57,279 nucleotides of DNA from positions 1 through 57,279 of the IMG/VR virus record IMGVR_UViG_3300009154_000068. The stretch is one strand, 5' to 3'. The position numbers were made by a program, and so were the translations under genes. Shown here in pieces: positions 1 through 57,279 of the stretch. Numbering within the stretch: the first letter of the stretch is position 1; each line of letters opens with the position of its first letter. The DNA comes from a virus. The notes under the pieces were generated by a model, which did not search any database, was not told the origin of the DNA, and was given only the letters and a program-made list of their open reading frames with translations.

Positions 1-1269
1 AATCCGGCCAAGGGATTCAAGTCATTTGACGACTATCGTGGTCCAGACATGAGTCAAGCCAGCAACCCCATGTACTTCCGAGATTTCTTGAATGCTTTTT
101 CTCGAGTGCCAGGCGCAATGGTAACTGCTTTTATGTCTGCTGTGGCACCACAGCCGGCTATGGCAGAAGCCAAGGACGACTCTAAGACTAAACTTGGTGC
201 GCTGTTTGATGAGATCGCCGGATACGACGACGAGGGTTTCGAAATGCTTGATGCATGCCCTGTATGGAGTCAAATGTTTGATCAAACTGGTGGTGATGTA
301 GATAAAATCTTGGCTACAGCGACTCCAAAAAAACTAGCAATAATGATCCAAGAACTAGAAGATGTAGTTGACGGATTGAACGGTGGTATGTTTGAGGATC
401 AAAGTGGTCCTGGTATTCAAGCCAAGTATCTGGGTGGTGAACAATTCAAAGTTATGGTCAATGGAGAAACATACCAGCTGACTGCAACAGCCCTGGAATA
501 CCAGTTACAGCCCGGGGTCAAAGATGCAACTGACGCAGTTGACTCCAAGGGCATGATAACACCTGACAAGATGCACATGTATTACTTTGTGCTGGCTGCG
601 TGGAAGATAGTCAATGTCAACACCAGAAAGAAACCAAATAGAAGCACAGAAACTGCCATAGTAAATTACATCGATCAAAATCATGAGGATGATCTGAAGC
701 AAGTGGCTCAATATCAGCAAGATTGGGGAGACAATGTCGAAGAAGGCAATGAATTCACAGGTGCTTTAGCTGATGCAAAAGCAAAACATAAAGATGAATT
801 TGAAGTCGATGGTAAAAAATATTCTGTTCAAGAATGCTATGATGGTTCAATGAGTCCAATGTCAGGTGCAACACAAGAGGAAAGCAATCTATCTGTTAGC
901 ACTAACATGGGAACTAATAGTCCATTAAACGTGTCAGTAACTGCCACTGGTGGTGCAGCTCGTGAATTGATGCAAATGTTGCGTTTGGCTGGTTTAGGCT
1001 CTTCAGAGGAAATGTCCGACACAACAGAACCAGAAGTCGTTATTGGTGCACAGGAAATGGAAGAAGACTATGCTAATGCTCCTGATGAAAAATATAGTAC
1101 AGTTAATAAACAAATGAACCCTGGTAATGATTTGAATCGTCCTAAGGGCACATACCCTAAAGTTGCAGGCGGTGACAATCCAATGGCTATGCGTGAAGCA
1201 GAGGAATTAGCTGCTTTGGAAAAACAATTGTTTGAAGAATTGTCGGCTATTAAGATTATCAAAAAATAA
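1..1269 (+). CDS. Conserved phage protein of unknown function, 5' end cut by window
   Basis: The frame is open from the first base, so the gene probably starts outside the window. The first ATG inside is at 49 and gives 406 residues. I do not recognise a fold. From that ATG there is an Ala/Pro stretch with PAMAEA near residue 38, an acidic middle, and a C-terminal tail holding LRLAGL, an EYANAPDE-like segment, NRPKGTYPK and DNPM. That type of tail recurs in T4-like phages of aquatic bacteria, as I recall it. The LRLAGL motif resembles motifs in the genes at 1269, 1848, 4318 and 42196. The stop overlaps the next start (TAATG), so the following gene is translationally coupled. Confidence 0.6.
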   Translation, partial: NPAKGFKSFDDYRGPDMSQASNPMYFRDFLNAFSRVPGAMVTAFMSAVAPQPAMAEAKDDSKTKLGALFDEIAGYDDEGFEMLDACPVWSQMFDQTGGDVDKILATATPKKLAIMIQELEDVVDGLNGGMFEDQSGPGIQAKYLGGEQFKVMVNGETYQLTATALEYQLQPGVKDATDAVDSKGMITPDKMHMYYFVLAAWKIVNVNTRKKPNRSTETAIVNYIDQNHEDDLKQVAQYQQDWGDNVEEGNEFTGALADAKAKHKDEFEVDGKKYSVQECYDGSMSPMSGATQEESNLSVSTNMGTNSPLNVSVTATGGAARELMQMLRLAGLGSSEEMSDTTEPEVVIGAQEMEEDYANAPDEKYSTVNKQMNPGNDLNRPKGTYPKVAGGDNPMAMREAEELAALEKQLFEELSAIKIIKK

Positions 1270-1475
1270 TGAAAACTCTAATGGAGTATATTCAGGAATT
1301 GGAGCAACATGCTCCAATTTCTGTTTCTGATCAAGATGTTGAAGAAAATCTTGACATTGATTTTAACGATGATGACGAAACAGTCTTGAAAGATCTAGAA
1401 AGATTAAAAAATCAAGCCGGCATTACTTCAGCAACAAAACATGCTTCTGCTAAACTTATTGGTGATTTGAAATGA
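1269..1475 (+). CDS. Small acidic phage protein with AGI motif, unknown function
   Basis: This 68-residue protein starts at an ATG overlapping the previous stop. It begins MKTLMEYIQELE, which resembles the capsid-targeting start of T4 internal proteins (MKTYQEFIAE), and carries an Asp/Glu-rich centre. Near residue 52 is KNQAGI, a version of the short motif shared by several late proteins here. It overlaps the next gene by four bases (ATGA). Function unknown; a packaged or head-associated protein is an inference from the N-terminus only. Confidence 0.6.
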   Translation: MKTLMEYIQELEQHAPISVSDQDVEENLDIDFNDDDETVLKDLERLKNQAGITSATKHASAKLIGDLK

Positions 1476-1840
1476 AAATTAGAGAATTGTTGGAAGCAAT
1501 AGAAAAAACCGGCAAACTGGAAAAATCTGCCAAAGCAGCTATGCCAGGCGCCGAAAGCTGGCCAGATCTTAATCAAAATAATAGCGCATATCTACAATAT
1601 CGCTATGGTATTGCCTGTGCCGGCAGTCCAGATAACATTGATATGACCATGTTTACTGCAACACATCAAGACTTGGTAACAATTGGCTATACCCAGGCAG
1701 ATCACGCAATCCTAGACGCAGCAGCAAAAGCACTGGGTGTGAGTCCAAAACGTCTCACTGATCCAAGTAGTGCAGAAACTCCCGACATTAATAAAGCTAG
1801 CCCAGTTGCGGCTAAGAAAAAAAACAAGTACGGCGTTTAA
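1472..1840 (+). CDS. Conserved small phage protein, candidate head-targeted
   Basis: This 122-residue protein starts MKIRELLEAIEK, where LLEA fits the L-x-E/A pattern cut by T4-type prohead proteases. The body contains SAYLQYRYGIACAG, a DLVTIGYTQADHAIL segment and a basic end (AKKKNKYGV). I recall similar Tyr/Gly-rich modules in aquatic T4-like phages, sometimes within longer modular proteins, but no function is known to me. Its start overlaps the previous stop by four bases, so it is cotranslated with the gene at 1269. Confidence 0.65.
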   Translation: MKIRELLEAIEKTGKLEKSAKAAMPGAESWPDLNQNNSAYLQYRYGIACAGSPDNIDMTMFTATHQDLVTIGYTQADHAILDAAAKALGVSPKRLTDPSSAETPDINKASPVAAKKKNKYGV

Positions 1841-1847
1841 TTGACTT

Positions 1848-2174
1848 ATGAAGCAATATAAATTCATAAGTCAAGACTTCACAGGAATAAATCCAGAAAT
1901 AGATGACGCTGTATTGTCCCCAGAAGATCCCATCAATGACATTAAAAGACTTGCTGGCATCACTGCTGAAAGTTTATTAAAGCCAGTTGCAGAATCTGAT
2001 GAAATGACTGCTAATGATCACGCATTGAGTCCAGTCGGTAGTAATATTAGTATTACTGGTATGGAAAAGCAGCGTTTAGAAAAAGAACATAATATCAAAC
2101 CAGGTACAGATGCTTGGTTTAAGTTGTGGTTCTCAAAGCCATTTCTCACCGGCGAGAAGCCAATCAAGCGTTAA
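1848..2174 (+). CDS. Small phage protein with RLAGI motif, unknown function
   Basis: This 108-residue protein ends the left-edge gene run. It holds KRLAGITAESLL near residue 35 followed by PVAESDE, so both the shared RLAGI motif and a VAE triplet like the one in the genes at 54483 and 56642 are present. The C-terminal part (EKEHNIKPGTDAWFKLWF, then LTGEKP) looks like a separate small conserved module. It overlaps the convergent HNH gene by 11 bases. Function unknown. Confidence 0.6.
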   Translation: MKQYKFISQDFTGINPEIDDAVLSPEDPINDIKRLAGITAESLLKPVAESDEMTANDHALSPVGSNISITGMEKQRLEKEHNIKPGTDAWFKLWFSKPFLTGEKPIKR

Positions 2175-2697
2175 TCGCTTGTTCACTCAATCCTAAATAT
2201 TTGTACCAACCCTCATGGTGTATTCTCACAGGGGTGTTTTTCCACTGTGAAATTAAACTATAATAATCTGGCTTGAAGGGTGTACGTAAAGGCTTTTGTA
2301 ATTTGCTACCCTTTTTATAATTGCATGGTTTGCAGGCAGAAACAATGTTTTCAAAATTAGTTTTACCACCAGCACTTTTTGGTATTACATGATCCAATGT
2401 CAGATCCTTTGTATCAAATGTGTCTGAACAATATTGACATTGATATAGATCTCTGAGATAGACATTAGACTTACTAAATTTAATATTTCTTTTATAATCA
2501 AAATACTCTTTAGTTACACATACACTGGGAATTTCCAATGTAAGATGTTCACTTCTTATTACCTGTCCTGGATAAGTTTCCAATACAGTCACTCTATCTA
2601 AAAAGAATAATTTTATGGCATGTTGCCAAGTAACAACAGAAAGTGGGAGAATACTAATAGGATTATGGTCTGCGTTCAGCAATAGCGTTTGGTGCAT
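2164..2697 (-). CDS. HNH endonuclease
   Basis: This 177-residue protein has a C-terminal HNH domain with zinc-type Cys pairs at C87/C90 and C122/C125. The catalytic DH of LDHVIPKSAGG is at D102-H103, followed by N114 and N117. The N-terminal half (about 1-80) is the usual extension of bacterial and phage HNH proteins beginning LLLNADHNPI-type. HNH nucleases often lie next to terminases and can assist packaging or behave as free-standing homing enzymes. This one is divergent from the terminase, does not interrupt it, and has its own AAGGAG ribosome site at about 2709-2714. Confidence 0.85.
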   Translation of the reverse strand: MHQTLLLNADHNPISILPLSVVTWQHAIKLFFLDRVTVLETYPGQVIRSEHLTLEIPSVCVTKEYFDYKRNIKFSKSNVYLRDLYQCQYCSDTFDTKDLTLDHVIPKSAGGKTNFENIVSACKPCNYKKGSKLQKPLRTPFKPDYYSLISQWKNTPVRIHHEGWYKYLGLSEQAINA

Positions 2698-2724
2698 AAA
2701 TATATTTACTCCTTAGCAATTAAA

Positions 2725-2732
2725 TCTAAATA
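2725..2732 (+). promoter_or_regulatory. Late promoter variant TCTAAATA, leaderless terminase start
   Basis: One mismatch to the T4-type late core TATAAATA. It ends five bases before the terminase ATG at 2738, the same spacing as the exact core in front of the gene at 4318. No Shine-Dalgarno can fit between them. Confidence 0.5.
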
Positions 2733-2737
2733 TATAC

Positions 2738-4297
2738 ATGTCTGATGATATCCAATTTGTAAGACCGCCAAATATAACAATACCTCTGACTAGAACTCAA
2801 GTCATCGAGTATTCAAAATGTGCTGACCCAATCAATGGTTATCGATATTTCATGGAGAATTATTTCTTCATTCAACATCCCACTAAAGGACAAATAAAAT
2901 ATAAGCCATTTTCCTTTCAAGTTAAATTAATTGAAAATTATCACAATAGACGATTTTCTATTAGCATGCTCTCGAGGCAAACTGGAAAAACAACTTCAGC
3001 CGCTGGATATTTGCTTTGGTTTGCTATGTTCAATCCAGACCAAACCATATTAATTGCAGCACACCAATATAGTGGTGCTCAAGAAATTATGCTTAGAATT
3101 CGATATGCATATGAAATGTGTCCAATGTGGCTTAAGGCAGGTGCAGAGTCGTATAATCAGGGTAATATTAATTTTGATAATAAAAGTCGAATTGTTGCCC
3201 GAGCCACAACAGAAAAAACTGGTCGTGGTATGTCTATCTCTCTTTTGTATTTAGATGAGTTTGCATTTGTTCGACCCACAATTGCTCGTGAATTTTGGAC
3301 TGCTATTAGCCCAACATTAAGTACTGGTGGTAAATGTATTATTACTAGCACTCCTAACAGTGATGAAGACCAATTTTCTCAACTTTGGAAAGGTGCTAAT
3401 AAAAGAACAGATGAATTTGGAAATCCAACCACCTTAGGTGTAAATGGGTTTAGTCCATTTATAGCACATTGGAGCGAGCATCCAGATCGGGATGAACAAT
3501 GGAAAGAAGAAGAAATTGGTCGTATTGGTGAGGAAAGATTTAGACGAGAGCATGAGCTAGAGTTTCTCATCGCCGATGAGACCCTAATTAAATCTATTAC
3601 ATTGAGTGAGTTAGAATCCAAAGAACCAATAGAAAGACATGGACAAGTTCGTTGGTATAAAAAACCAACTAGGGGTAAGACATATGCAATAGCCTTAGAT
3701 CCCAGTTTGGGTACTGGTGGTGATGCGTCAGCAATTCAAGTCTTAGAGTTGCCAACAATGATGCAAGTTGCAGAATGGCAGCACAATAAGACGCCCATAC
3801 AGCAACAAGTAAGGTTATTAAAAGACATATGTCAATACATTTATGATTGTATAGGATCAGAAACCAATATCTACTATAGTGTAGAAAACAATACGTTAGG
3901 GGAAGCCGCTCTAGTTGCTATTAGTGAAGTAGGTGAAGAAAATATTAAAGGTATATTTTTAACTGAACCAAAAAGCATGGGTGGCCCAGCAAAATTTAGA
4001 AAAGGTTTTACTGTTACTCATAGATCCAAATTGGCGGCCTGTTCCAAATTAAAAAATCTAATAGAAACAAAGAGATTAAGTATTTCAAGTAGTAATTTGA
4101 TAAGTGAACTAAAGACATTTATATCAGTAGCAAATACTTATAAAGCTCGTGTTGGCGAGCGTGATGATTTGGTTATGAGTATGTTATTAGCTGTTAGAAT
4201 GATGTTAATTATTCAAACGTTTGATCAGGATCTTGACGCCAAAATGCGAGACGGAACTGATGAAGTAATCATGCCCATGCCTTTTATAATGTTTTAG
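2738..4297 (+). CDS. 17: Terminase large subunit (gp17-like)
   Basis: This is the motor ATPase and nuclease that packages phage DNA into proheads. In 519 residues the ATPase domain shows Walker A SRQTGKTT (79-86), Walker B LLYLDE (169-174) and coupling motif TSTPN (203-207). The C-terminal RNase H-like nuclease shows acidic residues D321 (ALDPSLGTGGD), E383 (SVENN) and D476/D477 (GERDD). T4 gp17 is 610 residues, so this is shorter, as in other distant T4-like phages. No small terminase subunit is seen nearby. Transcription is probably late from the promoter variant at 2725. Both active sites look intact. Confidence 0.95.
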   Translation: MSDDIQFVRPPNITIPLTRTQVIEYSKCADPINGYRYFMENYFFIQHPTKGQIKYKPFSFQVKLIENYHNRRFSISMLSRQTGKTTSAAGYLLWFAMFNPDQTILIAAHQYSGAQEIMLRIRYAYEMCPMWLKAGAESYNQGNINFDNKSRIVARATTEKTGRGMSISLLYLDEFAFVRPTIAREFWTAISPTLSTGGKCIITSTPNSDEDQFSQLWKGANKRTDEFGNPTTLGVNGFSPFIAHWSEHPDRDEQWKEEEIGRIGEERFRREHELEFLIADETLIKSITLSELESKEPIERHGQVRWYKKPTRGKTYAIALDPSLGTGGDASAIQVLELPTMMQVAEWQHNKTPIQQQVRLLKDICQYIYDCIGSETNIYYSVENNTLGEAALVAISEVGEENIKGIFLTEPKSMGGPAKFRKGFTVTHRSKLAACSKLKNLIETKRLSISSSNLISELKTFISVANTYKARVGERDDLVMSMLLAVRMMLIIQTFDQDLDAKMRDGTDEVIMPMPFIMF

Positions 4298-4304
4298 TTT
4301 TTAG

Positions 4305-4312
4305 TATAAATA
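4305..4312 (+). promoter_or_regulatory. Late promoter TATAAATA
   Basis: Exact T4-type late core. It ends five bases upstream of the ATG at 4318, so transcription should begin at or next to the start codon. Confidence 0.7.
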
Positions 4313-4317
4313 TTGTT

Positions 4318-5733
4318 ATGAAAAAACCTATTGAACAGATCGCCGAAGAACTGTGTGATAAATTGACTAGATTTGAGGACATTACCTTGGGTGATGAATC
4401 AGCAGCTGACACAGATGACGAAGAAAAGGCCAGATTTTTTAATTTTACATATCAGGATACCGAATCCGAAGATAAACCAATCATAACAGTTCATCTAAGT
4501 GATTCCGGAGATGTTGAAAAAAGAGCATTGAAAGTTCATTATATCACTGATATACTTGACTTGATGAATCTTGACCAGAAAAAACGATGGGTAGATTTTT
4601 TAAAAGAATTGAGATATTTCGCCAAAGCTAATTGGTTGAATTTTGATGTTAGAAATTTAACTAAATCCAATTTAAGTTTGCGCGACATTAAAAAATTGAC
4701 TAAAAAAGATTCAGTTGCTGTTGATCAAGTAAAGGTTACAGAAAGCAAACTGTTTGGTACTAGTAAACTAAGTTATGAAAACGTGGGCCCAGTAAAATTA
4801 TTGGTACGTCATAGCCAAAATATAAATCCTGAAATTCAAGGATCTAGAACTAGAAATATCGAAAATATATTTGTTGAAACTGAGATCGGTGAAAGATTTT
4901 TGATGCCATTTACTAAATTAAGCCCAGCTAGGGCAATGGCTAGGCATATTGCTGAAGGTGGTAGAATTGGTGACGAAATTGCTAATTTCATTGAAGAATC
5001 TGCAAAAGAAATGTCATCTATGGGGGTTTTTGTGCGTAGTATGCGTCGTAGAACGTTTGAGGACACAGAAACAATTGCCATGGTTGAAGCTGCTATAGAA
5101 CGATATAATGAAGTTAAATCAAATTTGAATCGTATTAGTGGACAAAAGGGTTATGCCGATTTTAAAGAACACTATACACCAAATGATCAAGATGAATATG
5201 ATTTTGATTTAGATCAATTGAAAGAGCGATTCGTTAAAAAATTATTTGACGATAGATTGGGCGAAGCATTGCCTCATGTTTATAGGGCGTACAAAGCTAA
5301 ACAAAAATCTATGGAAAATAGTTATGTGGCTGAATTTGATCAATGGGCGGATGATGTAGTAGAAGGCACGTGGGCAGTGCCTGAAACTGATTCAGATTTA
5401 GATGCTCTTAAAGATCTAATGTCTAAGCCACTGTCTGCCGGAGTTGATGGCGCCGATGCTATACCTTCCTTATATGATCTTATTGGAGACGATGACTTGT
5501 TTGATCGTATAAGTCAATTATCTTCAGAACAAGGTCAAGATGCCGATGTTAGACCTTTGGTAATTGATTGGTTAAGTAATAACGGTTACGAGGATCTGGC
5601 TGCCGAGTTTCAAATGACATTTGATCAACCACAATCATCACCATCACCTGCGTCTGAAATCAACATAGATCAGCCACCAATGGAAGAAAGTATCAGCAGT
5701 TTGCGCAAACTCGCTGGCATTACCAAAAATTAA
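4318..5733 (+). CDS. Conserved late phage protein of unknown function
   Basis: This 471-residue acidic protein follows the terminase and has its own late promoter. The N-terminus (about 1-150) contains KKRWVDFLKELRYFAK and a Thr/Lys-rich segment that I recall from aquatic T4-like phages without an assigned role. The middle is helical and charged. The C-terminus ends in LRKLAGITKN after a Ser/Pro/Gln-rich linker, so the shared LAGI motif here is a C-terminal tag. A virion or head-assembly role is likely from expression and position but is not shown. Confidence 0.65.
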   Translation: MKKPIEQIAEELCDKLTRFEDITLGDESAADTDDEEKARFFNFTYQDTESEDKPIITVHLSDSGDVEKRALKVHYITDILDLMNLDQKKRWVDFLKELRYFAKANWLNFDVRNLTKSNLSLRDIKKLTKKDSVAVDQVKVTESKLFGTSKLSYENVGPVKLLVRHSQNINPEIQGSRTRNIENIFVETEIGERFLMPFTKLSPARAMARHIAEGGRIGDEIANFIEESAKEMSSMGVFVRSMRRRTFEDTETIAMVEAAIERYNEVKSNLNRISGQKGYADFKEHYTPNDQDEYDFDLDQLKERFVKKLFDDRLGEALPHVYRAYKAKQKSMENSYVAEFDQWADDVVEGTWAVPETDSDLDALKDLMSKPLSAGVDGADAIPSLYDLIGDDDLFDRISQLSSEQGQDADVRPLVIDWLSNNGYEDLAAEFQMTFDQPQSSPSPASEINIDQPPMEESISSLRKLAGITKN

Positions 5734-5762
5734 TTTTTTGGTTGAATAGCTCAAAATTTCAG

Positions 5763-5791
5763 TTGAATCTTTCAAAATAAATCTATACAAT
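5763..5791 (+). promoter_or_regulatory. Sigma70-type promoter for gp32
   Basis: TTGAAT (5763-5768), 17 bases, TACAAT (5786-5791). A late-core variant GATAAATA follows at 5804-5811. Together they suggest that gp32 is read both early and late. Confidence 0.5.
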
Positions 5792-5893
5792 TCCTACTGT
5801 AGGGATAAATATATATGTTATTAAGTGCAATGGTGTATTTAATATCTAATCTCTCACAAAGACCATCTTTTATTTTTATTAAGGACTTATATT

Positions 5894-6904
5894 ATGGCAA
5901 CGACTTTAGCTGAAATTCGCGCACGTTTGCAGGCGCAAGAAACCCGTGGTAGCAACAATTCCCAAATGGGCGGTGATAATGCTATCTATCCACATTGGAA
6001 CATTGCAGAAGGTACTAGTGCAAAACTACGCTTCCTTCCTGACGCTGATCCCAAAAATACATTTTTCTGGATTGAACGAGCAATGATTAAATTGCCTTTC
6101 GCTGGTATTAAAGGCCAAGGCGATAGCAAACCTGTTCAAGTACAAGTGCCCTGTGTTGAAATGTGGGGAGAAGCTTGTCCAATTTTGGCAGAAGTTCGAG
6201 GCTGGTTTAAGGATCCAAATCTTGAAGATATGGGTCGTAAATATTGGAAGAAAAAATCTTATTTGTTCCAAGGTTTTGTTCGTGAAAATCCTTTGAGCGA
6301 TGACAAAACTCCTGAAAATCCAATTCGTCGTTTTATTATTAGCCCACAGATCTTTAACATTGTTAAAGCTGCTCTGATGGATCCTGAAATGGAAGAATTG
6401 CCAACTGATTACGAGCGTGGTTTGGACTTTACTGCAACTAAAACTAGCAAAGGTGGTTATAGCGACTACAACACTAGCAAATGGGCACGTAAAGAATCCG
6501 CTCTTACTACCCAAGAGTTGGAAGCTATTGAAAAATTTGGACTTTATAACTTGGCAGACTTCTTACCTAAGAAGCCCAGCGATGTTGAACTTAAAGTAAT
6601 CAAAGAAATGTTTGAAGCCAGTGTTGATGGTGAAGCTTATGATTCCGATCGTTGGGCTAACTACTACAAACCAGCTGGTGTTCAAAGTGATCGTCCCGCA
6701 ACAACCGGTTCGTCGGCAGCTTCACGTTCTGATGATATGGTTGATCCTGAGCCAGCCCCCACAAAAGTTGCTCGCCCAGTAGCACCAGCGATGGTTGATG
6801 AAGATCCAGTAGAAGCCACAGCACCAGTGGAGGCAGTAAAGCCTTCCAGTCAACGTGCTGAGGATATTTTGAAAATGATCCGTAGTCGTCAAAAGACCGC
6901 TTAA
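5894..6904 (+). CDS. 32: Single-stranded DNA-binding protein gp32
   Basis: gp32 coats single-stranded DNA in replication and recombination and loads UvsX through UvsY. This 336-residue copy has the gp32 pattern: a basic N-terminal cooperativity region (LAEIRARLQ), then an OB-fold core with PHWNIAEGTSAKLRFLPD (33-50) and aromatic-rich strands. Only C87 and C95 lie in the region of the T4 zinc knuckle, so the T4 zinc ligand set is not complete. The tail after about 260 is Pro/Ala/Glu-rich but ends basic (KMIRSRQKTA), unlike the acidic end of T4 gp32. Start chosen at ATG 5894, with AAGGA 10-14 bases upstream. It heads the gp32-uvsX-uvsY run. Confidence 0.92.
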   Translation: MATTLAEIRARLQAQETRGSNNSQMGGDNAIYPHWNIAEGTSAKLRFLPDADPKNTFFWIERAMIKLPFAGIKGQGDSKPVQVQVPCVEMWGEACPILAEVRGWFKDPNLEDMGRKYWKKKSYLFQGFVRENPLSDDKTPENPIRRFIISPQIFNIVKAALMDPEMEELPTDYERGLDFTATKTSKGGYSDYNTSKWARKESALTTQELEAIEKFGLYNLADFLPKKPSDVELKVIKEMFEASVDGEAYDSDRWANYYKPAGVQSDRPATTGSSAASRSDDMVDPEPAPTKVARPVAPAMVDEDPVEATAPVEAVKPSSQRAEDILKMIRSRQKTA

Positions 6905-6914
6905 TCATTGATCA

Positions 6915-6939
6915 GGGAAGGTGGGTGTTCCATCTTCCC
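6915..6939 (+). terminator. Hairpin between gp32 and uvsX
   Basis: A ten-pair stem (GGGAAGGTGG with CCATCTTCCC, one G-U pair) and a five-base loop, followed by an A/T run. It could attenuate gp32 messages or mark a processing site. The uvsX ribosome site lies just after it. Confidence 0.6.
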
Positions 6940-6962
6940 ATTTATTATTTCTAGGAGAATAT

Positions 6963-8030
6963 ATGGCGCGGCCGTTTGACTTATCAAAATTTCGAAAAAC
7001 AATTACTAAAAGCATTGAAGGTGTTAGCATTGGTTTTAATGATCCAACAGATTGGGTCAGCACTGGTAATTTTGCATTGAATTATTTAATATCTGGAGAC
7101 TTTAATCGTGGTATTCCCATGGGCAAAGTTACTGTACTTGCGGGCGAGAGTGGCGCAGGTAAAAGCTTTATTGCATCAGGAAACTTGGTGCGTAATGCTC
7201 AACAACAAGGCATTTATGTTATCTTAATTGATACAGAAAATGCATTGGATGAAGCTTGGTTACATGCTTTGGAAGTAGACACCAGTGAAGAAAAATTACT
7301 CAAACTAAACATGGCTATGATCGATGATGTGGCTAAAATGATTAGTGAGTTTGTTAAGGAATATAGAGTATTACCAGAAATTGAACGTCCAAAAGTTTTG
7401 TTTGTTTTGGATAGTTTGGGTATGCTTTTGACACCAACTGATGTTAATCAATTTGAAGCTGGTGATTTAAAAGGTGATATGGGACGAAAGCCCAAGGCAC
7501 TAACTGCATTGGTTCGCAATTGTGTTAATATGTTTGGTGATTTGAATATTGGGTTAGTGGCTACTAATCATACATATGCAAGTCAAGATATGTTTGATCC
7601 AGATGACAAAATTTCGGGTGGTCAAGGCTTCATTTACGCTAGTTCAATAGTTATTGCAATGCGAAAACTTAAACTTAAAGAAGATGAAGATGGCAATAAG
7701 ATCAGCGAAGTTAAGGGTATTCGTAGTGCTTGTAAAATTATGAAAACTCGATATGCAAAGCCATTCGAAAGCGTTCAAATCAAAATCCCATATGAAACAG
7801 GTATGAATCCTCATAGTGGATTGGTTGATTTGTTTGAAGGCAAGGGTTTGCTGAAAAAAGAAGGTAATAGTCTTGTTTATACATTATCTGATGGTGAGAT
7901 TATTAAGCAATTCCGTAAAGCCTGGGAACGTAATGAAAACGAAAGTTTGACTAAAGTAATGAAAGATATTACCGATAATCCTAGGTCGGCCATAAGTAAT
8001 CAAGAGCAAGTAGTTGAGGAGAATGAATAA
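6963..8030 (+). CDS. uvsX: UvsX, RecA-like recombinase
   Basis: UvsX forms filaments on single-stranded DNA and drives strand exchange and recombination-dependent replication. The 355-residue product has Walker A GESGAGKS (61-68), Walker B VLFVLDS (about 145-151), and the DNA-binding loop region around TYASQDMFDP and GGQGFIYASS. Start chosen at ATG 6963, preceded by CTAGGAG (6951-6957); a longer frame from 6921 would run through the hairpin. Length is close to T4 UvsX (about 390). It overlaps the next gene by one base (TAATG). Confidence 0.95.
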   Translation: MARPFDLSKFRKTITKSIEGVSIGFNDPTDWVSTGNFALNYLISGDFNRGIPMGKVTVLAGESGAGKSFIASGNLVRNAQQQGIYVILIDTENALDEAWLHALEVDTSEEKLLKLNMAMIDDVAKMISEFVKEYRVLPEIERPKVLFVLDSLGMLLTPTDVNQFEAGDLKGDMGRKPKALTALVRNCVNMFGDLNIGLVATNHTYASQDMFDPDDKISGGQGFIYASSIVIAMRKLKLKEDEDGNKISEVKGIRSACKIMKTRYAKPFESVQIKIPYETGMNPHSGLVDLFEGKGLLKKEGNSLVYTLSDGEIIKQFRKAWERNENESLTKVMKDITDNPRSAISNQEQVVEENE

Positions 8031-8263
8031 TGAGTATTGAAATTGATACATTAGTTGAAACTTATATGGCTCTCAAAGAGTATATTCCAAGCAAAGAGCG
8101 TCAAGGTGCTGCTGACACATTGATGAGCTTAATGGTTGATGTCTTAAGTGATATCGATGTTAAGGAATTCGCTGCCGCTGATAGTTATCTAAGACGCAGT
8201 TTTGAGGAATACAAAACTGAAATAGATGATGAGGACGAATACACAGAGGATTACGAAGATTAA
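8030..8263 (+). CDS. Small acidic protein between uvsX and uvsY
   Basis: A 77-residue protein, coupled to uvsX by TAATG. It is helical at the start (IDTLVETYMALKEYI) and ends in a run of Asp/Glu/Tyr. Its place between the recombinase and its mediator suggests a recombination accessory role, an inference from position. No motif recognised. Confidence 0.65.
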   Translation: MSIEIDTLVETYMALKEYIPSKERQGAADTLMSLMVDVLSDIDVKEFAAADSYLRRSFEEYKTEIDDEDEYTEDYED

Positions 8264-8265
8264 TC

Positions 8266-8718
8266 ATGTGGTATAATCGTGTAGTTGGTGATCTTGGCCA
8301 ATTACCTAATTTTATTTCATATTATGAAGCAGAGTTGGGCACGGCCCGGGTCGAGTGTAAAATACTTGGCAAGGTTGAAAAAAGCCTTGCCCAACTTCCC
8401 GGCATAACTGAGCATAGATTTAACCAGCTTCAAGAAATTGAGGCTGTGTTAAATTTTCTAAATATACAGCTTCGTAAAATACGAAAACAGCATTTTCAAA
8501 AATATCTAGAAAATTACAATCGTGCTTTAACCAGTCGAGATGCTGAAAAGTATGTGGACGGTGAGGATGATGTTATCGATATGGAAACATTGATTAATTC
8601 AGTAGCACTATTGAGAAATAATTATCTAGGATTGATGAAAGGTCTAGAGTCTAAGAACTTCATGATGGGTCATTTGGTTCGATTAAAAACCGCCGGAATG
8701 GAAGATTACTCAGTCTGA
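8266..8718 (+). CDS. uvsY: UvsY recombination mediator
   Basis: UvsY helps UvsX displace gp32 from single-stranded DNA. The 150-residue product matches the family by length (T4: 137) and by its central segment RKQHFQKYLENYNRALTSR, followed by YVDGEDDVIDMETLI and a C-terminal RLKTAGMEDYS. The order gp32, uvsX, uvsY on one strand supports the call. It begins two bases after the preceding stop. Confidence 0.85.
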   Translation: MWYNRVVGDLGQLPNFISYYEAELGTARVECKILGKVEKSLAQLPGITEHRFNQLQEIEAVLNFLNIQLRKIRKQHFQKYLENYNRALTSRDAEKYVDGEDDVIDMETLINSVALLRNNYLGLMKGLESKNFMMGHLVRLKTAGMEDYSV

Positions 8719-8721
8719 TTT

Positions 8722-8979
8722 ATGTTAGATCCAGTCACAAAAGCCGGATTGTTACTTGATGAGTGGCATATATGTAGGAATGCTAGGCCTAGACAGCATG
8801 TTCTAGACATTCAAGTTGATAAAGATGAAGTCAGCAAATGGGCCGATCATCTTTATAAAACTATGATGTGGTCATCCGATCCGAATGAAATAGCAGAGTG
8901 CTGTTATCAATTTGAAAGTAGATTTAATGCTTTCAAAGATAAAATTCTAATAGAATTGTTGACTAACGGGTCAGCTTAA
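8722..8979 (+). CDS. Small protein downstream of uvsY, unknown
   Basis: An 85-residue protein starting three bases after the uvsY stop, so in the same transcript. It contains LLLDEWHICRNARPRQ and WADHLYKTMMW. No recognised domain. Its stop overlaps the 3' end of the convergent micro-gene at 8976. Confidence 0.6.
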   Translation: MLDPVTKAGLLLDEWHICRNARPRQHVLDIQVDKDEVSKWADHLYKTMMWSSDPNEIAECCYQFESRFNAFKDKILIELLTNGSA

Positions 8980-9074
8980 TACCAGCGACCGTAGAGATTT
9001 TGCTCTCTATAGTTTTTGATAGTGAAGACGAAATCTACTAGTGTTTGTGTTAATTGTTCTATAATTTTTTTCAT
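8976..9074 (-). CDS. 32-residue protein, last gene of minus-strand micro-operon
   Basis: Found by reading the minus strand of an otherwise empty region. It begins MKKIIEQLTQTLV and ends NLYGRWY. Its ATG overlaps the stop of the gene at 9071-9196 (ATGA), and an AGGA ribosome site lies inside that upstream gene. An amphipathic helix is possible. Function unknown. Confidence 0.5.
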   Translation of the reverse strand: MKKIIEQLTQTLVDFVFTIKNYREQNLYGRWY

Positions 9075-9196
9075 TTTTGATCCTGATACATTTGTTGTGC
9101 GGTGCGCCAGTCGCCCATACGTGTGAGGCGTGTTGCTGCTCTAGCTTTAGCCATGCAGTTCAAAAAATCTAAAAATTCTTTGAATATACGTTTCAT
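9071..9196 (-). CDS. 41-residue basic protein, middle gene of micro-operon
   Basis: It begins MKRIFKEFLDFLNCMAKA and contains ATRLTRMGDWRTAQQMY. A strong AAGGAG site lies about 10 bases before the ATG, inside the end of the upstream gene, whose TAA abuts this ATG. The protein looks like small helical proteins seen in proteobacteria, so a host origin is possible. Function unknown. Confidence 0.55.
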   Translation of the reverse strand: MKRIFKEFLDFLNCMAKARAATRLTRMGDWRTAQQMYQDQK

Positions 9197-9376
9197 TTAA
9201 AAACTCCTTTGTGTGGATTTGTATTGGAATTGTTTGATGTAACTTTCCAACTGTGCGGCATCGGTAATGCCTTTGTCGCTTAGATACGCATCTAAACGGC
9301 TTTGATAGCTAGATCTAGGAAACATTTCGGATAAACGTTCTAGTATGCCTAGCATTTTTTCTGATATATATTTCAT
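9197..9376 (-). CDS. 59-residue protein, first gene of micro-operon
   Basis: It begins MKYISEKMLGILERL, then PRSSYQSRLDAYLSDKGI and a basic end (YKSTQRSF). AAAGGA lies about 10 bases upstream of the ATG. The three tiny genes are tightly coupled and opposite to all flanking genes. A late-like CATAAATA core lies about 50 bases upstream. No function recognised. Confidence 0.6.
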   Translation of the reverse strand: MKYISEKMLGILERLSEMFPRSSYQSRLDAYLSDKGITDAAQLESYIKQFQYKSTQRSF

Positions 9377-9427
9377 TTTGTTTTCCTTTGATTATCAGAA
9401 TTAACTCATGGTTTCTACTGATATACT

Positions 9428-9435
9428 TATTTATG
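9428..9435 (-). promoter_or_regulatory. Possible late promoter (CATAAATA) for the micro-operon
   Basis: One mismatch to TATAAATA on the minus strand, about 50 bases ahead of the ATG at 9376. It could serve the three small genes at 8976-9376. Weak on its own. Confidence 0.35.
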
Positions 9436-9496
9436 CGGCGGCGCAACAAATTCATCTTTTCATTTTAATATTGGGTATAGTTGTTGTCCAAGATGA

Positions 9497-9504
9497 TATA
9501 AATA
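9497..9504 (+). promoter_or_regulatory. Late promoter TATAAATA
   Basis: Exact core, seven bases before the ATG at 9512. No ribosome site fits between them, so a leaderless message is expected. Confidence 0.7.
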
Positions 9505-9511
9505 TTACACT

Positions 9512-11329
9512 ATGCGAATAAATGACATTATCAAACCTTTGCTAACTGAAGCAAAAAACATGAGTGTGAGTGAATGGATGAATTCCTCGTCAGTTCCTCA
9601 GTTTATATCTCGTATGTTGGCAGGCGGCGCCAAAAATCTCAAGGAACCAGTTACAACTGTACTTACATTTAGGATTGGGACTGTTGAATACGAAGGACAA
9701 ATTGAAATAAACGGCCCAACTGATCCCAATTATCGTGCTGCTAAAAGATTGCAGTCTGCTGTTACTAACAAAGATAAAAATATATTAAACAATGTTGATT
9801 TTACTGTTAGGATGCTTGATGATAACGGCAATCTGACTAAGAACGTTGAAAAAATAAATGTAACTAAGATTGTCAAAGATGAATTGTTTAGTGGAAAATT
9901 GCGCGTCAATAAGGGAAACATTGCGGAAATCGTTTTAGGTTGTGCAGTGACTGCCAAATATGAAAATCCACTTGAACATATTGATGCCAGTCATGTAATT
10001 GATGTTGCTAGACGTGTAATAAAAGGCAATGGCACTGCTAGCGGGCGGGCCGGAAAAGATGCATTATCATTCACTGTTTCGGTTCCTGATGCTGATAAAA
10101 AAGGGTTCGCATCATTTATAGGAATGGATCCAGATGGAAAAACTCCTGAAGATTATGGCATGGGCAAGGATTTATTAAAAGCAATCACCGCTCATATTGA
10201 TAATGCTGTTAGATATGTTAACACTTCGCCGAGGGTTTCGGCAGCAATTGAAAAAGCCAGTAAAGATCCTAGAAAAAATGAAATTGAAATAAAAAGTGAT
10301 GGCGGAAATGCTGAAGAACAAAAAACCACTAAAGCAGATTTAAAGATTTTAATTGACGGTTCTAGCATAAACTTATTGAGCATTAAAGCGGGTGATGTTG
10401 GTCAATTTGGTCAAGTTAGTGGATATCAATTTGAAAGATTAAACGATTTCTTTTTGTCATCAGTAAACATACCATTGAGCAATGGGGTTAAAGAAAAGTT
10501 TGTAGCAATGGATGAAAAACTATCTAGTAAAGAAGAAATGGATGCTAATAGAGAACTTGTTCGAACAACCAATTATAAAACAGGGTTTAAAATAGCTTAC
10601 GATGAAATCTTTAATCAACTAAATCGACTTACAGGTAGTATAGATGGACAGGCAGATTTGATAAAACGTGTTTATAAAGGTCTGCTATACCACGCTACAC
10701 GCAATGACTCCAATGTTGAAATGATTATTTTAAGCCCCAATGCTAAAAAAGCATTTCATGAATTGACATTTGGTCCGGAATTAGAAAAAGCATTGGATGA
10801 TTACCAACTTACAGTTCGTCGTGGCACTACTTCTGCTATGTATGAGATATATATTTACGGTTACCCAAAAACTTCAGAAGTTAAAAAAGAACAGGGTACT
10901 AGTAAAGAGCTATTAATCAAATTGCGTTCTTATGCCCAGAAAAAAGCTGTACGTAATATAATCGAGATGGGAGATTTGCTCAAAGATATTGCAGACTGGG
11001 AAAAAATTGAAGAACGTAAGGCTAAAAAAGCTGCTGGAGCACCAAAAGCCGATGATCATTTGAAGAATGCTCGACCCCAAGTGCCACCCGCGAGCCCATC
11101 TACTAAAACACATCAACCATCTGCACAAACAACCAATTTACAAGGTACTGAATTTAGTTCACAACCTCTTCAGAAACCAATGGTTCCAAAATTTGGGACA
11201 ATGAACAAAACCGATCAAGAAAAAGAATATTTTGCTGAAACTAGTAAAAGTACTGATCAGACTGATGCTCCTGCCAACAGTAGAAAATCTAGAGATATTG
11301 AACCAAAATCTCCAAGACAAAAACGTTAA
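9512..11329 (+). CDS. Late protein with possible PD-(D/E)XK-like nuclease core and head-targeting-like N-terminus
   Basis: The 605-residue product begins MRINDIIKPLLTEAKN; LLTE/A fits the L-x-E cleavage pattern of T4 prohead protease. Around residues 274-305, KADLKILIDG, then LLSIKAG and QFGQVSG, resembles the core of restriction-type nucleases: D276 and the S-I-K292 triplet would be the metal-binding Asp and Lys, followed by a Gln/Gly loop. The rest is alpha/beta with a Pro/Thr/Gln-rich, charged tail after about 500. The nuclease reading is tentative. If right, a late-made, head-packaged enzyme could be delivered at infection. Late promoter at 9497. Confidence 0.6.
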   Translation: MRINDIIKPLLTEAKNMSVSEWMNSSSVPQFISRMLAGGAKNLKEPVTTVLTFRIGTVEYEGQIEINGPTDPNYRAAKRLQSAVTNKDKNILNNVDFTVRMLDDNGNLTKNVEKINVTKIVKDELFSGKLRVNKGNIAEIVLGCAVTAKYENPLEHIDASHVIDVARRVIKGNGTASGRAGKDALSFTVSVPDADKKGFASFIGMDPDGKTPEDYGMGKDLLKAITAHIDNAVRYVNTSPRVSAAIEKASKDPRKNEIEIKSDGGNAEEQKTTKADLKILIDGSSINLLSIKAGDVGQFGQVSGYQFERLNDFFLSSVNIPLSNGVKEKFVAMDEKLSSKEEMDANRELVRTTNYKTGFKIAYDEIFNQLNRLTGSIDGQADLIKRVYKGLLYHATRNDSNVEMIILSPNAKKAFHELTFGPELEKALDDYQLTVRRGTTSAMYEIYIYGYPKTSEVKKEQGTSKELLIKLRSYAQKKAVRNIIEMGDLLKDIADWEKIEERKAKKAAGAPKADDHLKNARPQVPPASPSTKTHQPSAQTTNLQGTEFSSQPLQKPMVPKFGTMNKTDQEKEYFAETSKSTDQTDAPANSRKSRDIEPKSPRQKR

Positions 11330-11355
11330 TTTTATTAAATTATTCTAAAAATCTC

Positions 11356-11385
11356 TTGACTTTTCCTTAATTTAGAGCTTATACT
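11356..11385 (+). promoter_or_regulatory. Sigma70-type early promoter
   Basis: TTGACT (11356-11361), 18 bases, TATACT (11380-11385). It serves the small gene at 11420 and perhaps the two genes after it. Confidence 0.65.
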
Positions 11386-11419
11386 AGTTAAGTCAGTAAA
11401 TTAACATCAAGGAAATATT

Positions 11420-11569
11420 ATGTTTGAATCAATTGAAATTAAACGTGCGGCTAACGGCTTTATTGTCGTCTTAACTACCGAAGACGATTCTAAGGAATAT
11501 GTTTACGATACAAGTCGTAAAGCTCTGCGCTTCGTTAAAGAATATTTGGAAGCAAAAAATCCACAGTAA
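11420..11569 (+). CDS. 49-residue early protein, unknown
   Basis: It begins MFESIEIKRAANGFIVVL and ends EYLEAKNPQ. An AAGGA ribosome site at 11409-11413 and the early promoter just upstream support a real gene. No recognised motif. Confidence 0.6.
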   Translation: MFESIEIKRAANGFIVVLTTEDDSKEYVYDTSRKALRFVKEYLEAKNPQ

Positions 11570-11572
11570 GTA

Positions 11573-12301
11573 ATGTATATGTCAAAATATACATTCTTAA
11601 TTACCAGTGCGATTAATACAAAATTTGGTGTTTTTGATGCAGAAACTCGTCTAAATCAAACAGTTTCTACTATTCAAAGCATTAAACGACGTGTACCTGA
11701 TGCTGACTTATTTCTATTGGAAATGTCAGCAATCGCTTTAACTCAAGATCAATCTAATACTTTAGAACCATTGGTTAAAAGTATTGTAAATTTTAATTCA
11801 GATCCGTCAGTAGTTGGGCTTTATAATAGTACAGATAATTGGGATATAGTTAAAAACGTCACCGAGGTTATGTGCTTTGGTAAAGCTCTTAAAAATCTAC
11901 ATAGAAGCTTGAATCAATTTTCCAATACACAGCGAATTTTTAAAATCAGCGGAAGATATGGTCTGAATAATAATTTTGATATTGGCTATTATGACCAATA
12001 TAATATACAAAATCATATTGTGATTAGTAATCAAAAAAATAGTCAATTTGACTATAATTTGACATTGATATCACAACAATTTATGAGCAGATTGTGGAGT
12101 TGGCCGGTTAGCTTGATGGAAGAAATTATTACAGTATATGATAATAGTTTAGCTTACATGGGCGAAAGAATATCTGCTGGTGGATATGCCGATATTGAAC
12201 ATTGTTTATATAAATTTTTAGATAAAGAAAAAGTAATTCAAAAAGCACCATTGGGGATTTTTGGTAATATAGGCCCTAATGGTATGCCTGTTCAGGAATA
12301 A
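11573..12301 (+). CDS. Unknown protein next to glycosyltransferase
   Basis: A 242-residue protein starting four bases after the previous stop. It opens with a strand-like stretch (KYTFLITSAINTKFG), has FKISGRYGLNNNFD in the middle, and SRLWSWPVSLMEEI and AYMGERISAGGYADIEH toward the end. The layout recalls small phage glycan-related proteins, and the next gene is a glycosyltransferase, so a sugar-related role is possible. I do not recognise a family with confidence. Confidence 0.6.
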   Translation: MYMSKYTFLITSAINTKFGVFDAETRLNQTVSTIQSIKRRVPDADLFLLEMSAIALTQDQSNTLEPLVKSIVNFNSDPSVVGLYNSTDNWDIVKNVTEVMCFGKALKNLHRSLNQFSNTQRIFKISGRYGLNNNFDIGYYDQYNIQNHIVISNQKNSQFDYNLTLISQQFMSRLWSWPVSLMEEIITVYDNSLAYMGERISAGGYADIEHCLYKFLDKEKVIQKAPLGIFGNIGPNGMPVQE

Positions 12302-12359
12302 TTTAAATAGAAATTAGATATGATTCGTTTTCACTAATTCAATTAAGAAGTAAAATTAT

Positions 12360-13520
12360 ATGCATTTTAGATTTCATGTATTAGGTGTCCCACACACTAT
12401 TTCTAACAAAGATTATGTAGCCTGTGCTTTTACACAAAAAGTAGTAAAATTTTGTGCTATGATGAAGGCTCGAGGGCACACTATCATCCATTATGGTCAT
12501 GAACATAGTGATGTTGAATGTGATGAAAACGTTGGAGTAACCAATGATGCCATTTTAAATGAAGCATACGGTGATCACGATTGGCATGCCAATACATTCA
12601 AATATGATTTAAATGACGTTGCTTATAAATTTTTCTATGCCAATGCTATTAGAGAAATTGGTTTGCGTAAACAAAAAAATGATTTTCTATTGTGCTTTTG
12701 GGGTTGGGGACATAAAGCCATCGCCGATGCACATCCTGATATGTTGGTGGTAGAACCGGGTATTGGATATCCTGGTGGCGTATTTGCACCATATCGTGTG
12801 TTTGAAAGTCAAAGCATAATGGCTGCTTGGTTTAATATGACTGCGGTGTCTGGACCAGGACACTTTAGTTGGTATGACGCTGTTATCCCTAATTATTTTG
12901 ATCTCAACGATTTTGACTATAACGAAGATAAAGAAGATTATTTTTTATTCTTGGGTAGAATTGGTGAACATAAAGGTGTGCATGTAGCTATTCAAACAAC
13001 TGAAGCAATTGGGGCAAAGCTAAAAATTGCTGGTCAAGGTAGTTTGGCTAGTATGGGATTGTATACCACCCCATCACATGTTGAAATGGTGGGATATGCT
13101 GATGTCGAATTGCGCAGAAAGTTAATGAGTAAAGCAAAAGGTCAATTTGTGGCTACAATGTATGGTGAACCATTTGGTGGTGTTCAAATTGAGGCAATGT
13201 TGAGCGGCACTCCGGTGATTAGTACTGATTGGGCATGTTTTGGTGAACTCAACTTGCATGGTGTTACTGGATATCGTTGTAGGACTTTTGAACATTTTAC
13301 TTGGGCCGCTAAAAACATTGGTCGTATCAATCCCAAAAACTGTCGAGATTGGGCCGCCAAAAACTTTAACTTTGATAAAATTAGTCAAATGTATGAGGAA
13401 TTCTTCTACAGTATTACTAACATTTATGGAAAAAAGGGATGGTATGAACCCAATCCTGAACGCATGCAATTAGATTGGTTGCGTAGAGAATACCCAACTC
13501 ATCCCAATAGAGAAATTTAA
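12360..13520 (+). CDS. GT-B glycosyltransferase (GT4-like)
   Basis: This probably transfers a sugar from a nucleotide-sugar donor. In 386 residues, the C-terminal Rossmann domain shows FLGRIGEHKGVHVAIQ (about 197-212), a LKIAGQGS strand, and the donor-binding EPFGGVQIEAMLSGTPVIS (about 270-288), which carries the E-x7-E motif of GT4 enzymes. The N-terminal domain has HHDWHA-like and FWGWGHK segments. The substrate is unknown: modified phage DNA bases or cell-surface glycans are both possible in phages. No ribosome site stands out before ATG 12360. Confidence 0.88.
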   Translation: MHFRFHVLGVPHTISNKDYVACAFTQKVVKFCAMMKARGHTIIHYGHEHSDVECDENVGVTNDAILNEAYGDHDWHANTFKYDLNDVAYKFFYANAIREIGLRKQKNDFLLCFWGWGHKAIADAHPDMLVVEPGIGYPGGVFAPYRVFESQSIMAAWFNMTAVSGPGHFSWYDAVIPNYFDLNDFDYNEDKEDYFLFLGRIGEHKGVHVAIQTTEAIGAKLKIAGQGSLASMGLYTTPSHVEMVGYADVELRRKLMSKAKGQFVATMYGEPFGGVQIEAMLSGTPVISTDWACFGELNLHGVTGYRCRTFEHFTWAAKNIGRINPKNCRDWAAKNFNFDKISQMYEEFFYSITNIYGKKGWYEPNPERMQLDWLRREYPTHPNREI

Positions 13521-13542
13521 CTTGTTGTGATTTTACAACAAG
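13521..13542 (+). terminator. Hairpin after glycosyltransferase gene
   Basis: A perfect eight-pair stem CTTGTTGT/ACAACAAG with a six-base loop. There is no long T run after it, so it may be an mRNA end-protecting stem rather than a strong terminator. Confidence 0.5.
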
Positions 13543-13549
13543 AATTCTA

Positions 13550-13578
13550 TTGACTTATTAATCAAATAGCGTTAAAAT
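13550..13578 (+). promoter_or_regulatory. Sigma70-type early promoter
   Basis: TTGACT (13550-13555), 17 bases, TAAAAT (13573-13578), 30 bases before the TTG start at 13609. Confidence 0.65.
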
Positions 13579-13608
13579 AGAAGCTAATTTACAGCACAGG
13601 AGACTGTT

Positions 13609-13809
13609 TTGGCTTCAAAAATCTTCAAAACTGACAGTAAATATGGCCCAAGAAAAGGCTTGGAAGGTCCGTTCACATATCCTAACGGTCAAACACTTTA
13701 TTATGATCCAAAAGAGGGAGAATATTACGACCCTTCAACGGATTTCTATGTGCCATCAGAAGATGTTGCATATTTACAACAACAAATTTTTGACCGTATT
13801 TCAGGTTAA
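13609..13809 (+). CDS. 66-residue early protein, TTG start
   Basis: TTG is chosen because AGGAG (13598-13602) is spaced six bases ahead and no ATG fits. The protein is rich in Tyr, Asp and Pro (KYGPRKGLEGPFTYP, YYDPKEGEYYDP, DFYVPSED) and ends in a short helix. Tyr-rich repeats such as YYDP hint at a small binding protein. Unknown. Confidence 0.6.
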   Translation: MASKIFKTDSKYGPRKGLEGPFTYPNGQTLYYDPKEGEYYDPSTDFYVPSEDVAYLQQQIFDRISG

Positions 13810-13815
13810 TTTTGG

Positions 13816-13844
13816 TTGCTCATAACCAATTTTGGTTGTATAAT
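13816..13844 (+). promoter_or_regulatory. Sigma70-type promoter with conserved leader
   Basis: TTGCTC, 17 bases, TATAAT (13839-13844). The following leader (about 13845-13868) is nearly the same as those after the promoters at 37571 and 38350: a shared TGTATTGTAACGCAAA and then AGGAG. Confidence 0.65.
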
Positions 13845-13876
13845 ACATGTATTGTAACGCAAATAGGAGTAACACA

Positions 13877-14911
13877 ATGTCAGCAACTTTTGTTCGTTTT
13901 ATCAAAGGTACTTATCGTAATCATAATGTTTCTGGCATGAGTTTTGAACTGGTGGATCAATATCGCAAAACTGCAAAAAACGGTTTTGTAACTGTTAAAA
14001 ATAACAATACTTTCCCTGGCTACCCTGATGACATTCGAATTAATGTTGATGGCGTGGCTGATTATGAATTTGTAACTGGAATTAATCAAGGAGTGAATAC
14101 TGTGCAAATGGAACAGACTACTGAGAAAACTGTTGAAACTGACGAACAGGCGATTGAGCGTATTCGTGAGCGTTTTGACATTTTGACAGAAATGACTAAA
14201 GCCGCTACTAACGGCGATATTAGAGCAATGATTGTTAGTGGCCCACCAGGCGTTGGTAAGAGTTTTGGCGTTGAACAAGAAATTGAAAAGGCTTGCTTGT
14301 TTGACCACATTGCAGGTAAACGTCTTCGTGCTGAAGTGGTTAAAGGTTCTGCAACCGCATTGGGTCTGTATTCAACATTGTACAAATATTCAGACCCCAA
14401 TTGCGTTCTAGTGTTTGATGACTGTGATTCAATCTTACTAGACGACGTTGCTTTGAATCTTTTGAAAGGCGCATTGGACTCAGGCAAGAAGCGTAAAATT
14501 TCTTGGTTGAGCGATAGCAATATGCTTCGTCGAGATGGTATTCCAGATAGTTTTGAATTTAAAGGTTCGGTGATCTTCATCACTAATTTGAAGTTCGACC
14601 AAATGAAGAGTCAAAAACTTCGTGACCACTTGGATGCTTTGCAAAGTCGTTGTCATTATTTGGATTTGACTTTGGACACTATGCGTGACAAAGTATTACG
14701 AATTAAACAAATTGCCAAAGATGGCGTATTGTTTGCTGATTATGATTTTGATCAAATTGTTCAAGATGAAATCATTGATTTCATGGGCACCAATCAAAAT
14801 CGTTTGCGTGAAATGAGTCTGCGTATGGCTTTGAAGATTGCAGACTTACGTAAGAGTTTCCCATTGAATTGGAAACGTATGACAGAAACAACCTGCATGA
14901 AGGCAGCATAA
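13877..14911 (+). CDS. AAA+ ATPase
   Basis: The 344-residue product has Walker A GPPGVGKS (122-129), Walker B VLVFDDCD (about 178-185), sensor 1 VIFITN, and an arginine-containing C-terminal lid. The N-terminal 90 residues form a separate domain (FVRFIKGTYRNHNVSGMSFE). Such single-domain AAA+ proteins occur in aquatic T4-like phages; the substrate is unknown. ATG 13877 is chosen for AGGAG at 13865-13869; an in-frame ATG at 13847 lies too close to the promoter. Confidence 0.85.
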   Translation: MSATFVRFIKGTYRNHNVSGMSFELVDQYRKTAKNGFVTVKNNNTFPGYPDDIRINVDGVADYEFVTGINQGVNTVQMEQTTEKTVETDEQAIERIRERFDILTEMTKAATNGDIRAMIVSGPPGVGKSFGVEQEIEKACLFDHIAGKRLRAEVVKGSATALGLYSTLYKYSDPNCVLVFDDCDSILLDDVALNLLKGALDSGKKRKISWLSDSNMLRRDGIPDSFEFKGSVIFITNLKFDQMKSQKLRDHLDALQSRCHYLDLTLDTMRDKVLRIKQIAKDGVLFADYDFDQIVQDEIIDFMGTNQNRLREMSLRMALKIADLRKSFPLNWKRMTETTCMKAA

Positions 14912-14932
14912 GATTTCCCCTGCGGTGTGCGT

Positions 14933-14975
14933 AACGGGCAATGTCAATAAGTCCCGTTTCGATAATTTTTTTTTT
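14933..14975 (+). terminator. Terminator after AAA+ ATPase
   Basis: Stem AACGGG (14933-14938) with CCCGTT (14953-14958), a 14-base loop and ten T at 14966-14975. The next ribosome site, AGGAG, follows directly, so readthrough or an internal entry would be needed for the gene at 14987. Confidence 0.55.
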
Positions 14976-14986
14976 AGGAGTATGAA

Positions 14987-15199
14987 ATGGCAACAGCAAA
15001 AACAGTAACCAAACTCGGTGATAAATTAATTAAAGTAAATGAATCATTTACCATTAATATGTATGATAATGGATATATGATTGAAGTCAGTGGCAGGAAT
15101 AAAAAAGGTGATTATGTCACTGCAAAAATTCTGACACCTTCAGTTGACGAATTGGTCACGTTGGTTCGTGAAGCTTCTGAAATGGAACGGGATTCCTAA
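14987..15199 (+). CDS. 70-residue protein, unknown
   Basis: AGGAG at 14976-14980 fits ATG 14987. It begins MATAKTVTKLGDKLI and has a Lys-rich beta-type middle (NGYMIEVSGRNKKGDYV) and an acidic helix at the end. No recognised domain. It is first in a run of three closely spaced genes. Confidence 0.6.
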   Translation: MATAKTVTKLGDKLIKVNESFTINMYDNGYMIEVSGRNKKGDYVTAKILTPSVDELVTLVREASEMERDS

Positions 15200-15201
15200 T
15201 T

Positions 15202-15594
15202 ATGGCTGTTTATCGAGTAAGTACACTGGACAAAAAGAGTGTAGAAGAGCGAGAAATTTGGAACAAGGGCAGTGATGTCATTGTTCGCATCACTGGATTC
15301 CGTTGGGGCACAGTAAACCTCACCACCGAAGACGATGAGGAATTAGATATTGATGCCGATAATGCTGAAGGTGTTAATGTATATGACTGCGGCTATGACT
15401 GCGATCTAGATAGTTTGGATGATGGGTGGCTGAGTGATACTGAGTGGCCCAAAGATATGAGCCAAGAAGAGCGTGATCGTTTGGAACAGCTCTGGGAAGA
15501 AGATGACTATTCAGCATGGGAAAGCGAAGGTTGGAACAACAGCGAAACTGAGTGTTGGTTTCACAACAGTTTAGAAATTGAACGAGTGGAGTGA
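15202..15594 (+). CDS. Very acidic Trp-rich protein, unknown
   Basis: A 130-residue protein, two bases after the previous stop. Roughly a third of the residues are Asp or Glu, with several Trp (FRWGTVNL, DDGWLSDTEWPKDM, EGWNNSETECWF). Strong negative charge would suit a DNA-mimic or an inhibitor of a DNA-binding host protein, a common early phage strategy, but that is inference only. Confidence 0.6.
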   Translation: MAVYRVSTLDKKSVEEREIWNKGSDVIVRITGFRWGTVNLTTEDDEELDIDADNAEGVNVYDCGYDCDLDSLDDGWLSDTEWPKDMSQEERDRLEQLWEEDDYSAWESEGWNNSETECWFHNSLEIERVE

Positions 15595-15596
15595 TT

Positions 15597-15974
15597 ATGT
15601 CAGGCTATAATTTGGTTCGTGAAATTCATCAACTAGAAGAAAAAGTAGAAGCTTTAGGTTTCATGCTTTGCTCTCCAAAACTTCATACCTCATCGTATTC
15701 AGATGACCTGGTAGCATTAAAACCTCGTGATGAATCAAATGTGCCAGTTTATGCCCGAGACGCCGAAGTGTTTGTTGGAACCTTGACCCAACTGCGGCAG
15801 TGGTTACTGGGTGTGACCTGGGCCAGAGACTATGATCGAATGTTGAATGTTAGCAATGACCAAAAACGTGCTCAAGGTGAGGATCGGTATCGAGCAAGTG
15901 TGGAGAAACAACGCATTGAACAGGAAAAGAAGCAGATGTGGAAAATTCTCAAAGAAGAAAAATCTGTAACCTAA
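15597..15974 (+). CDS. Small phage protein, coiled C-terminus
   Basis: ATG 15597 is preferred to the GTG at 15591 because of GTGGAG just upstream. The 125-residue product starts SGYNLVREIHQLEEKV, has a central TQLRQWLLGVTWARDYDRML, and ends in a Lys/Glu/Gln coiled-coil tail. Similar small proteins occur in T4-like phages. Function unknown. Confidence 0.65.
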   Translation: MSGYNLVREIHQLEEKVEALGFMLCSPKLHTSSYSDDLVALKPRDESNVPVYARDAEVFVGTLTQLRQWLLGVTWARDYDRMLNVSNDQKRAQGEDRYRASVEKQRIEQEKKQMWKILKEEKSVT

Positions 15975-16010
15975 TAACATAGTATAAGTATTTTATTACT
16001 TGTCAATTTT

Positions 16011-16040
16011 TAACCTGTCTTTTATGGCAGGTTATTTTTT
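16011..16040 (+). terminator. Rho-independent terminator
   Basis: Seven-pair stem TAACCTG (16011-16017) with CAGGTTA (16028-16034), a ten-base loop and TTTTTT. Its T run overlaps the -35 of the next promoter. Confidence 0.8.
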
Positions 16041-16068
16041 GACTTTTGTGTAGATTAAATGTTACAAT
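16039..16068 (+). promoter_or_regulatory. Sigma70-type promoter, leaderless start
   Basis: TTGACT (16039-16044), 18 bases, TACAAT (16063-16068). The next ATG (16075) begins seven bases after the -10, where transcription should start. Confidence 0.65.
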
Positions 16069-16074
16069 AGTCTT

Positions 16075-17262
16075 ATGCAACTAACATCTTTCAAACATAT
16101 AGAAGATTATTTAGAAATCTTGGGCGGCCAAAGAGATTGTTCGGGTGTTGTGGTTAACAATTTTTTCTTTTCAAAATCTTCAGATGTTAGGTTGGCCAGA
16201 TATGATATGTCTGTAGTAGATAATCTATCTCAGCAAACTATACAAGGTCAAGCCCTAACAGATAGGCAAGCGCAATTAGTTCATAAAATTGTCTGTAAAT
16301 ATAAAAGGCAATTTTCAAGTCTTGGTGTAGAAATTGGGTTACATTCAACAGAACCAAAGTTTAGATATCAACCAAAGATTATAGAGAGGCAACAAAAGAT
16401 ATCAGTTGTTGACGGCGAAATAATTCTAACATTTCCTTATAATAAAGGTCTAATAGACAAGTTAGCAGAACATAGAAATATCAGTCACGGTTTTGTCAAA
16501 TTTGATAGAGATGCCAAATCTTGGCATATGGCATTAACTGAATATAATGTTAGTTGGGCAAGGGCTTTTGCTGAACAGAATGAATTTGACGCTGATTTAG
16601 AATTTTTAAAATATTGGCAATTGTTGGAAGGGTGTGAGAAAACACCATTTGCAATAGAGTTAAGAGATAATGGAACTGATTTGGTTATTGATAATGCAGA
16701 ATCATCTTTGATTGATTATATCAATAACAATTTAGGTGGGTTTTCTAAAGAAAATATATTGAGGTTGGTGGACAATTCCAGTTTGTTGGGATTTACTGTT
16801 AGTAAAGATATTAAAGATTTGATATCAACAATATATGGAATTCAAGTTGCCAATTTATCCACTTCCAGACATATACATGCCACAAGATCTAGTGAAAATT
16901 ATGACGGCGAGGATCTAATAGATTGTTTGGTTAGATATGCAACATTAAATAATAGGTGGCCTATATATGTTTATGATCCCATCGTTGATGATAATCTTAA
17001 AGAAAATGTCCTTAAGCAATTTGACAAAGATCAAATATTAGATCTTGTAAATAAAAAATCAACTAAGATAGACTTAACAAACATCAAATGTGTTTATTTG
17101 AACAAACTTAAAAGATCCTGGCCAAAAACAATTCTTTTAATGGTCAGTACCAATGCAATGATTCATGGTTTGGAAAAACAACATATGATGATGATGTCAG
17201 AAAAAATAGTGTACTTTACACAAACAGTTTACGATAATGGGATGACAAAAATTGCAGGCTAA
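16075..17262 (+). CDS. Conserved protein coupled to UvsW, unknown
   Basis: A 395-residue protein. The middle (about 110-180) has KFRYQPKIIE, LTFPYNKGLIDKL and FVKFDRDAKSWHMALTEYN, which reads like the small N-terminal beta domain seen in SNF2/SMARCAL1-type helicases, and the C-terminus (about 280-390) has WPIYVYDPIVDDN and LLMVSTNAMIHGLEKQ. No ATPase motif is present. Its end overlaps the UvsW start by 11 bases, so it probably works with the helicase. Assignment uncertain. Confidence 0.65.
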   Translation: MQLTSFKHIEDYLEILGGQRDCSGVVVNNFFFSKSSDVRLARYDMSVVDNLSQQTIQGQALTDRQAQLVHKIVCKYKRQFSSLGVEIGLHSTEPKFRYQPKIIERQQKISVVDGEIILTFPYNKGLIDKLAEHRNISHGFVKFDRDAKSWHMALTEYNVSWARAFAEQNEFDADLEFLKYWQLLEGCEKTPFAIELRDNGTDLVIDNAESSLIDYINNNLGGFSKENILRLVDNSSLLGFTVSKDIKDLISTIYGIQVANLSTSRHIHATRSSENYDGEDLIDCLVRYATLNNRWPIYVYDPIVDDNLKENVLKQFDKDQILDLVNKKSTKIDLTNIKCVYLNKLKRSWPKTILLMVSTNAMIHGLEKQHMMMMSEKIVYFTQTVYDNGMTKIAG

Positions 17263-18736
17263 ATTAGTAATTCGAGATGAGATCAATGTAAAACTAGAAG
17301 GTGTCGACGCATCTACTAGAAAAAAGATTGCTGATCGTTTCAAGTTTGATGTGCCGGGTGCCAGATATCTTCCAGCAGTTAGACTGGGTAGATGGGATGG
17401 AAAAGTCAGCTTGGCTCAGCTTGGTGGCAGTACCTATGTTAATTTATTACCTGACATTATTCCCATATTAGAATCTGCTGGTTATGATATTGATCTCGAT
17501 GATCTTAGAGACTATAGAACTTTTTATGAGTTTGAAGAAATAACTGAAGAACTATTTGCTGATCGTGTTTGGCCTGAAGGGCACCCTGCAGCCGGTAAAC
17601 CCATTATGATGCGAGATTATCAAGTTGAGGCTATTAATGGATTTTTGAAAAATACTCAATGTATGCGAATACTTCCTACTGGGGCCGGTAAAACTATTCT
17701 CACAGCGGCATTGAGCTATTGCACTGAAATCTATGGAAGAAGTGTGATCATTGTTCCAAATAAAAGTTTGGTTGGGCAAACAGAAGCAGACTATGTTAAT
17801 CTAGGATTGGATGTTGGTGTTTATTATGGTGATAGAAAAGATATTGGAAAAAAGCACACAATCTGTACTTGGCAAAGTCTGAACAACTTATTAAAAAATA
17901 CAAAGAATGGTACAGATGATATCACCATTGGGGAATTCCTTGAGGATGTTGTTTGTGTAATGGTTGATGAAGCTCACACATGCAAATCTGAAGTATTGCG
18001 CACATTGCTTTCTGGACCATTTTGTCGTATCCCAATTCGTTGGGCATTCACTGGCACTTTGCCAAAAGAGGAATATGCTAGAGCCGTGTTAAGGTCTATG
18101 TTGGGTGAAGTTGATGGTCAATTACAAGCTAGCGATTTGCAAGAACAGGGAGTATTGTCAAATTGTCATATCAACATTGTGCAATTGGTTGATAATGTTG
18201 TATATAAAGATTATCAAAGCGAGTTGAAATACTTAACTGAGACTCCTGAAAGGTTGGCATTTATTGCCAAGCTGCTTGATCGTATTAAAGAAGATGGCAA
18301 TACATTAATATTAGTAGATCGTATTGCTACTGGAAAATTGCTTCAAGCTGAGTTAAGTACTTTGTTTAGCTTATTAAGTGACAAACCCGATGTTAGTTTA
18401 GTTACAGGATCTACTAAGGCCAAAGAGCGTAAAGCCGAATATGATGAGGTTGCTACCAGTACCAATAAGATTTTGATTTGTACATATGGTGTGGCTGCTG
18501 TAGGTATTAATATTGTTTTATTAAATAATGTAGTTTTATTTGAGCCAGGTAAGAGTTTTGTGCGTGTGATACAAAGTATTGGTCGTGGCTTGCGTAAAGG
18601 GTTTGGTAAAGATTTTGTCAACATTTATGATATTACCAGTACCTGCAAATTTTCCAAAAGGCATCTAACTCAGCGCAAGGCCTATTACACAGAATCAAAT
18701 TATCAATTTAGTTTGGAAAAGATAACATGGCAGTAG
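17252..18736 (+). CDS. uvsW: UvsW helicase
   Basis: UvsW is a superfamily 2 helicase that rewinds and branch-migrates DNA and unwinds R-loops, shifting T4 to recombination-dependent replication. The 494 residues show an N-terminal DNA-binding domain (1-100), Walker A LPTGAGKT (141-148), DEAH (239-242), a FTGTLPK motif III region and QSIGRGLRK motif VI. Length matches T4 UvsW (about 500). The start is a TTG at 17252; no ATG is available before residue 119, and the N-terminal domain is needed. Confidence 0.92.
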   Translation: MQAKLVIRDEINVKLEGVDASTRKKIADRFKFDVPGARYLPAVRLGRWDGKVSLAQLGGSTYVNLLPDIIPILESAGYDIDLDDLRDYRTFYEFEEITEELFADRVWPEGHPAAGKPIMMRDYQVEAINGFLKNTQCMRILPTGAGKTILTAALSYCTEIYGRSVIIVPNKSLVGQTEADYVNLGLDVGVYYGDRKDIGKKHTICTWQSLNNLLKNTKNGTDDITIGEFLEDVVCVMVDEAHTCKSEVLRTLLSGPFCRIPIRWAFTGTLPKEEYARAVLRSMLGEVDGQLQASDLQEQGVLSNCHINIVQLVDNVVYKDYQSELKYLTETPERLAFIAKLLDRIKEDGNTLILVDRIATGKLLQAELSTLFSLLSDKPDVSLVTGSTKAKERKAEYDEVATSTNKILICTYGVAAVGINIVLLNNVVLFEPGKSFVRVIQSIGRGLRKGFGKDFVNIYDITSTCKFSKRHLTQRKAYYTESNYQFSLEKITWQ

Positions 18737-18743
18737 TTAAGTC

Positions 18744-18773
18744 TTGACTTTATAGTAGACAATGCTGTATCAT
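18744..18773 (+). promoter_or_regulatory. Sigma70-type promoter
   Basis: TTGACT (18744-18749), 18 bases, TATCAT (18768-18773). It serves the coupled genes from 18796 to 21534. Confidence 0.55.
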
Positions 18774-18795
18774 ATACAATAACTGGAGAAATAAA

Positions 18796-19302
18796 ATTAG
18801 AATACTTACACTTGATAACAATATGTCCTATGAAATGACGGACATTCCTGACGAAGTTGACGACATGCAATTCTGTGTGTTAGATAATAGCAACTCAAAA
18901 GATCCTGATTATTTTTACATTCCTTTAATCTTTTTGGAAAGCTTCAATAGCCCAGCATTAGTTTTAAAAATTGGCGAACATGTGATCAAAATGCCAGTAG
19001 ATTGGCAAATATTAATCGGTGAAAAAGATTCTGGTGATTTGGAAGTAGTTCCTTTGACCAGTATCAATGATCGTGGATTTAGTGCATTTTGTTTCAATCC
19101 TCGCAGTAGTTTTAGACCTGAATTTCATCCAATTGAGATTGAGGATGTTTATCAAGATGTTAAATGGTATTTTCCAAAATTAAAACCTGGTCAATTGTTG
19201 GCTATTCCATTAGAGGCAGGGGTTTCTGGAAGTCTTTGTGTATATTGTGTTAAAGAGATTTCAAGACAAAGTGAAGTGGTAGATTTTTCTAAATGTTGGT
19301 GA
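18796..19302 (+). CDS. Conserved phage protein, possible AUU start
   Basis: The first ATG (18823) has no ribosome site. An in-frame ATT at 18796 lies seven bases after GGAGAA (18784-18789) and would add a sensible start, MRILTLDNN, giving 168 residues. Otherwise the protein is 159 residues. It is beta-rich (FYIPLIFLESF, VIKMPVDWQILIGE, FCFNPRSSFRPEF). No function recognised. A rare start codon would keep translation low. Confidence 0.6.
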   Translation: MRILTLDNNMSYEMTDIPDEVDDMQFCVLDNSNSKDPDYFYIPLIFLESFNSPALVLKIGEHVIKMPVDWQILIGEKDSGDLEVVPLTSINDRGFSAFCFNPRSSFRPEFHPIEIEDVYQDVKWYFPKLKPGQLLAIPLEAGVSGSLCVYCVKEISRQSEVVDFSKCW

Positions 19303-19305
19303 TAT

Positions 19306-19539
19306 ATGCCTAAAATATATGAAAGTCCAGATGATGGCGAAACAGTTTTCATTCGTGAGTTTGGTGCTGTTGCTAGGGAAATATACACCGAGTCTGAATC
19401 AAAAACTCAACTACTTGAGTCTTTAAAAGAGGATCAACTATGGGGCGAGATTCGACGTGCTGCCGAAACCAATCCCACTTTACAAGATGCAATGGATGCT
19501 GTTAAAATTATATATCAATTGATTAAAAAAAATGAGTGA
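19306..19539 (+). CDS. 77-residue helical protein, unknown
   Basis: It starts three bases after the previous stop and overlaps the next gene by eight bases. Contents: ETVFIREFGAVAREI, then helices ending KIIYQLIKK. It sits in the same run as the DnaE-like fragment. Function unknown. Confidence 0.6.
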   Translation: MPKIYESPDDGETVFIREFGAVAREIYTESESKTQLLESLKEDQLWGEIRRAAETNPTLQDAMDAVKIIYQLIKKNE

Positions 19540-19999
19540 TAAATTAACAGTCAAAAGCGAAACTGCGGCATTGGATCGTAAAGACCGAGCATTTTATGAC
19601 GACCTAACTGAAGAAGAAAGAAAAAAATTCAGTCCCTATCTAATGTTAAGGTATAGTGCAAGTGTGGATGGGCCCAGTGATCTTCAAGAGTGGTACTTGC
19701 GTGCCACAAATGAAAGAGTGAATGTTAACTTTTTTGATATAAGTACAAGTCAACATAAAAAGTTACAGTGGTTAATGTGTACTACAGTAAGTCCAGACAT
19801 GGGCAATCAACGTCATTATTGGATCACCACAAAAAAGAAAAACAGTGACAATAAGACTATTAAGTTTTTATCTTCCATTTTTCCAGAGTTGCGCAATGAT
19901 GAGCTTGAGCTTTTATCAAAAATAAACTCCAAAGAAGAAATCAAACAATTAGCAAAACAGCATGGATACGACGATAAACGAATCAAAACAGATCTCTGA
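19532..19999 (+). CDS. Conserved phage protein, possible replication accessory
   Basis: A 155-residue protein with EERKKFSPYLMLRYSASV (about 28-45), NFFDISTSQHKKLQWLMC and a Glu/Leu/Lys-rich helical end. The SPYLMLR and KKLQWL pattern resembles proteins sometimes called clamp-loader small subunit (gp62) in aquatic T4-like phages, but I would not rely on it. The gp44 gene is 15 kb away. It overlaps the next gene by 38 bases. Confidence 0.55.
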   Translation: MSDKLTVKSETAALDRKDRAFYDDLTEEERKKFSPYLMLRYSASVDGPSDLQEWYLRATNERVNVNFFDISTSQHKKLQWLMCTTVSPDMGNQRHYWITTKKKNSDNKTIKFLSSIFPELRNDELELLSKINSKEEIKQLAKQHGYDDKRIKTDL

Positions 20000-20693
20000 T
20001 ACTGTCAAATTATCACATACCTGCAAGTACTGTGCGAAAACGTATAGCCGCGAAAGTGTATTGGCAGCACATCTTTGTGAGAAGAAACGCAGATGGCAGC
20101 AGGAGAATGAAGTTGGTGTCCGATTAGGACTGACCAGTTATTTAAGATTTTATGAATTGACTCAGGGTAGCGCAAAATTAAAAACCTATGAGGATTTTGT
20201 CAATAGTCCTTATTATAATGCCTTTGTTAAGTTTGGTAGGCATTTAGTTTCTATTAGAGCAATCAATATCAGCAGTTTTACTGATTGGTTATTGAGTAAC
20301 AATAAAAAGTTAGATCATTGGTGCAAGGATAGTTTATATTCTGAATGGTTATCAGGGTATATCAAAAGAGAGTCAGTGCAAGATGCTATGGAGAGGGCCT
20401 TAAGGGAAATGCAGGATTATGCAGAACTTCATCCAGAACTTAAGAATGGTTTTAACGATTATTTTAGGTACGGTAATAGCAATCGTATTTGTCAACATAT
20501 ATCAACAGGGCGTATTAGCCCTTGGGTCGTGTATAATTGTGATACTGGAATTGCGTTTCTTGATAGCCTCACTGAGGATCAAATTGAAATAATTATGCCT
20601 TGGTTAGAACCTGATATTTGGCAGCGCAAGTTTAAAGACTATATGGGCGATACAGAGTGGGCCAAACACATTCTTAACCAAGCTGGATTATGA
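19962..20693 (+). CDS. C2H2-type zinc-finger phage protein
   Basis: A 243-residue protein with one classical finger near residues 19-40: CKYCAKTYSRESVLAAH, then a Cys (C-x2-C-x12-H-x-C pattern). The rest is helical, with an HWCKDSLYSEWLSGYIK stretch and a C-terminal LEPDIWQRKFKDYMGD. Genes of this type lie in replication or transcription blocks of aquatic T4-like phages. The stop overlaps the next ATG (ATGA), and that gene overlaps the DnaE-like fragment, so the three are made together. A DNA-binding partner for that fragment is an inference. Confidence 0.7.
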   Translation: MDTTINESKQISDTVKLSHTCKYCAKTYSRESVLAAHLCEKKRRWQQENEVGVRLGLTSYLRFYELTQGSAKLKTYEDFVNSPYYNAFVKFGRHLVSIRAINISSFTDWLLSNNKKLDHWCKDSLYSEWLSGYIKRESVQDAMERALREMQDYAELHPELKNGFNDYFRYGNSNRICQHISTGRISPWVVYNCDTGIAFLDSLTEDQIEIIMPWLEPDIWQRKFKDYMGDTEWAKHILNQAGL

Positions 20694-20947
20694 CCGATAT
20701 AGTGGAATTAAAAGTCTATGAATTTAGAGTTGGTGATGTTGATGATCCTGAAATTTATGCAGCAAGTCCACTTTGGGAATGGGAAAGAACGGAACAAGGT
20801 ATGTGGGTAATGGAGAATGCTGTAGAATCTCCTGTCTATTATAGAGATGTAGATCCCGCTTCTTTCGGTCATAAATTTTCAATCATGGCCAGGCTCAAAG
20901 CACAAGATGCTGTATTTTTTAAATTAAAGTGGGGAAAGTTTACATGA
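20690..20947 (+). CDS. 85-residue protein coupled to DnaE-like fragment
   Basis: It begins MTDIVELKVYEFRVGDVDDP and has LWEWERTEQGMWVMENA and VYYRDVDP. ATGA overlaps bind it to both neighbours. Function unknown; stoichiometric production with the next protein suggests they may form a complex. Confidence 0.65.
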   Translation: MTDIVELKVYEFRVGDVDDPEIYAASPLWEWERTEQGMWVMENAVESPVYYRDVDPASFGHKFSIMARLKAQDAVFFKLKWGKFT

Positions 20948-21534
20948 AGTTTAACAGTGATATTGATATTGATATGGCTAATCGTGATCTAGCATTAGCG
21001 GTATTGGATCATACTCCAGCCAGCATTTTGCGTGATAGTAAATTAGTTAAACATAATACAGGTATACATGTAACTGATATACCTGTGGATCCAGAATTGG
21101 GAATATCGGCAATTGAATATAAATCGGCTCAGGACAGGGGATATATCAAATTAGATTTATTAAATGTCAGTGTTTATCAACAAATATCAAGTGAGGCAGA
21201 ATTGGATCATTTAATGACTCAAGAGCCTGAATGGGAGAGATTATATGATCCTGAATTTTGTCGACAAGTTATACACATAGGCGGACACTATGAAACGTTG
21301 ATCAAAATGCCCGAAGCAGTTAACAGTATACCTAGACTAGCCATGTTTTTAGCTGTTATTCGACCTGCCAAACGGCACTTAATTGGGTTACCTTGGAAAG
21401 AGGTTGCTAAGACTATATGGGAAAAAGATATTAACGGCGAATATGGGTATAAACAAAGTCACGGGGTGGCTTATGCACATTTAGTCGCTGTGCATATGAA
21501 TTTATTAACTAAACGACTCTACGAACCAAAGTAA
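20944..21534 (+). CDS. DnaE-like (C-family polymerase) catalytic fragment, palm/finger part
   Basis: A 196-residue protein. It begins at the point where bacterial DnaE has PDFDIDF: here SDIDIDM puts D8 and D10 at the catalytic Asp positions (E. coli D401, D403). KHNTGIHVTDIPVDP (36-50) corresponds to the DnaE AGKHAGGVVI region, YIKLDLLNV (67-75) gives the third Asp, D71 (E. coli D555), FLAVIRPAK (135-143) matches ALVALFRPG, and YGYKQSHGVAYAHLV (167-181) matches YGFNKSHSAAYALVS. PHP, beta-binding and OB parts are missing. The upstream part is the gene at 33532. ATG 20944 follows GGGGAAAG. Confidence 0.72.
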   Translation: MKFNSDIDIDMANRDLALAVLDHTPASILRDSKLVKHNTGIHVTDIPVDPELGISAIEYKSAQDRGYIKLDLLNVSVYQQISSEAELDHLMTQEPEWERLYDPEFCRQVIHIGGHYETLIKMPEAVNSIPRLAMFLAVIRPAKRHLIGLPWKEVAKTIWEKDINGEYGYKQSHGVAYAHLVAVHMNLLTKRLYEPK

Positions 21535-21886
21535 TACTTCTTCTTTTGCTACGTTTACTGGACATTTCTTTAAGACTAACATATGGCCCATAGACTATTT
21601 TCACATCTTTGCTATTCATTGTTCTAAGGCAAAATCTAAATTGTGCCCAGTCCTGTTTTAAAAACAAATTTATTGGGATTTGTCTATGACTTTCCCACCA
21701 CCATTGATCTCCTAATTCTAAATAAATTTGTTTTTGGGTTTTATCTTTCAATAAGCCAAAATCATAGATAGTGGTAATAACATCGTCCACATTTTGAACA
21801 ATACATATATATTCATTCCCCCCATATATTAAATATGTTAGAAACGGGTGTGCATCTAGTATTTTTTGTATTTCTAAATCGATCAT
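21509..21886 (-). CDS. Conserved small phage protein, unknown
   Basis: A 125-residue minus-strand protein overlapping the DnaE-like gene by 26 bases tail to tail. It has EYICIVQNVDDVITTIYDFG, LGDQWWWESHRQIPINLFL and KDVKIVYGPYVSL, and a very basic tail (SSKRSKRRS). The WWWES.R.IPI pattern recurs in T4-like phages as I recall it, so the gene is likely real. Function unknown. Confidence 0.7.
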   Translation of the reverse strand: MIDLEIQKILDAHPFLTYLIYGGNEYICIVQNVDDVITTIYDFGLLKDKTQKQIYLELGDQWWWESHRQIPINLFLKQDWAQFRFCLRTMNSKDVKIVYGPYVSLKEMSSKRSKRRSITLVRRVV

Positions 21887-21927
21887 ATCGCCTAAAGATA
21901 TTTGCAGGATCTGATTGACGTTTTTGA

Positions 21928-21935
21928 TATAAATA
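21928..21935 (+). promoter_or_regulatory. Late promoter TATAAATA
   Basis: Exact core, 17 bases before ATG 21953, with AAAGGTG between. It is the first late promoter of the tail-fibre block. Confidence 0.7.
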
Positions 21936-21952
21936 TACTAAAGGTGTCAACG

Positions 21953-22477
21953 ATGATCGCAGTTCAAAGTTATTTATACGATAACGTTGTGCAGGTCCAA
22001 ATTTTGGATACTGCAATTTTTAAGACTAGGAATAGAGTAGTGTATAACCGCACAATTAAAATTTATCAAGGTATAGACAATACTATTTTAGTTCAAGTAA
22101 AAAATCAGGATCAAAAATCTGCCAATCTTGTGGGAAGATCAGTTTTAGTAGATTTATTAGATCCAACAAATGATTTTTTACTTGTCAGTTATCCCTTGAC
22201 CTGGGTTGACGATTCCAAAGGAACGGGGTCTTTTATAATTAATAAGTCAGAAGTAAATATGTTGGATCAAAGATATTATAAGATTACTCTTAAATTGGTT
22301 GACAATGATTCAGGTAATGAGAGACCTTTATATTCAGATGATAATTATAGTATTGGGATAGATGTGCAAGTGCTTCCGGGTTATCAATCTAACAATTCCA
22401 GTGTTCTTTCTCTTGATGGTGGGAATGCAGGAAATACATATACAATTGCACCACCGTTTAACGGCGGGGGAGCTTAA
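21953..22477 (+). CDS. Tail-associated beta protein
   Basis: A 174-residue protein. ATG 21953 is chosen over 21902 because it lies after the promoter and an AAAGGTG site. The sequence is beta-rich (AVQSYLYDNVVQVQILD, KIYQGIDNTILVQVKNQ, YKITLKLVDNDSGNE), like the small phage proteins that cap or connect fibres. The end is Gly-rich and meets the collagen-like gene two bases later. Likely structural. Confidence 0.65.
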   Translation: MIAVQSYLYDNVVQVQILDTAIFKTRNRVVYNRTIKIYQGIDNTILVQVKNQDQKSANLVGRSVLVDLLDPTNDFLLVSYPLTWVDDSKGTGSFIINKSEVNMLDQRYYKITLKLVDNDSGNERPLYSDDNYSIGIDVQVLPGYQSNNSSVLSLDGGNAGNTYTIAPPFNGGGA

Positions 22478-22479
22478 AA

Positions 22480-22905
22480 ATGCCACAAACAATTCAGTTA
22501 AGAAGAGATACGGTAGCCAATTGGTTATTAATTAATCCAATTTTAAATCAGGGCGAGCCAGGATTTGAGATTGATACTGGCAAAATGAAAATTGGTGATG
22601 GAATAAATAAATGGAAAAATTTAAATTATACCGGTAGTACTGGATTTACTGGTAGTCATGGGTTAACTGGGTCGCCAGGCCCACAGGGAGCGATTGGGCC
22701 AATCGGACCATCAGGGGCGTCTGGCTCATCAATCCTTGGAGCTGTTGGTCCTCGTGGTTATACTGGTAGTGCTAGTAGTGCAAATGCAACATATTCTCCA
22801 GCAAATCCCAGTCATTGGGCTGATCCAGCTCCGACTACTGTATTGGCGGCAATTGATAGAATTGCAGCACAATTATATGCAAGATCTTCACAAGCAATAC
22901 CATAA
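22480..22905 (+). CDS. Collagen-like tail fibre protein with Mtd-type N-terminal domain
   Basis: The N-terminal 50 residues (IQLRRDTVANWLLINPIL, GEPGFEIDTGKMKIGDG) form the small domain found at the start of phage receptor-binding proteins such as the major tropism determinant. It is followed by Gly-x-y repeats (about 52-100), which trimerise like collagen, and a short helical end. 141 residues. Likely a short fibre or a fibre adaptor. Confidence 0.8.
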   Translation: MPQTIQLRRDTVANWLLINPILNQGEPGFEIDTGKMKIGDGINKWKNLNYTGSTGFTGSHGLTGSPGPQGAIGPIGPSGASGSSILGAVGPRGYTGSASSANATYSPANPSHWADPAPTTVLAAIDRIAAQLYARSSQAIP

Positions 22906-22986
22906 TCTATAAAATAACTCATTGATATTTTGGAAAACACCACATTTTAAATAATAAATAATATAATATAATTCGAGGAATATACA

Positions 22987-24828
22987 ATGCCCTACAATTT
23001 AGTATTGTCTAATGGCGACGCGTTGGTTACTTTGGCCGACGGTGTGGCTGATAACAGTTACACCAGTTTAACCTTATTTGGTAAGAATTTTGCCGGCTAC
23101 GGGCAATTTTTAAATGAAAACTTTGTTCGTCTATTAGAACATTTTTGCAGTTCTGTGCCACCATTTAACCCTGTAGTTGGTCAACTTTGGTATGATTCAC
23201 TCAATCATAATATGAAGGTATTCAATACCAATAGTGTTTGGACATCATTATCTGGAATAACTGCATCCAATGTGCCACCAGCAGGGCCCAATAATGGTGA
23301 TGGGTGGTGGGATGTAGTAAATGAACAACTTTTTGTTTGGGGCAGTTCACAATGGATACTATTAGGTCCAAAATGGAATTCGATTCAAGGAAAATCCGAA
23401 GCAGAGGCATATACGGCCATTGATGTTGACGGTGGTGGTCATACATTATTATTATTCTATATTAATAATACTGTTGTTGGTATATGGAATAATGACGGTG
23501 AATTTGTAGTACCCCCAGAGGAGGCCATAGGATCTTTTGTAACTATTCCTCATGGTCTTAGTTTTGATACTTTAAATGTTGAATCTATTTTTGTTTCTGG
23601 TGATCAGGATATTCAAGGATCTCTTGTGGTGCATGGTAATATTACTGGTGACCTTTTTGGAAATACCACCGGGATACATTATGGTAATATTATAGGAGAA
23701 ACTGGTACATTTACTTCATTAACTTCGGGTAGAATGGTATTTGCTGGAAATAATGGGCTGTTGGTAGATGATGGAGATTTGAGATACAACAATGTTAGTA
23801 ATACGGTTCTTGGTCGTTCTATTCAGTTATCTGTTGGATTAACTACTCCATCGGCCAATGTAACAACTTTGACAAAAGATAGGATTACATTTTGTGGTGA
23901 AGATGGCGCATTAATTGATAGTGCTAATTTAACATTTATATCAAGCACCGGCACATTGAATGTGTCGTCTAGAGTAAACACCATAACAGTAAAATCATCA
24001 AGTTTGACAAAAGATAGAATCACATTTGCTGGTGATAATGGTTTATTGGTTGACAGTCAAGGATTAACATTTCAGTCCGGAGTCCTTAGATCGACATCTG
24101 GTTTTGCGGGTAGTTTGACTGGTGATGTTACTGGCAATACTACTGGTACACATAATGGACCATCTAATGGTACACATACCGGACCATCTAATGGTACACA
24201 TACCGGACCAGTAACTGGGGATGTTACTGGTAATCTTACTGGTAATGTTACTGGCAATACCACTGGGCGACATACTGGCTATGTTTGCATACCAGAATCG
24301 CCGATGACGAATAACGCCAGCACAGGACTTTATTTTCAAAATCATACAAAAACTGGGTTATTATGGACGGATGCACTTTATATACGGACTGAAAATAAAG
24401 CCCTAGTGATATTTGAAGATACAGGTGTTGGCTTTGGTCAAAACGTCTATATGACAGAGTCTCTGGGTGTTAATGGAGTCATTAACTGCAAAGGGGACAT
24501 TTTTGCATTTGTGACATCAGACCGGAATCTCAAAACAAATATTCAGCCAATTGAAAATGCTTTATCAAAAGTGAAGAAAATCACAGGGGTTTGCTATGAT
24601 TGGACTGATGATGCCCTCAAAAAGTTGGGCGGTGAAACTGGAAATTTTATTCGAAGAAGAGATACTGGTGTTATTGCTCAAGAAGTTGAGTCAGTATTAC
24701 CAGAAGTTGTTACAACTCGATTAGACGGATCAAAAGCAGTCAAGTATGACAAAATGGTAGGGTTACTTATTGAGGCAATAAAGGAATTGTCAGAAGAAGT
24801 CGAGCAACTTAAAAATAATAAGCAATAA
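22987..24828 (+). CDS. Tail fibre protein with S74 intramolecular chaperone
   Basis: 613 residues. The N-terminal part (1-180) has two copies of a fibre motif (SNGDALVTLADG, VVGQLWYDS). The middle is a shaft with GDVTGN-type repeats (about 375-430). The C-terminal 100 residues form a peptidase S74 domain: SDRNLKTNIQPI carries the Ser/Lys self-cleavage dyad, then GVIAQEVE and a coiled-coil end. The chaperone trimerises the fibre and then cuts itself off. The N-terminus is paralogous to the next gene. Start ATG 22987 follows CGAGGAA. Confidence 0.85.
   Translation: MPYNLVLSNGDALVTLADGVADNSYTSLTLFGKNFAGYGQFLNENFVRLLEHFCSSVPPFNPVVGQLWYDSLNHNMKVFNTNSVWTSLSGITASNVPPAGPNNGDGWWDVVNEQLFVWGSSQWILLGPKWNSIQGKSEAEAYTAIDVDGGGHTLLLFYINNTVVGIWNNDGEFVVPPEEAIGSFVTIPHGLSFDTLNVESIFVSGDQDIQGSLVVHGNITGDLFGNTTGIHYGNIIGETGTFTSLTSGRMVFAGNNGLLVDDGDLRYNNVSNTVLGRSIQLSVGLTTPSANVTTLTKDRITFCGEDGALIDSANLTFISSTGTLNVSSRVNTITVKSSSLTKDRITFAGDNGLLVDSQGLTFQSGVLRSTSGFAGSLTGDVTGNTTGTHNGPSNGTHTGPSNGTHTGPVTGDVTGNLTGNVTGNTTGRHTGYVCIPESPMTNNASTGLYFQNHTKTGLLWTDALYIRTENKALVIFEDTGVGFGQNVYMTESLGVNGVINCKGDIFAFVTSDRNLKTNIQPIENALSKVKKITGVCYDWTDDALKKLGGETGNFIRRRDTGVIAQEVESVLPEVVTTRLDGSKAVKYDKMVGLLIEAIKELSEEVEQLKNNKQ
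24157..24204 (+). repeat. Exact tandem 24-base repeat in fibre shaft
   Basis: Two identical 24-base units (24157-24180, 24181-24204) encode GPSNGTHT twice, inside a wider set of Thr/Gly/Asn shaft repeats (24109-24270). Such repeats let fibre length change by slippage or recombination. Confidence 0.85.
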
Positions 24829-24847
24829 ATCATCAATCAAAAATACA

Positions 24848-25696
24848 ATGTCATACTCTATACCACTATCGGATAAAAGTGTTTTAACAACAGTTCAAGA
24901 TGGCACTTTTAATAATGAATACTCTAATATAAATTTAGTTGGTAAAAATTTTGTTGGGTATGGGAAGTTAATGAATGAAAATTTTGTTCATCTCTTAGAG
25001 AATTTTTCTAATATTGATCCGCCAACAAACCCATTGGTGGGGCAACTTTGGTATGATTCTGGTAAAAAAGTTTTAAAAATATTCACTCATGACCATTCTT
25101 GGTTAGATCTTGCGTATTCCCAGGTTGGCATTAGTAAGCCAGTTAATCCAAAAATTGGTGATCAATGGTGGAATCAGAAAACTAACCAACTCAATATTTG
25201 GACTGGAAAAGATTGGCTAATTATTGGTCCTTATTGGACTTATTCCCAGGGTCTGACTGGTTCTGTGGCCGAAACTGTTCTGGATAAAGGTGGGGCGTCT
25301 CATGTAGTTATGAAATTCTACATAGGAAAAACTTTTGTTGGATTGTGGAGCAAGGATAAAACGTTTACTTTAGCTGATGAGTTTATATTTCCAGGAATGT
25401 CTGCGACTATTTCTCCAGGGCTAACTTTTGCACTCATAGGAACAACAAAACAAAATATATTTGGAGCCCAAGGTGTGGGCGGTGGTGGTGGCACTAATGA
25501 ATATATTCCTACTATCGAAAGTAACTGGATTGGAAAACCTACAATAAATACTGTACAGACAGCATTAGACGAATTATCGTCTAGATTAAAACCTTTAGAA
25601 ATTCATGAAATAGATGGTGGTAACAGTTCTTCAAATTTTGAAACTTATGAAGTAGACGGTGGAAATGCCTTTGGTGATGTGGAAATTGAAGTTTGA
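24848..25696 (+). CDS. Tail fibre paralog without chaperone domain
   Basis: 282 residues, paralogous to the N-terminal third of the previous gene (VGKNFVGYGKLMNENFV, LVGQLWYDS, IGDQWWNQ). It lacks the shaft and S74 domain and ends with a Gly/Ser linker and two DGGN-type elements. It may be the part that joins a fibre to the baseplate. Likely structural. Confidence 0.75.
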   Translation: MSYSIPLSDKSVLTTVQDGTFNNEYSNINLVGKNFVGYGKLMNENFVHLLENFSNIDPPTNPLVGQLWYDSGKKVLKIFTHDHSWLDLAYSQVGISKPVNPKIGDQWWNQKTNQLNIWTGKDWLIIGPYWTYSQGLTGSVAETVLDKGGASHVVMKFYIGKTFVGLWSKDKTFTLADEFIFPGMSATISPGLTFALIGTTKQNIFGAQGVGGGGGTNEYIPTIESNWIGKPTINTVQTALDELSSRLKPLEIHEIDGGNSSSNFETYEVDGGNAFGDVEIEV

Positions 25697-25722
25697 AGAT
25701 ACGTAAAAACGGAGAATAATAA

Positions 25723-26814
25723 GTGGCAAAAATCAAATTTAGAAGAGATGCGGCGGCAACTTGGACTGACGCCAACCCTGTATTGGCTCAAGGTGAGCCT
25801 GGTTTTGAATATAATACAGGCAAATTAAAAATTGGTGATGGGGTAAATCCTTGGAATTCGTTAAACTATGTTTCTGGCGGTGCCAGCGGCGGGTCATACA
25901 TATTACCAATGGCTACGCCTAATGCACTTGGTGGTGTTAGGGTTGATGGTACAACAATTTTAATTAATAGCAGTGGAATTATTCGAACTGCTGCTGGGTC
26001 ATACATATTACCAACAGCTTCCCCTAGTACATTAGGCGGGGTTAGAGTTGATGGTACAACAATTTTAATTAATAGCAATGGGGTTATTAGTGCTGTGGGC
26101 GGTGGCGCCGGTGGTATTGGGGTCAGTGGAAACACCACCAATTCAGTTACATTTAATAATAGTGGAAATGGGGCATTTTCTGGAACAACATTCAATGGTA
26201 GTTCTGCAATTGTAGTTTCCTATAATAGTGTTGGTGCTCCTAGCGTCACGGGTGCTGGATCCTCGGGAATCTGGCCTATTTCAGTAACTGGCACTGCTAC
26301 CAATCTACAAGGTAACCCAAATATTGTAGTTAGTAGCATAGCAGTTGGATCCACAACCAATTCAATTACCAGTGAAGGAAGCAATATCTATTTTGGCAAT
26401 AAAACTGTTGTTGTCGTTCCGTCTGTTGGTTTTTCTCCGGTAGTGGATAATGCATATGTACTTGGAGGACCAAGTCAGAGATGGGCTGGTATATATGCTG
26501 CATCAGGCTCAATTCAAACTTCTGACTCGCGACTTAAAGAACAGGGTCGATCATTAAATGATGCTGAAAAAGCTGTTGCTATTAAAATTAAAAGTTTAAT
26601 CAAAGCGTTTAAATTTAAAGATTCAGTGTCAAAAAAAGGAAACCAAGCCCGAATACATATCGGGGTATATGCTCAAGAAATAAAACAAGCATTTGAATCA
26701 GAGGGACTAGTCGCCCAAGATTATGGAATGTTTTGCTATGATGAGTATGAAAATGGTGATACTTATGGTATTAGGTATGAGGAATTGCTGGCCTTTGTAA
26801 TATCAGCAATCTAG
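25723..26814 (+). CDS. Tail fibre with Mtd-type N-terminus and S74-like chaperone
   Basis: 363 residues from a GTG at 25723, with GGAGA eight bases upstream. The first 50 residues (KFRRDAAATW, GEPGFEYNTGKLKIGDG) are paralogous to the gene at 22480. Then come two 35-residue repeats, a Gly/Ser/Thr shaft, and a C-terminal S74-type domain (TSDSRLKEQG, IGVYAQEIKQAFE, YEELLAFVISAI). The usual SD..LK pattern is kept as SDSRLK. Probably self-cleaving fibre. Confidence 0.8.
   Translation: MAKIKFRRDAAATWTDANPVLAQGEPGFEYNTGKLKIGDGVNPWNSLNYVSGGASGGSYILPMATPNALGGVRVDGTTILINSSGIIRTAAGSYILPTASPSTLGGVRVDGTTILINSNGVISAVGGGAGGIGVSGNTTNSVTFNNSGNGAFSGTTFNGSSAIVVSYNSVGAPSVTGAGSSGIWPISVTGTATNLQGNPNIVVSSIAVGSTTNSITSEGSNIYFGNKTVVVVPSVGFSPVVDNAYVLGGPSQRWAGIYAASGSIQTSDSRLKEQGRSLNDAEKAVAIKIKSLIKAFKFKDSVSKKGNQARIHIGVYAQEIKQAFESEGLVAQDYGMFCYDEYENGDTYGIRYEELLAFVISAI
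25891..26100 (+). repeat. Two 105-base tandem repeats in fibre gene
   Basis: Units at 25891-25995 and 25996-26100 encode two GSYILP...LGGVRVDGTTILINS modules of 35 residues. The DNA is well conserved between units, so the duplication is recent or kept homogeneous. Confidence 0.85.
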
Positions 26815-26856
26815 ACTAGATTAATCTCTAATAATTATATTTTTGAATTAATAAAA

Positions 26857-27582
26857 TTATTGTCCTGTTGATACTGAAGCATCGTATTCATCAATAAAAG
26901 ATTGAAACCAACCTGTTACAAATCTATATTTTTCAGGATCATTGAAATATGAAAGGGCCACGGGAACTGATGCTTCCACTCTCTTTTTCCCAGTCGACGG
27001 TGTGCCGCCAGGAAGTATAGCTAAAGGTATGTTTGTTGATATATATGCCGTCAGGCCAATGGCACCTTCTTCCAAATCAGCTAATACAGCATCATCAACG
27101 ATGTAGTGGGCAGAAAAACTAATAATTCTTGGAATATCGTTCTTTATAGAATCAGTCAATAATACTAAGTTTGGGTCCCAATCACTGACTGGAATCGGGT
27201 CTAATACATATCCCCCATGTAATACCGAAATATCCCAATCATACATAAATATCACTGTATCTTGAGGCCGATCATTGAAAAAGAAGGATGAGAGTATTAT
27301 TGAATATCCCAAAATAGTTTGTTCTGGTATTATGGTTGTTTTGAATTTTGACCAGAACTCTTTTGGCCACAAAATTTGTATAGTCTTATCTATGTTATTA
27401 AATCTCAAATCAAATTCAAAGAGAGTGGGGGTCTCCGAATATGTTCTTATGTTTGATGCTATTTGTAAAAGTTGTACATCGGTTGGATCAGAAACTGTTA
27501 CCTTGATCACTTCGGGAACTTGATTAAATACATCAAGTAATGCGTCTAATTCGGCACTTGTTTCTTTGTTTTTGATAATCAT
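26857..27582 (-). CDS. Unknown protein coupled to radical SAM enzyme
   Basis: A 241-residue protein, last of a minus-strand three-gene cassette. Its ATG overlaps the radical SAM stop (TAATG), with AGGAAG just upstream, so the two are translated together. It has EVIKVTVSDPTDVQLLQIA, IQILWPKEFWSKFKTTI, an acidic DWDPNLVLL stretch and a C-terminal WFQSFIDEYDASVS. No Cys cluster and no recognised domain. A partner or second modification protein for the radical SAM enzyme is inferred from coupling. Confidence 0.65.
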   Translation of the reverse strand: MIIKNKETSAELDALLDVFNQVPEVIKVTVSDPTDVQLLQIASNIRTYSETPTLFEFDLRFNNIDKTIQILWPKEFWSKFKTTIIPEQTILGYSIILSSFFFNDRPQDTVIFMYDWDISVLHGGYVLDPIPVSDWDPNLVLLTDSIKNDIPRIISFSAHYIVDDAVLADLEEGAIGLTAYISTNIPLAILPGGTPSTGKKRVEASVPVALSYFNDPEKYRFVTGWFQSFIDEYDASVSTGQ

Positions 27583-29060
27583 TATACTTCCTGTATTGAT
27601 ATTGATTTGCTATAAACTTCCACGTCGTTTATAACCATTTCTTTTTTGTTAATTACTTTTATTGGGATAATTTTTTTCTTTTGTCTTTCCTGGTGATCAA
27701 AAATGGTTCCCCAAATATCTTGCCTATGTAATGGTAGAGTGTCTGACTTGATCAGTGTTGGAATATATCCATTGGTGAGTTTAGCAAAAGCCAATGCAAA
27801 TAATGCTATATTATTTGAATATGCATTTTCACATGACACATCCCAATAATTACCATCTAGGAACATGCATGATCCCTTGCAAAGATGTAGTACTGGGCAT
27901 TCGCTACATTTAATCTTACTGTCTCTAGACTTCCAATGTGTGACTGACTTAAATTCCACATTACCATAATCACTTAAATTCCCACCCAAATGACTTTCGC
28001 CATTTTTACTGGTTTCTAAAGCACTTACATTTTGGCAAGTGATTACATTTCCTTTTAAATCAACAGCAATAGATCCTGGATTATCCATACCACACTTCTG
28101 TCCCAAAAATTTTGATTCTAACTTTTGTGATATTACTGAGGTTGTGAATTGATTTATCTTATCATTGATACCGGTAAACCCAATATATCCATCTGACATA
28201 TATATATCCACAAAAGATTTTTGCCTAAATTTAAAATGATCCTCTAAACTAGTTAAAGAATTATTTATACCATCATCGTCATATGCATCAACCATTTCGC
28301 CCTCACCTAAGATAACTGATTTGTCTCCAGTGAGTTCAAAAAACCATTCATAAACAGCTTTTCTGCTAATATTTTTACCATTCAACATAGCATTAAAACT
28401 AATTTTATTTTTCGGCTTCATTATTTTGTAAAAATCTAAAATTATTTTTTTTCTTTTTGGATCTAGAAATGGATCTGGTCCTCTGACAGATTGATTTGGG
28501 CCATCATGACTAATAGCAACGGAGAAATCAAATTCTATCAACCAAGAACAAATTTCCTCAGTTAATAAAGATCCATTAGTGATTATCGAAAACATTGGTT
28601 TAGTTTCCCATTGTTTAAATTTTTCTGATAATCTTTCAGCCAATGGTTTCAATGTTTTCCAATATACCAATGGCTCTCCACCCCAAAACTCAATTTTTAG
28701 TCCTTTTTGTTCAGAAAATTCTAAGACATCTAATTTGGACATGAAATCATCAATATCTTTTTTACTAGTTTCTGTTGGTCTTTCAACAAATTTTTGACTA
28801 CAATATTCACAAGAATAATTACAGCCCAAACCTAGCTGTATCTTTAATAAATCAATTGATTTTGATTTTTTTAGCGGAAAATCTTTGGAAAATGGTATGG
28901 TCTCCTCTAAATTAACTGGGATATCATCAAAATAGCTTTTTAACTGATCAGAAGGCCCTAAAATTTTATCAAATTCATCACTAATGATATTAAGCTCATT
29001 GTCGTAGTAGAATGTTTTTTTGTCAGAAAAATTTTTTTCTGCCGTGATTTGAAATTTCAT
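27582..29060 (-). CDS. Radical SAM/SPASM peptide maturase-like enzyme
   Basis: 492 residues. The radical SAM core has the CX3CX2C cluster motif C80-C84-C87 (GLGCNYSCEYC), then WGGEP (126-130) and SIITNGS (158-164), as in SAM-cleaving enzymes. The C-terminus carries a complete seven-Cys SPASM domain: C323, C342 preceded by GNVIT, then C385, C388, C394, C398 and C410 in the CX2CX5CX3C order. SPASM enzymes hold two further iron-sulphur clusters and usually modify peptides or proteins (sactipeptides, anSME, PqqE). The enzyme lies between a Cys-rich small protein and an unknown protein, on the strand opposite the tail genes. Confidence 0.88.
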   Translation of the reverse strand: MKFQITAEKNFSDKKTFYYDNELNIISDEFDKILGPSDQLKSYFDDIPVNLEETIPFSKDFPLKKSKSIDLLKIQLGLGCNYSCEYCSQKFVERPTETSKKDIDDFMSKLDVLEFSEQKGLKIEFWGGEPLVYWKTLKPLAERLSEKFKQWETKPMFSIITNGSLLTEEICSWLIEFDFSVAISHDGPNQSVRGPDPFLDPKRKKIILDFYKIMKPKNKISFNAMLNGKNISRKAVYEWFFELTGDKSVILGEGEMVDAYDDDGINNSLTSLEDHFKFRQKSFVDIYMSDGYIGFTGINDKINQFTTSVISQKLESKFLGQKCGMDNPGSIAVDLKGNVITCQNVSALETSKNGESHLGGNLSDYGNVEFKSVTHWKSRDSKIKCSECPVLHLCKGSCMFLDGNYWDVSCENAYSNNIALFALAFAKLTNGYIPTLIKSDTLPLHRQDIWGTIFDHQERQKKKIIPIKVINKKEMVINDVEVYSKSISIQEV

Positions 29061-29087
29061 AATGTTTTTTGATAGTGTTTAGTTTAA

Positions 29088-29600
29088 TTAAGCTAAGGTT
29101 GCTCCAACATTCAAAATTTTCGAAGACGTCCCCGCCTCCATGTTAATTGCTGAGTCCAAGGCGTTGGCTGTTGTTACTGGATCTAATAGTCCTCCAACAC
29201 CAGTCGAATAGGCCCAATATACGGCGGCAACGACAACTATGGCGACAAAAAAATCTACTAGCACTTCCCACCATTCTTTCTTGCAGGCGCAAGCTGAACA
29301 TTGATATTGTGGCGGAGATGGACTATTACAAGCTCGTTGTAACCATGGTCTGGCGTCACAATTTGCGCAATTCGTAGTACCAGTCGCTCCACCGCAATTA
29401 CCATTATTGCAATTACCACGCATATAATTTTGATAGTAAGTCAATCCATAAAATATGGACATTGGTGCCAGCGGTTTCCCCCATATTTCGGGAAGTATTT
29501 GGTCACGTAAAAAAGCTAAATTGGTTGCTGTGCCTGGACCTATTTCGGCAGCAATTTCACTGATGGATAAAGCACCACTTCCTCTAGTTTTAATAGTCAT
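29088..29600 (-). CDS. Cys/Asn-rich membrane protein, candidate substrate of the radical SAM enzyme
   Basis: 170 residues. The start SGALSISEIAAEIG is a phrase common at the N-terminus of phage tail proteins of aquatic phages. A central segment (about 60-107) has eight Cys among Asn, Gly and Ala: RGNCNNGNCGG, NCANC, RACN, QCSACACKK. Then comes a hydrophobic helix (VLVDFFVAIVVVAAVYWAY) and a soluble tail. Being first in the late cassette, 27 bases ahead of the radical SAM gene, it is the obvious substrate candidate. Confidence 0.75.
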   Translation of the reverse strand: MTIKTRGSGALSISEIAAEIGPGTATNLAFLRDQILPEIWGKPLAPMSIFYGLTYYQNYMRGNCNNGNCGGATGTTNCANCDARPWLQRACNSPSPPQYQCSACACKKEWWEVLVDFFVAIVVVAAVYWAYSTGVGGLLDPVTTANALDSAINMEAGTSSKILNVGATLA

Positions 29601-29627
29601 AATATCTAAGTAATAAAAATATATAAT

Positions 29628-29635
29628 TATTTATA
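29628..29635 (-). promoter_or_regulatory. Late promoter TATAAATA, minus strand
   Basis: Exact core on the minus strand, 27 bases before ATG 29600. It drives the radical SAM cassette and lies back to back with the plus-strand late promoter at 29664. Confidence 0.7.
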
Positions 29636-29663
29636 CTTTGTTGATAAACGATATTATTTATTG

Positions 29664-29671
29664 TATAAATA
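29664..29671 (+). promoter_or_regulatory. Late promoter TATAAATA
   Basis: Exact core, 34 bases before ATG 29706. Confidence 0.65.
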
Positions 29672-29705
29672 TAAGTATATTCACGAAACTAAAAAAATAG
29701 TCATC

Positions 29706-32564
29706 ATGAGAAAATTAAAATGGATAACACCCAATAGTTTAGGAATCATCGAGGAACACGCTTACTTTGAAATTCAATTAAAAGCTAAGTCGACGGAGTC
29801 TTCTGAGGTTTTCTATTCAATGATTTCTGGAAGTATTCCAACAGGTGTAAAATTATCAGATTCGGGTTTGTTATATGGGGTTGCTAATACACTTAAATCT
29901 AACACAAAAGAATTTGATTCAATAATTGAATTTACAGTTAGAGCCTGGGATAGTTCTGGTGTCATTGCCGATAAGACATTTAATTTTATAGTTTCAACAT
30001 TGACAAATATAGGTATTGTTCCAGAAGAAGAATTTTTAGGAACTTTTATAGATGGTGAAAAGTTTTTCCATCAGATCAATTTAGACACTTTTGGGCAAAT
30101 TAGGCCAATAACATGGCGCTTAGCCAATGGAAAAATCCCAGAGGGAATAACTATCAGTTCTGATGGAAAAATTCATGGGTTTCTTGGTAATAAAATAACA
30201 GACCAAACATTAAACCAATATGGTTGGGACAAATCTGCATGGGACATGTATTTCTTAGATGCCACTAGACCACAAAATGCCAGTGTTTATCAATTCACTA
30301 TGGAGGCAGATGACGGGATCTATCAAAATAGAAAATCTTATAAAATAGAAGTACTACCCAGGAACTATACTGTGCGGGCTGATAGAACATATCCTTTATC
30401 CTATGATTTTTCTAAATTAGATGCTTCACAAAATGGTTACTTGCCCTATATCATTGAAGAATCCAAAACTTTGCCGCAAGTGAGAATGGAGTTGTCAAGG
30501 CATGATACCAACTTTGCATTTAAATTTAATGCAAGGGATCTGGATAATGATGAAATTTATTATGAAATAACTAGTCCAGACAATGGTGGATTTGATCAGG
30601 ATGGAGAAGTTGGTTTTGGTCAAGGCGGTCTTGATTCTAGTGACTACCCAATGCCAGTTGGCATAGGCCTGAACAATCAATCAGGTTGGTATACTGGGCA
30701 CTTTTTTAAGCAAAATAAAACAAATTCCAATCATACTTTTCAAATATATGCTAGAAAAAAGTTGGGTAGAGAGTACTCTGGACCAAAAACAAATTTCAAT
30801 ATGACGGTTCTTGGGGACTATAACGATGAAATTCATTGGATTACTGATAGTGATTTGGGAACTATAGATAATGGAAGCTTTAGTAGTTTAAGAGTGCAGG
30901 CAGTGACGAACACTAATTCTAAATTATATTATAGATTAAGTCCATTGAAATATAGTAGAACTCCACAAGGAGTAGTGTTGCTATCTACCGGGGAACTTTC
31001 GGGCAGGGTCAGTTTTAGGCATTTCAGCCTGGATGGTGGAAGTCTAACTTTGGATCAAGACAAAACGCTCTTTGATAGACAATATTCATTCACAGTCATT
31101 GCTCATGATCTGTATTTTAAATATTATAGTGAAAAAACATTCAACCTAAGAGTAAATGTGTCTTACAAGGAGCCTTATGATTCCCTATATCTAAGAGCAA
31201 TGCCAAATAAAGTGCAGAGAAAATTTTTAAAATCAATAATTGAAAGTGAATATTATTTTCCCAGTAATCTGATATATCGATCAGCTGTTCCTTGGTGGGG
31301 AAAAAAACACTATTTGGAATTTTTATTTTTAACAGGGTTACCCCCTGGGGATTTATCAATATATTTGCCGGCTCTTGAAAAAAATCATTATTCCAAGACA
31401 TTTACTTTTGGTGAAGTAAAAACAGCAGCCGCGATTGATGAAAACTATAATATAATTTATGAGGTCGTGTACTTGGATGTCATTGATAGTCAACTCGGTG
31501 TTGATTCAAAAACTGGGTTGAAAAAATATCCACAACAGGATATCAATTTGGGAAAACTCAGTAATTTTTATTCTGTTAATGGTGTTGATCAAACCAAGTT
31601 ATGTCCCAATGGTTTGGGGAATATGAGTAAACAAGTTATTGATCATATTCCAATCAATGAAAAATCCCCATTACCAAAATGGATGACGTCAATGCAACCA
31701 AACCCCAATTCTATTTCACTCTTTGATCCGCCTTTAGGATATATTCCGGCTGTTGTTTTGGCTTATACTGAGCCTGGCGGCAGCAAAACAATAGCATACC
31801 GACTCAAATCCAATAATGTGTTATTTAATAATATTGAATTTACTACGGATAGGTATCTATTGGACAATGTTCTGAGCAAATACTATGACATTACCAAAAA
31901 ACAATTTATTCAAGGAATCCCGTGTTATCTTGACCAAAAAGTCAGTGTTGCTGAATGTTATAGAATAAAAGGCAACGTTGATTGGGCTATTGATGCAACC
32001 TATTCACAAATATCGGGTAAATTGGTTTCTGATTTAATTGCGGGAAATATTTTTGATGGCCAAAATAGCGTTGTTGATGGTGATACTGTAATTTTAATTC
32101 AAAGTAGCGGTTATATTTCCATCAATGACTATTCAACTGGTTGGGTTGATTATGCAAATAATAGAATCATACCAGGCTATTTGAACCAATTGATAACCGG
32201 AGCAGATAATGAAAGATCGGCGGTTTATCAAATAACTATTGATAGTAACGGATATTTATTTTTGAACGTATTAGAATTGTCTGCCCCGGGCGATATTGTT
32301 ACTATAAAAAATGGAAATATATATGGGGGGAAAAATCTATGTTTGGATCATTATGCCATACATGGCTATGATATAACTTGGAGAGAATTTAAAAACACAT
32401 TGATTATAGATCCTCTTACAAACTTGCAAATCATAAAAAATAGAAAACCAACAACTTTTGATTCCGACTCAACTAGATTTGTTAGTAATAAAGATAGATT
32501 TTATCTAGATCCTAATGTCGAGGATAAATATATTAAATTCCCAAAAACTGGAGTATTCATTTAA
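29706..32564 (+). CDS. Large tail adhesin-like protein with Ig-type domains
   Basis: 952 residues. ATG 29706 (MRKLKWITPNSLG) is chosen; an upstream TTG at 29661 overlaps the promoter. The first 230 residues contain two putative Ig/cadherin-like repeats (IPTGVKLSDSGLLYG and IPEGITISSDGKIHG), the He_PIG pattern common in phage and bacterial adhesins, and a third occurs near 440 (TPQGVVLLSTGELSG). The C-terminal half is unassigned. Likely a virion surface or tail protein. It abuts the next gene. Confidence 0.75.
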   Translation: MRKLKWITPNSLGIIEEHAYFEIQLKAKSTESSEVFYSMISGSIPTGVKLSDSGLLYGVANTLKSNTKEFDSIIEFTVRAWDSSGVIADKTFNFIVSTLTNIGIVPEEEFLGTFIDGEKFFHQINLDTFGQIRPITWRLANGKIPEGITISSDGKIHGFLGNKITDQTLNQYGWDKSAWDMYFLDATRPQNASVYQFTMEADDGIYQNRKSYKIEVLPRNYTVRADRTYPLSYDFSKLDASQNGYLPYIIEESKTLPQVRMELSRHDTNFAFKFNARDLDNDEIYYEITSPDNGGFDQDGEVGFGQGGLDSSDYPMPVGIGLNNQSGWYTGHFFKQNKTNSNHTFQIYARKKLGREYSGPKTNFNMTVLGDYNDEIHWITDSDLGTIDNGSFSSLRVQAVTNTNSKLYYRLSPLKYSRTPQGVVLLSTGELSGRVSFRHFSLDGGSLTLDQDKTLFDRQYSFTVIAHDLYFKYYSEKTFNLRVNVSYKEPYDSLYLRAMPNKVQRKFLKSIIESEYYFPSNLIYRSAVPWWGKKHYLEFLFLTGLPPGDLSIYLPALEKNHYSKTFTFGEVKTAAAIDENYNIIYEVVYLDVIDSQLGVDSKTGLKKYPQQDINLGKLSNFYSVNGVDQTKLCPNGLGNMSKQVIDHIPINEKSPLPKWMTSMQPNPNSISLFDPPLGYIPAVVLAYTEPGGSKTIAYRLKSNNVLFNNIEFTTDRYLLDNVLSKYYDITKKQFIQGIPCYLDQKVSVAECYRIKGNVDWAIDATYSQISGKLVSDLIAGNIFDGQNSVVDGDTVILIQSSGYISINDYSTGWVDYANNRIIPGYLNQLITGADNERSAVYQITIDSNGYLFLNVLELSAPGDIVTIKNGNIYGGKNLCLDHYAIHGYDITWREFKNTLIIDPLTNLQIIKNRKPTTFDSDSTRFVSNKDRFYLDPNVEDKYIKFPKTGVFI

Positions 32565-32565
32565 C

Positions 32566-33138
32566 ATGCCTTGTAATATCAACCCCAATAACATCGATGG
32601 TAATTATCCTATTGCTGGTCAAGACAACGACAGTCAAGGTTTTAGAGATAATTTTTCTAATATTAAAACCAACTTAGCCTTTGCCAAGTCAGAGATAGAG
32701 GACCTGCAAAAAAATGCAATTTTGAAGTCTGCATTAGTTGGCTCGACACTGAATAATGATCTAAATGGCAATATATTATATCGAGCTCAGTTAAGATCAA
32801 ATACATATTCTTTTACAGATCTGGGGCCCAAAGCAGGTGCTGTTAGCGTAAGCTTTTTGGACTCAAATATTCAAAAAATTAGCACTCTTGGCAGAATTGA
32901 TTTGAATCTAGTTGATTTCCCTACTACTATTGGTGTTTATTCATCATTGAGACTTTGGTTATCTATTAAAAATTTAGTAGATTTGATTATATTGCCAGTA
33001 ACTGTAGTTTATGGGTTAGACAGTATCGTTGGATACAATACAGCAACCAGAGAACTATCATTTCCTGTAATAGGAGACTATATGTTTGAGTTTTCAACGG
33101 CCGATGGCGTTAATTTTTGGATTGCCAAAATTGCTTAA
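32566..33138 (+). CDS. Tail structural protein, phage-conserved N-terminus
   Basis: 190 residues from ATG 32566, one base after the previous stop, with CTGGAG upstream. It begins PCNINPNNIDGNYPIAGQDN and continues SQGFRDNFSNIKTNLAFA, a phrase I recall from tail proteins of aquatic T4-like phages; the rest is beta-rich. Likely a small baseplate or fibre-connecting protein. Confidence 0.7.
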   Translation: MPCNINPNNIDGNYPIAGQDNDSQGFRDNFSNIKTNLAFAKSEIEDLQKNAILKSALVGSTLNNDLNGNILYRAQLRSNTYSFTDLGPKAGAVSVSFLDSNIQKISTLGRIDLNLVDFPTTIGVYSSLRLWLSIKNLVDLIILPVTVVYGLDSIVGYNTATRELSFPVIGDYMFEFSTADGVNFWIAKIA

Positions 33139-33144
33139 AAATAG

Positions 33145-33172
33145 TTGACTTTTGACAATTTGTTGCTATACT
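33145..33172 (+). promoter_or_regulatory. Sigma70-type promoter, near-leaderless start
   Basis: TTGACT (33145-33150), 16 bases, TATACT (33167-33172). The ATG at 33182 is ten bases after the -10, leaving a leader of about three bases. Confidence 0.65.
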
Positions 33173-33181
33173 TAACAAGTG

Positions 33182-33316
33182 ATGGCAACAAATCTAATGA
33201 ATCAAAACTCAGACATTCTCCTGGTTTTAAATGAGATTCTTGATCTCATTTCGTCGGGTAGAATCGAAATGGCAAAAAAATTGCTTGAACAATTAATAGA
33301 TATTATTCCAGAATAG
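33182..33316 (+). CDS. 44-residue early protein, unknown
   Basis: MATNLMNQNSDILLVLNEI, then a second helix ending LLEQLIDIIPE. It starts just after a strong promoter and is followed by another small gene four bases on. Leucine-rich helices suggest a dimerising adaptor; nothing more can be said. Confidence 0.5.
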   Translation: MATNLMNQNSDILLVLNEILDLISSGRIEMAKKLLEQLIDIIPE

Positions 33317-33320
33317 GTAT

Positions 33321-33554
33321 ATGCACCCACTATCACCTGATCTATCAAGTTTAACTGATGCAGATTTGCACAAAAAACATGGCGAATTAATTAAACGACT
33401 ATATCAAGCACAGAGATATGGCAGCGATGTTGCTGGACAACTCAGCATGTTGGTGGGCGATTATCAATTAGAAATTCAAAGAAGAAATGATTTGATCATG
33501 GCCGAAGCTAGAAAAAATAATCCAAATTTTGATGGAACCATTGATATCAGCTGA
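33321..33554 (+). CDS. 77-residue phage protein upstream of DnaE-like fragment
   Basis: Contains SLTDADLHKKHGELIKRLYQ and a second helix with NDLIMAEARKNNPNFDG. Small proteins with this LSDxxLxxKxxEL pattern occur in T4-like phages; function unknown. It overlaps the DnaE-like gene by 23 bases. Confidence 0.65.
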   Translation: MHPLSPDLSSLTDADLHKKHGELIKRLYQAQRYGSDVAGQLSMLVGDYQLEIQRRNDLIMAEARKNNPNFDGTIDIS

Positions 33555-34062
33555 AATTGATCAATATGGTAGAAGGTACGTTACGACCGACGCCATTTTT
33601 GAAATGTTATATCAGAACCCTAATTTGGATATGTCCAAGTTATTGGTGAAAGACGGTGGACAATATAATAAAAGTATTAATGATTTACACGCCGACTTAA
33701 CCCATTTGCAAATTTATGAATCATTGAATATTGATGTAGATCATTATGATAGGTTGCATAGAGAGTATTGGTTGATGCCTGACAAATACATAAATTTTGA
33801 CATTGCACGATGGATATTGGAACAATGTAAAGATCAAGTAGAATTGCAGAGGGTCGCAGAAGAATTGATTCTCTTTCAAGAAAGAGACTTGTTTTCTCTT
33901 TTAAAATATTTAAAATATTTTGTTGACACAATGCGTGAACATAATATTGTTTTGGGTGTAGGTCGTGGTAGTAGTGTTGCTAGTTTTGTGCTTTATTTAA
34001 TTGGAGTTCATAAAATAAATTCTATTAAATTTTCTTTAGACATTCGAGAATTTTTAAAATAG
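33532..34062 (+). CDS. DnaE-like fragment with GRGS nucleotide-binding motif
   Basis: A 176-residue protein. The last 65 residues match the part of DnaE directly before its catalytic Asp pair: EELILFQERDLFSLLKYLKY, then FVDTMREHNIVLGVGRGSSV (130-149; GRGS 144-147), FVLYLIGVHKI and IREFLK, against DnaE GPGRGSGAGSLVAYAL and FERFLN. It ends exactly where the other fragment (20944) begins, so the pair would rebuild the DnaE active centre. The N-terminal 100 residues are phage-specific. No PHP domain is seen. ATG 33532 is chosen over the adjacent TTG 33529. Confidence 0.72.
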   Translation: MEPLISAEIDQYGRRYVTTDAIFEMLYQNPNLDMSKLLVKDGGQYNKSINDLHADLTHLQIYESLNIDVDHYDRLHREYWLMPDKYINFDIARWILEQCKDQVELQRVAEELILFQERDLFSLLKYLKYFVDTMREHNIVLGVGRGSSVASFVLYLIGVHKINSIKFSLDIREFLK

Positions 34063-34076
34063 ACGACACTTACACT

Positions 34077-34084
34077 TATAAATA
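34077..34084 (+). promoter_or_regulatory. Late promoter TATAAATA
   Basis: Exact core, 20 bases before ATG 34105, with AAGGAG between (34091-34096). Confidence 0.75.
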
Positions 34085-34104
34085 AATTTCAAGGAGTCTA
34101 ATAT

Positions 34105-34455
34105 ATGAAAAAAACATACACATCTGCGATGGGAAAACCTATTGATATGGATAACATCAGATTGGTTAACGAAGATACTATTGCTATTGGCAATATGAAG
34201 GTCAATGCTCGTGGAGACGAGTTGGGATTTAGTGGTCAAGTTGTGAAAACTAGAAATCAACTAATGGACGAATATTATCGTTTGAATACTCCCTCGGCTA
34301 GAGAATCGTCAGACTACTTAGAAGAGGACAATTGGGAGCCAGAATCGAAAAAAACAATTTTAACTCCTATGCCATCCGATAATCAAACACTAGAACAACT
34401 CGATCAACCAAAATCCGATGCTAAACCTTTAATCCAAAATCCGAAAAAATCATGA
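34105..34455 (+). CDS. Conserved late phage protein, probable virion component
   Basis: 116 residues. MGKPIDMDNIRLVNEDTIAI then GNMKVNARGDELG is a phrase I recall from T4-like phages. A Pro/Lys/Asp-rich tail follows. Late promoter and position before the co-chaperonin suggest a capsid-related role; not proven. It overlaps the next gene by four bases. Confidence 0.65.
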   Translation: MKKTYTSAMGKPIDMDNIRLVNEDTIAIGNMKVNARGDELGFSGQVVKTRNQLMDEYYRLNTPSARESSDYLEEDNWEPESKKTILTPMPSDNQTLEQLDQPKSDAKPLIQNPKKS

Positions 34456-34802
34456 GCATTAATCCAATTAAAATTAAATCTATTACTCCAATTGGGGATC
34501 ATGTCATTGTTAGTGACATGAATTTTAAAGAACGCATTACTACTGGTGGTATTGTTCTGCTGGGTGATAATGGTAAGAGCTCAGGTATTAGACCACGGTG
34601 GGCTCAGGTATATGCAGTCGGACCAACACAAACTGATGTCCAAGTTGGAGAATGGTTATGTGTTGCTCATGGACGTTGGACTCGAGGTGTCGTTATTGAA
34701 GATAACAGCGGTGTTCATACTATTCGAAGAATTGACGTAAATGATATTCTAATGGTATCAGATTCACAACCAAACGACGATACTATCAGCAACGCAGTCT
34801 GA
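34452..34802 (+). CDS. 31: GroES/gp31-like co-chaperonin
   Basis: T4 gp31 replaces GroES on the host GroEL so that the capsid protein can fold. This 116-residue protein has the Cpn10 outline: ITPIGDHVIVSDMNFKER at the start, a mobile-loop position with TTGGIVLLG, and VYAVGP followed by VQVGEWLCVAHG, then a final beta pair ending VNDILMVSD. The loop tip TGGIVLL is like the GroEL-binding GGIVL of GroES. The late promoter at 34077 fits its need during capsid assembly. Confidence 0.82.
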   Translation: MSINPIKIKSITPIGDHVIVSDMNFKERITTGGIVLLGDNGKSSGIRPRWAQVYAVGPTQTDVQVGEWLCVAHGRWTRGVVIEDNSGVHTIRRIDVNDILMVSDSQPNDDTISNAV

Positions 34803-35032
34803 TGTATATGAACCAAAAGACCTGGGATGTTGCTGATATTGTTCGGCAGCTAAAGGCAATACATCATCAAGCAAACAATCCTTATAATGACGGTTGGGTG
34901 GCCGGCGGTTGCAAACAGGATCTATATCAGTTAAAATGCATAATTGAAGATTTGTATAACACTTGTCCTAGTTTTTTAGATGAAGACAAATGGGAACAAA
35001 AAAGATTAATCGAAATTTTAAAGAGAGACTGA
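34802..35032 (+). CDS. 76-residue phage protein before clamp loader
   Basis: It overlaps the co-chaperonin stop by one base. Contains WDVADIVRQLKAIHHQAN, NDGWVAGGCKQDLYQLK and two further helices. Common small protein in T4-like phages as I recall; function unknown. gp44 follows four bases later. Confidence 0.6.
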   Translation: MYMNQKTWDVADIVRQLKAIHHQANNPYNDGWVAGGCKQDLYQLKCIIEDLYNTCPSFLDEDKWEQKRLIEILKRD

Positions 35033-35036
35033 TTAG

Positions 35037-35960
35037 ATGAAAATGCTTTGGACAGAAAAATTCAGACCAAAAGTCGTTGGGGATTATGTATTCACTGATA
35101 ATACCCAACGAAAACAAATTGAGTCCTGGATTAAAGATAAATCGATCCCACACATACTTTTGAGCGGCAGCCCTGGTACTGGTAAAACTACCTTAGCTAA
35201 AGTATTGGTCAATGAACTTGCTATTGATGAGTATGACTTTTTACAAGTTAATGCTAGTCGAGATAATGGTGTGGACTTTCTTAAAAGTAAAATTGAGGGC
35301 TTCGTTAGTACAATGCCTTTTGGCCATTTGAAAATTGTTCTGCTTGATGAGGCAGATTATCTTTCACATTCTAGTCAAGCTATTTTGCGTGGACTTATGG
35401 AAACATACCATGCTCAAGCAAGGTTTATTTTGACATGTAATAAACCGCACAAGATTATGGATGCTCTACACAGTAGATGCCAAACTTTTCACATTGACAA
35501 AACTGATGTGACTGAATTTACTGCTAGAATGGCTACTATTTTGGTGACAGAAAATATTGAGTTTGATTTAGATACGTTGGATCTTTATATCAAAGCCACT
35601 TACCCAGATTTGAGGAAGTGCTTGAATTTATTGCAAGCCAATAGTATAGATAATACTCTTGCGACACCAGGTCAGAATGATCATGCAGTGAAAGATTGGC
35701 GACTCACAGCAGTCGAACAATTTAAACAAGGTCAGATTCGACAAGCTAGATCAACAATTTGCGCACAGGCAGCAACTGAGGATATTGAAGAAATCTTCCG
35801 TTGGTGTTATGACAATTTGGAAATTTGGAGTAAGCGTCCCGAAGGACAAGACGAAGCTATTCAAATTATTAGACGTGGCCTGGTACATCATGCAGTTTGT
35901 GCGGATGCAGAAATAAACCTGAGTGCTACAGTGACCGAACTTATTCACATTGAAGGATGA
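35037..35960 (+). CDS. 44: Clamp loader large subunit gp44
   Basis: gp44 is the AAA+ subunit that, with gp62, opens the sliding clamp gp45 on primed DNA. The 307-residue product shows Walker A GSPGTGKT (44-51), Walker B IVLLDEADYL (about 100), sensor 1 FILTCN and the arginine finger SRC near 145, as in RFC small subunits. T4 gp44 is 319 residues. Neither gp62 nor gp45 is identified with confidence in the window. ATG 35037 or 35043 could both serve; the first is used. Confidence 0.92.
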   Translation: MKMLWTEKFRPKVVGDYVFTDNTQRKQIESWIKDKSIPHILLSGSPGTGKTTLAKVLVNELAIDEYDFLQVNASRDNGVDFLKSKIEGFVSTMPFGHLKIVLLDEADYLSHSSQAILRGLMETYHAQARFILTCNKPHKIMDALHSRCQTFHIDKTDVTEFTARMATILVTENIEFDLDTLDLYIKATYPDLRKCLNLLQANSIDNTLATPGQNDHAVKDWRLTAVEQFKQGQIRQARSTICAQAATEDIEEIFRWCYDNLEIWSKRPEGQDEAIQIIRRGLVHHAVCADAEINLSATVTELIHIEG

Positions 35961-35961
35961 T

Positions 35962-36387
35962 ATGAAAACTAAATCAATTTACTTAATTGCCACCTATGCC
36001 GCAAAACCAAAACATAAGGGTTTGGGAAATACTGCTGGTTGGATGAAAGATGCCAATAATATTGCTTACGATGAACAAGTGACTTTTAGTCGAGGACTTA
36101 AAGCTCGAGATCTACAAACAGCCAAAATTATTTTGAATTTATCCAAAACCTGTATTGAACGCAATACTTGGCAAGCAGAAAAAACTTTTCCAGAATTGTT
36201 CAGCTATTTTTATCAAGCTTACCCAAAATACTTGGAACCCATTATGCAGGAATTGGGGTATCAGATCCAATCTTCAGACGCCCCAGTTGCTGTTGAAAAC
36301 GCAGAGATGCCCAACGATGTGCAAATGGCCGAAGTTAAGGAAATAACACCAAACTCTGGGGCTCAAGATGAACCCGTTGTTCAGTAA
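35962..36387 (+). CDS. Unknown protein downstream of gp44
   Basis: 141 residues from ATG 35962, which follows AAGGATGA. Lys-rich start (TKSIYLIATYAAKPKHKGLG), a helical middle (AKIILNLSKTCIERNTW) and an acidic Ala/Pro tail. It occupies the place where T4 has gp62, but I see no similarity. It overlaps the next gene by 20 bases. Confidence 0.6.
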   Translation: MKTKSIYLIATYAAKPKHKGLGNTAGWMKDANNIAYDEQVTFSRGLKARDLQTAKIILNLSKTCIERNTWQAEKTFPELFSYFYQAYPKYLEPIMQELGYQIQSSDAPVAVENAEMPNDVQMAEVKEITPNSGAQDEPVVQ

Positions 36388-36616
36388 ACTTTATAAACAT
36401 AAGAAAAAACGGGTGCGTGACCCAAACGCACCTCCACCACCTACCCTATTGGGCCAAGTAAAAGAACTTAAAGATACCAAGGCTCAAATTGAATTACAAT
36501 CCAGACATATCGACAGTTTAAACTCTGAATTAAACTTGTTGAAAAGTCGATATAGAAATTTAGAAATCAAAATAGAACAAATAGTTTATTTGATGAGCAG
36601 ATCCAGCAAGCGTTAA
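36368..36616 (+). CDS. Small coiled-coil phage protein
   Basis: 82 residues: a basic Pro-rich start (KKKRVRDPNAPPPPTLLG) and then a clear coiled coil (about 28-75) with regular Leu spacing (IDSLNSELNLLKSRYRNLE). Probably a small oligomer; function unknown. Confidence 0.65.
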   Translation: MNPLFSKLYKHKKKRVRDPNAPPPPTLLGQVKELKDTKAQIELQSRHIDSLNSELNLLKSRYRNLEIKIEQIVYLMSRSSKR

Positions 36617-36623
36617 CTTTTGG

Positions 36624-36652
36624 TTGACGCTGACACCAAAATATATTATAAT
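36624..36652 (+). promoter_or_regulatory. Sigma70-type promoter, near-leaderless start
   Basis: TTGACG (36624-36629), 17 bases, TATAAT (36647-36652). ATG 36662 begins ten bases after the -10. Confidence 0.75.
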
Positions 36653-36661
36653 AATGGTGTT

Positions 36662-36817
36662 ATGAAGATAATAATCAAACTCCCTGCCCAAAAGCAAAGA
36701 CTCCATCAAGCTTTGTTTGACAATGATCTGCCTTTTCAACCAAGAAAACAGCCAAGTCAGAAACAATATAAGCGGCAACCCAAGCATAAAAAGTCCCAAG
36801 ATCGTGACGAATATTAG
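36662..36817 (+). CDS. 51-residue basic protein, unknown
   Basis: Begins MKIIIKLPAQKQRLHQ; the tail is very basic and Gln/Pro-rich (RKQPSQKQYKRQPKHKK). ATG 36662 is chosen since a longer frame from 36620 would overlap the promoter. Could bind nucleic acid. Confidence 0.6.
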   Translation: MKIIIKLPAQKQRLHQALFDNDLPFQPRKQPSQKQYKRQPKHKKSQDRDEY

Positions 36818-36826
36818 CAGAAATCG

Positions 36827-36855
36827 TTGACTTTTGGTGCGAAAACTGCTATAAT
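36827..36855 (+). promoter_or_regulatory. Consensus sigma70 promoter
   Basis: TTGACT (36827-36832), 17 bases, TATAAT (36850-36855). It drives the coupled small genes from 36879 to 37539. Confidence 0.8.
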
Positions 36856-36878
36856 TTACACATAAATTGTTAATAGAA

Positions 36879-37028
36879 ATGGCTGGTATGCAATACACAT
36901 TGATCACTGCAAAAGGCAAAGTTTTTACATTTTTTCTGTTAACGGTCGCCGAAACATATCAATCAGCTTATGGTGGTGTTATCATTAGCAATTCAATTGA
37001 TCAAGAAACCACTGTAGGTGTTGTATGA
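36879..37028 (+). CDS. 49-residue early phage protein
   Basis: MAGMQYTLITAKGKVFTFFL, then AETYQSAYGGVII. The MQYTLIT phrase is one I recall from small T4-like phage proteins. A start at 36888 (MQYT) is possible. Its stop overlaps the next ATG (ATGA). Function unknown. Confidence 0.6.
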   Translation: MAGMQYTLITAKGKVFTFFLLTVAETYQSAYGGVIISNSIDQETTVGVV

Positions 37029-37192
37029 TGAATTTCAAAGAATGGCTCATAGACATGTGGAAGAAGAATCGTGAGGAACATGATCATTGGGGGCAACCAC
37101 AAATAAGTATTGAGCAATATTGGGCCATGTACAAATGGTGGTTGCGTAGAGAATATAGACATTATCAACAAACTCAAGGAGTGAAAAAATGA
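37025..37192 (+). CDS. 55-residue Trp-rich early protein
   Basis: MMNFKEWLIDMWKKNREEHD, then EQYWAMYKWWLRREYRHY. Seven aromatic Trp and a basic helix. Coupled by ATGA on both sides, so the three small proteins are made together. Start could also be 37028. Function unknown. Confidence 0.6.
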   Translation: MMNFKEWLIDMWKKNREEHDHWGQPQISIEQYWAMYKWWLRREYRHYQQTQGVKK

Positions 37193-37362
37193 GTAGATTT
37201 GCACGTATCGTTGAAGATCCTGAATATCTTGACGAAGAAGTATTTCCCGAATCCGAATGGGATCAAGCATTTCCTCGTCCTACAATTAGTCCGTGGAGCG
37301 ATATTGCACTGGATAGATTGGTTCGAGATCTTGGTCTTAATCAAGTGCCAGAGCTATCCTAA
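37189..37362 (+). CDS. 57-residue acidic early protein
   Basis: MSRFARIVEDPEYLDEEVFP, then PRPTISPWSDIALDR and a short helix. ATGA overlap with the previous gene; ribosome site AAGGAG lies inside it. Unknown. Confidence 0.55.
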   Translation: MSRFARIVEDPEYLDEEVFPESEWDQAFPRPTISPWSDIALDRLVRDLGLNQVPELS

Positions 37363-37371
37363 TACTGTTAT

Positions 37372-37539
37372 ATGACTATTAATCTTTTAGCCGTTATTGC
37401 TGGTATTTTATGCATGAGCATTGGCAGTTCTGACATACGCACCAGCGTGGGGGATTGGGATTTATTTCTGGCCTGCTTGTGGATGAGTGCTGGAATTGTT
37501 CTAATTCGAATTGGAATCAACACCAATGATCCTGAGTAA
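37372..37539 (+). CDS. Small two-helix membrane protein
   Basis: 55 residues with two likely membrane helices: MTINLLAVIAGILCMSIG and LFLACLWMSAGIVLIRI, joined by a short charged loop. No clear ribosome site. It could be a membrane effector or inhibitor; nothing specific. Confidence 0.45.
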   Translation: MTINLLAVIAGILCMSIGSSDIRTSVGDWDLFLACLWMSAGIVLIRIGINTNDPE

Positions 37540-37570
37540 AAATCGTTGTGAAAAAACAACAATTTTTTGG

Positions 37571-37599
37571 TTGACTCTGATTCATTTTGGTTGTATAAT
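37571..37599 (+). promoter_or_regulatory. Consensus sigma70 promoter, repeated cassette
   Basis: TTGACT (37571-37576), 17 bases, TATAAT (37594-37599). About 70 bases around it (37553-37624) are nearly identical to 38335-38404, including the leader and AGGAG. Confidence 0.85.
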
Positions 37600-37629
37600 A
37601 CTTGTATTGTAACGCAAAAAGGAGCTGTG

Positions 37630-37761
37630 ATGAAGGTCATTTACAAAGGCATTGAATATTTCCTTATTGGGGCATTTGGCGAAACGGTGGAAATTGCACC
37701 GACAAAACACGGTGCTGGTTCTTTTGAAGTTCATAAATCTTTGGTAACAGGAGTCCTGTAA
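37630..37761 (+). CDS. 43-residue early protein
   Basis: MKVIYKGIEYFLIGAFGETV, then a short beta end. ATG 37630 follows AAAGGAG (37618-37624). No motif recognised. Confidence 0.55.
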   Translation: MKVIYKGIEYFLIGAFGETVEIAPTKHGAGSFEVHKSLVTGVL

Positions 37762-37762
37762 A

Positions 37763-38095
37763 ATGAAGCTGATGATCACAACTCAAAACCACGAAAACTA
37801 CGGTGCCCATGATTGGGACGGCGAGGGCGAGTGCCCGCAGTACTGGAAAGCCAAGGGCAGTAGCGAATATCGTTATGACCTGGGTCAGTACGGTCGTAGC
37901 CAGGAAGCCTTGACCGAGTTGGTGATGGCTCTGCGTGGCCAGGTTGAGGAAGACAACTACGGTTGGCGCAGTCGGGTGATTGACTGGGAAGTGGTGGCTG
38001 ATGATTACCTGACCGAGTTTGAGCGGGATCAGCTGGACTATGAGGGTGTGATTCGTCACCCTGCCAAGACTATTACTTTGGGTGCAAGGGGTTAA
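37763..38095 (+). CDS. Phage protein of GC-richer composition, unknown
   Basis: 110 residues, one base after the previous stop. It has NHENYGAHDWDGEGECPQYW and KAKGSSEYRYDLGQYG early, and an acidic centre. The ENYGAHDWDG phrase is known to me from phage proteins without function. The DNA is clearly richer in G and C than its neighbours (GCC, CTG, CGG codons), which suggests recent arrival. Confidence 0.7.
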   Translation: MKLMITTQNHENYGAHDWDGEGECPQYWKAKGSSEYRYDLGQYGRSQEALTELVMALRGQVEEDNYGWRSRVIDWEVVADDYLTEFERDQLDYEGVIRHPAKTITLGARG

Positions 38096-38097
38096 TT

Positions 38098-38334
38098 ATG
38101 AACGAACGAATCAATGATCTAAGACTTGAAGCAGGTATCAGCAGACTGCACGAAGTGCCATATATGGTTGCTGTAAACAAAGAGGGTGAACTCATTGAAC
38201 CATTAGAAGGACTACAAAAGTTTGCCCAGTTGATTGTGCGGGAATGTATGCAATTGAACAGTCAAGAATTGTCAATCACGGCCATTGAACGATTGCTACC
38301 CATGTATCAAGAACATTTCGGAGTTGAATCCTGA
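38098..38334 (+). CDS. 78-residue early protein, phage-conserved type
   Basis: MNERINDLRLEAGI at the start and FAQLIVRECMQLNSQE in the middle are typical of a small protein found in many phages. Function unknown. Two bases after the previous stop. Confidence 0.6.
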   Translation: MNERINDLRLEAGISRLHEVPYMVAVNKEGELIEPLEGLQKFAQLIVRECMQLNSQELSITAIERLLPMYQEHFGVES

Positions 38335-38349
38335 TCAACAATTTTTTGG

Positions 38350-38378
38350 TTGACTTTGATTTATTTTGATTGTATAAT
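38350..38378 (+). promoter_or_regulatory. Consensus sigma70 promoter, repeated cassette
   Basis: TTGACT (38350-38355), 17 bases, TATAAT (38373-38378), and the same leader as at 37600-37624 and 13845-13868. Confidence 0.85.
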
Positions 38379-38408
38379 ACTTGTATTGTAACGCAAATAG
38401 GAGTTGGG

Positions 38409-38666
38409 ATGATACCAGTAGTTGATCTCGATAAATGTGAGTTCCGTGCTCATTGTGGTAAACTGACTCTTGCTAGTGAATATGTTGGCATGCCAAATGC
38501 TATACGTATTCGCAGCCATCACACTGGTCGTACAGTATTATTCCGTCCTGTAGGACCAAATGATCCTTTGTTTGATCAAGACCAATGGGATGGCGAACAA
38601 ATGGTTTACCGACCAACCGAGCCAACAAACAATGCTAAGGTGTTGGTGATTTATAATCAATATTGA
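38409..38666 (+). CDS. 85-residue early protein
   Basis: ATG 38409 is chosen for TAGGAG (38398-38403); a longer frame would start inside the leader. Beta-rich (EFRAHCGKLTLASEYVG, GRTVLFRPVGPNDP, VLVIYNQY). Unknown. Confidence 0.6.
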   Translation: MIPVVDLDKCEFRAHCGKLTLASEYVGMPNAIRIRSHHTGRTVLFRPVGPNDPLFDQDQWDGEQMVYRPTEPTNNAKVLVIYNQY

Positions 38667-38677
38667 AAGAGAATATT

Positions 38678-38791
38678 ATGAGTTTTGCAAAATCAATAGA
38701 ACTGTTATTACTGTATGCGGTATTATTTTTAATGCTATTAGTTGCGATGCTTATTGCTGGATATGGTTTGGCTCAAATGATTTTTGGTTGA
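38678..38791 (+). CDS. 37-residue single-helix membrane protein
   Basis: MSFAKSIELLLLYAVLFLML then VAMLIAGYGLAQ: one long hydrophobic helix. AGAGAATATT gives a weak ribosome site. Small phage membrane peptides may act on host membrane proteins. Confidence 0.45.
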   Translation: MSFAKSIELLLLYAVLFLMLLVAMLIAGYGLAQMIFG

Positions 38792-38803
38792 TGGGATCAA
38801 AAT

Positions 38804-39214
38804 ATGGGACTTGATCAATACGCATATTCGGCAGTACGAGCAGGACAGCGGGACGATTACTATGCGCAGTATAACGAGCCTGAACGCTCAGTAACTGAAC
38901 CGCGTGAGTTGGCTTATTGGCGTAAACACCCGAATCTCCATGGTTGGTTTCATGAGCTATGGATACGTAAGGGAAAACCAGGGTGGAATAGTCCAGTTGA
39001 TCCTACCTTCAATGGCATTGAGTTAGAACTAACTTGGGATGATCTAGACGAGTTGGAGCATGTAATCAATAACAAAGAATTGCCACCAACTTCAGGATTC
39101 TTTTTTGGCGACAGTCGCGATGATGAATATCGCGACAGAGATCTGGAATTTGTTCGTATAGCCCGTGCCGAGTTGTTCTTAGGACTGAAAGTGTTTTACA
39201 ATAGCAGTTGGTAG
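38804..39214 (+). CDS. Phage MGLDQYAY-type protein, unknown
   Basis: 136 residues beginning MGLDQYAYSAVRAGQRDD, followed by YWRKHPNLHGWFHELW and DDLDELEHVI, then a final helix. Proteins starting MGLDQYAY are widespread in phages and some bacteria; no function is established to my knowledge. Start ATG 38804. Confidence 0.7.
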   Translation: MGLDQYAYSAVRAGQRDDYYAQYNEPERSVTEPRELAYWRKHPNLHGWFHELWIRKGKPGWNSPVDPTFNGIELELTWDDLDELEHVINNKELPPTSGFFFGDSRDDEYRDRDLEFVRIARAELFLGLKVFYNSSW

Positions 39215-39219
39215 CAAAT

Positions 39220-39684
39220 ATGAAAAAAATCTACTACGAAAAAGTTGGTCGCAGGTATGTGCCGGTTTATGAGTATGATAACGACTTTCTGGATGCATGG
39301 CCTCGTGGCACACATTTAGTGACTTGCCATCCCGGTGGGCAGAGTAGACGCTACAACATTGACCCTAACCATGCGGCCTTGATTGCAGCCGGCACTGTGG
39401 CCGAAGATGCCATCACCCGGGCCATTCATGATGCTAGTGAACTGCGACCCACTCGAACACCTGTTACACCTGCACAACAGCGAGCCTGGCGCAAACTGGC
39501 CAAAGAGTTAGGAGACGAGCTTTGTACACTACAGGGTGCCAGTTCTCGCGACATTGCCGAAGCCGGTGTAAAAGCCATGCGGGCAGAAGCCGATAAACTC
39601 ATGACGAATCCTGCTGTAAAAGCGGCCTATGATCAATTCTTATTTCTATGTGAATTAACTAAAGAATCGGAGAAAGCAAATTGA
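39220..39684 (+). CDS. Unknown early protein, GC-richer middle
   Basis: 154 residues from ATG 39220. Beta start (YYEKVGRRYVPVYEYDND), then THLVTCHPGGQSRRYNIDP and long helices. Its middle is GC-richer than its neighbours. Overlaps the kinase gene by four bases. Confidence 0.65.
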   Translation: MKKIYYEKVGRRYVPVYEYDNDFLDAWPRGTHLVTCHPGGQSRRYNIDPNHAALIAAGTVAEDAITRAIHDASELRPTRTPVTPAQQRAWRKLAKELGDELCTLQGASSRDIAEAGVKAMRAEADKLMTNPAVKAAYDQFLFLCELTKESEKAN

Positions 39685-40145
39685 AAACTGCGTATATACT
39701 TGTTGGTGTGCCAGGATCAGGAAAAAGCACCTGGGTCAGAAATCAAGATTGGGCGCATGCCTGTTCCTACATTAGTACTGACGAATATGTAGAAGCATAT
39801 GCAAGAAGTGTTGGTAAATCTTATTCAGAAGTGTTTGATGAGTTCATGCCAAAGGCTATTGGCCTCATGGTTGATGAGTTACATTTAGCGATTGACGCTG
39901 AGAAAGATATTATTTGGGATCAAACGTCAACGACTGTAAAAAGCAGAAAGAAAAAATTAGATATGTTGTCAGGCTATCACACAATAGCGGTGATGTTTAA
40001 AACGCCTGATCCATTAGAACTTGTAATTCGATTAAAAAATCGACCAGGTAAAAATGTGCCACAGAATGTAATTAACGATATGATTAGTGGATTTGAACAA
40101 CCGACAATCGAAGAAGGATTTAATGAAATATGGATAGCTCAATGA
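39681..40145 (+). CDS. Polynucleotide-kinase-like P-loop kinase
   Basis: 154 residues from a TTG at 39681, whose last two bases start the previous stop; GGAG lies 12 bases upstream. P-loop GVPGSGKS (9-16), then STDEY and WDQTSTTVKSRKKKLDML, as in the 5'-kinase half of T4 polynucleotide kinase (AAA_33 type). It would phosphorylate 5' ends of RNA or DNA. T4 Pnk fuses kinase and phosphatase; here the adjacent gene is a separate HAD phosphatase. Overlap ATGA. Confidence 0.8.
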   Translation: MKTAYILVGVPGSGKSTWVRNQDWAHACSYISTDEYVEAYARSVGKSYSEVFDEFMPKAIGLMVDELHLAIDAEKDIIWDQTSTTVKSRKKKLDMLSGYHTIAVMFKTPDPLELVIRLKNRPGKNVPQNVINDMISGFEQPTIEEGFNEIWIAQ

Positions 40146-40735
40146 AGAACAAAGTAATATTAGTGGATATAGATGGGGTTGCATTGGATTGGGAATATCC
40201 CTTCAGTGTTTATATGGAAGAACATGGTTTTTCCAAAATACCCGGACATGAATATAATTATGATATTGGTGAACGGTATGACATCAGTAAAAAACAAGCT
40301 AATAAGCTGATAAAAATATTCAATGAATCGGCAGCAATTGGGTTCCTACCTCCCTTGAGGGATTCAATGCATTATGTTAAAAAGTTACATCAAGAGTATG
40401 GTTATGTTTTCCATGCCATTACCAGTCTAAGTACCAATCCCAATGCAGTCAAATTACGGGAAATGAATTTAAGAAAGCTTTTTGGCAAAACAGCTTTTGA
40501 AAAGATAACTTGTTTGGAAACTGGTGCTGACAAGGATCAAGCGTTATCCATTTATAAAAACACTGGGTGTTATTGGATCGAGGATAAAATTAAGAATGCT
40601 GAAGATGGTGCGGCATTGGGGCTCAATGCTTTGTTAATGGAACACGGTCATAACTTAAATTATTACAATGAAAAGATCACTATGGTGAAGAATTGGAAGG
40701 AAATTTTCCAAATCATCACCAAGCAATCCGAATAA
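40142..40735 (+). CDS. HAD-family phosphatase, deoxynucleotidase or Pnk phosphatase half
   Basis: 197 residues. HAD motif I ILVDIDGVALDW (D-x-D-G) is at the start, TSLST gives motif II, and YWIEDKIKNAEDG gives the acidic motif IV. ATG 40142 overlaps the kinase stop, so the pair is coupled. Two readings: the phosphatase partner of the split polynucleotide kinase, or a 5'(3')-deoxyribonucleotidase. The pairing favours the first. Confidence 0.75.
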   Translation: MKNKVILVDIDGVALDWEYPFSVYMEEHGFSKIPGHEYNYDIGERYDISKKQANKLIKIFNESAAIGFLPPLRDSMHYVKKLHQEYGYVFHAITSLSTNPNAVKLREMNLRKLFGKTAFEKITCLETGADKDQALSIYKNTGCYWIEDKIKNAEDGAALGLNALLMEHGHNLNYYNEKITMVKNWKEIFQIITKQSE

Positions 40736-40751
40736 TTGATGCTAGTTTAAG

Positions 40752-41498
40752 TTAAACTTCTTTATAGATTTTTAACACTTCAACAACAGCTGGGTGGCGG
40801 CGTATATCTTGACCACCGAATTCAACGCCGCCGATGTATTTGCATTTTTTATAGTCAGCAACTAAATTTTGAAAGTTTAGCAATCCATTGTCATTGTCAC
40901 TACGATCAGCTTGACGTGTGTCGCCAGTGACGGCCATTTTGGATCCATCGCCTAAGCGGGTAAGCAGCATCTTCATTTGGCTAGGAGTTGCATTTTGCAT
41001 TTCATCTGCAATAATAAATGCATCCTTAAATGTCCGCCCCCTCATAAATGCTAGGGGAGATATCTCAATTATTTGGTCATCTAGCATTCTAGCAATATCT
41101 TTTGGGCTATAGTATTCACTGATATAATCAATAATAGGTCTAGTCCAAGGTTCCATTTTGGCATTCAAATCACCAGGTAAAAATCCATGTTTTTCATCAT
41201 CCACACCCACGGCTGGCCTGGTTATAACGATTCTTTTGACTTCACCAGCTTTATAAGCTCTAACAGCGGCCAAAACAGCCAACATGGTTTTACCAGTACC
41301 TGCCGGGCCTGTAGCAAAAACAATTAACTTTTCTGGGTCTGTTAACAGATTAATATATTCCTCTTGCTTGAGTGTTTTGGGAATAAGATTGACTGATTTT
41401 TTGTAATGTGAGTAAGAATTAAAACTAATAGTATTATCTGGGACTGCGTTGTGTGCGGGTTGTTGCACAGCATAGTCACGGTTTCTTCTTTTTGACAA
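40752..41498 (-). CDS. phoH: PhoH-like ATPase
   Basis: 248 residues. Walker A GPAGTGKT (64-71), RIVITRPAVGV, Walker B FIIADEMQNATP, and GDTRQADR, the typical PhoH domain order. phoH is a common auxiliary gene in marine and freshwater phages; its role in phosphate or RNA metabolism is unsettled. The start is a TTG at 41498 because AGGAG is seven bases ahead and no ATG fits. Confidence 0.92.
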   Translation of the reverse strand: MSKRRNRDYAVQQPAHNAVPDNTISFNSYSHYKKSVNLIPKTLKQEEYINLLTDPEKLIVFATGPAGTGKTMLAVLAAVRAYKAGEVKRIVITRPAVGVDDEKHGFLPGDLNAKMEPWTRPIIDYISEYYSPKDIARMLDDQIIEISPLAFMRGRTFKDAFIIADEMQNATPSQMKMLLTRLGDGSKMAVTGDTRQADRSDNDNGLLNFQNLVADYKKCKYIGGVEFGGQDIRRHPAVVEVLKIYKEV

Positions 41499-41655
41499 AT
41501 GAATTCTCCTAATGAGTGGCTAGTATCCCTAGTCACACAAATATTTACGAGTCGGAGTCATGGATTTCAAGTGTGCGTTAATGATGAGATCATTTGATAT
41601 AAGTATTATGCTCAGCAGAATGTTTTGGTATTGGTCTTGGGATTTATTTTTTTAC

Positions 41656-41663
41656 TATAAATA
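41656..41663 (+). promoter_or_regulatory. Late promoter TATAAATA
   Basis: Exact core, 21 bases before ATG 41685. It serves the run through the lysis genes. Confidence 0.75.
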
Positions 41664-41684
41664 TAATAAATCGGAACCTAAAAA

Positions 41685-42212
41685 ATGGCCACTAATATTA
41701 AAGAAATCATCAAAAATACCAAAGATATTTTCATGACCGACAGCGCATTAGTCAGTCTGTTGGAATTTGAGCGGGTGATTGACCAGCTTGATGTGTATGT
41801 TTTCAAAAATTGGAAACAGGGTGAATTAGCCAAAGGTCCAGTTTATGAAAAATATTTTATCACTTGTACATTCATGTGGCCCTATAAAAAAATGCCTGAT
41901 CCTAGCGGTGGCCAAAGATTATTGGACTATGGATGTGAAGTAAGATATAAAAAGGCGATTTTAAAATACCCAGTGAAGGTCAAAACGCCCAATGATTTCG
42001 AGCCAGGGACAAAAATGCCTAAAATGGCAAAGACTCCAATTTGGTTTGTTGAAATTTCAATGCCTAGACAATTGATGAGTGAGATTCATAGGGGCAGTAT
42101 TGAGATAGAAAGCGAGCTCTATGATGCAGATGAAATTGCCAGTGCATATGAACAGGGCGCGAATAATGATGTGTATGACGAAAGAAAGGATCAAAATGAA
42201 CAAGCTCAATAA
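41685..42212 (+). CDS. Conserved late phage protein, unknown
   Basis: 175 residues. VYVFKNWKQGELAKGPVYEK, then FMWPYKKMPDPSGGQRLL and VRYKKAILKYPVKVKTP, and an acidic Gln-rich end. I recall this pattern, with the next gene after it, from many aquatic T4-like phages, so it is probably a core structural or assembly protein. Role unknown. Confidence 0.7.
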   Translation: MATNIKEIIKNTKDIFMTDSALVSLLEFERVIDQLDVYVFKNWKQGELAKGPVYEKYFITCTFMWPYKKMPDPSGGQRLLDYGCEVRYKKAILKYPVKVKTPNDFEPGTKMPKMAKTPIWFVEISMPRQLMSEIHRGSIEIESELYDADEIASAYEQGANNDVYDERKDQNEQAQ

Positions 42213-42765
42213 TATTGATAATGTATTTGAAGGGCTTGAGCATGGGGATTTGAATAAAATGATTCATGAAGAAATACACATCGATGAATATAAAAGCAAA
42301 ATGGGAGACGATGAAGACATCATTGTTACCAGCTTTAAAGTTGGGTCTTTAGAAGCTGCCGAAGATCTAGTGAATTTCATTGAAAAGGGCTATGATTGGG
42401 TATTGGATGCAGATGCCAGTTCCGGAGAATTGGAAGATGGTTCATATGTGACTTTTGTTGAATCAGAAAGAAATAAAAAGTTCATCGACAATCTAATATC
42501 CTTATTGAAAGATTTGGAAAATTTAACTGATATAAAACTTGGTCAGTGGAGAATTAAGTATCACAAAGTTCCTGGCGAATATGCTGCTGATAAAGATCAA
42601 TTGATTGATATTATTCCTTTAACTATCAATGAGTATCAAAAGTTTGTTTCAGATAAAACTCGAGACTTAGACAAAATCAAAACAGCCGCAGGTGTTGAGG
42701 TCAATACCAAAGCTCCAAAGAATGAATTTACTGAAAGTATTAGAATTGCGGCAGGGATACGATAA
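42196..42765 (+). CDS. Conserved late phage protein with AAGI end, unknown
   Basis: 189 residues from ATG 42196, overlapping the previous gene by 17 bases, after AAAGGATC. Two strand-helix units (DIIVTSFKVGSLEAAEDL and LEDGSYVTFVESE) and WRIKYHK. It ends ESIRIAAGIR, the same C-terminal type as LRKLAGITKN of the gene at 4318. Function unknown. Coupled to the spanin gene by TAATG. Confidence 0.7.
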   Translation: MNKLNNIDNVFEGLEHGDLNKMIHEEIHIDEYKSKMGDDEDIIVTSFKVGSLEAAEDLVNFIEKGYDWVLDADASSGELEDGSYVTFVESERNKKFIDNLISLLKDLENLTDIKLGQWRIKYHKVPGEYAADKDQLIDIIPLTINEYQKFVSDKTRDLDKIKTAAGVEVNTKAPKNEFTESIRIAAGIR

Positions 42766-43205
42766 TGTGGTTTTTATCATTACTACCAACTTCAATAATC
42801 AATTTTGCACTTAATGCCATTTTAATTGTTGGACTTTTTGGCTTATTATTGTCTATCATGGTAACCTATAGGTTTGCCAATCCAGGACCTGGAAAACTGG
42901 TTCAATGGTTCAGTGTTGCACTATTAGTTTTGGGTATATATTTTCGTGGTGCGTATGATTCAGAAATGTCGTGGCGTACGAAAGTTGCAGTAGCAGAAAA
43001 AAGAGTAGAAGAACTTCAAGCTATGGCGGCTAGGGAAAATACAAAAATAGTTGAAAAAGTTGTAACTAAAACTCAAGTCATAAGAGAAAAATCTAAAGAT
43101 ATAGTTCAATTTGTAGATCGAGAAGTGGTTAAATATGATAACATATGTTCTATTCCTAAAGAAGTAGTACAGGCGCATAATCAAGCAGCAGGACAACTTA
43201 AATGA
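42765..43205 (+). CDS. Probable inner-membrane spanin (Rz-like)
   Basis: 146 residues. N-terminal hydrophobic stretches (about 8-38, 48-62), then a periplasmic coiled coil (about 72-128) with Glu/Lys heptads (VAEKRVEELQAMAAREN, EKVVTKTQVIREK). This is an i-spanin build, though with two membrane segments rather than one. It overlaps the lipoprotein gene by four bases, the usual Rz/Rz1 arrangement. The pair fuses inner and outer membranes at lysis. Confidence 0.75.
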   Translation: MWFLSLLPTSIINFALNAILIVGLFGLLLSIMVTYRFANPGPGKLVQWFSVALLVLGIYFRGAYDSEMSWRTKVAVAEKRVEELQAMAARENTKIVEKVVTKTQVIREKSKDIVQFVDREVVKYDNICSIPKEVVQAHNQAAGQLK

Positions 43206-43471
43206 TGAAAATTATATCTGTTATTTTTTTAGCAATTTCTCTGGCAGGATGTTCAACCGTAGTTCCAGTAACTGCTAAGTTCCCGCCAATTCCAGGATAT
43301 TTATTAGAAACTTGTCCTCAATTGAAAATGATCGAAGGTGATTCTGCCACTATGAGTCAGTTTACTAAAACTGTAGTGATTAACTATACAACTTATTATG
43401 AGTGTGCAGTCAAAAATGATGCCTGGATAGAATGGTATCAGATACAAAAAAAATTATATGAAAGTAAATAA
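43202..43471 (+). CDS. Probable outer-membrane spanin lipoprotein (Rz1-like)
   Basis: 89 residues. A signal peptide (KIISVIFLAISLAG) ends in the lipobox LAGC, so Cys-17 (from ATG 43202) would be lipid-modified and placed in the outer membrane. The mature part is short with Pro-rich start (TAKFPPIPGYL). Position after the i-spanin and before the endolysin supports the call. Confidence 0.78.
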   Translation: MMKIISVIFLAISLAGCSTVVPVTAKFPPIPGYLLETCPQLKMIEGDSATMSQFTKTVVINYTTYYECAVKNDAWIEWYQIQKKLYESK

Positions 43472-43474
43472 TCA

Positions 43475-44092
43475 ATGAGCACTATGAAATTGGATCAATT
43501 AAAAGCATTTTTGCCAAAAAATACACATTTGGAAGAATGGGCGCCTGCGTTAGAAAAATTTCTAACCAAATATGAAATAAACACTAAACAAAGAATTTCG
43601 GCCTTTATGGCACAATGTGCTCACGAATCTGCAGAATTCACTGCTATTAAAGAAAACTTAAATTATGGTGCCCCTGGCTTAATGGGAGTGTTTAAAAAAT
43701 ATTTCCCAACAGAAGCTTTGGCTAAAGAATATGAGCGCAAACCAGAAAAAATTGCTAATCGAGTCTATGCAAATCGTATGGGCAATGGCGATGAGGCTAG
43801 TGGTGACGGGTTCAAATTTTGTGGCAGAGGGTTAATTCAAATCACTGGCAAAGACAATTATACTAGATTTGGTAAAAGTATAGAAATGAATGTGGATCAA
43901 GTATCTACATATATGACTACCATTGACGGTGCAGTTGAATCGGCTTGTTGGTTTTGGAAAATTAATAATTTAAATAAATGGGCCGATGCCTCTGACATTA
44001 AGCAAATAACAAAAATTATCAATGGCGGTTATAATGGTTTAGAGGATAGACAAGCTCATTATGATAAAGCATTGAAAATATTTACAGTATAG
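43475..44092 (+). CDS. GH19 endolysin
   Basis: This cuts the glycan strands of peptidoglycan at lysis. In 205 residues, the catalytic region has CAHESAEF (E51), then KPEKIANRVYANRMGNGDEA, and FCGRGLIQITGKDNYTRFG, the hallmark strings of chitinase-class lysozymes. No signal or SAR segment is seen, so a holin is needed. It follows the lipoprotein gene by three bases. The holin candidate lies 4.7 kb downstream. Confidence 0.92.
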   Translation: MSTMKLDQLKAFLPKNTHLEEWAPALEKFLTKYEINTKQRISAFMAQCAHESAEFTAIKENLNYGAPGLMGVFKKYFPTEALAKEYERKPEKIANRVYANRMGNGDEASGDGFKFCGRGLIQITGKDNYTRFGKSIEMNVDQVSTYMTTIDGAVESACWFWKINNLNKWADASDIKQITKIINGGYNGLEDRQAHYDKALKIFTV

Positions 44093-44101
44093 GAATCAAT
44101 T

Positions 44102-44599
44102 ATGACACAAAATATCATTTATGGTGAAGAGCCATTTAATCCAGGATCCTCGACACAGCCAGCAAATCCTGTCCCGCCAACAGAACCCACCTTGCTAGAT
44201 CAGGAGATTATCTATGGAGACCATCCTTATGATCCAGGTACCCCTAGTGCTACTGGAGCCACTGGACCAACTGCACCACAGCCAACATCTATATCTGGTT
44301 ACACTGGCAGTCGTGGAACACGTGGACTAAAGGGCGATACAGGTAATGTTGGTCCAACTGGGCCTGCTGGATATACAGGATCTAGAGGCACTGCTGGAAC
44401 GGCCGGCACTGCTGGAACACCTGGACAAACAGGTTATACTGGTAGTTTTGGTTATGCAGGCAGTAGAGGGCTTGTTGGATACACCGGCAGTGCTGGTCGA
44501 ATTGATTTGGGCAACTTAATTAATGTCAACATTGTTGACCCAAAGCCAGGTCAATTTTTAATGTTTGATGGACAAAATTGGGTTAACACTGATTTGTAA
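44102..44599 (+). CDS. Collagen-like structural protein
   Basis: 165 residues. Two IIYG..P copies at the start (IIYGEEPFNPGS, IIYGDHPYDPGT), a Gly-x-y stretch (about 50-135) rich in GYTGS and GTAGTAGT, and a short globular end. Probably a trimeric fibre piece or surface decoration. It lies between the endolysin and the giant adhesin. Confidence 0.78.
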   Translation: MTQNIIYGEEPFNPGSSTQPANPVPPTEPTLLDQEIIYGDHPYDPGTPSATGATGPTAPQPTSISGYTGSRGTRGLKGDTGNVGPTGPAGYTGSRGTAGTAGTAGTPGQTGYTGSFGYAGSRGLVGYTGSAGRIDLGNLINVNIVDPKPGQFLMFDGQNWVNTDL

Positions 44600-44642
44600 T
44601 TTTTACAATATATAAAGAATTTAAACTTTTAACAGGTATTAA

Positions 44643-47600
44643 ATGCCAACTCCAACAATATCAATAGAAACATCAATAGTTGGTGACTATCAGGCCATAA
44701 AATATACTTTCAAAACTACAGACATTCCTGATTACTCAAATATTTTCTGGACAGAAATAGGAACTGCAAAGGATGGCTCTTTTTTCTACGGTGGTTCAAC
44801 GGGCTCGACATATATTTATAATAATACTGCTATTTTGACAAGAGTTCTATTAGAAAATTTTATTACTAACGCTAGAACAGCTACTACAAAACTTGACATA
44901 GTTGTCTATCCATATCGGTCAAATAGTATATTATTAACGGCTAAGTCGGATGAGTTACAAGTCATTAACCGGTCTGCACTTTTAGGTTCAGATATTGACT
45001 ATACTACTTGGGGAGAAGCACTTTATGATGAAAATACTGCTAATATAATTAGCAGTAGCAATACTCAAATTATTTATGAATGGACTTGTCCCCCTGGCGT
45101 TACATCAGTTAGTGTAGTTTGTATAGGTAGTGGCGGTTCCACAGGATTTTGGCAATCAAAACTTGGTGGTGGCGGCGGTGGTCTGGGGTGGAAAAATAAT
45201 ATTTCAGTAAAACCAGGCGAAAAGTATAAGGTTGTTGTCGGGAGAGCTTCGATGACAATATACACTTCATATCCCGAAATTTATGGTAGAAGTGGAATTC
45301 CTGGCGGAAATACCAGCTATTTTATAGACACTAACACTGTTGCTGGGTTTGGTGGCGAATCAGCAAAATATGCTGACCAAAATATAGAAAATGTGGAAGT
45401 TAATGGCAAAACATATCAGTATATGTCTGGGGGTAAGGGTGGGGGATTTTTTGGTGATGGTGGTGGCCGGGGTGGTGATGGTGGGTCTGTTCCTTCTGGC
45501 TCACTTAGTTACACAGAATCTTCTTATGAAAATGGTTATGGTAACTTTACCATGGCCAAAAATGGATCAGCGGGTGGTGGCGGGTGTGGGTGGTACGATG
45601 GTCCTGGGGGCGATGGTGGGTATGCTGACGGTATTGCTTACGCAGTATGGGACGTATATAATGCCACGACGAATAAGTTTGTGTATACCTCCTCAATTTC
45701 AGGTATACAAAAAAGTTCAATTAGTACGTTGTTTGGGACGGATGTCAGAATTTCCAGTGGCAACCGCGAGGGCTACTTCCAGACGGTTGCGACTATGGGT
45801 GGCTATGGTACTACTCCTTATGGTGGAAGATTAATTTACGGCTATAACCTCTACGCCACCATAACAAGCCAACAGGTAGGCCGGACAATAAACATTGTTA
45901 GAGCAGGTAATTATGGTGGTGGTGCGGGTTATGGTACTCAAGACATTCTTGTTGAGGTGGGAGCTAGTAAGAATTTCAGTGGCGGCGGCTGTGTTAGAAT
46001 AATATGGCCAGGCGATGTTAGAAAATTTCCATACACATTTGCTGGTGAAACGCCAAAAGTCAAAGTCGATGTTACTCCGTCCTCAAGTGTTTCTGAGACA
46101 GGGTCGAACAAATATTTGCTTTTTATTATCACCACTATCAATTTGACTGATTCTACTAGACTATTTTGGAGAACTACTGGTGGGGATACAGATCAGAAAG
46201 ATTTTAAAGAGAATATAAATTCAGGTGAAGTTAGTGTTATGTCAAATAAGGCCTATGTTAATTTAACACTGGTGGAAGATAATAAATTTGAGGGGACAGA
46301 AAAAATACTTTTTGAAGTAATGTATGACGGGATTCTTGGAAAACCTGTTGCCAGTGTTGAAATTCCTGTCAATGACACGAGCAAACCGGCCCCTGAGATT
46401 ACTATAGCACCAGATAAAAAATCAATCAACGAGACCGATAATAATAAAGTAAAATATACTGTGTCTACAAAAAACATAGCCGATGGGTCAATTTTGAATT
46501 GGTATATTAGAGGATCAATTAAATCAAATGATCTTATTGGTGGCCAAATTTCAGGAACAGTCACTATTAACGTTCCTCCAAGATCAGACACTGGCTCTGG
46601 CACCATTCTTTTAGAATTAAAACCTGATTTGACAACCGAAGGTGTTGAAAATATAATATTGGAACTTAGATACGGAGCATTGGTGATTAATGCAGATCCG
46701 GTTCTTGTGGCCGATACCAGCATAACACCCCCAATATCCTATAATATATCTGTAGATAACGGCGCAACAAGTGTTGATGAAGATGGTGTTGTAAAATATA
46801 TCGTATCAACAGTTAGTATTCCAAATGGCACAACTCTTTATTGGACAAACAAAGGAACAACTTCGGCGGCCGATTTTTCCGACAATGTAAACTCAGGGTT
46901 TTTCACCATTTCAGTTCCTCCAGAATCATATAATGGTACTGCCACTATTGAAAGAAAACTGTCAAAAGATTTTCTTTATTTTGAAGGCGATGAAACTATA
47001 ATATTGGAACTTAGATCATCAGGAGGGCCTACAGGCAAACTTGAATCAACAGCAGGTGTGGTGCTTGTTAAAGATGTTGTTCCACAGATTACTATAGAAC
47101 CAGATAAAAAAATTATCAATGAGACTGACGACAATCAAGTAACATATAAACTTACTGCAACAAATGCGTCGACTGATCTAAATCTTACCTGGTATAATAT
47201 AGGAAAAATTAAAGCAAGTGATTTTATTGATGGCAAAAATACGGGAGAAGTTACTATTAAAGGGGGAACAAACGCTCCTCCTTCCTTCATTACTTTAAAA
47301 TTAAAACCTGATTTATCGACTGAAGGTGATGAAGATATAATATTGGAACTTAGGTATACCAATGAATTGGGAAAGGTAGTGAAAACAGCCGACGCAGTAA
47401 TAGTTCGGGATACCAGTATTCGACCAGCCCCAGTTTATTCTGTAACTGTGGATAAAAATCTTAGTAGTGTTGATGAAGGCGGCAGTGTAACCTATAATAT
47501 CACAGCTACTAATGTTGATGATGGGGCAAAATTGTTTTGGGTAAACTCGGGAACAAGCTCAGCAGATGATTTTACTGGTAATGAAAATTCGGGGGAAATT

Positions 47601-48776
47601 ATTTTCAAAGTCCCACAAGGGTCGGATACGGGGACAGCTAATAAAACTTTGGTTATAGTAAAAGATCAACGCACAGATTCCGGTGAAAATATAATATTTG
47701 AACTTAGGTCTGGTAGTACTACTGGCAAATTGGAGGCTAAAGCACCAGAGGTGAAAATCAACGATACGAGCAAAGATCCTCCATCCTATACTATATCAGT
47801 CAATAACCAAGAGATTTTTGAAGGCGATTCAATAAATTTCACAGTTACTGCGAAAAACGCTCCAATTGGTACTCAGTTATATGTAACTCTGAACGGAGTT
47901 CTTGGTCAAGACTTTTCTCAAGGTGGTAATATCATTGGACCTATAACAACAGATAGTGATCCCTATTCTTATACATTTACAAAAACCACAGTCATTGATT
48001 CCATTTACGGGGTTGACAAAAAATTCAAAGCGGAGTTAACAACTGGAATTCAAGCATCGAAAGTGGAAGCTAGTACTCCCGATATCACAATTAAAAATAA
48101 AACTCCGCCACCGCCACCAACTTTTATTCTCAATGAATATCCACTGACTGCGGTGTTTAATGATTCGAACACCGTTACGGCAAATTTAAACAATGTGGGA
48201 AATTATAAAATTACTTGGGATTTAGGTGCTACATTAGTAAACACACTTTCCGACAATAACAAATGCGTAATTGGTATAAAATGGAGCTCGCTGGTTGGTG
48301 GGCCCAAGTCTGGAACACTCACTTTTCCTATTATTGCCACTTGGACTGATAACGGTGGTGGGCGAGCTACAACTAACTTAGTACTAACATATACTACCCC
48401 ACCAACATTTAAATTTAAGATACAAAATGCAGAGAAGAATGTGACTTTAACTTCACCAAGCAATCCAAAGCCTAGAAAAAATGCAGAATCATCATGGAGT
48501 ATTAGTTTAAGCGGCGCGAACGGTCCTGGGCTAGTTACTGTTAGCGTTGGGTCTGTATCTCCAACAGGTTGGCTGGCGTATATCGGAACAGGAGCACCAT
48601 CTGTACAGACTAAAAGCATACAAATGAAAGCTTCTGGTAGTACTGACCCCGGACTAGCATCTACTACTGTTAGTCTAATTGTAAAACCAGGATCTACGGG
48701 GGCTGGAAGTGGTACATTCACAATTTCAGGTGGTCTTTCAAATTATACTGTGAGCTGGAGCATAACTGCGGTTTAA
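44643..48776 (+). CDS. Giant repeat adhesin with Gly-rich and Calx-beta-like domains
   Basis: 1377 residues. The N-terminal part (1-150) is unassigned. A Gly-rich adhesin domain follows (about 145-460): GGGGGLGWKNNISVKPGEKY plus many GG runs. Six repeats of about 115 residues then start near 472, 586, 700, 816, 932 and 1049, each with a VDE/NET start and an ENIILELR-type end (Calx-beta-like). The C-terminus (about 1160-1377) has further beta domains. Calx-beta repeats commonly bind calcium. It is likely a receptor-binding protein or capsid fibre. Confidence 0.82.
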   Translation: MPTPTISIETSIVGDYQAIKYTFKTTDIPDYSNIFWTEIGTAKDGSFFYGGSTGSTYIYNNTAILTRVLLENFITNARTATTKLDIVVYPYRSNSILLTAKSDELQVINRSALLGSDIDYTTWGEALYDENTANIISSSNTQIIYEWTCPPGVTSVSVVCIGSGGSTGFWQSKLGGGGGGLGWKNNISVKPGEKYKVVVGRASMTIYTSYPEIYGRSGIPGGNTSYFIDTNTVAGFGGESAKYADQNIENVEVNGKTYQYMSGGKGGGFFGDGGGRGGDGGSVPSGSLSYTESSYENGYGNFTMAKNGSAGGGGCGWYDGPGGDGGYADGIAYAVWDVYNATTNKFVYTSSISGIQKSSISTLFGTDVRISSGNREGYFQTVATMGGYGTTPYGGRLIYGYNLYATITSQQVGRTINIVRAGNYGGGAGYGTQDILVEVGASKNFSGGGCVRIIWPGDVRKFPYTFAGETPKVKVDVTPSSSVSETGSNKYLLFIITTINLTDSTRLFWRTTGGDTDQKDFKENINSGEVSVMSNKAYVNLTLVEDNKFEGTEKILFEVMYDGILGKPVASVEIPVNDTSKPAPEITIAPDKKSINETDNNKVKYTVSTKNIADGSILNWYIRGSIKSNDLIGGQISGTVTINVPPRSDTGSGTILLELKPDLTTEGVENIILELRYGALVINADPVLVADTSITPPISYNISVDNGATSVDEDGVVKYIVSTVSIPNGTTLYWTNKGTTSAADFSDNVNSGFFTISVPPESYNGTATIERKLSKDFLYFEGDETIILELRSSGGPTGKLESTAGVVLVKDVVPQITIEPDKKIINETDDNQVTYKLTATNASTDLNLTWYNIGKIKASDFIDGKNTGEVTIKGGTNAPPSFITLKLKPDLSTEGDEDIILELRYTNELGKVVKTADAVIVRDTSIRPAPVYSVTVDKNLSSVDEGGSVTYNITATNVDDGAKLFWVNSGTSSADDFTGNENSGEIIFKVPQGSDTGTANKTLVIVKDQRTDSGENIIFELRSGSTTGKLEAKAPEVKINDTSKDPPSYTISVNNQEIFEGDSINFTVTAKNAPIGTQLYVTLNGVLGQDFSQGGNIIGPITTDSDPYSYTFTKTTVIDSIYGVDKKFKAELTTGIQASKVEASTPDITIKNKTPPPPPTFILNEYPLTAVFNDSNTVTANLNNVGNYKITWDLGATLVNTLSDNNKCVIGIKWSSLVGGPKSGTLTFPIIATWTDNGGGRATTNLVLTYTTPPTFKFKIQNAEKNVTLTSPSNPKPRKNAESSWSISLSGANGPGLVTVSVGSVSPTGWLAYIGTGAPSVQTKSIQMKASGSTDPGLASTTVSLIVKPGSTGAGSGTFTISGGLSNYTVSWSITAV

Positions 48777-48778
48777 GT

Positions 48779-48796
48779 TTGAATAAATTTATTCAA
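48779..48796 (+). terminator. AT-rich palindrome after adhesin gene
   Basis: An 18-base perfect palindrome (TTGAATAAA/TTTATTCAA) beginning three bases after the stop and followed by GTTTT. An AT-type terminator or bidirectional stop is likely. The late-core variant at 48804 follows. Confidence 0.55.
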
Positions 48797-48803
48797 GTTT
48801 TAT

Positions 48804-48811
48804 AATAAATA
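48804..48811 (+). promoter_or_regulatory. Late promoter variant AATAAATA
   Basis: One mismatch to TATAAATA, followed by CTATT as in the extended T4 late element. 21 bases before ATG 48833. Confidence 0.6.
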
Positions 48812-48832
48812 CTATTGAATTTCGGAGAAACT

Positions 48833-49150
48833 ATGGCAATGCCCCGTCAAAATAATAAAATCAATTCAGAAAAAAGAAGAGAAGATTGGATGAACTCAAA
48901 ATGGAGGCCCGCAATGGGTTGGACTTACATGGCCACATGTATTTTTGATTTTGTATTGGCTCCTATTCTTTGGAGTTTATTACAGTCTATTAGTCACGGA
49001 TCTGTGCAAACACAATGGAGTCCTTTAACTTTGCAGGGTGCTGGCTTGTATCACATTGCAATGGGTGCTGTTTTGGGTATTGCTGCTTATGGTCGCACAC
49101 AGGAAAAATTGAGCGGAACAAATAACTCCAGTGATTCTGAATCAAAATAA
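48833..49150 (+). CDS. Holin, gene-transfer-agent type
   Basis: 105 residues from ATG 48833 (MAMPRQNN), after CGGAGA. The pattern WRPAMGWTYMATCIFDFVLA, then ILWSLLQSI and a C-terminal hydrophobic GLYHIAMGAVLGIAAYGR, is the three-segment holin family first described for gene-transfer agents. It would form the membrane hole that releases the endolysin at 43475. It is separated from the other lysis genes by the adhesin. Confidence 0.8.
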   Translation: MAMPRQNNKINSEKRREDWMNSKWRPAMGWTYMATCIFDFVLAPILWSLLQSISHGSVQTQWSPLTLQGAGLYHIAMGAVLGIAAYGRTQEKLSGTNNSSDSESK

Positions 49151-49153
49151 TCA

Positions 49154-49182
49154 TTGACCTTAGATCAAAAACTATATAGAAT
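49154..49182 (+). promoter_or_regulatory. Sigma70-type promoter
   Basis: TTGACC (49154-49159), 17 bases, TAGAAT (49177-49182), ahead of the J-protein gene. Confidence 0.65.
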
Positions 49183-49208
49183 AGTAAGTTATTATTCTAG
49201 AGGTTAAC

Positions 49209-50057
49209 ATGAAAAACTATTATCAAACATTAGGTGTTAGTCCTGAAGCGACTGATGATGACATCAAAAAGGCCTATCGTGGCCTAGCAATGAAACATCA
49301 TCCAGATCGTGGCGGGGATCAAACAAAATTCCAAGAAATTCAAGAAGCATATGGGGTGCTGAGTGACCCACAAAAACGTGCGCAAATGCACCAACAACAA
49401 TTCAACCCATTTCAAAATGCCGGTGCTCCGGGAGGATTTCACTTTAGCTTTGGCGGCGGTGGTCCACAGGATATTGGTGATATTTTTAGACATTTTCAAG
49501 GTGGGAATCCATTTGATATATTTGGTCAACGTCCAAAAAATAGAGATCTAAGAGTTGTAGTTGATGTAGACTTGCCAAGCACTTTGTCCTCTCAGAAAAA
49601 AACAATCAGTGTAAAACATCTAAATGATCAAAGACAATCATTGACTGTGGATATACCAAGAGGTGTGCGTACTGGCATGCAAATGAAATATGCTGGTCAC
49701 GGTGATAATTCAGATAAAAATCTTCCGCCAGGAGATTTATTCATTGAGTTTAGAGTATTACCACATCCTAAATTTCAAATTGATGGTATTGATTTAGTTT
49801 ATACCGCACAAATTGATTGTTTGGATGCCATCACAGGAAAAAGTATTATTGTTGATGGATTGGATGGTAGACAGTTTGAATGGAGCATGCCTCCAGGAAC
49901 ACAATATGGCGCCAAATTTGTTATTCAAGGACAAGGCATTTGGGCTGTAGATCAACCCATTAAGGGCAATCTTGTAATCCAAGCCAATGTGATTATTCCA
50001 TCAGGATTAGACAGAGAAAAAATTAATTTAATCAACGAACTTAAAACAAAACTATAA
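49209..50057 (+). CDS. DnaJ/CbpA-type J-domain protein
   Basis: 282 residues. J domain (1-65) with the HPD triplet at 31-33 (KHHPDRGGD) that triggers DnaK; Gly/Phe-rich linker (about 68-105); C-terminal substrate-binding domains (about 113-280) with LRVVVDVDLP and GDLFIEFRV. No zinc-finger CxxC repeats, so it is CbpA-like. It lies 17 bases ahead of the ClpA-like gene. A phage J-protein could redirect host DnaK. Confidence 0.9.
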   Translation: MKNYYQTLGVSPEATDDDIKKAYRGLAMKHHPDRGGDQTKFQEIQEAYGVLSDPQKRAQMHQQQFNPFQNAGAPGGFHFSFGGGGPQDIGDIFRHFQGGNPFDIFGQRPKNRDLRVVVDVDLPSTLSSQKKTISVKHLNDQRQSLTVDIPRGVRTGMQMKYAGHGDNSDKNLPPGDLFIEFRVLPHPKFQIDGIDLVYTAQIDCLDAITGKSIIVDGLDGRQFEWSMPPGTQYGAKFVIQGQGIWAVDQPIKGNLVIQANVIIPSGLDREKINLINELKTKL

Positions 50058-50074
50058 AGAAACGATAAAAATTT

Positions 50075-52342
50075 ATGATCAATGCCAATTCAGAAATTGA
50101 GTCTATTGTAACTAGTGCGACCGATATTGCAAAAACATACAATCACGAATATGTTACTTTGGAACATTTATTCTTAAGTATGATTAAATTTGAACCATTT
50201 AAAAATATATTGATAAGTTTTGGTGTAGATTATAACGGTTTGGTTGATGAGATGGGACAATATTTAGATAGCCAAACTTATATTATTAAACATGAAAATT
50301 CCATAGCAACTGGACCAAAAAAGACTCATGCATTGGAAAGAGTATTTAATAGAGCATTGACTCAGATTCTGTTTAGTGGTCGAACACGCATACAAATCAT
50401 TGATATTTTTCTAAGTATGAGCATTGAATCTAATAGCTATGCTGGTTACTTTATAGCAAAATATGGAATCGATAAAGCAAACTTTGTACAACACTATAAC
50501 AAGAACTATAAAGAGTCTGATGGACAAAAATCAGCAATGATCCATAAAATAGATGAGATTTTAGCAGAGTACTGTACAAATCTCAATGACTTAGCCAAAG
50601 AGGGAAAAATTGATCCTGTGATTGGCAGAACTAACGAAATTGATGAAATAGTTCAAATCTTAGCTAAAAGGAATAAAAGTAATGTGCTAATGGTCGGCGA
50701 CCCAGGTGTGGGTAAGACCGCTATTGCAGAAGGACTAGCACTTAATATTGTTAATAACCATGTCCCGCACTATCTCATGTCATATATTGTTTACAATTTA
50801 GATATTGGTAGTGTGTTAGCTGGTAGCAAATATAGAGGAGAGTTTGAAGAAAAGATCAATAACATTATTTCGGCATTGACCTTAAAAGGCAATTGTATAT
50901 TGTTCATTGATGAAGCACATCAAATGCGTGGTGCGGGGTCGGGACAACAAAGCAGCGTTGACTTCAGTAATATGATTAAACCAGCACTAGCCAAAGGAAA
51001 AATTAAAGTGATCGCCAGTACTACTTGGGAAGAATATACACAGAGTTTTGAAAAGGATCGTGCGTTAATGCGTAGGTTTTATAGGCTTACCGTTGAAGAG
51101 CCTAGTCCAAGCGTAGCTAAAGATATTTTGAGGGGATTGAAAACACATTTTGAATCCTTTCATAAAGGACATATTAGTGATAGTGCAATCGAAGCAGCCG
51201 TTGATCTCAGTGTCAGATATCAAACAGATAAAAAACTGCCCGACAAAGCACTTGATCTAATAGATGCTGCATGTGCCCAACAAAAGATATTGGCAGGAGA
51301 TTTCGTAATCGATCGCAGTGATATTGTTAATATTTTAAGCAAGTATACTAAAATACCTGTGAATCAAATTGGTGAAGAAGCTGGTAATAATCTAATCGGC
51401 TTAGAGGAAAAAATTAAACAAAAACTGTATGGTCAAAATCAAGTTATCGAAACTGTTCTAGAAAAAATCTATGTAGCTAAAGCAGGGTTGAAATCATTGA
51501 ATAAGCCAATTGGCAGTTTTCTGTTCCTAGGTCCCACTGGTACTGGCAAAAGTGAATTTGCTAAATTACTAAGTGAGCACTTGGAAATGAAATTAGTTCG
51601 ATTTGATATGAGTGAATTTCAAGAAAAGCACAGTGTGGCCAAGTTGATTGGTGCTCCCCCAGGATATGTGGGCTATGATGATAGTAATTTGGCTGGTGGC
51701 GCATTAATATCGTCTTTGGAGAAAAGTCCTAATAGTATTATTTTGTTTGATGAAATTGAAAAAGCTCACCCAGATGTCAGTAACATTTTATTACAGTTGA
51801 TGGATGAGGGAACAATTACTGCTAGTAATGGGAAAAAAGCTGATGCAAGAAATACTATTATTATCTTAACAAGTAACTTGGGTGCAAGTGACAATGAGCG
51901 CAACAATATTGGCTTTGGTCGAACTTTGGAAAAATCTGGCGAAGATGACAAGGCAGTGAAGGATTTTTTCAAGCCTGAATTTAGAAATAGATTAGATGGT
52001 ATTTGTAAATTCAACAAATTAAATCAAGAAAGTATGCGTAAGATTGTTGATAAATTCATGGCAGAAACTAATGATCTTCTACATGAAAAGAAAATCAAAT
52101 TACAATTGTCACCAGCCATTGTCGATCATTTAATTGATAAGGGTTTTGATAGTAAGATGGGTGCGAGACCTCTAGCAAGGGTAATCAATGATTTAATCAA
52201 AGTTCCAGTTAGTAAGAAGATATTGTTTGGTGGTGTCACTGACGGATCAACAATTGTGGTTGATATCAATGACAGTGTTGTGGACTTTGCGATAGTTCAA
52301 GAAGTTCCATTACTTGAAACTGACGACGAGATCAAAAACTAA
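50075..52342 (+). CDS. clpA: ClpA-like AAA+ unfoldase
   Basis: 755 residues: Clp N-domain (about 1-140, HEYVTLEHLFLSM), AAA1 with Walker A GDPGVGKT (208-215), AAA2 with Walker A GPTGTGKS (486-493), and the usual end (MGARPLARVI). At 612-614 it has IGF, in the place where ClpA carries IGL, the loop that docks on ClpP; ClpX uses IGF. No ClpP gene is seen here, so docking on host ClpP is possible. There is no ClpB-type middle coil. It could degrade host proteins or remodel phage ones. Confidence 0.9.
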   Translation: MINANSEIESIVTSATDIAKTYNHEYVTLEHLFLSMIKFEPFKNILISFGVDYNGLVDEMGQYLDSQTYIIKHENSIATGPKKTHALERVFNRALTQILFSGRTRIQIIDIFLSMSIESNSYAGYFIAKYGIDKANFVQHYNKNYKESDGQKSAMIHKIDEILAEYCTNLNDLAKEGKIDPVIGRTNEIDEIVQILAKRNKSNVLMVGDPGVGKTAIAEGLALNIVNNHVPHYLMSYIVYNLDIGSVLAGSKYRGEFEEKINNIISALTLKGNCILFIDEAHQMRGAGSGQQSSVDFSNMIKPALAKGKIKVIASTTWEEYTQSFEKDRALMRRFYRLTVEEPSPSVAKDILRGLKTHFESFHKGHISDSAIEAAVDLSVRYQTDKKLPDKALDLIDAACAQQKILAGDFVIDRSDIVNILSKYTKIPVNQIGEEAGNNLIGLEEKIKQKLYGQNQVIETVLEKIYVAKAGLKSLNKPIGSFLFLGPTGTGKSEFAKLLSEHLEMKLVRFDMSEFQEKHSVAKLIGAPPGYVGYDDSNLAGGALISSLEKSPNSIILFDEIEKAHPDVSNILLQLMDEGTITASNGKKADARNTIIILTSNLGASDNERNNIGFGRTLEKSGEDDKAVKDFFKPEFRNRLDGICKFNKLNQESMRKIVDKFMAETNDLLHEKKIKLQLSPAIVDHLIDKGFDSKMGARPLARVINDLIKVPVSKKILFGGVTDGSTIVVDINDSVVDFAIVQEVPLLETDDEIKN

Positions 52343-52344
52343 CT

Positions 52345-53064
52345 ATGTTGAAATTCAACTGGAGAAGTTTAAACAATAAAATTATTGTTAAAGAAACTAG
52401 AAAGAGATTTTATAATAGATTTTGTTTTAGTTTGAAATATTTTTGTCCTGGTGGCAGATGTCTATCAGTGGCCAATCTTAAATCAGACATTGAAAGCATA
52501 TTAGATTATAGAAAATCTTTAAGTGTTTACAATTATGCCGGTAGTTGGCGAGCAAAAAAATCACAGATTGAATCAGTCAATGTAGATCATCTTGCTGAAA
52601 TGTTAACTATCAAATTGGAAAATCAAAAAGATATCAAATTTAGAGTTGAGGAACCATATATATCCATATATGCGGAATCGGAGGATATATTATATGGTAT
52701 CGCCAATAACTTAATTGATCAAAAAAATAATCTATTAGAATTAACTGCTCCAAAAGATAGAGAGTGTTTTGATTTATTAAAATCTGGAACAGTATTACTG
52801 ACAAAATCAAATGGTTATGAATATAAAATTATTCTTAAAGATGGTAGGTATGCCAATGACAGTAAGATCTCAATTAGAAATTATTTGATTAATTTGGGGG
52901 ATTTAGTTAAACTTTCCCCCAGTGTGTTGAGGAATTTGAGTACACCATATGACAGTGCATGGAATTTATGGTTCTATTCAAATGATAAAAATATTGTCAC
53001 CATGCTTGAATTGATTGAGCCTGGTTGTGTAACAAATATTCACTCAGTATCTGAACATCAATAA
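52345..53064 (+). CDS. Conserved phage protein downstream of ClpA, unknown
   Basis: 239 residues, two bases after the ClpA stop. A basic start (NNKIIVKETRKRFYNRF) with CPGGRC, and several strand-helix units (EPYISIYAESEDILYGI, WNLWFYSNDKNIVTMLE). I recall homologs in aquatic T4-like phages with no assigned function. Likely cotranslated with the unfoldase. Confidence 0.65.
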   Translation: MLKFNWRSLNNKIIVKETRKRFYNRFCFSLKYFCPGGRCLSVANLKSDIESILDYRKSLSVYNYAGSWRAKKSQIESVNVDHLAEMLTIKLENQKDIKFRVEEPYISIYAESEDILYGIANNLIDQKNNLLELTAPKDRECFDLLKSGTVLLTKSNGYEYKIILKDGRYANDSKISIRNYLINLGDLVKLSPSVLRNLSTPYDSAWNLWFYSNDKNIVTMLELIEPGCVTNIHSVSEHQ

Positions 53065-53090
53065 ATAAATTTATTCAAGAAAGAACGAAT

Positions 53091-53267
53091 ATGGCCAAAA
53101 TAATCGAACAAATGGTAATTATTAAATTGAGCAAATTGGTTAAAGATAATGATAAATCTGCAGAATTAATTGATGCAGACACTGTACAAAGTTTAGAAGA
53201 AGTTGTACAATCACTAATATCAACTGGTACTGTGGTAGAGGTTATTGCAGATCAAGCTGAAAACTAA
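53091..53267 (+). CDS. 58-residue acidic protein
   Basis: MAKIIEQMVIIKLSKLVKDN, then a helix (VQSLEEVVQSLI) and an acidic end. AAGAAAG lies about 10 bases before the ATG. Short AT-rich gap before it. Function unknown. Confidence 0.6.
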   Translation: MAKIIEQMVIIKLSKLVKDNDKSAELIDADTVQSLEEVVQSLISTGTVVEVIADQAEN

Positions 53268-53284
53268 ACACTCAATTATTTAAA

Positions 53285-54148
53285 ATGACTCAAGAAAATA
53301 TCAAACCCCCTGGCATTGATGCCGATGAAGTGGCTAAAAAAATTCAAAACGTCCTATTGCAAAATAAACAATCAGGACCCGAAGCCAATCAAGCTAAACC
53401 TGAAGAAAATAATCAAGATGCTAGAGCAGCATCATATGATTTTAGTAGATATCATATTCATATTGGTATGCCTTGTTATGGTGGTATGGTTAGTGAGCCC
53501 ACAATGACCAGTTTGCTTAGATTTACACTATTAGCAGCAAAACATGGACTCAATTGGAGTTTAGACACAATGGTCAATGAAAGTCTAGTGCAGCGTGGTA
53601 GGAATAATTTGATGGCTAAAATGATGGGCAATAAGAATGCAACACATTTTATGTTTATTGATGCTGATATCAGATTTCAACCAGAATCAATTTTTCAACT
53701 AGTTAGTTGTGAAAAGGATGTTGTTGCTGGGCTTTATCCAAAGAAGTCAATCCCTTCAAAATATGTGATAAATCTATTGCCACAAACTAGAATCCAAGGT
53801 GATATTTTTACAGTTGATACTGCGGGAACAGGATTTTTGTTATTCCGCCGTGAGGTTTATGAAAAGTTAATTCAAGCTCATCCAGACAGCAAATATGTGG
53901 ATGATGTGGGGATTGGCAAAGAGCATGAGCCAAATATGTATGCAATCTTTGATTGTAAGATTGATGCTAAAGGTCACTATCTAAGCGAGGACTGGTTATT
54001 CTGCCGTCGTTGGAGAGAATTGGGTGGTGAGATTTGGGCACACAGCAAGATCCTATTAAATCACGTTGGGCATTATGAATATAAGGGCGATTTAAATGAA
54101 ATGCCTAAATTTAGTTTAGCTAAGCCTGAAGAGCAAAAACAGGCGTAA
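53285..54148 (+). CDS. GT-A glycosyltransferase
   Basis: 287 residues. After a 50-residue Gln/Asn-rich lead, the GT-A domain has YHIHIGMPCYGG (about 57-68), RNNLMAKMM, and FIDADIRF (about 124-131), the D-x-D donor and metal site. A second acidic segment, HYLSEDWLFCRRW, supplies the usual ED acid. An LLNHVGHY near the end is a late His metal ligand. It should add a sugar to an unknown acceptor. Confidence 0.85.
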   Translation: MTQENIKPPGIDADEVAKKIQNVLLQNKQSGPEANQAKPEENNQDARAASYDFSRYHIHIGMPCYGGMVSEPTMTSLLRFTLLAAKHGLNWSLDTMVNESLVQRGRNNLMAKMMGNKNATHFMFIDADIRFQPESIFQLVSCEKDVVAGLYPKKSIPSKYVINLLPQTRIQGDIFTVDTAGTGFLLFRREVYEKLIQAHPDSKYVDDVGIGKEHEPNMYAIFDCKIDAKGHYLSEDWLFCRRWRELGGEIWAHSKILLNHVGHYEYKGDLNEMPKFSLAKPEEQKQA

Positions 54149-54167
54149 TTTTAATTTGGCTAATATT

Positions 54168-54198
54168 AAAAGGGCATCTTGTGAAGGATTGCCCTTTT
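54168..54198 (+). terminator. Rho-independent terminator
   Basis: Nine-pair stem AAAAGGGCA with TGCCCTTTT (54168-54176 and 54190-54198), ending in a T run. It separates the glycosyltransferase from the late genes. Confidence 0.85.
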
Positions 54199-54211
54199 CT
54201 ATTGCTATCGC

Positions 54212-54219
54212 TATAAATA
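54212..54219 (+). promoter_or_regulatory. Late promoter TATAAATA
   Basis: Exact core, four bases before ATG 54224: leaderless. Confidence 0.75.
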
Positions 54220-54223
54220 CATT

Positions 54224-54442
54224 ATGCGAGCAAAAGAATTTATCAAAACTAAAAAGCGCAAAGTTAAAGAGCAGGGTGCCGATTTAATGTATAGAGGTTA
54301 TCCATGTACCAAAGATTGCAGTGGACATCAAGCTGGTGATGCTTGGGCACAAGCCTGGGGTATTACTGATCCTAACCAATGTCCATATGGCAATAGCAAT
54401 AGTTTCTGGGAAGGCTGTAAAAGTGAAGCTGAAGGCAAGTAA
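54224..54442 (+). CDS. Small Cys module protein with head-targeting-like start
   Basis: 72 residues. MRAKEFIKTKKRKVKE resembles the MKTYQEFIAE start of T4 internal proteins. The rest is one domain: YPCTKDCSGHQAGDAWA, then NQCPYGNSNSFWEGC, with four Cys and a His, likely metal or disulphide bound. I recall this domain in phage and bacterial proteins without a proven function. Late promoter at 54212. Confidence 0.65.
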   Translation: MRAKEFIKTKKRKVKEQGADLMYRGYPCTKDCSGHQAGDAWAQAWGITDPNQCPYGNSNSFWEGCKSEAEGK

Positions 54443-54453
54443 TTTGCATAAGC

Positions 54454-54461
54454 TATAAATA
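54454..54461 (+). promoter_or_regulatory. Late promoter TATAAATA
   Basis: Exact core followed by TACTATT, like the extended T4 element. 21 bases before ATG 54483. Confidence 0.75.
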
Positions 54462-54482
54462 TACTATTATTGAGAAAAACCT

Positions 54483-56645
54483 ATGAAGACCACCGATTTT
54501 ATTAAAGAAAGTCAAATTGCAGATGACGCGCATGTCATGCATGTTGACCACGAAATTCAAATGGCTAGAGAAGAGTGTTATCACAGTGCCGCCAATGCCA
54601 TCAAACTTCACAAACTATTAAAACAGGTTAGTGAACAAGATGGTATTGATGCCTGGGCAAGTGAAAAAATCACATTAGCCAATGATTATCTTAGAACAGT
54701 TTGTGAGTGGTTAGAATATGAATTAATGTCTAAAAATTCTGAGCCAGAGATGGCAATTCCCGCAGCATTTGATGAAGAGTCGGCAGAGCAAATGATTGCT
54801 CGAGCCTTGAGTGAAACAACAGAAGTTTCTAAAAAAAACCAACAAAATCTAGATAAAAATCCCTGGGCCGGTATTGGGTTTGATGTAAGGTCTGACTATT
54901 TGTGGCCAGCAATGATGTTTGAGTCCACCAAAGAAGGGTCTGAGTTTTCTCAGTGGATTGGTAATTACAAACAACATTTATCGTCTCCCAAGGACAATGC
55001 CAAATGCATCTTAGCAATGGCCAATAAAATGTCAGACAAGATTATAATTTTTTATGGTATTGCTGAGTATGTGGGTGAGGATAGCAACAGTTATGTTTTA
55101 AAAATAAATTCTGGGACACATGAATATTCCAAGAACAATCAACTGGTATTTGCTTCGTCTAAGGATTTTGAGCATTTTAAAACAACATTAGCTTTAAAAT
55201 TTGGTGAGATTCCAATCAAAACAAAAAAAATGCCGGTTATGGAAACCTCACGCTCAGAGCAAGGTGTGGCGGAAGGTTTTACCAACAATGTTGATAAAGT
55301 AAAGCGTGAAATTGAACTAGCGCAACAAATGTTGGATGATCCAGATTCTGATTTTGGAACGCGCAAACTAGCATCATCTATCCTAGCACAAGCTCAACGA
55401 GAGCTATTACAATACAAAGATACGGAAGCAAGATATAAAGGTGTAGCGGAAGGCTTGAAGTCTATGTATCACAATGCTGTTGCTGACTATCATGGTCGTA
55501 AAGCAGATGATGCGTTTGACAATGGCGACGAAGAAGGCTTCAAAAAGTCTATGGACAAAAATATTAGCCATAAACTAAAAGCAGGCGAAAAGATTCCTCA
55601 GGTTCGTGATGCTAAAAAGTTTCAGCAAGGTGTGGCGGAAGGCTTGTTTGGCATTGACGATAACATCAAAGGTCGGATACAAAATATTGTTAGTGATTTG
55701 AGTGACATTCCAGGTATGTGGGATCATAAGGCACAAACATTTACTGACGCCGGTATGGACAAACTAAAGACTGTATTAAAGAACAATCCCAAGTATATCA
55801 AGTATGCCCTTAACCTTGACTACAAAGATTATGAGGCGGAAGGTGTGGCGGAAGGCTTACAGAAAATAAATTGGGTTAAACCCAATTTTGACTTTGAATG
55901 GCACGAAGTTGAAGAACAATCCAAGATGAAACAAGTCCCGGTTGATGTCAGACAGTATTATCAAAAACATTTTCCTAACAAAGATGCATGGTTAAAAGCA
56001 GTTCAAAATGGTAAGGCAGTTGTAGTGCCACCCGACCATGCCTATGAGATAAGAAATGCTCCGTTTGATAAAGCAGCTTTACAAAAAGTTTTAGCACCTA
56101 CTGGTCACGAAGGTCCTATAGGTCCAGCAAAAGAAAAAAGAGTAAATGATTTGTTTGATAAAGGTCAAGTAGAAATGCCTATCATACTAAAAACAAGTCA
56201 AGGACTGTGGTTAATAGGTGGCAAAACACGATTGGGCACAGCAAATTATGTTAAAGGATTACCTGCTAAAGTTTGGCTGATAGGTGGCAAGCAAGGTGTG
56301 GCGGAAGAGTGGAGTCAAAAATACAAAAGCAGTATCAATTGCAGTCACCCCAAAGGATTCTCACAAAAGGCCCACTGTGCTGGTAAGAAGAAACACAATG
56401 AAAGTATAGAGATGGAAGTAGTTTGCCCAGACTGTGGCATGTGTGAAGCTCACGGTAATAGTAAAATCTACAACAAGTGCTGGACAGGTTTTAGAAAAGT
56501 TCCAGGCAAAAAACGCGGAGAAGAAGGTAGCTGTGAAAAGATTGGCGAAGACGCAGACGCAAGTTCTTCATCCAGTGTTAGTATAGCAGCAGCTCCACCA
56601 CAAAATTTATTTAAAAAGCCAATTAAAAGGACTACCAAAAAATGA
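54483..56645 (+). CDS. Modular late protein punctuated by GVAEG linkers (polyprotein candidate)
   Basis: 720 residues. It begins MKTTDFIKESQIADD, like T4 internal head proteins (MKTYQEFIAE). Five GVAE linkers, at 261-265, 320-324, 383-387, 454-458 and 605-609, cut it into six unlike modules: a helical N-terminal one, short helical ones, a long one with QVPVDVRQYYQKHFP and a ParB-like EMPIILKTSQGLWLIGG end, and a C-terminal Cys part (NCSHPKGFSQKAHCAGKKK; CPDCGMCEAHGNSK). The linkers fit x-[IV]-A-E, a prohead-protease-like site. Cleavage is inferred, not shown. Confidence 0.7.
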   Translation: MKTTDFIKESQIADDAHVMHVDHEIQMAREECYHSAANAIKLHKLLKQVSEQDGIDAWASEKITLANDYLRTVCEWLEYELMSKNSEPEMAIPAAFDEESAEQMIARALSETTEVSKKNQQNLDKNPWAGIGFDVRSDYLWPAMMFESTKEGSEFSQWIGNYKQHLSSPKDNAKCILAMANKMSDKIIIFYGIAEYVGEDSNSYVLKINSGTHEYSKNNQLVFASSKDFEHFKTTLALKFGEIPIKTKKMPVMETSRSEQGVAEGFTNNVDKVKREIELAQQMLDDPDSDFGTRKLASSILAQAQRELLQYKDTEARYKGVAEGLKSMYHNAVADYHGRKADDAFDNGDEEGFKKSMDKNISHKLKAGEKIPQVRDAKKFQQGVAEGLFGIDDNIKGRIQNIVSDLSDIPGMWDHKAQTFTDAGMDKLKTVLKNNPKYIKYALNLDYKDYEAEGVAEGLQKINWVKPNFDFEWHEVEEQSKMKQVPVDVRQYYQKHFPNKDAWLKAVQNGKAVVVPPDHAYEIRNAPFDKAALQKVLAPTGHEGPIGPAKEKRVNDLFDKGQVEMPIILKTSQGLWLIGGKTRLGTANYVKGLPAKVWLIGGKQGVAEEWSQKYKSSINCSHPKGFSQKAHCAGKKKHNESIEMEVVCPDCGMCEAHGNSKIYNKCWTGFRKVPGKKRGEEGSCEKIGEDADASSSSSVSIAAAPPQNLFKKPIKRTTKK

Positions 56646-57013
56646 AAACCAAATTTATTTTAGAAACTTCAACATTAGAAGATGTTTTGATGACAAAATA
56701 TCAGGACATGAAAGAGGCTTGTAATGTTTGTAAACAGACTCCATGCCAATGTAAAAAATCTGATGAAAAAGAACTGGCGGAAGGTTATTTCAATCATAGT
56801 ATCGATGATGCATTCAAAATGCTCGATGATCTAATGCGTCAAGAACGTGATTTAGACATTGAGCCAATGCTAAAAAGGTTATCACCGGAGCTTCAAAAAC
56901 AACTGGTCCAGTGGGCCCAAACAGATGGCAAAGCCGCTGTGGCTAATGACGAGTATCCAGAAGCAGATTGGGCAGCAAGGATTAACAAATATTTGCATGG
57001 TGTGGCGGAAGGC
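55263..57013 (+). repeat. Dispersed GVAEG-coding repeat
   Basis: Seven copies, of which six start at 55263, 55440, 55629, 55842, 56295 and 56999; a shorter one is at 56774. Four of the copies share at least 14 bases exactly (GGTGTGGCGGAAGG). The codons GTG and GCG are unusual for this AT-rich genome, so the DNA itself, not just the protein, is conserved. Confidence 0.85.
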
Positions 57014-57279
57014 TCGACTGGTCTATCTATACAACAACTGGCCACCATCAGCGATGAAGCATTAGATAATGCTTATCATTATGGTCGTAGTACCCCAGGT
57101 AATACATTTGGCTGGCAAGCAAACTTGAAGTCAGCGGCTTATGCTAAACAAATGATTGACAAGGGTGTTACTAATATTGAAGCCATTAGCGATGCTATTC
57201 ATAAAGGTTGGAATACCACTGCTCAAGCATTTGTAAAAAATCCTGATCAATTCAGTGACACCGAAAAACTAAAAGCCGC
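56642..57279 (+). CDS. Second VAEG-linked modular protein, 3' end outside window
   Basis: At least 212 residues, open to the window edge. ATG 56642 overlaps the previous stop (ATGA). It begins MKTKFILETSTLEDVL (ILE/T as in L-x-E sites), has a Cys cluster CNVCKQTPCQC (27-37), LAEG at 45-48, a helical module (NHSIDDAFKMLDDLMRQE), HGVAEG at 119-124, and a module with YGRSTPGNTFGWQANL. Same architecture as the gene before it. Confidence 0.7.
   Translation, partial: MKTKFILETSTLEDVLMTKYQDMKEACNVCKQTPCQCKKSDEKELAEGYFNHSIDDAFKMLDDLMRQERDLDIEPMLKRLSPELQKQLVQWAQTDGKAAVANDEYPEADWAARINKYLHGVAEGSTGLSIQQLATISDEALDNAYHYGRSTPGNTFGWQANLKSAAYAKQMIDKGVTNIEAISDAIHKGWNTTAQAFVKNPDQFSDTEKLKA

Follow-up and report, generated by a model that had tools for sequence, protein, structure and literature searches.

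What does a radical SAM/SPASM enzyme do inside a phage tail gene block, immediately beside a small protein rich in Cys and Asn? The window, by which we mean the whole 57,279-nucleotide stretch of viral DNA analysed here (IMG/VR record IMGVR_UViG_3300009154_000068), carries three tightly packed genes running head to tail on the minus strand from 29600 to 26857, in the order P0001, P0002 and P0003. P0001 (29088–29600, minus strand) codes for a 170-aa Cys/Asn-rich tail-type protein, the substrate candidate; P0002 (27582–29060, minus strand) for a 492-aa radical SAM/SPASM enzyme, recognised from its motifs, a profile match, an alignment and a structure model; and P0003 (26857–27582, minus strand) for a 241-aa protein of unknown function. 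The first two genes are separated by 27 bp, and the second and third overlap by one base (TAATG), the start of P0003 overlapping the enzyme stop codon. The cassette runs opposite to the tail genes around it, which are on the plus strand, and is flanked by a fibre with an S74 end (25723–26814, plus strand) and by a 967-aa open reading frame with an Ig-like domain (29661–32564, plus strand). A further fibre gene in the window (22987–24828) contains an in-frame GTHTGPSNGTHTGPSNG, short repeats of the TGDVTGN type and an S74-type tail-fibre end.

The cassette meets the criterion for a T4-type late gene, namely a TATAAATA core shortly upstream of the start: the core of a T4-late-type promoter lies at 29628–29635 on the minus strand, 28 bp upstream of the P0001 ATG, which is the first of the cassette. 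A second, divergent TATAAATA at 29664–29671 serves a plus strand gene whose ATG follows 35 bp later, at 29706. There are 12 copies in the window compared to a mean of 7.3 in shuffled sequences (4 of 100 shuffles reached as many), and eight of the 12 sit 6–35 bp upstream of an ATG-started open reading frame on the same strand, as expected of T4-type late promoters. A promoter of this kind is reasonable here since the window also carries a terminase, a single-strand binding protein and a helicase of known phage families, together with tail fibres ending in S74.

P0002 belongs to the radical SAM superfamily (Pfam PF04055, 38.6 bits against a cut-off of 29.5) and has both the CX3CX2C cluster motif (C80, C84 and C87; 28800–28823, minus strand) and a seven-Cys SPASM domain (C323, C342, C385, C388, C394, C398 and C410; 27831–28094, minus strand). 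The spacing of the latter, C323-X13-G337-X4-C342 ... C385-X2-C388-X5-C394-X3-C398-X11-C410, satisfies the SPASM/twitch pattern CX9-15GX4C ... CX2CX5CX3C ... C. All of the cluster Cys and all seven SPASM Cys are invariant in a 53-sequence alignment, and among 193 long homologues every one has the cluster motif and 188 the full SPASM pattern. Residues 41–450 match the profile of PHROG 1802 (E 3.4e-59), a family described only as a radical SAM domain-containing protein, with no assigned function or substrate. The named families nearest to P0002 are PapB and then QhpD, both of them thioether formers, and both are missed by a wide margin: the enzyme scores 89.7 bits against the PapB ranthipeptide maturase model (NF047865; curated cut-off 340), 79.4 bits against QhpD (TIGR03906; 453) and 52.6 bits against anaerobic sulfatase maturase (TIGR03942; 349), and we rejected all three assignments. 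Six diverse relatives are likewise covered by no curated NCBIfam model. The structure model is confident (pLDDT 92), and its nearest solved folds are the thioether-forming CteB (5why), anSME (4k39, the second-best match), TigE and ChlB. From these motifs, scores and nearest folds we take P0002 to be a peptide- or protein-modifying SPASM enzyme of a subfamily of its own; its chemistry is an inference.

P0001 is homologous over residues 1–108 to Cys-rich proteins that adjoin the enzyme in dozens of other phages. Its N-terminal region (residues 1–60; 29421–29600, minus strand), identified by alignment, has a tail-type sequence (MTxxxSGxIxxxxIxxEIG...), and this start is shared with other tail-region proteins such as that at 6557–7645 of locus L003. 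An Asn/Cys-rich segment follows (residues 64–106; 29283–29411, minus strand; GNCNNGNC...NCANCD..WLQ..C...C..CAC) and is the likely modified region; in 36 homologues the columns C64, N66, N68, L87, Q88, C101, C104 and C106 are invariant. With eight Cys and few NCNC repeats, P0001 is a reduced, Cys-poor version of the family core, GNCNNGNC..NCNCGNIQC.NC..NCANCD.Q.WLQ.NCNCACTYNC..SYNCNCAC. Its Cys segment is internal and leads into a predicted membrane helix (residues 110–132; 29205–29273, minus strand), in place of lying at the C-terminus as in most relatives. The structure model is weak (pLDDT 61), and no argument rests on it. On an enzyme tree built by a quick method the window enzyme clusters among the short C-terminal and S74 types and outside the membrane-helix group, so the helix of P0001 looks like an independent change. 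We regard P0001 as a divergent, Cys-poor member of the family with a predicted membrane helix.

The preliminary description of this locus had reported three minus-strand genes behind one TATAAATA core, a 170-residue protein with a tail-type start, eight Cys and a membrane helix, an enzyme with CX3CX2C and a full seven-Cys SPASM domain, and a coupled third protein of unknown nature. Each of these held, the helix being supported only by a hydrophobic stretch and the low-confidence model.

To ask how general the arrangement is, we searched for the enzyme family, which has at least 509 viral relatives in IMG/VR and 74 in bacterial genomes. In 78 of 82 viral enzyme loci there is an Asn-Cys-rich open reading frame on the same strand, at a median gap of 24 bp when upstream or 28 bp when downstream of the enzyme; one locus has such a frame on the opposite strand. 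Two of the four loci without a same-strand partner are cut at contig ends (L013 and L064) and a third has a frameshifted copy (L029), leaving L011, in which the enzyme is present and no partner is visible, as the only real exception among the 82. The pattern recurs in at least 76 viral loci besides the window, and the pairing in the window is therefore far above chance; phages and prophages taken together, the pairing recurs in hundreds. That P0001 is merely a chance Cys-rich frame is excluded by the strand bias (78 to one) and by its homology to dozens of partners. Among the 74 bacterial loci a partner is present in 51, in most cases a protein resembling a fibre and encoded some 1.5 kb upstream, and closer inspection of the other 23 revealed short Asn-Cys ends in several (L101, L114, L135 and L154); those that remain are mostly contig ends or distant homologues, with no visible partner at L091 (45% identity) or at the distant L136, L140 and L152. 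The pairing also occurs in two phage isolates, Achromobacter phages JWF and 2-1, with a gp36-like fibre that has a Hint end located two genes before the enzyme, and the enzyme of 2-1 also belongs to PHROG 1802. These partners were found solely by reading the gene neighbourhood; tblastn searches of isolated phages with P0001 and P0003 gave no match.

The reverse association was examined by scanning for a DNA pattern encoding N-C-N-C-x-C-x-C-x-C, blind to the enzyme. The 80 resulting loci were divided by eye, on open reading frame context and before any enzyme look-up, into 56 real and 24 spurious; these counts are a sample and not a full census. The enzyme family is present in 51 of the 56 records with a credible coding tail (45 of 50 plus six of six), whereas the 24 records whose frame is spurious all lack it (Fisher p = 7e-16). 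All 44 measurable tail–enzyme pairs are on one strand, with the enzyme downstream in 42. Four of the five misses have no more than 1.2 kb of sequence past the motif before running into the contig end, and the sole clear exception is L201, a 77-kb record with a related motif, a protein that looks different, and no enzyme. The weakest positives (L166, L173 and L179) carry distant SPASM enzymes and not close relatives.

Two explanations that would uncouple the genes are made very unlikely by these data. The Asn-Cys tails could bind a metal or cluster in the manner of metallothionein C-x-C motifs, with the enzyme working on another nearby process, for instance the assembly of a cofactor; metal-binding tails typically show C-x-C spacing, and the number and parity of the Cys vary freely, but such tails would be expected often to lack the enzyme, which the reverse scan does not bear out. 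Alternatively, both genes might simply hitch-hike in the tail module while the enzyme acts on the host or its metabolism. A metabolic reading of phage radical SAM genes has a precedent (Campylobacter phage CP220, PMC2853527), and the region also contains 2OG-Fe(II) oxygenases and Trp halogenases, which are oxidative enzymes too, but hitch-hiking does not account for a two-way co-occurrence, on one strand, across lytic phages and prophages with unrelated fibres. The criterion for a thioether RiPP that a Cys-rich substrate is encoded beside its maturase is met, and we consider it very likely that the enzyme modifies the adjacent Cys/Asn segment, with the caveat that this is inferred from association and that no chemistry is shown by sequence.

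The position of the repeats suggests where the modified segment would reside. Most relatives carry the (Asn-Cys)n segment at the very C-terminal end of a fibre or of a small tail-type protein, and the substrates range from about 75 to 700 aa. When sorted by their ends, 128 terminate in the Cys tail; in 10 a Hint domain starts at the tail (...NCNCDCNCNCS-CFPAGT), in two an S74 domain comes immediately after it (...NCNCNCACFW-SDDTLK), and 32 run on into a hydrophobic domain that contains SKI[IV]C together with a membrane helix. Hint and S74 domains cleave themselves, and with chain termination as the third arrangement all three would leave the Asn-Cys segment C-terminal, at the fibre tip; this exposed tip is inferred from sequence alone, and no cleavage has been observed. 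Hint labels require five separate changes on the enzyme tree (again by the quick method), and their presence in several branches suggests, by inference, a repeated use of self-cleavage to expose the tail. Hint domains beginning right at the end of the Asn-Cys tail can be seen at 2640–4088 of L007 (JWF gp28) and in L090, L143–L145, L148, L187, L229 and L248. This resembles the C-terminal self-processing of tail fibres by S74 chaperone or Hint domains, some substrates ending in such domains directly after the Cys tail, and differs from plain processing in that the domains here appear to expose a tail that, we infer, another enzyme modifies.

The composition of the repeats bears on the nature of the modification. 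Asn precedes 67–70% of the Cys in the cores, and in 71 distinct tails the spacing between Cys is exactly two in 330 of 383 steps. Even and odd numbers of Cys are represented similarly (37 to 34), and we rejected disulfide pairing as the purpose of the Cys for want of an excess of even numbers; repeats at a regular i, i+2 spacing that show no parity weigh against simple disulfide pairs. Two precedents come from SPASM enzymes: in NxxcA a thioether is made between Cys23 and Asn20, and QhpD forms Cys-Asp and Cys-Glu thioethers on a protein substrate (PMC8326336). Because of these, and since NCNC contains the N-x-x-C spacing of the NxxcA peptide, a thioether is our leading guess for the linkage; we favour it by a modest margin and do not present it as a result. 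An alternative is that the segment undergoes some other reaction, including Cys oxidation (to formylglycine, the reaction by which sulfatases are matured anaerobically), desaturation, epimerisation or C–C cross-linking, for example at WLQ. This remains possible: anSME is the second-best structural match, the JWF copy is annotated as a sulfatase-maturating enzyme, and the short tail-type substrates keep WLQ almost without change. Against it, the cores shown have no visible CxPxR sulfatase motif, the tail-fibre substrates lack WLQ, the NCBIfam anSME score is far below its cut-off, and long regular Asn-Cys repeats are a better fit for linkage of Cys to neighbouring residues.

Taken in this way, the system is like the maturation of ranthipeptides and SCIFFs (CteB, PapB and NxxcA) in that a SPASM radical SAM enzyme adjoins a Cys-rich substrate, with CteB the nearest fold and PapB the nearest named profile of P0002, and with a Cys-Asn linkage known in NxxcA. 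It is unlike them in being phage-encoded, in having a tail-fibre or tail-type substrate in place of a short peptide, in its (Asn-Cys)n repeats, and in its low scores against their models. QhpD, the maturase of quinohemoprotein amine dehydrogenase and the second-best NCBIfam match, offers by analogy a SPASM enzyme acting on a protein subunit, although substrate, host context and subfamily all differ.

Our main reading, which we consider likely (a probability of about 0.75), is that this is a late-expressed, phage-encoded maturase cassette that installs Cys-Asn linkages, most likely thioethers, in fibre tips; the chemistry and the role are inferred. During virion assembly an enzyme of the P0002 type would draw on radicals derived from SAM to remove hydrogens from the Asn-Cys segment, Cys sulfurs would be joined to carbons of neighbouring residues, most likely Asn or Asp, and the product would be a rigid, chemically stable, cross-linked tip that may help the virion to bind, or to withstand, the host surface. 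In the window the modified segment would lie between the tail-type N-terminus and the membrane helix, and may act at the membrane. Weighing against this reading are the Cys-poor P0001 with its internal segment, the partnerless L011, the enzyme-free L201, and the bacterial homologues that have no partner. For the family at large it is likely that the product is part of the virion; for the window phage we lean only slightly towards this, and a role for the modified tip in host contact is an inference that we hold as tentative, a little short of an even bet.

A different outcome would be the release of a modified peptide, as a toxin, signal or membrane exclusion factor, that is not part of the virion. 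The window, and relatives whose C-terminus carries a membrane helix, are the cases that this would suit best, since P0001 and 32 relatives have a further hydrophobic C-terminal region. We think it unlikely given the tail-type N-terminus, the late promoter and the location among tail genes; in addition, most relatives are fibre C-termini, and the cassettes have no visible exporter or peptidase, neither being found among the Pfam families of cassette neighbours. As to the cassette as virion component, the preliminary description had proposed that the Cys/Asn region is the enzyme's substrate, which the two-way association strongly supports, and had named widespread enzyme-free homologues of the Cys-rich protein as a refutation, which the reverse scan looked for and did not find. 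Its placement of the product on the virion is well supported for relatives, in which the repeats end fibre-like proteins, and weaker for the window, in which a membrane helix follows; its suggestions of thioether or other chemistry, and of display, release or a membrane role, are still inference. Its view that a phage-borne modification system of this kind is new held for the literature searched, and such systems are not unique to the window phage.

We found no description of the pairing, or of such a modification class, in the open-access literature searched, the scope of which excluded most subscription journals and all preprints. What is new is the enzyme family, the sort of substrate and the setting, the class of SPASM maturases being already known; to PHROG 1802, to which P0002 belongs, the present analysis adds the pairing with Asn-Cys fibre tails. 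If the reading is true, radical chemistry serves phages in building part of the apparatus by which they contact the host, which would constitute a new layer in host-range biology, give a function to a functionally unassigned phage protein family, explain odd Cys-rich fibre ends known only as hypothetical proteins, and provide a large natural set of enzyme–substrate pairs from which cross-linked protein tips could be made. With the pairing present in two phage isolates, the reading is open to direct test. A bolder version, which could as easily prove wrong as right, is that dedicated radical SAM maturases, encoded by tailed phages and prophages whose hosts are mainly aquatic Proteobacteria, cross-link fibre tips of the (Asn-Cys)n type exposed by chain termination or by Hint or S74 self-cleavage, and that these tips form a general, unrecognised class of covalently modified receptor-contact structure.

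Several neighbouring genes add to the complexity of these loci. P0003 matches, at 98% profile probability, the gene that follows immediately after the enzyme in several phages belonging to its subclade, and we can only suggest that it might help in assembly or bind the substrate. In prophage cassettes (L107 2866–3708 and L198 4549–5433) the Cys-tailed fibre is immediately followed by a conserved-looking protein of about 280–290 aa, possibly a chaperone. At 5437–7834 of L198, and in records G014, G031, G037 and G054, two tandem radical SAM genes follow the fibre gene, the first of those in L198 coding for a shorter SPASM-like enzyme of about 340 aa. Among 83 proteins neighbouring the cassette in viral loci, 20 are 2OG-Fe(II) oxygenases and seven are tryptophan halogenases (for example, L003 3702–5240 and 595–1167, and L029 5134–9632), and these could modify the same or other tail proteins. 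Some short partners have long (VDCACAC)n repeats at the C-terminus, with up to 21 closely spaced Cys (L083 2623–3117 and L063 5490–5969). Finally, a second, related modification system may exist at a different phage tail locus (L166 170–5708, and L179): it encodes two small CQTCQGCQ-repeat proteins with NCNCDCNCNC or NCNC at their ends, and the genes flanking them are two distant SPASM radical SAM genes and a Hint-like fragment.
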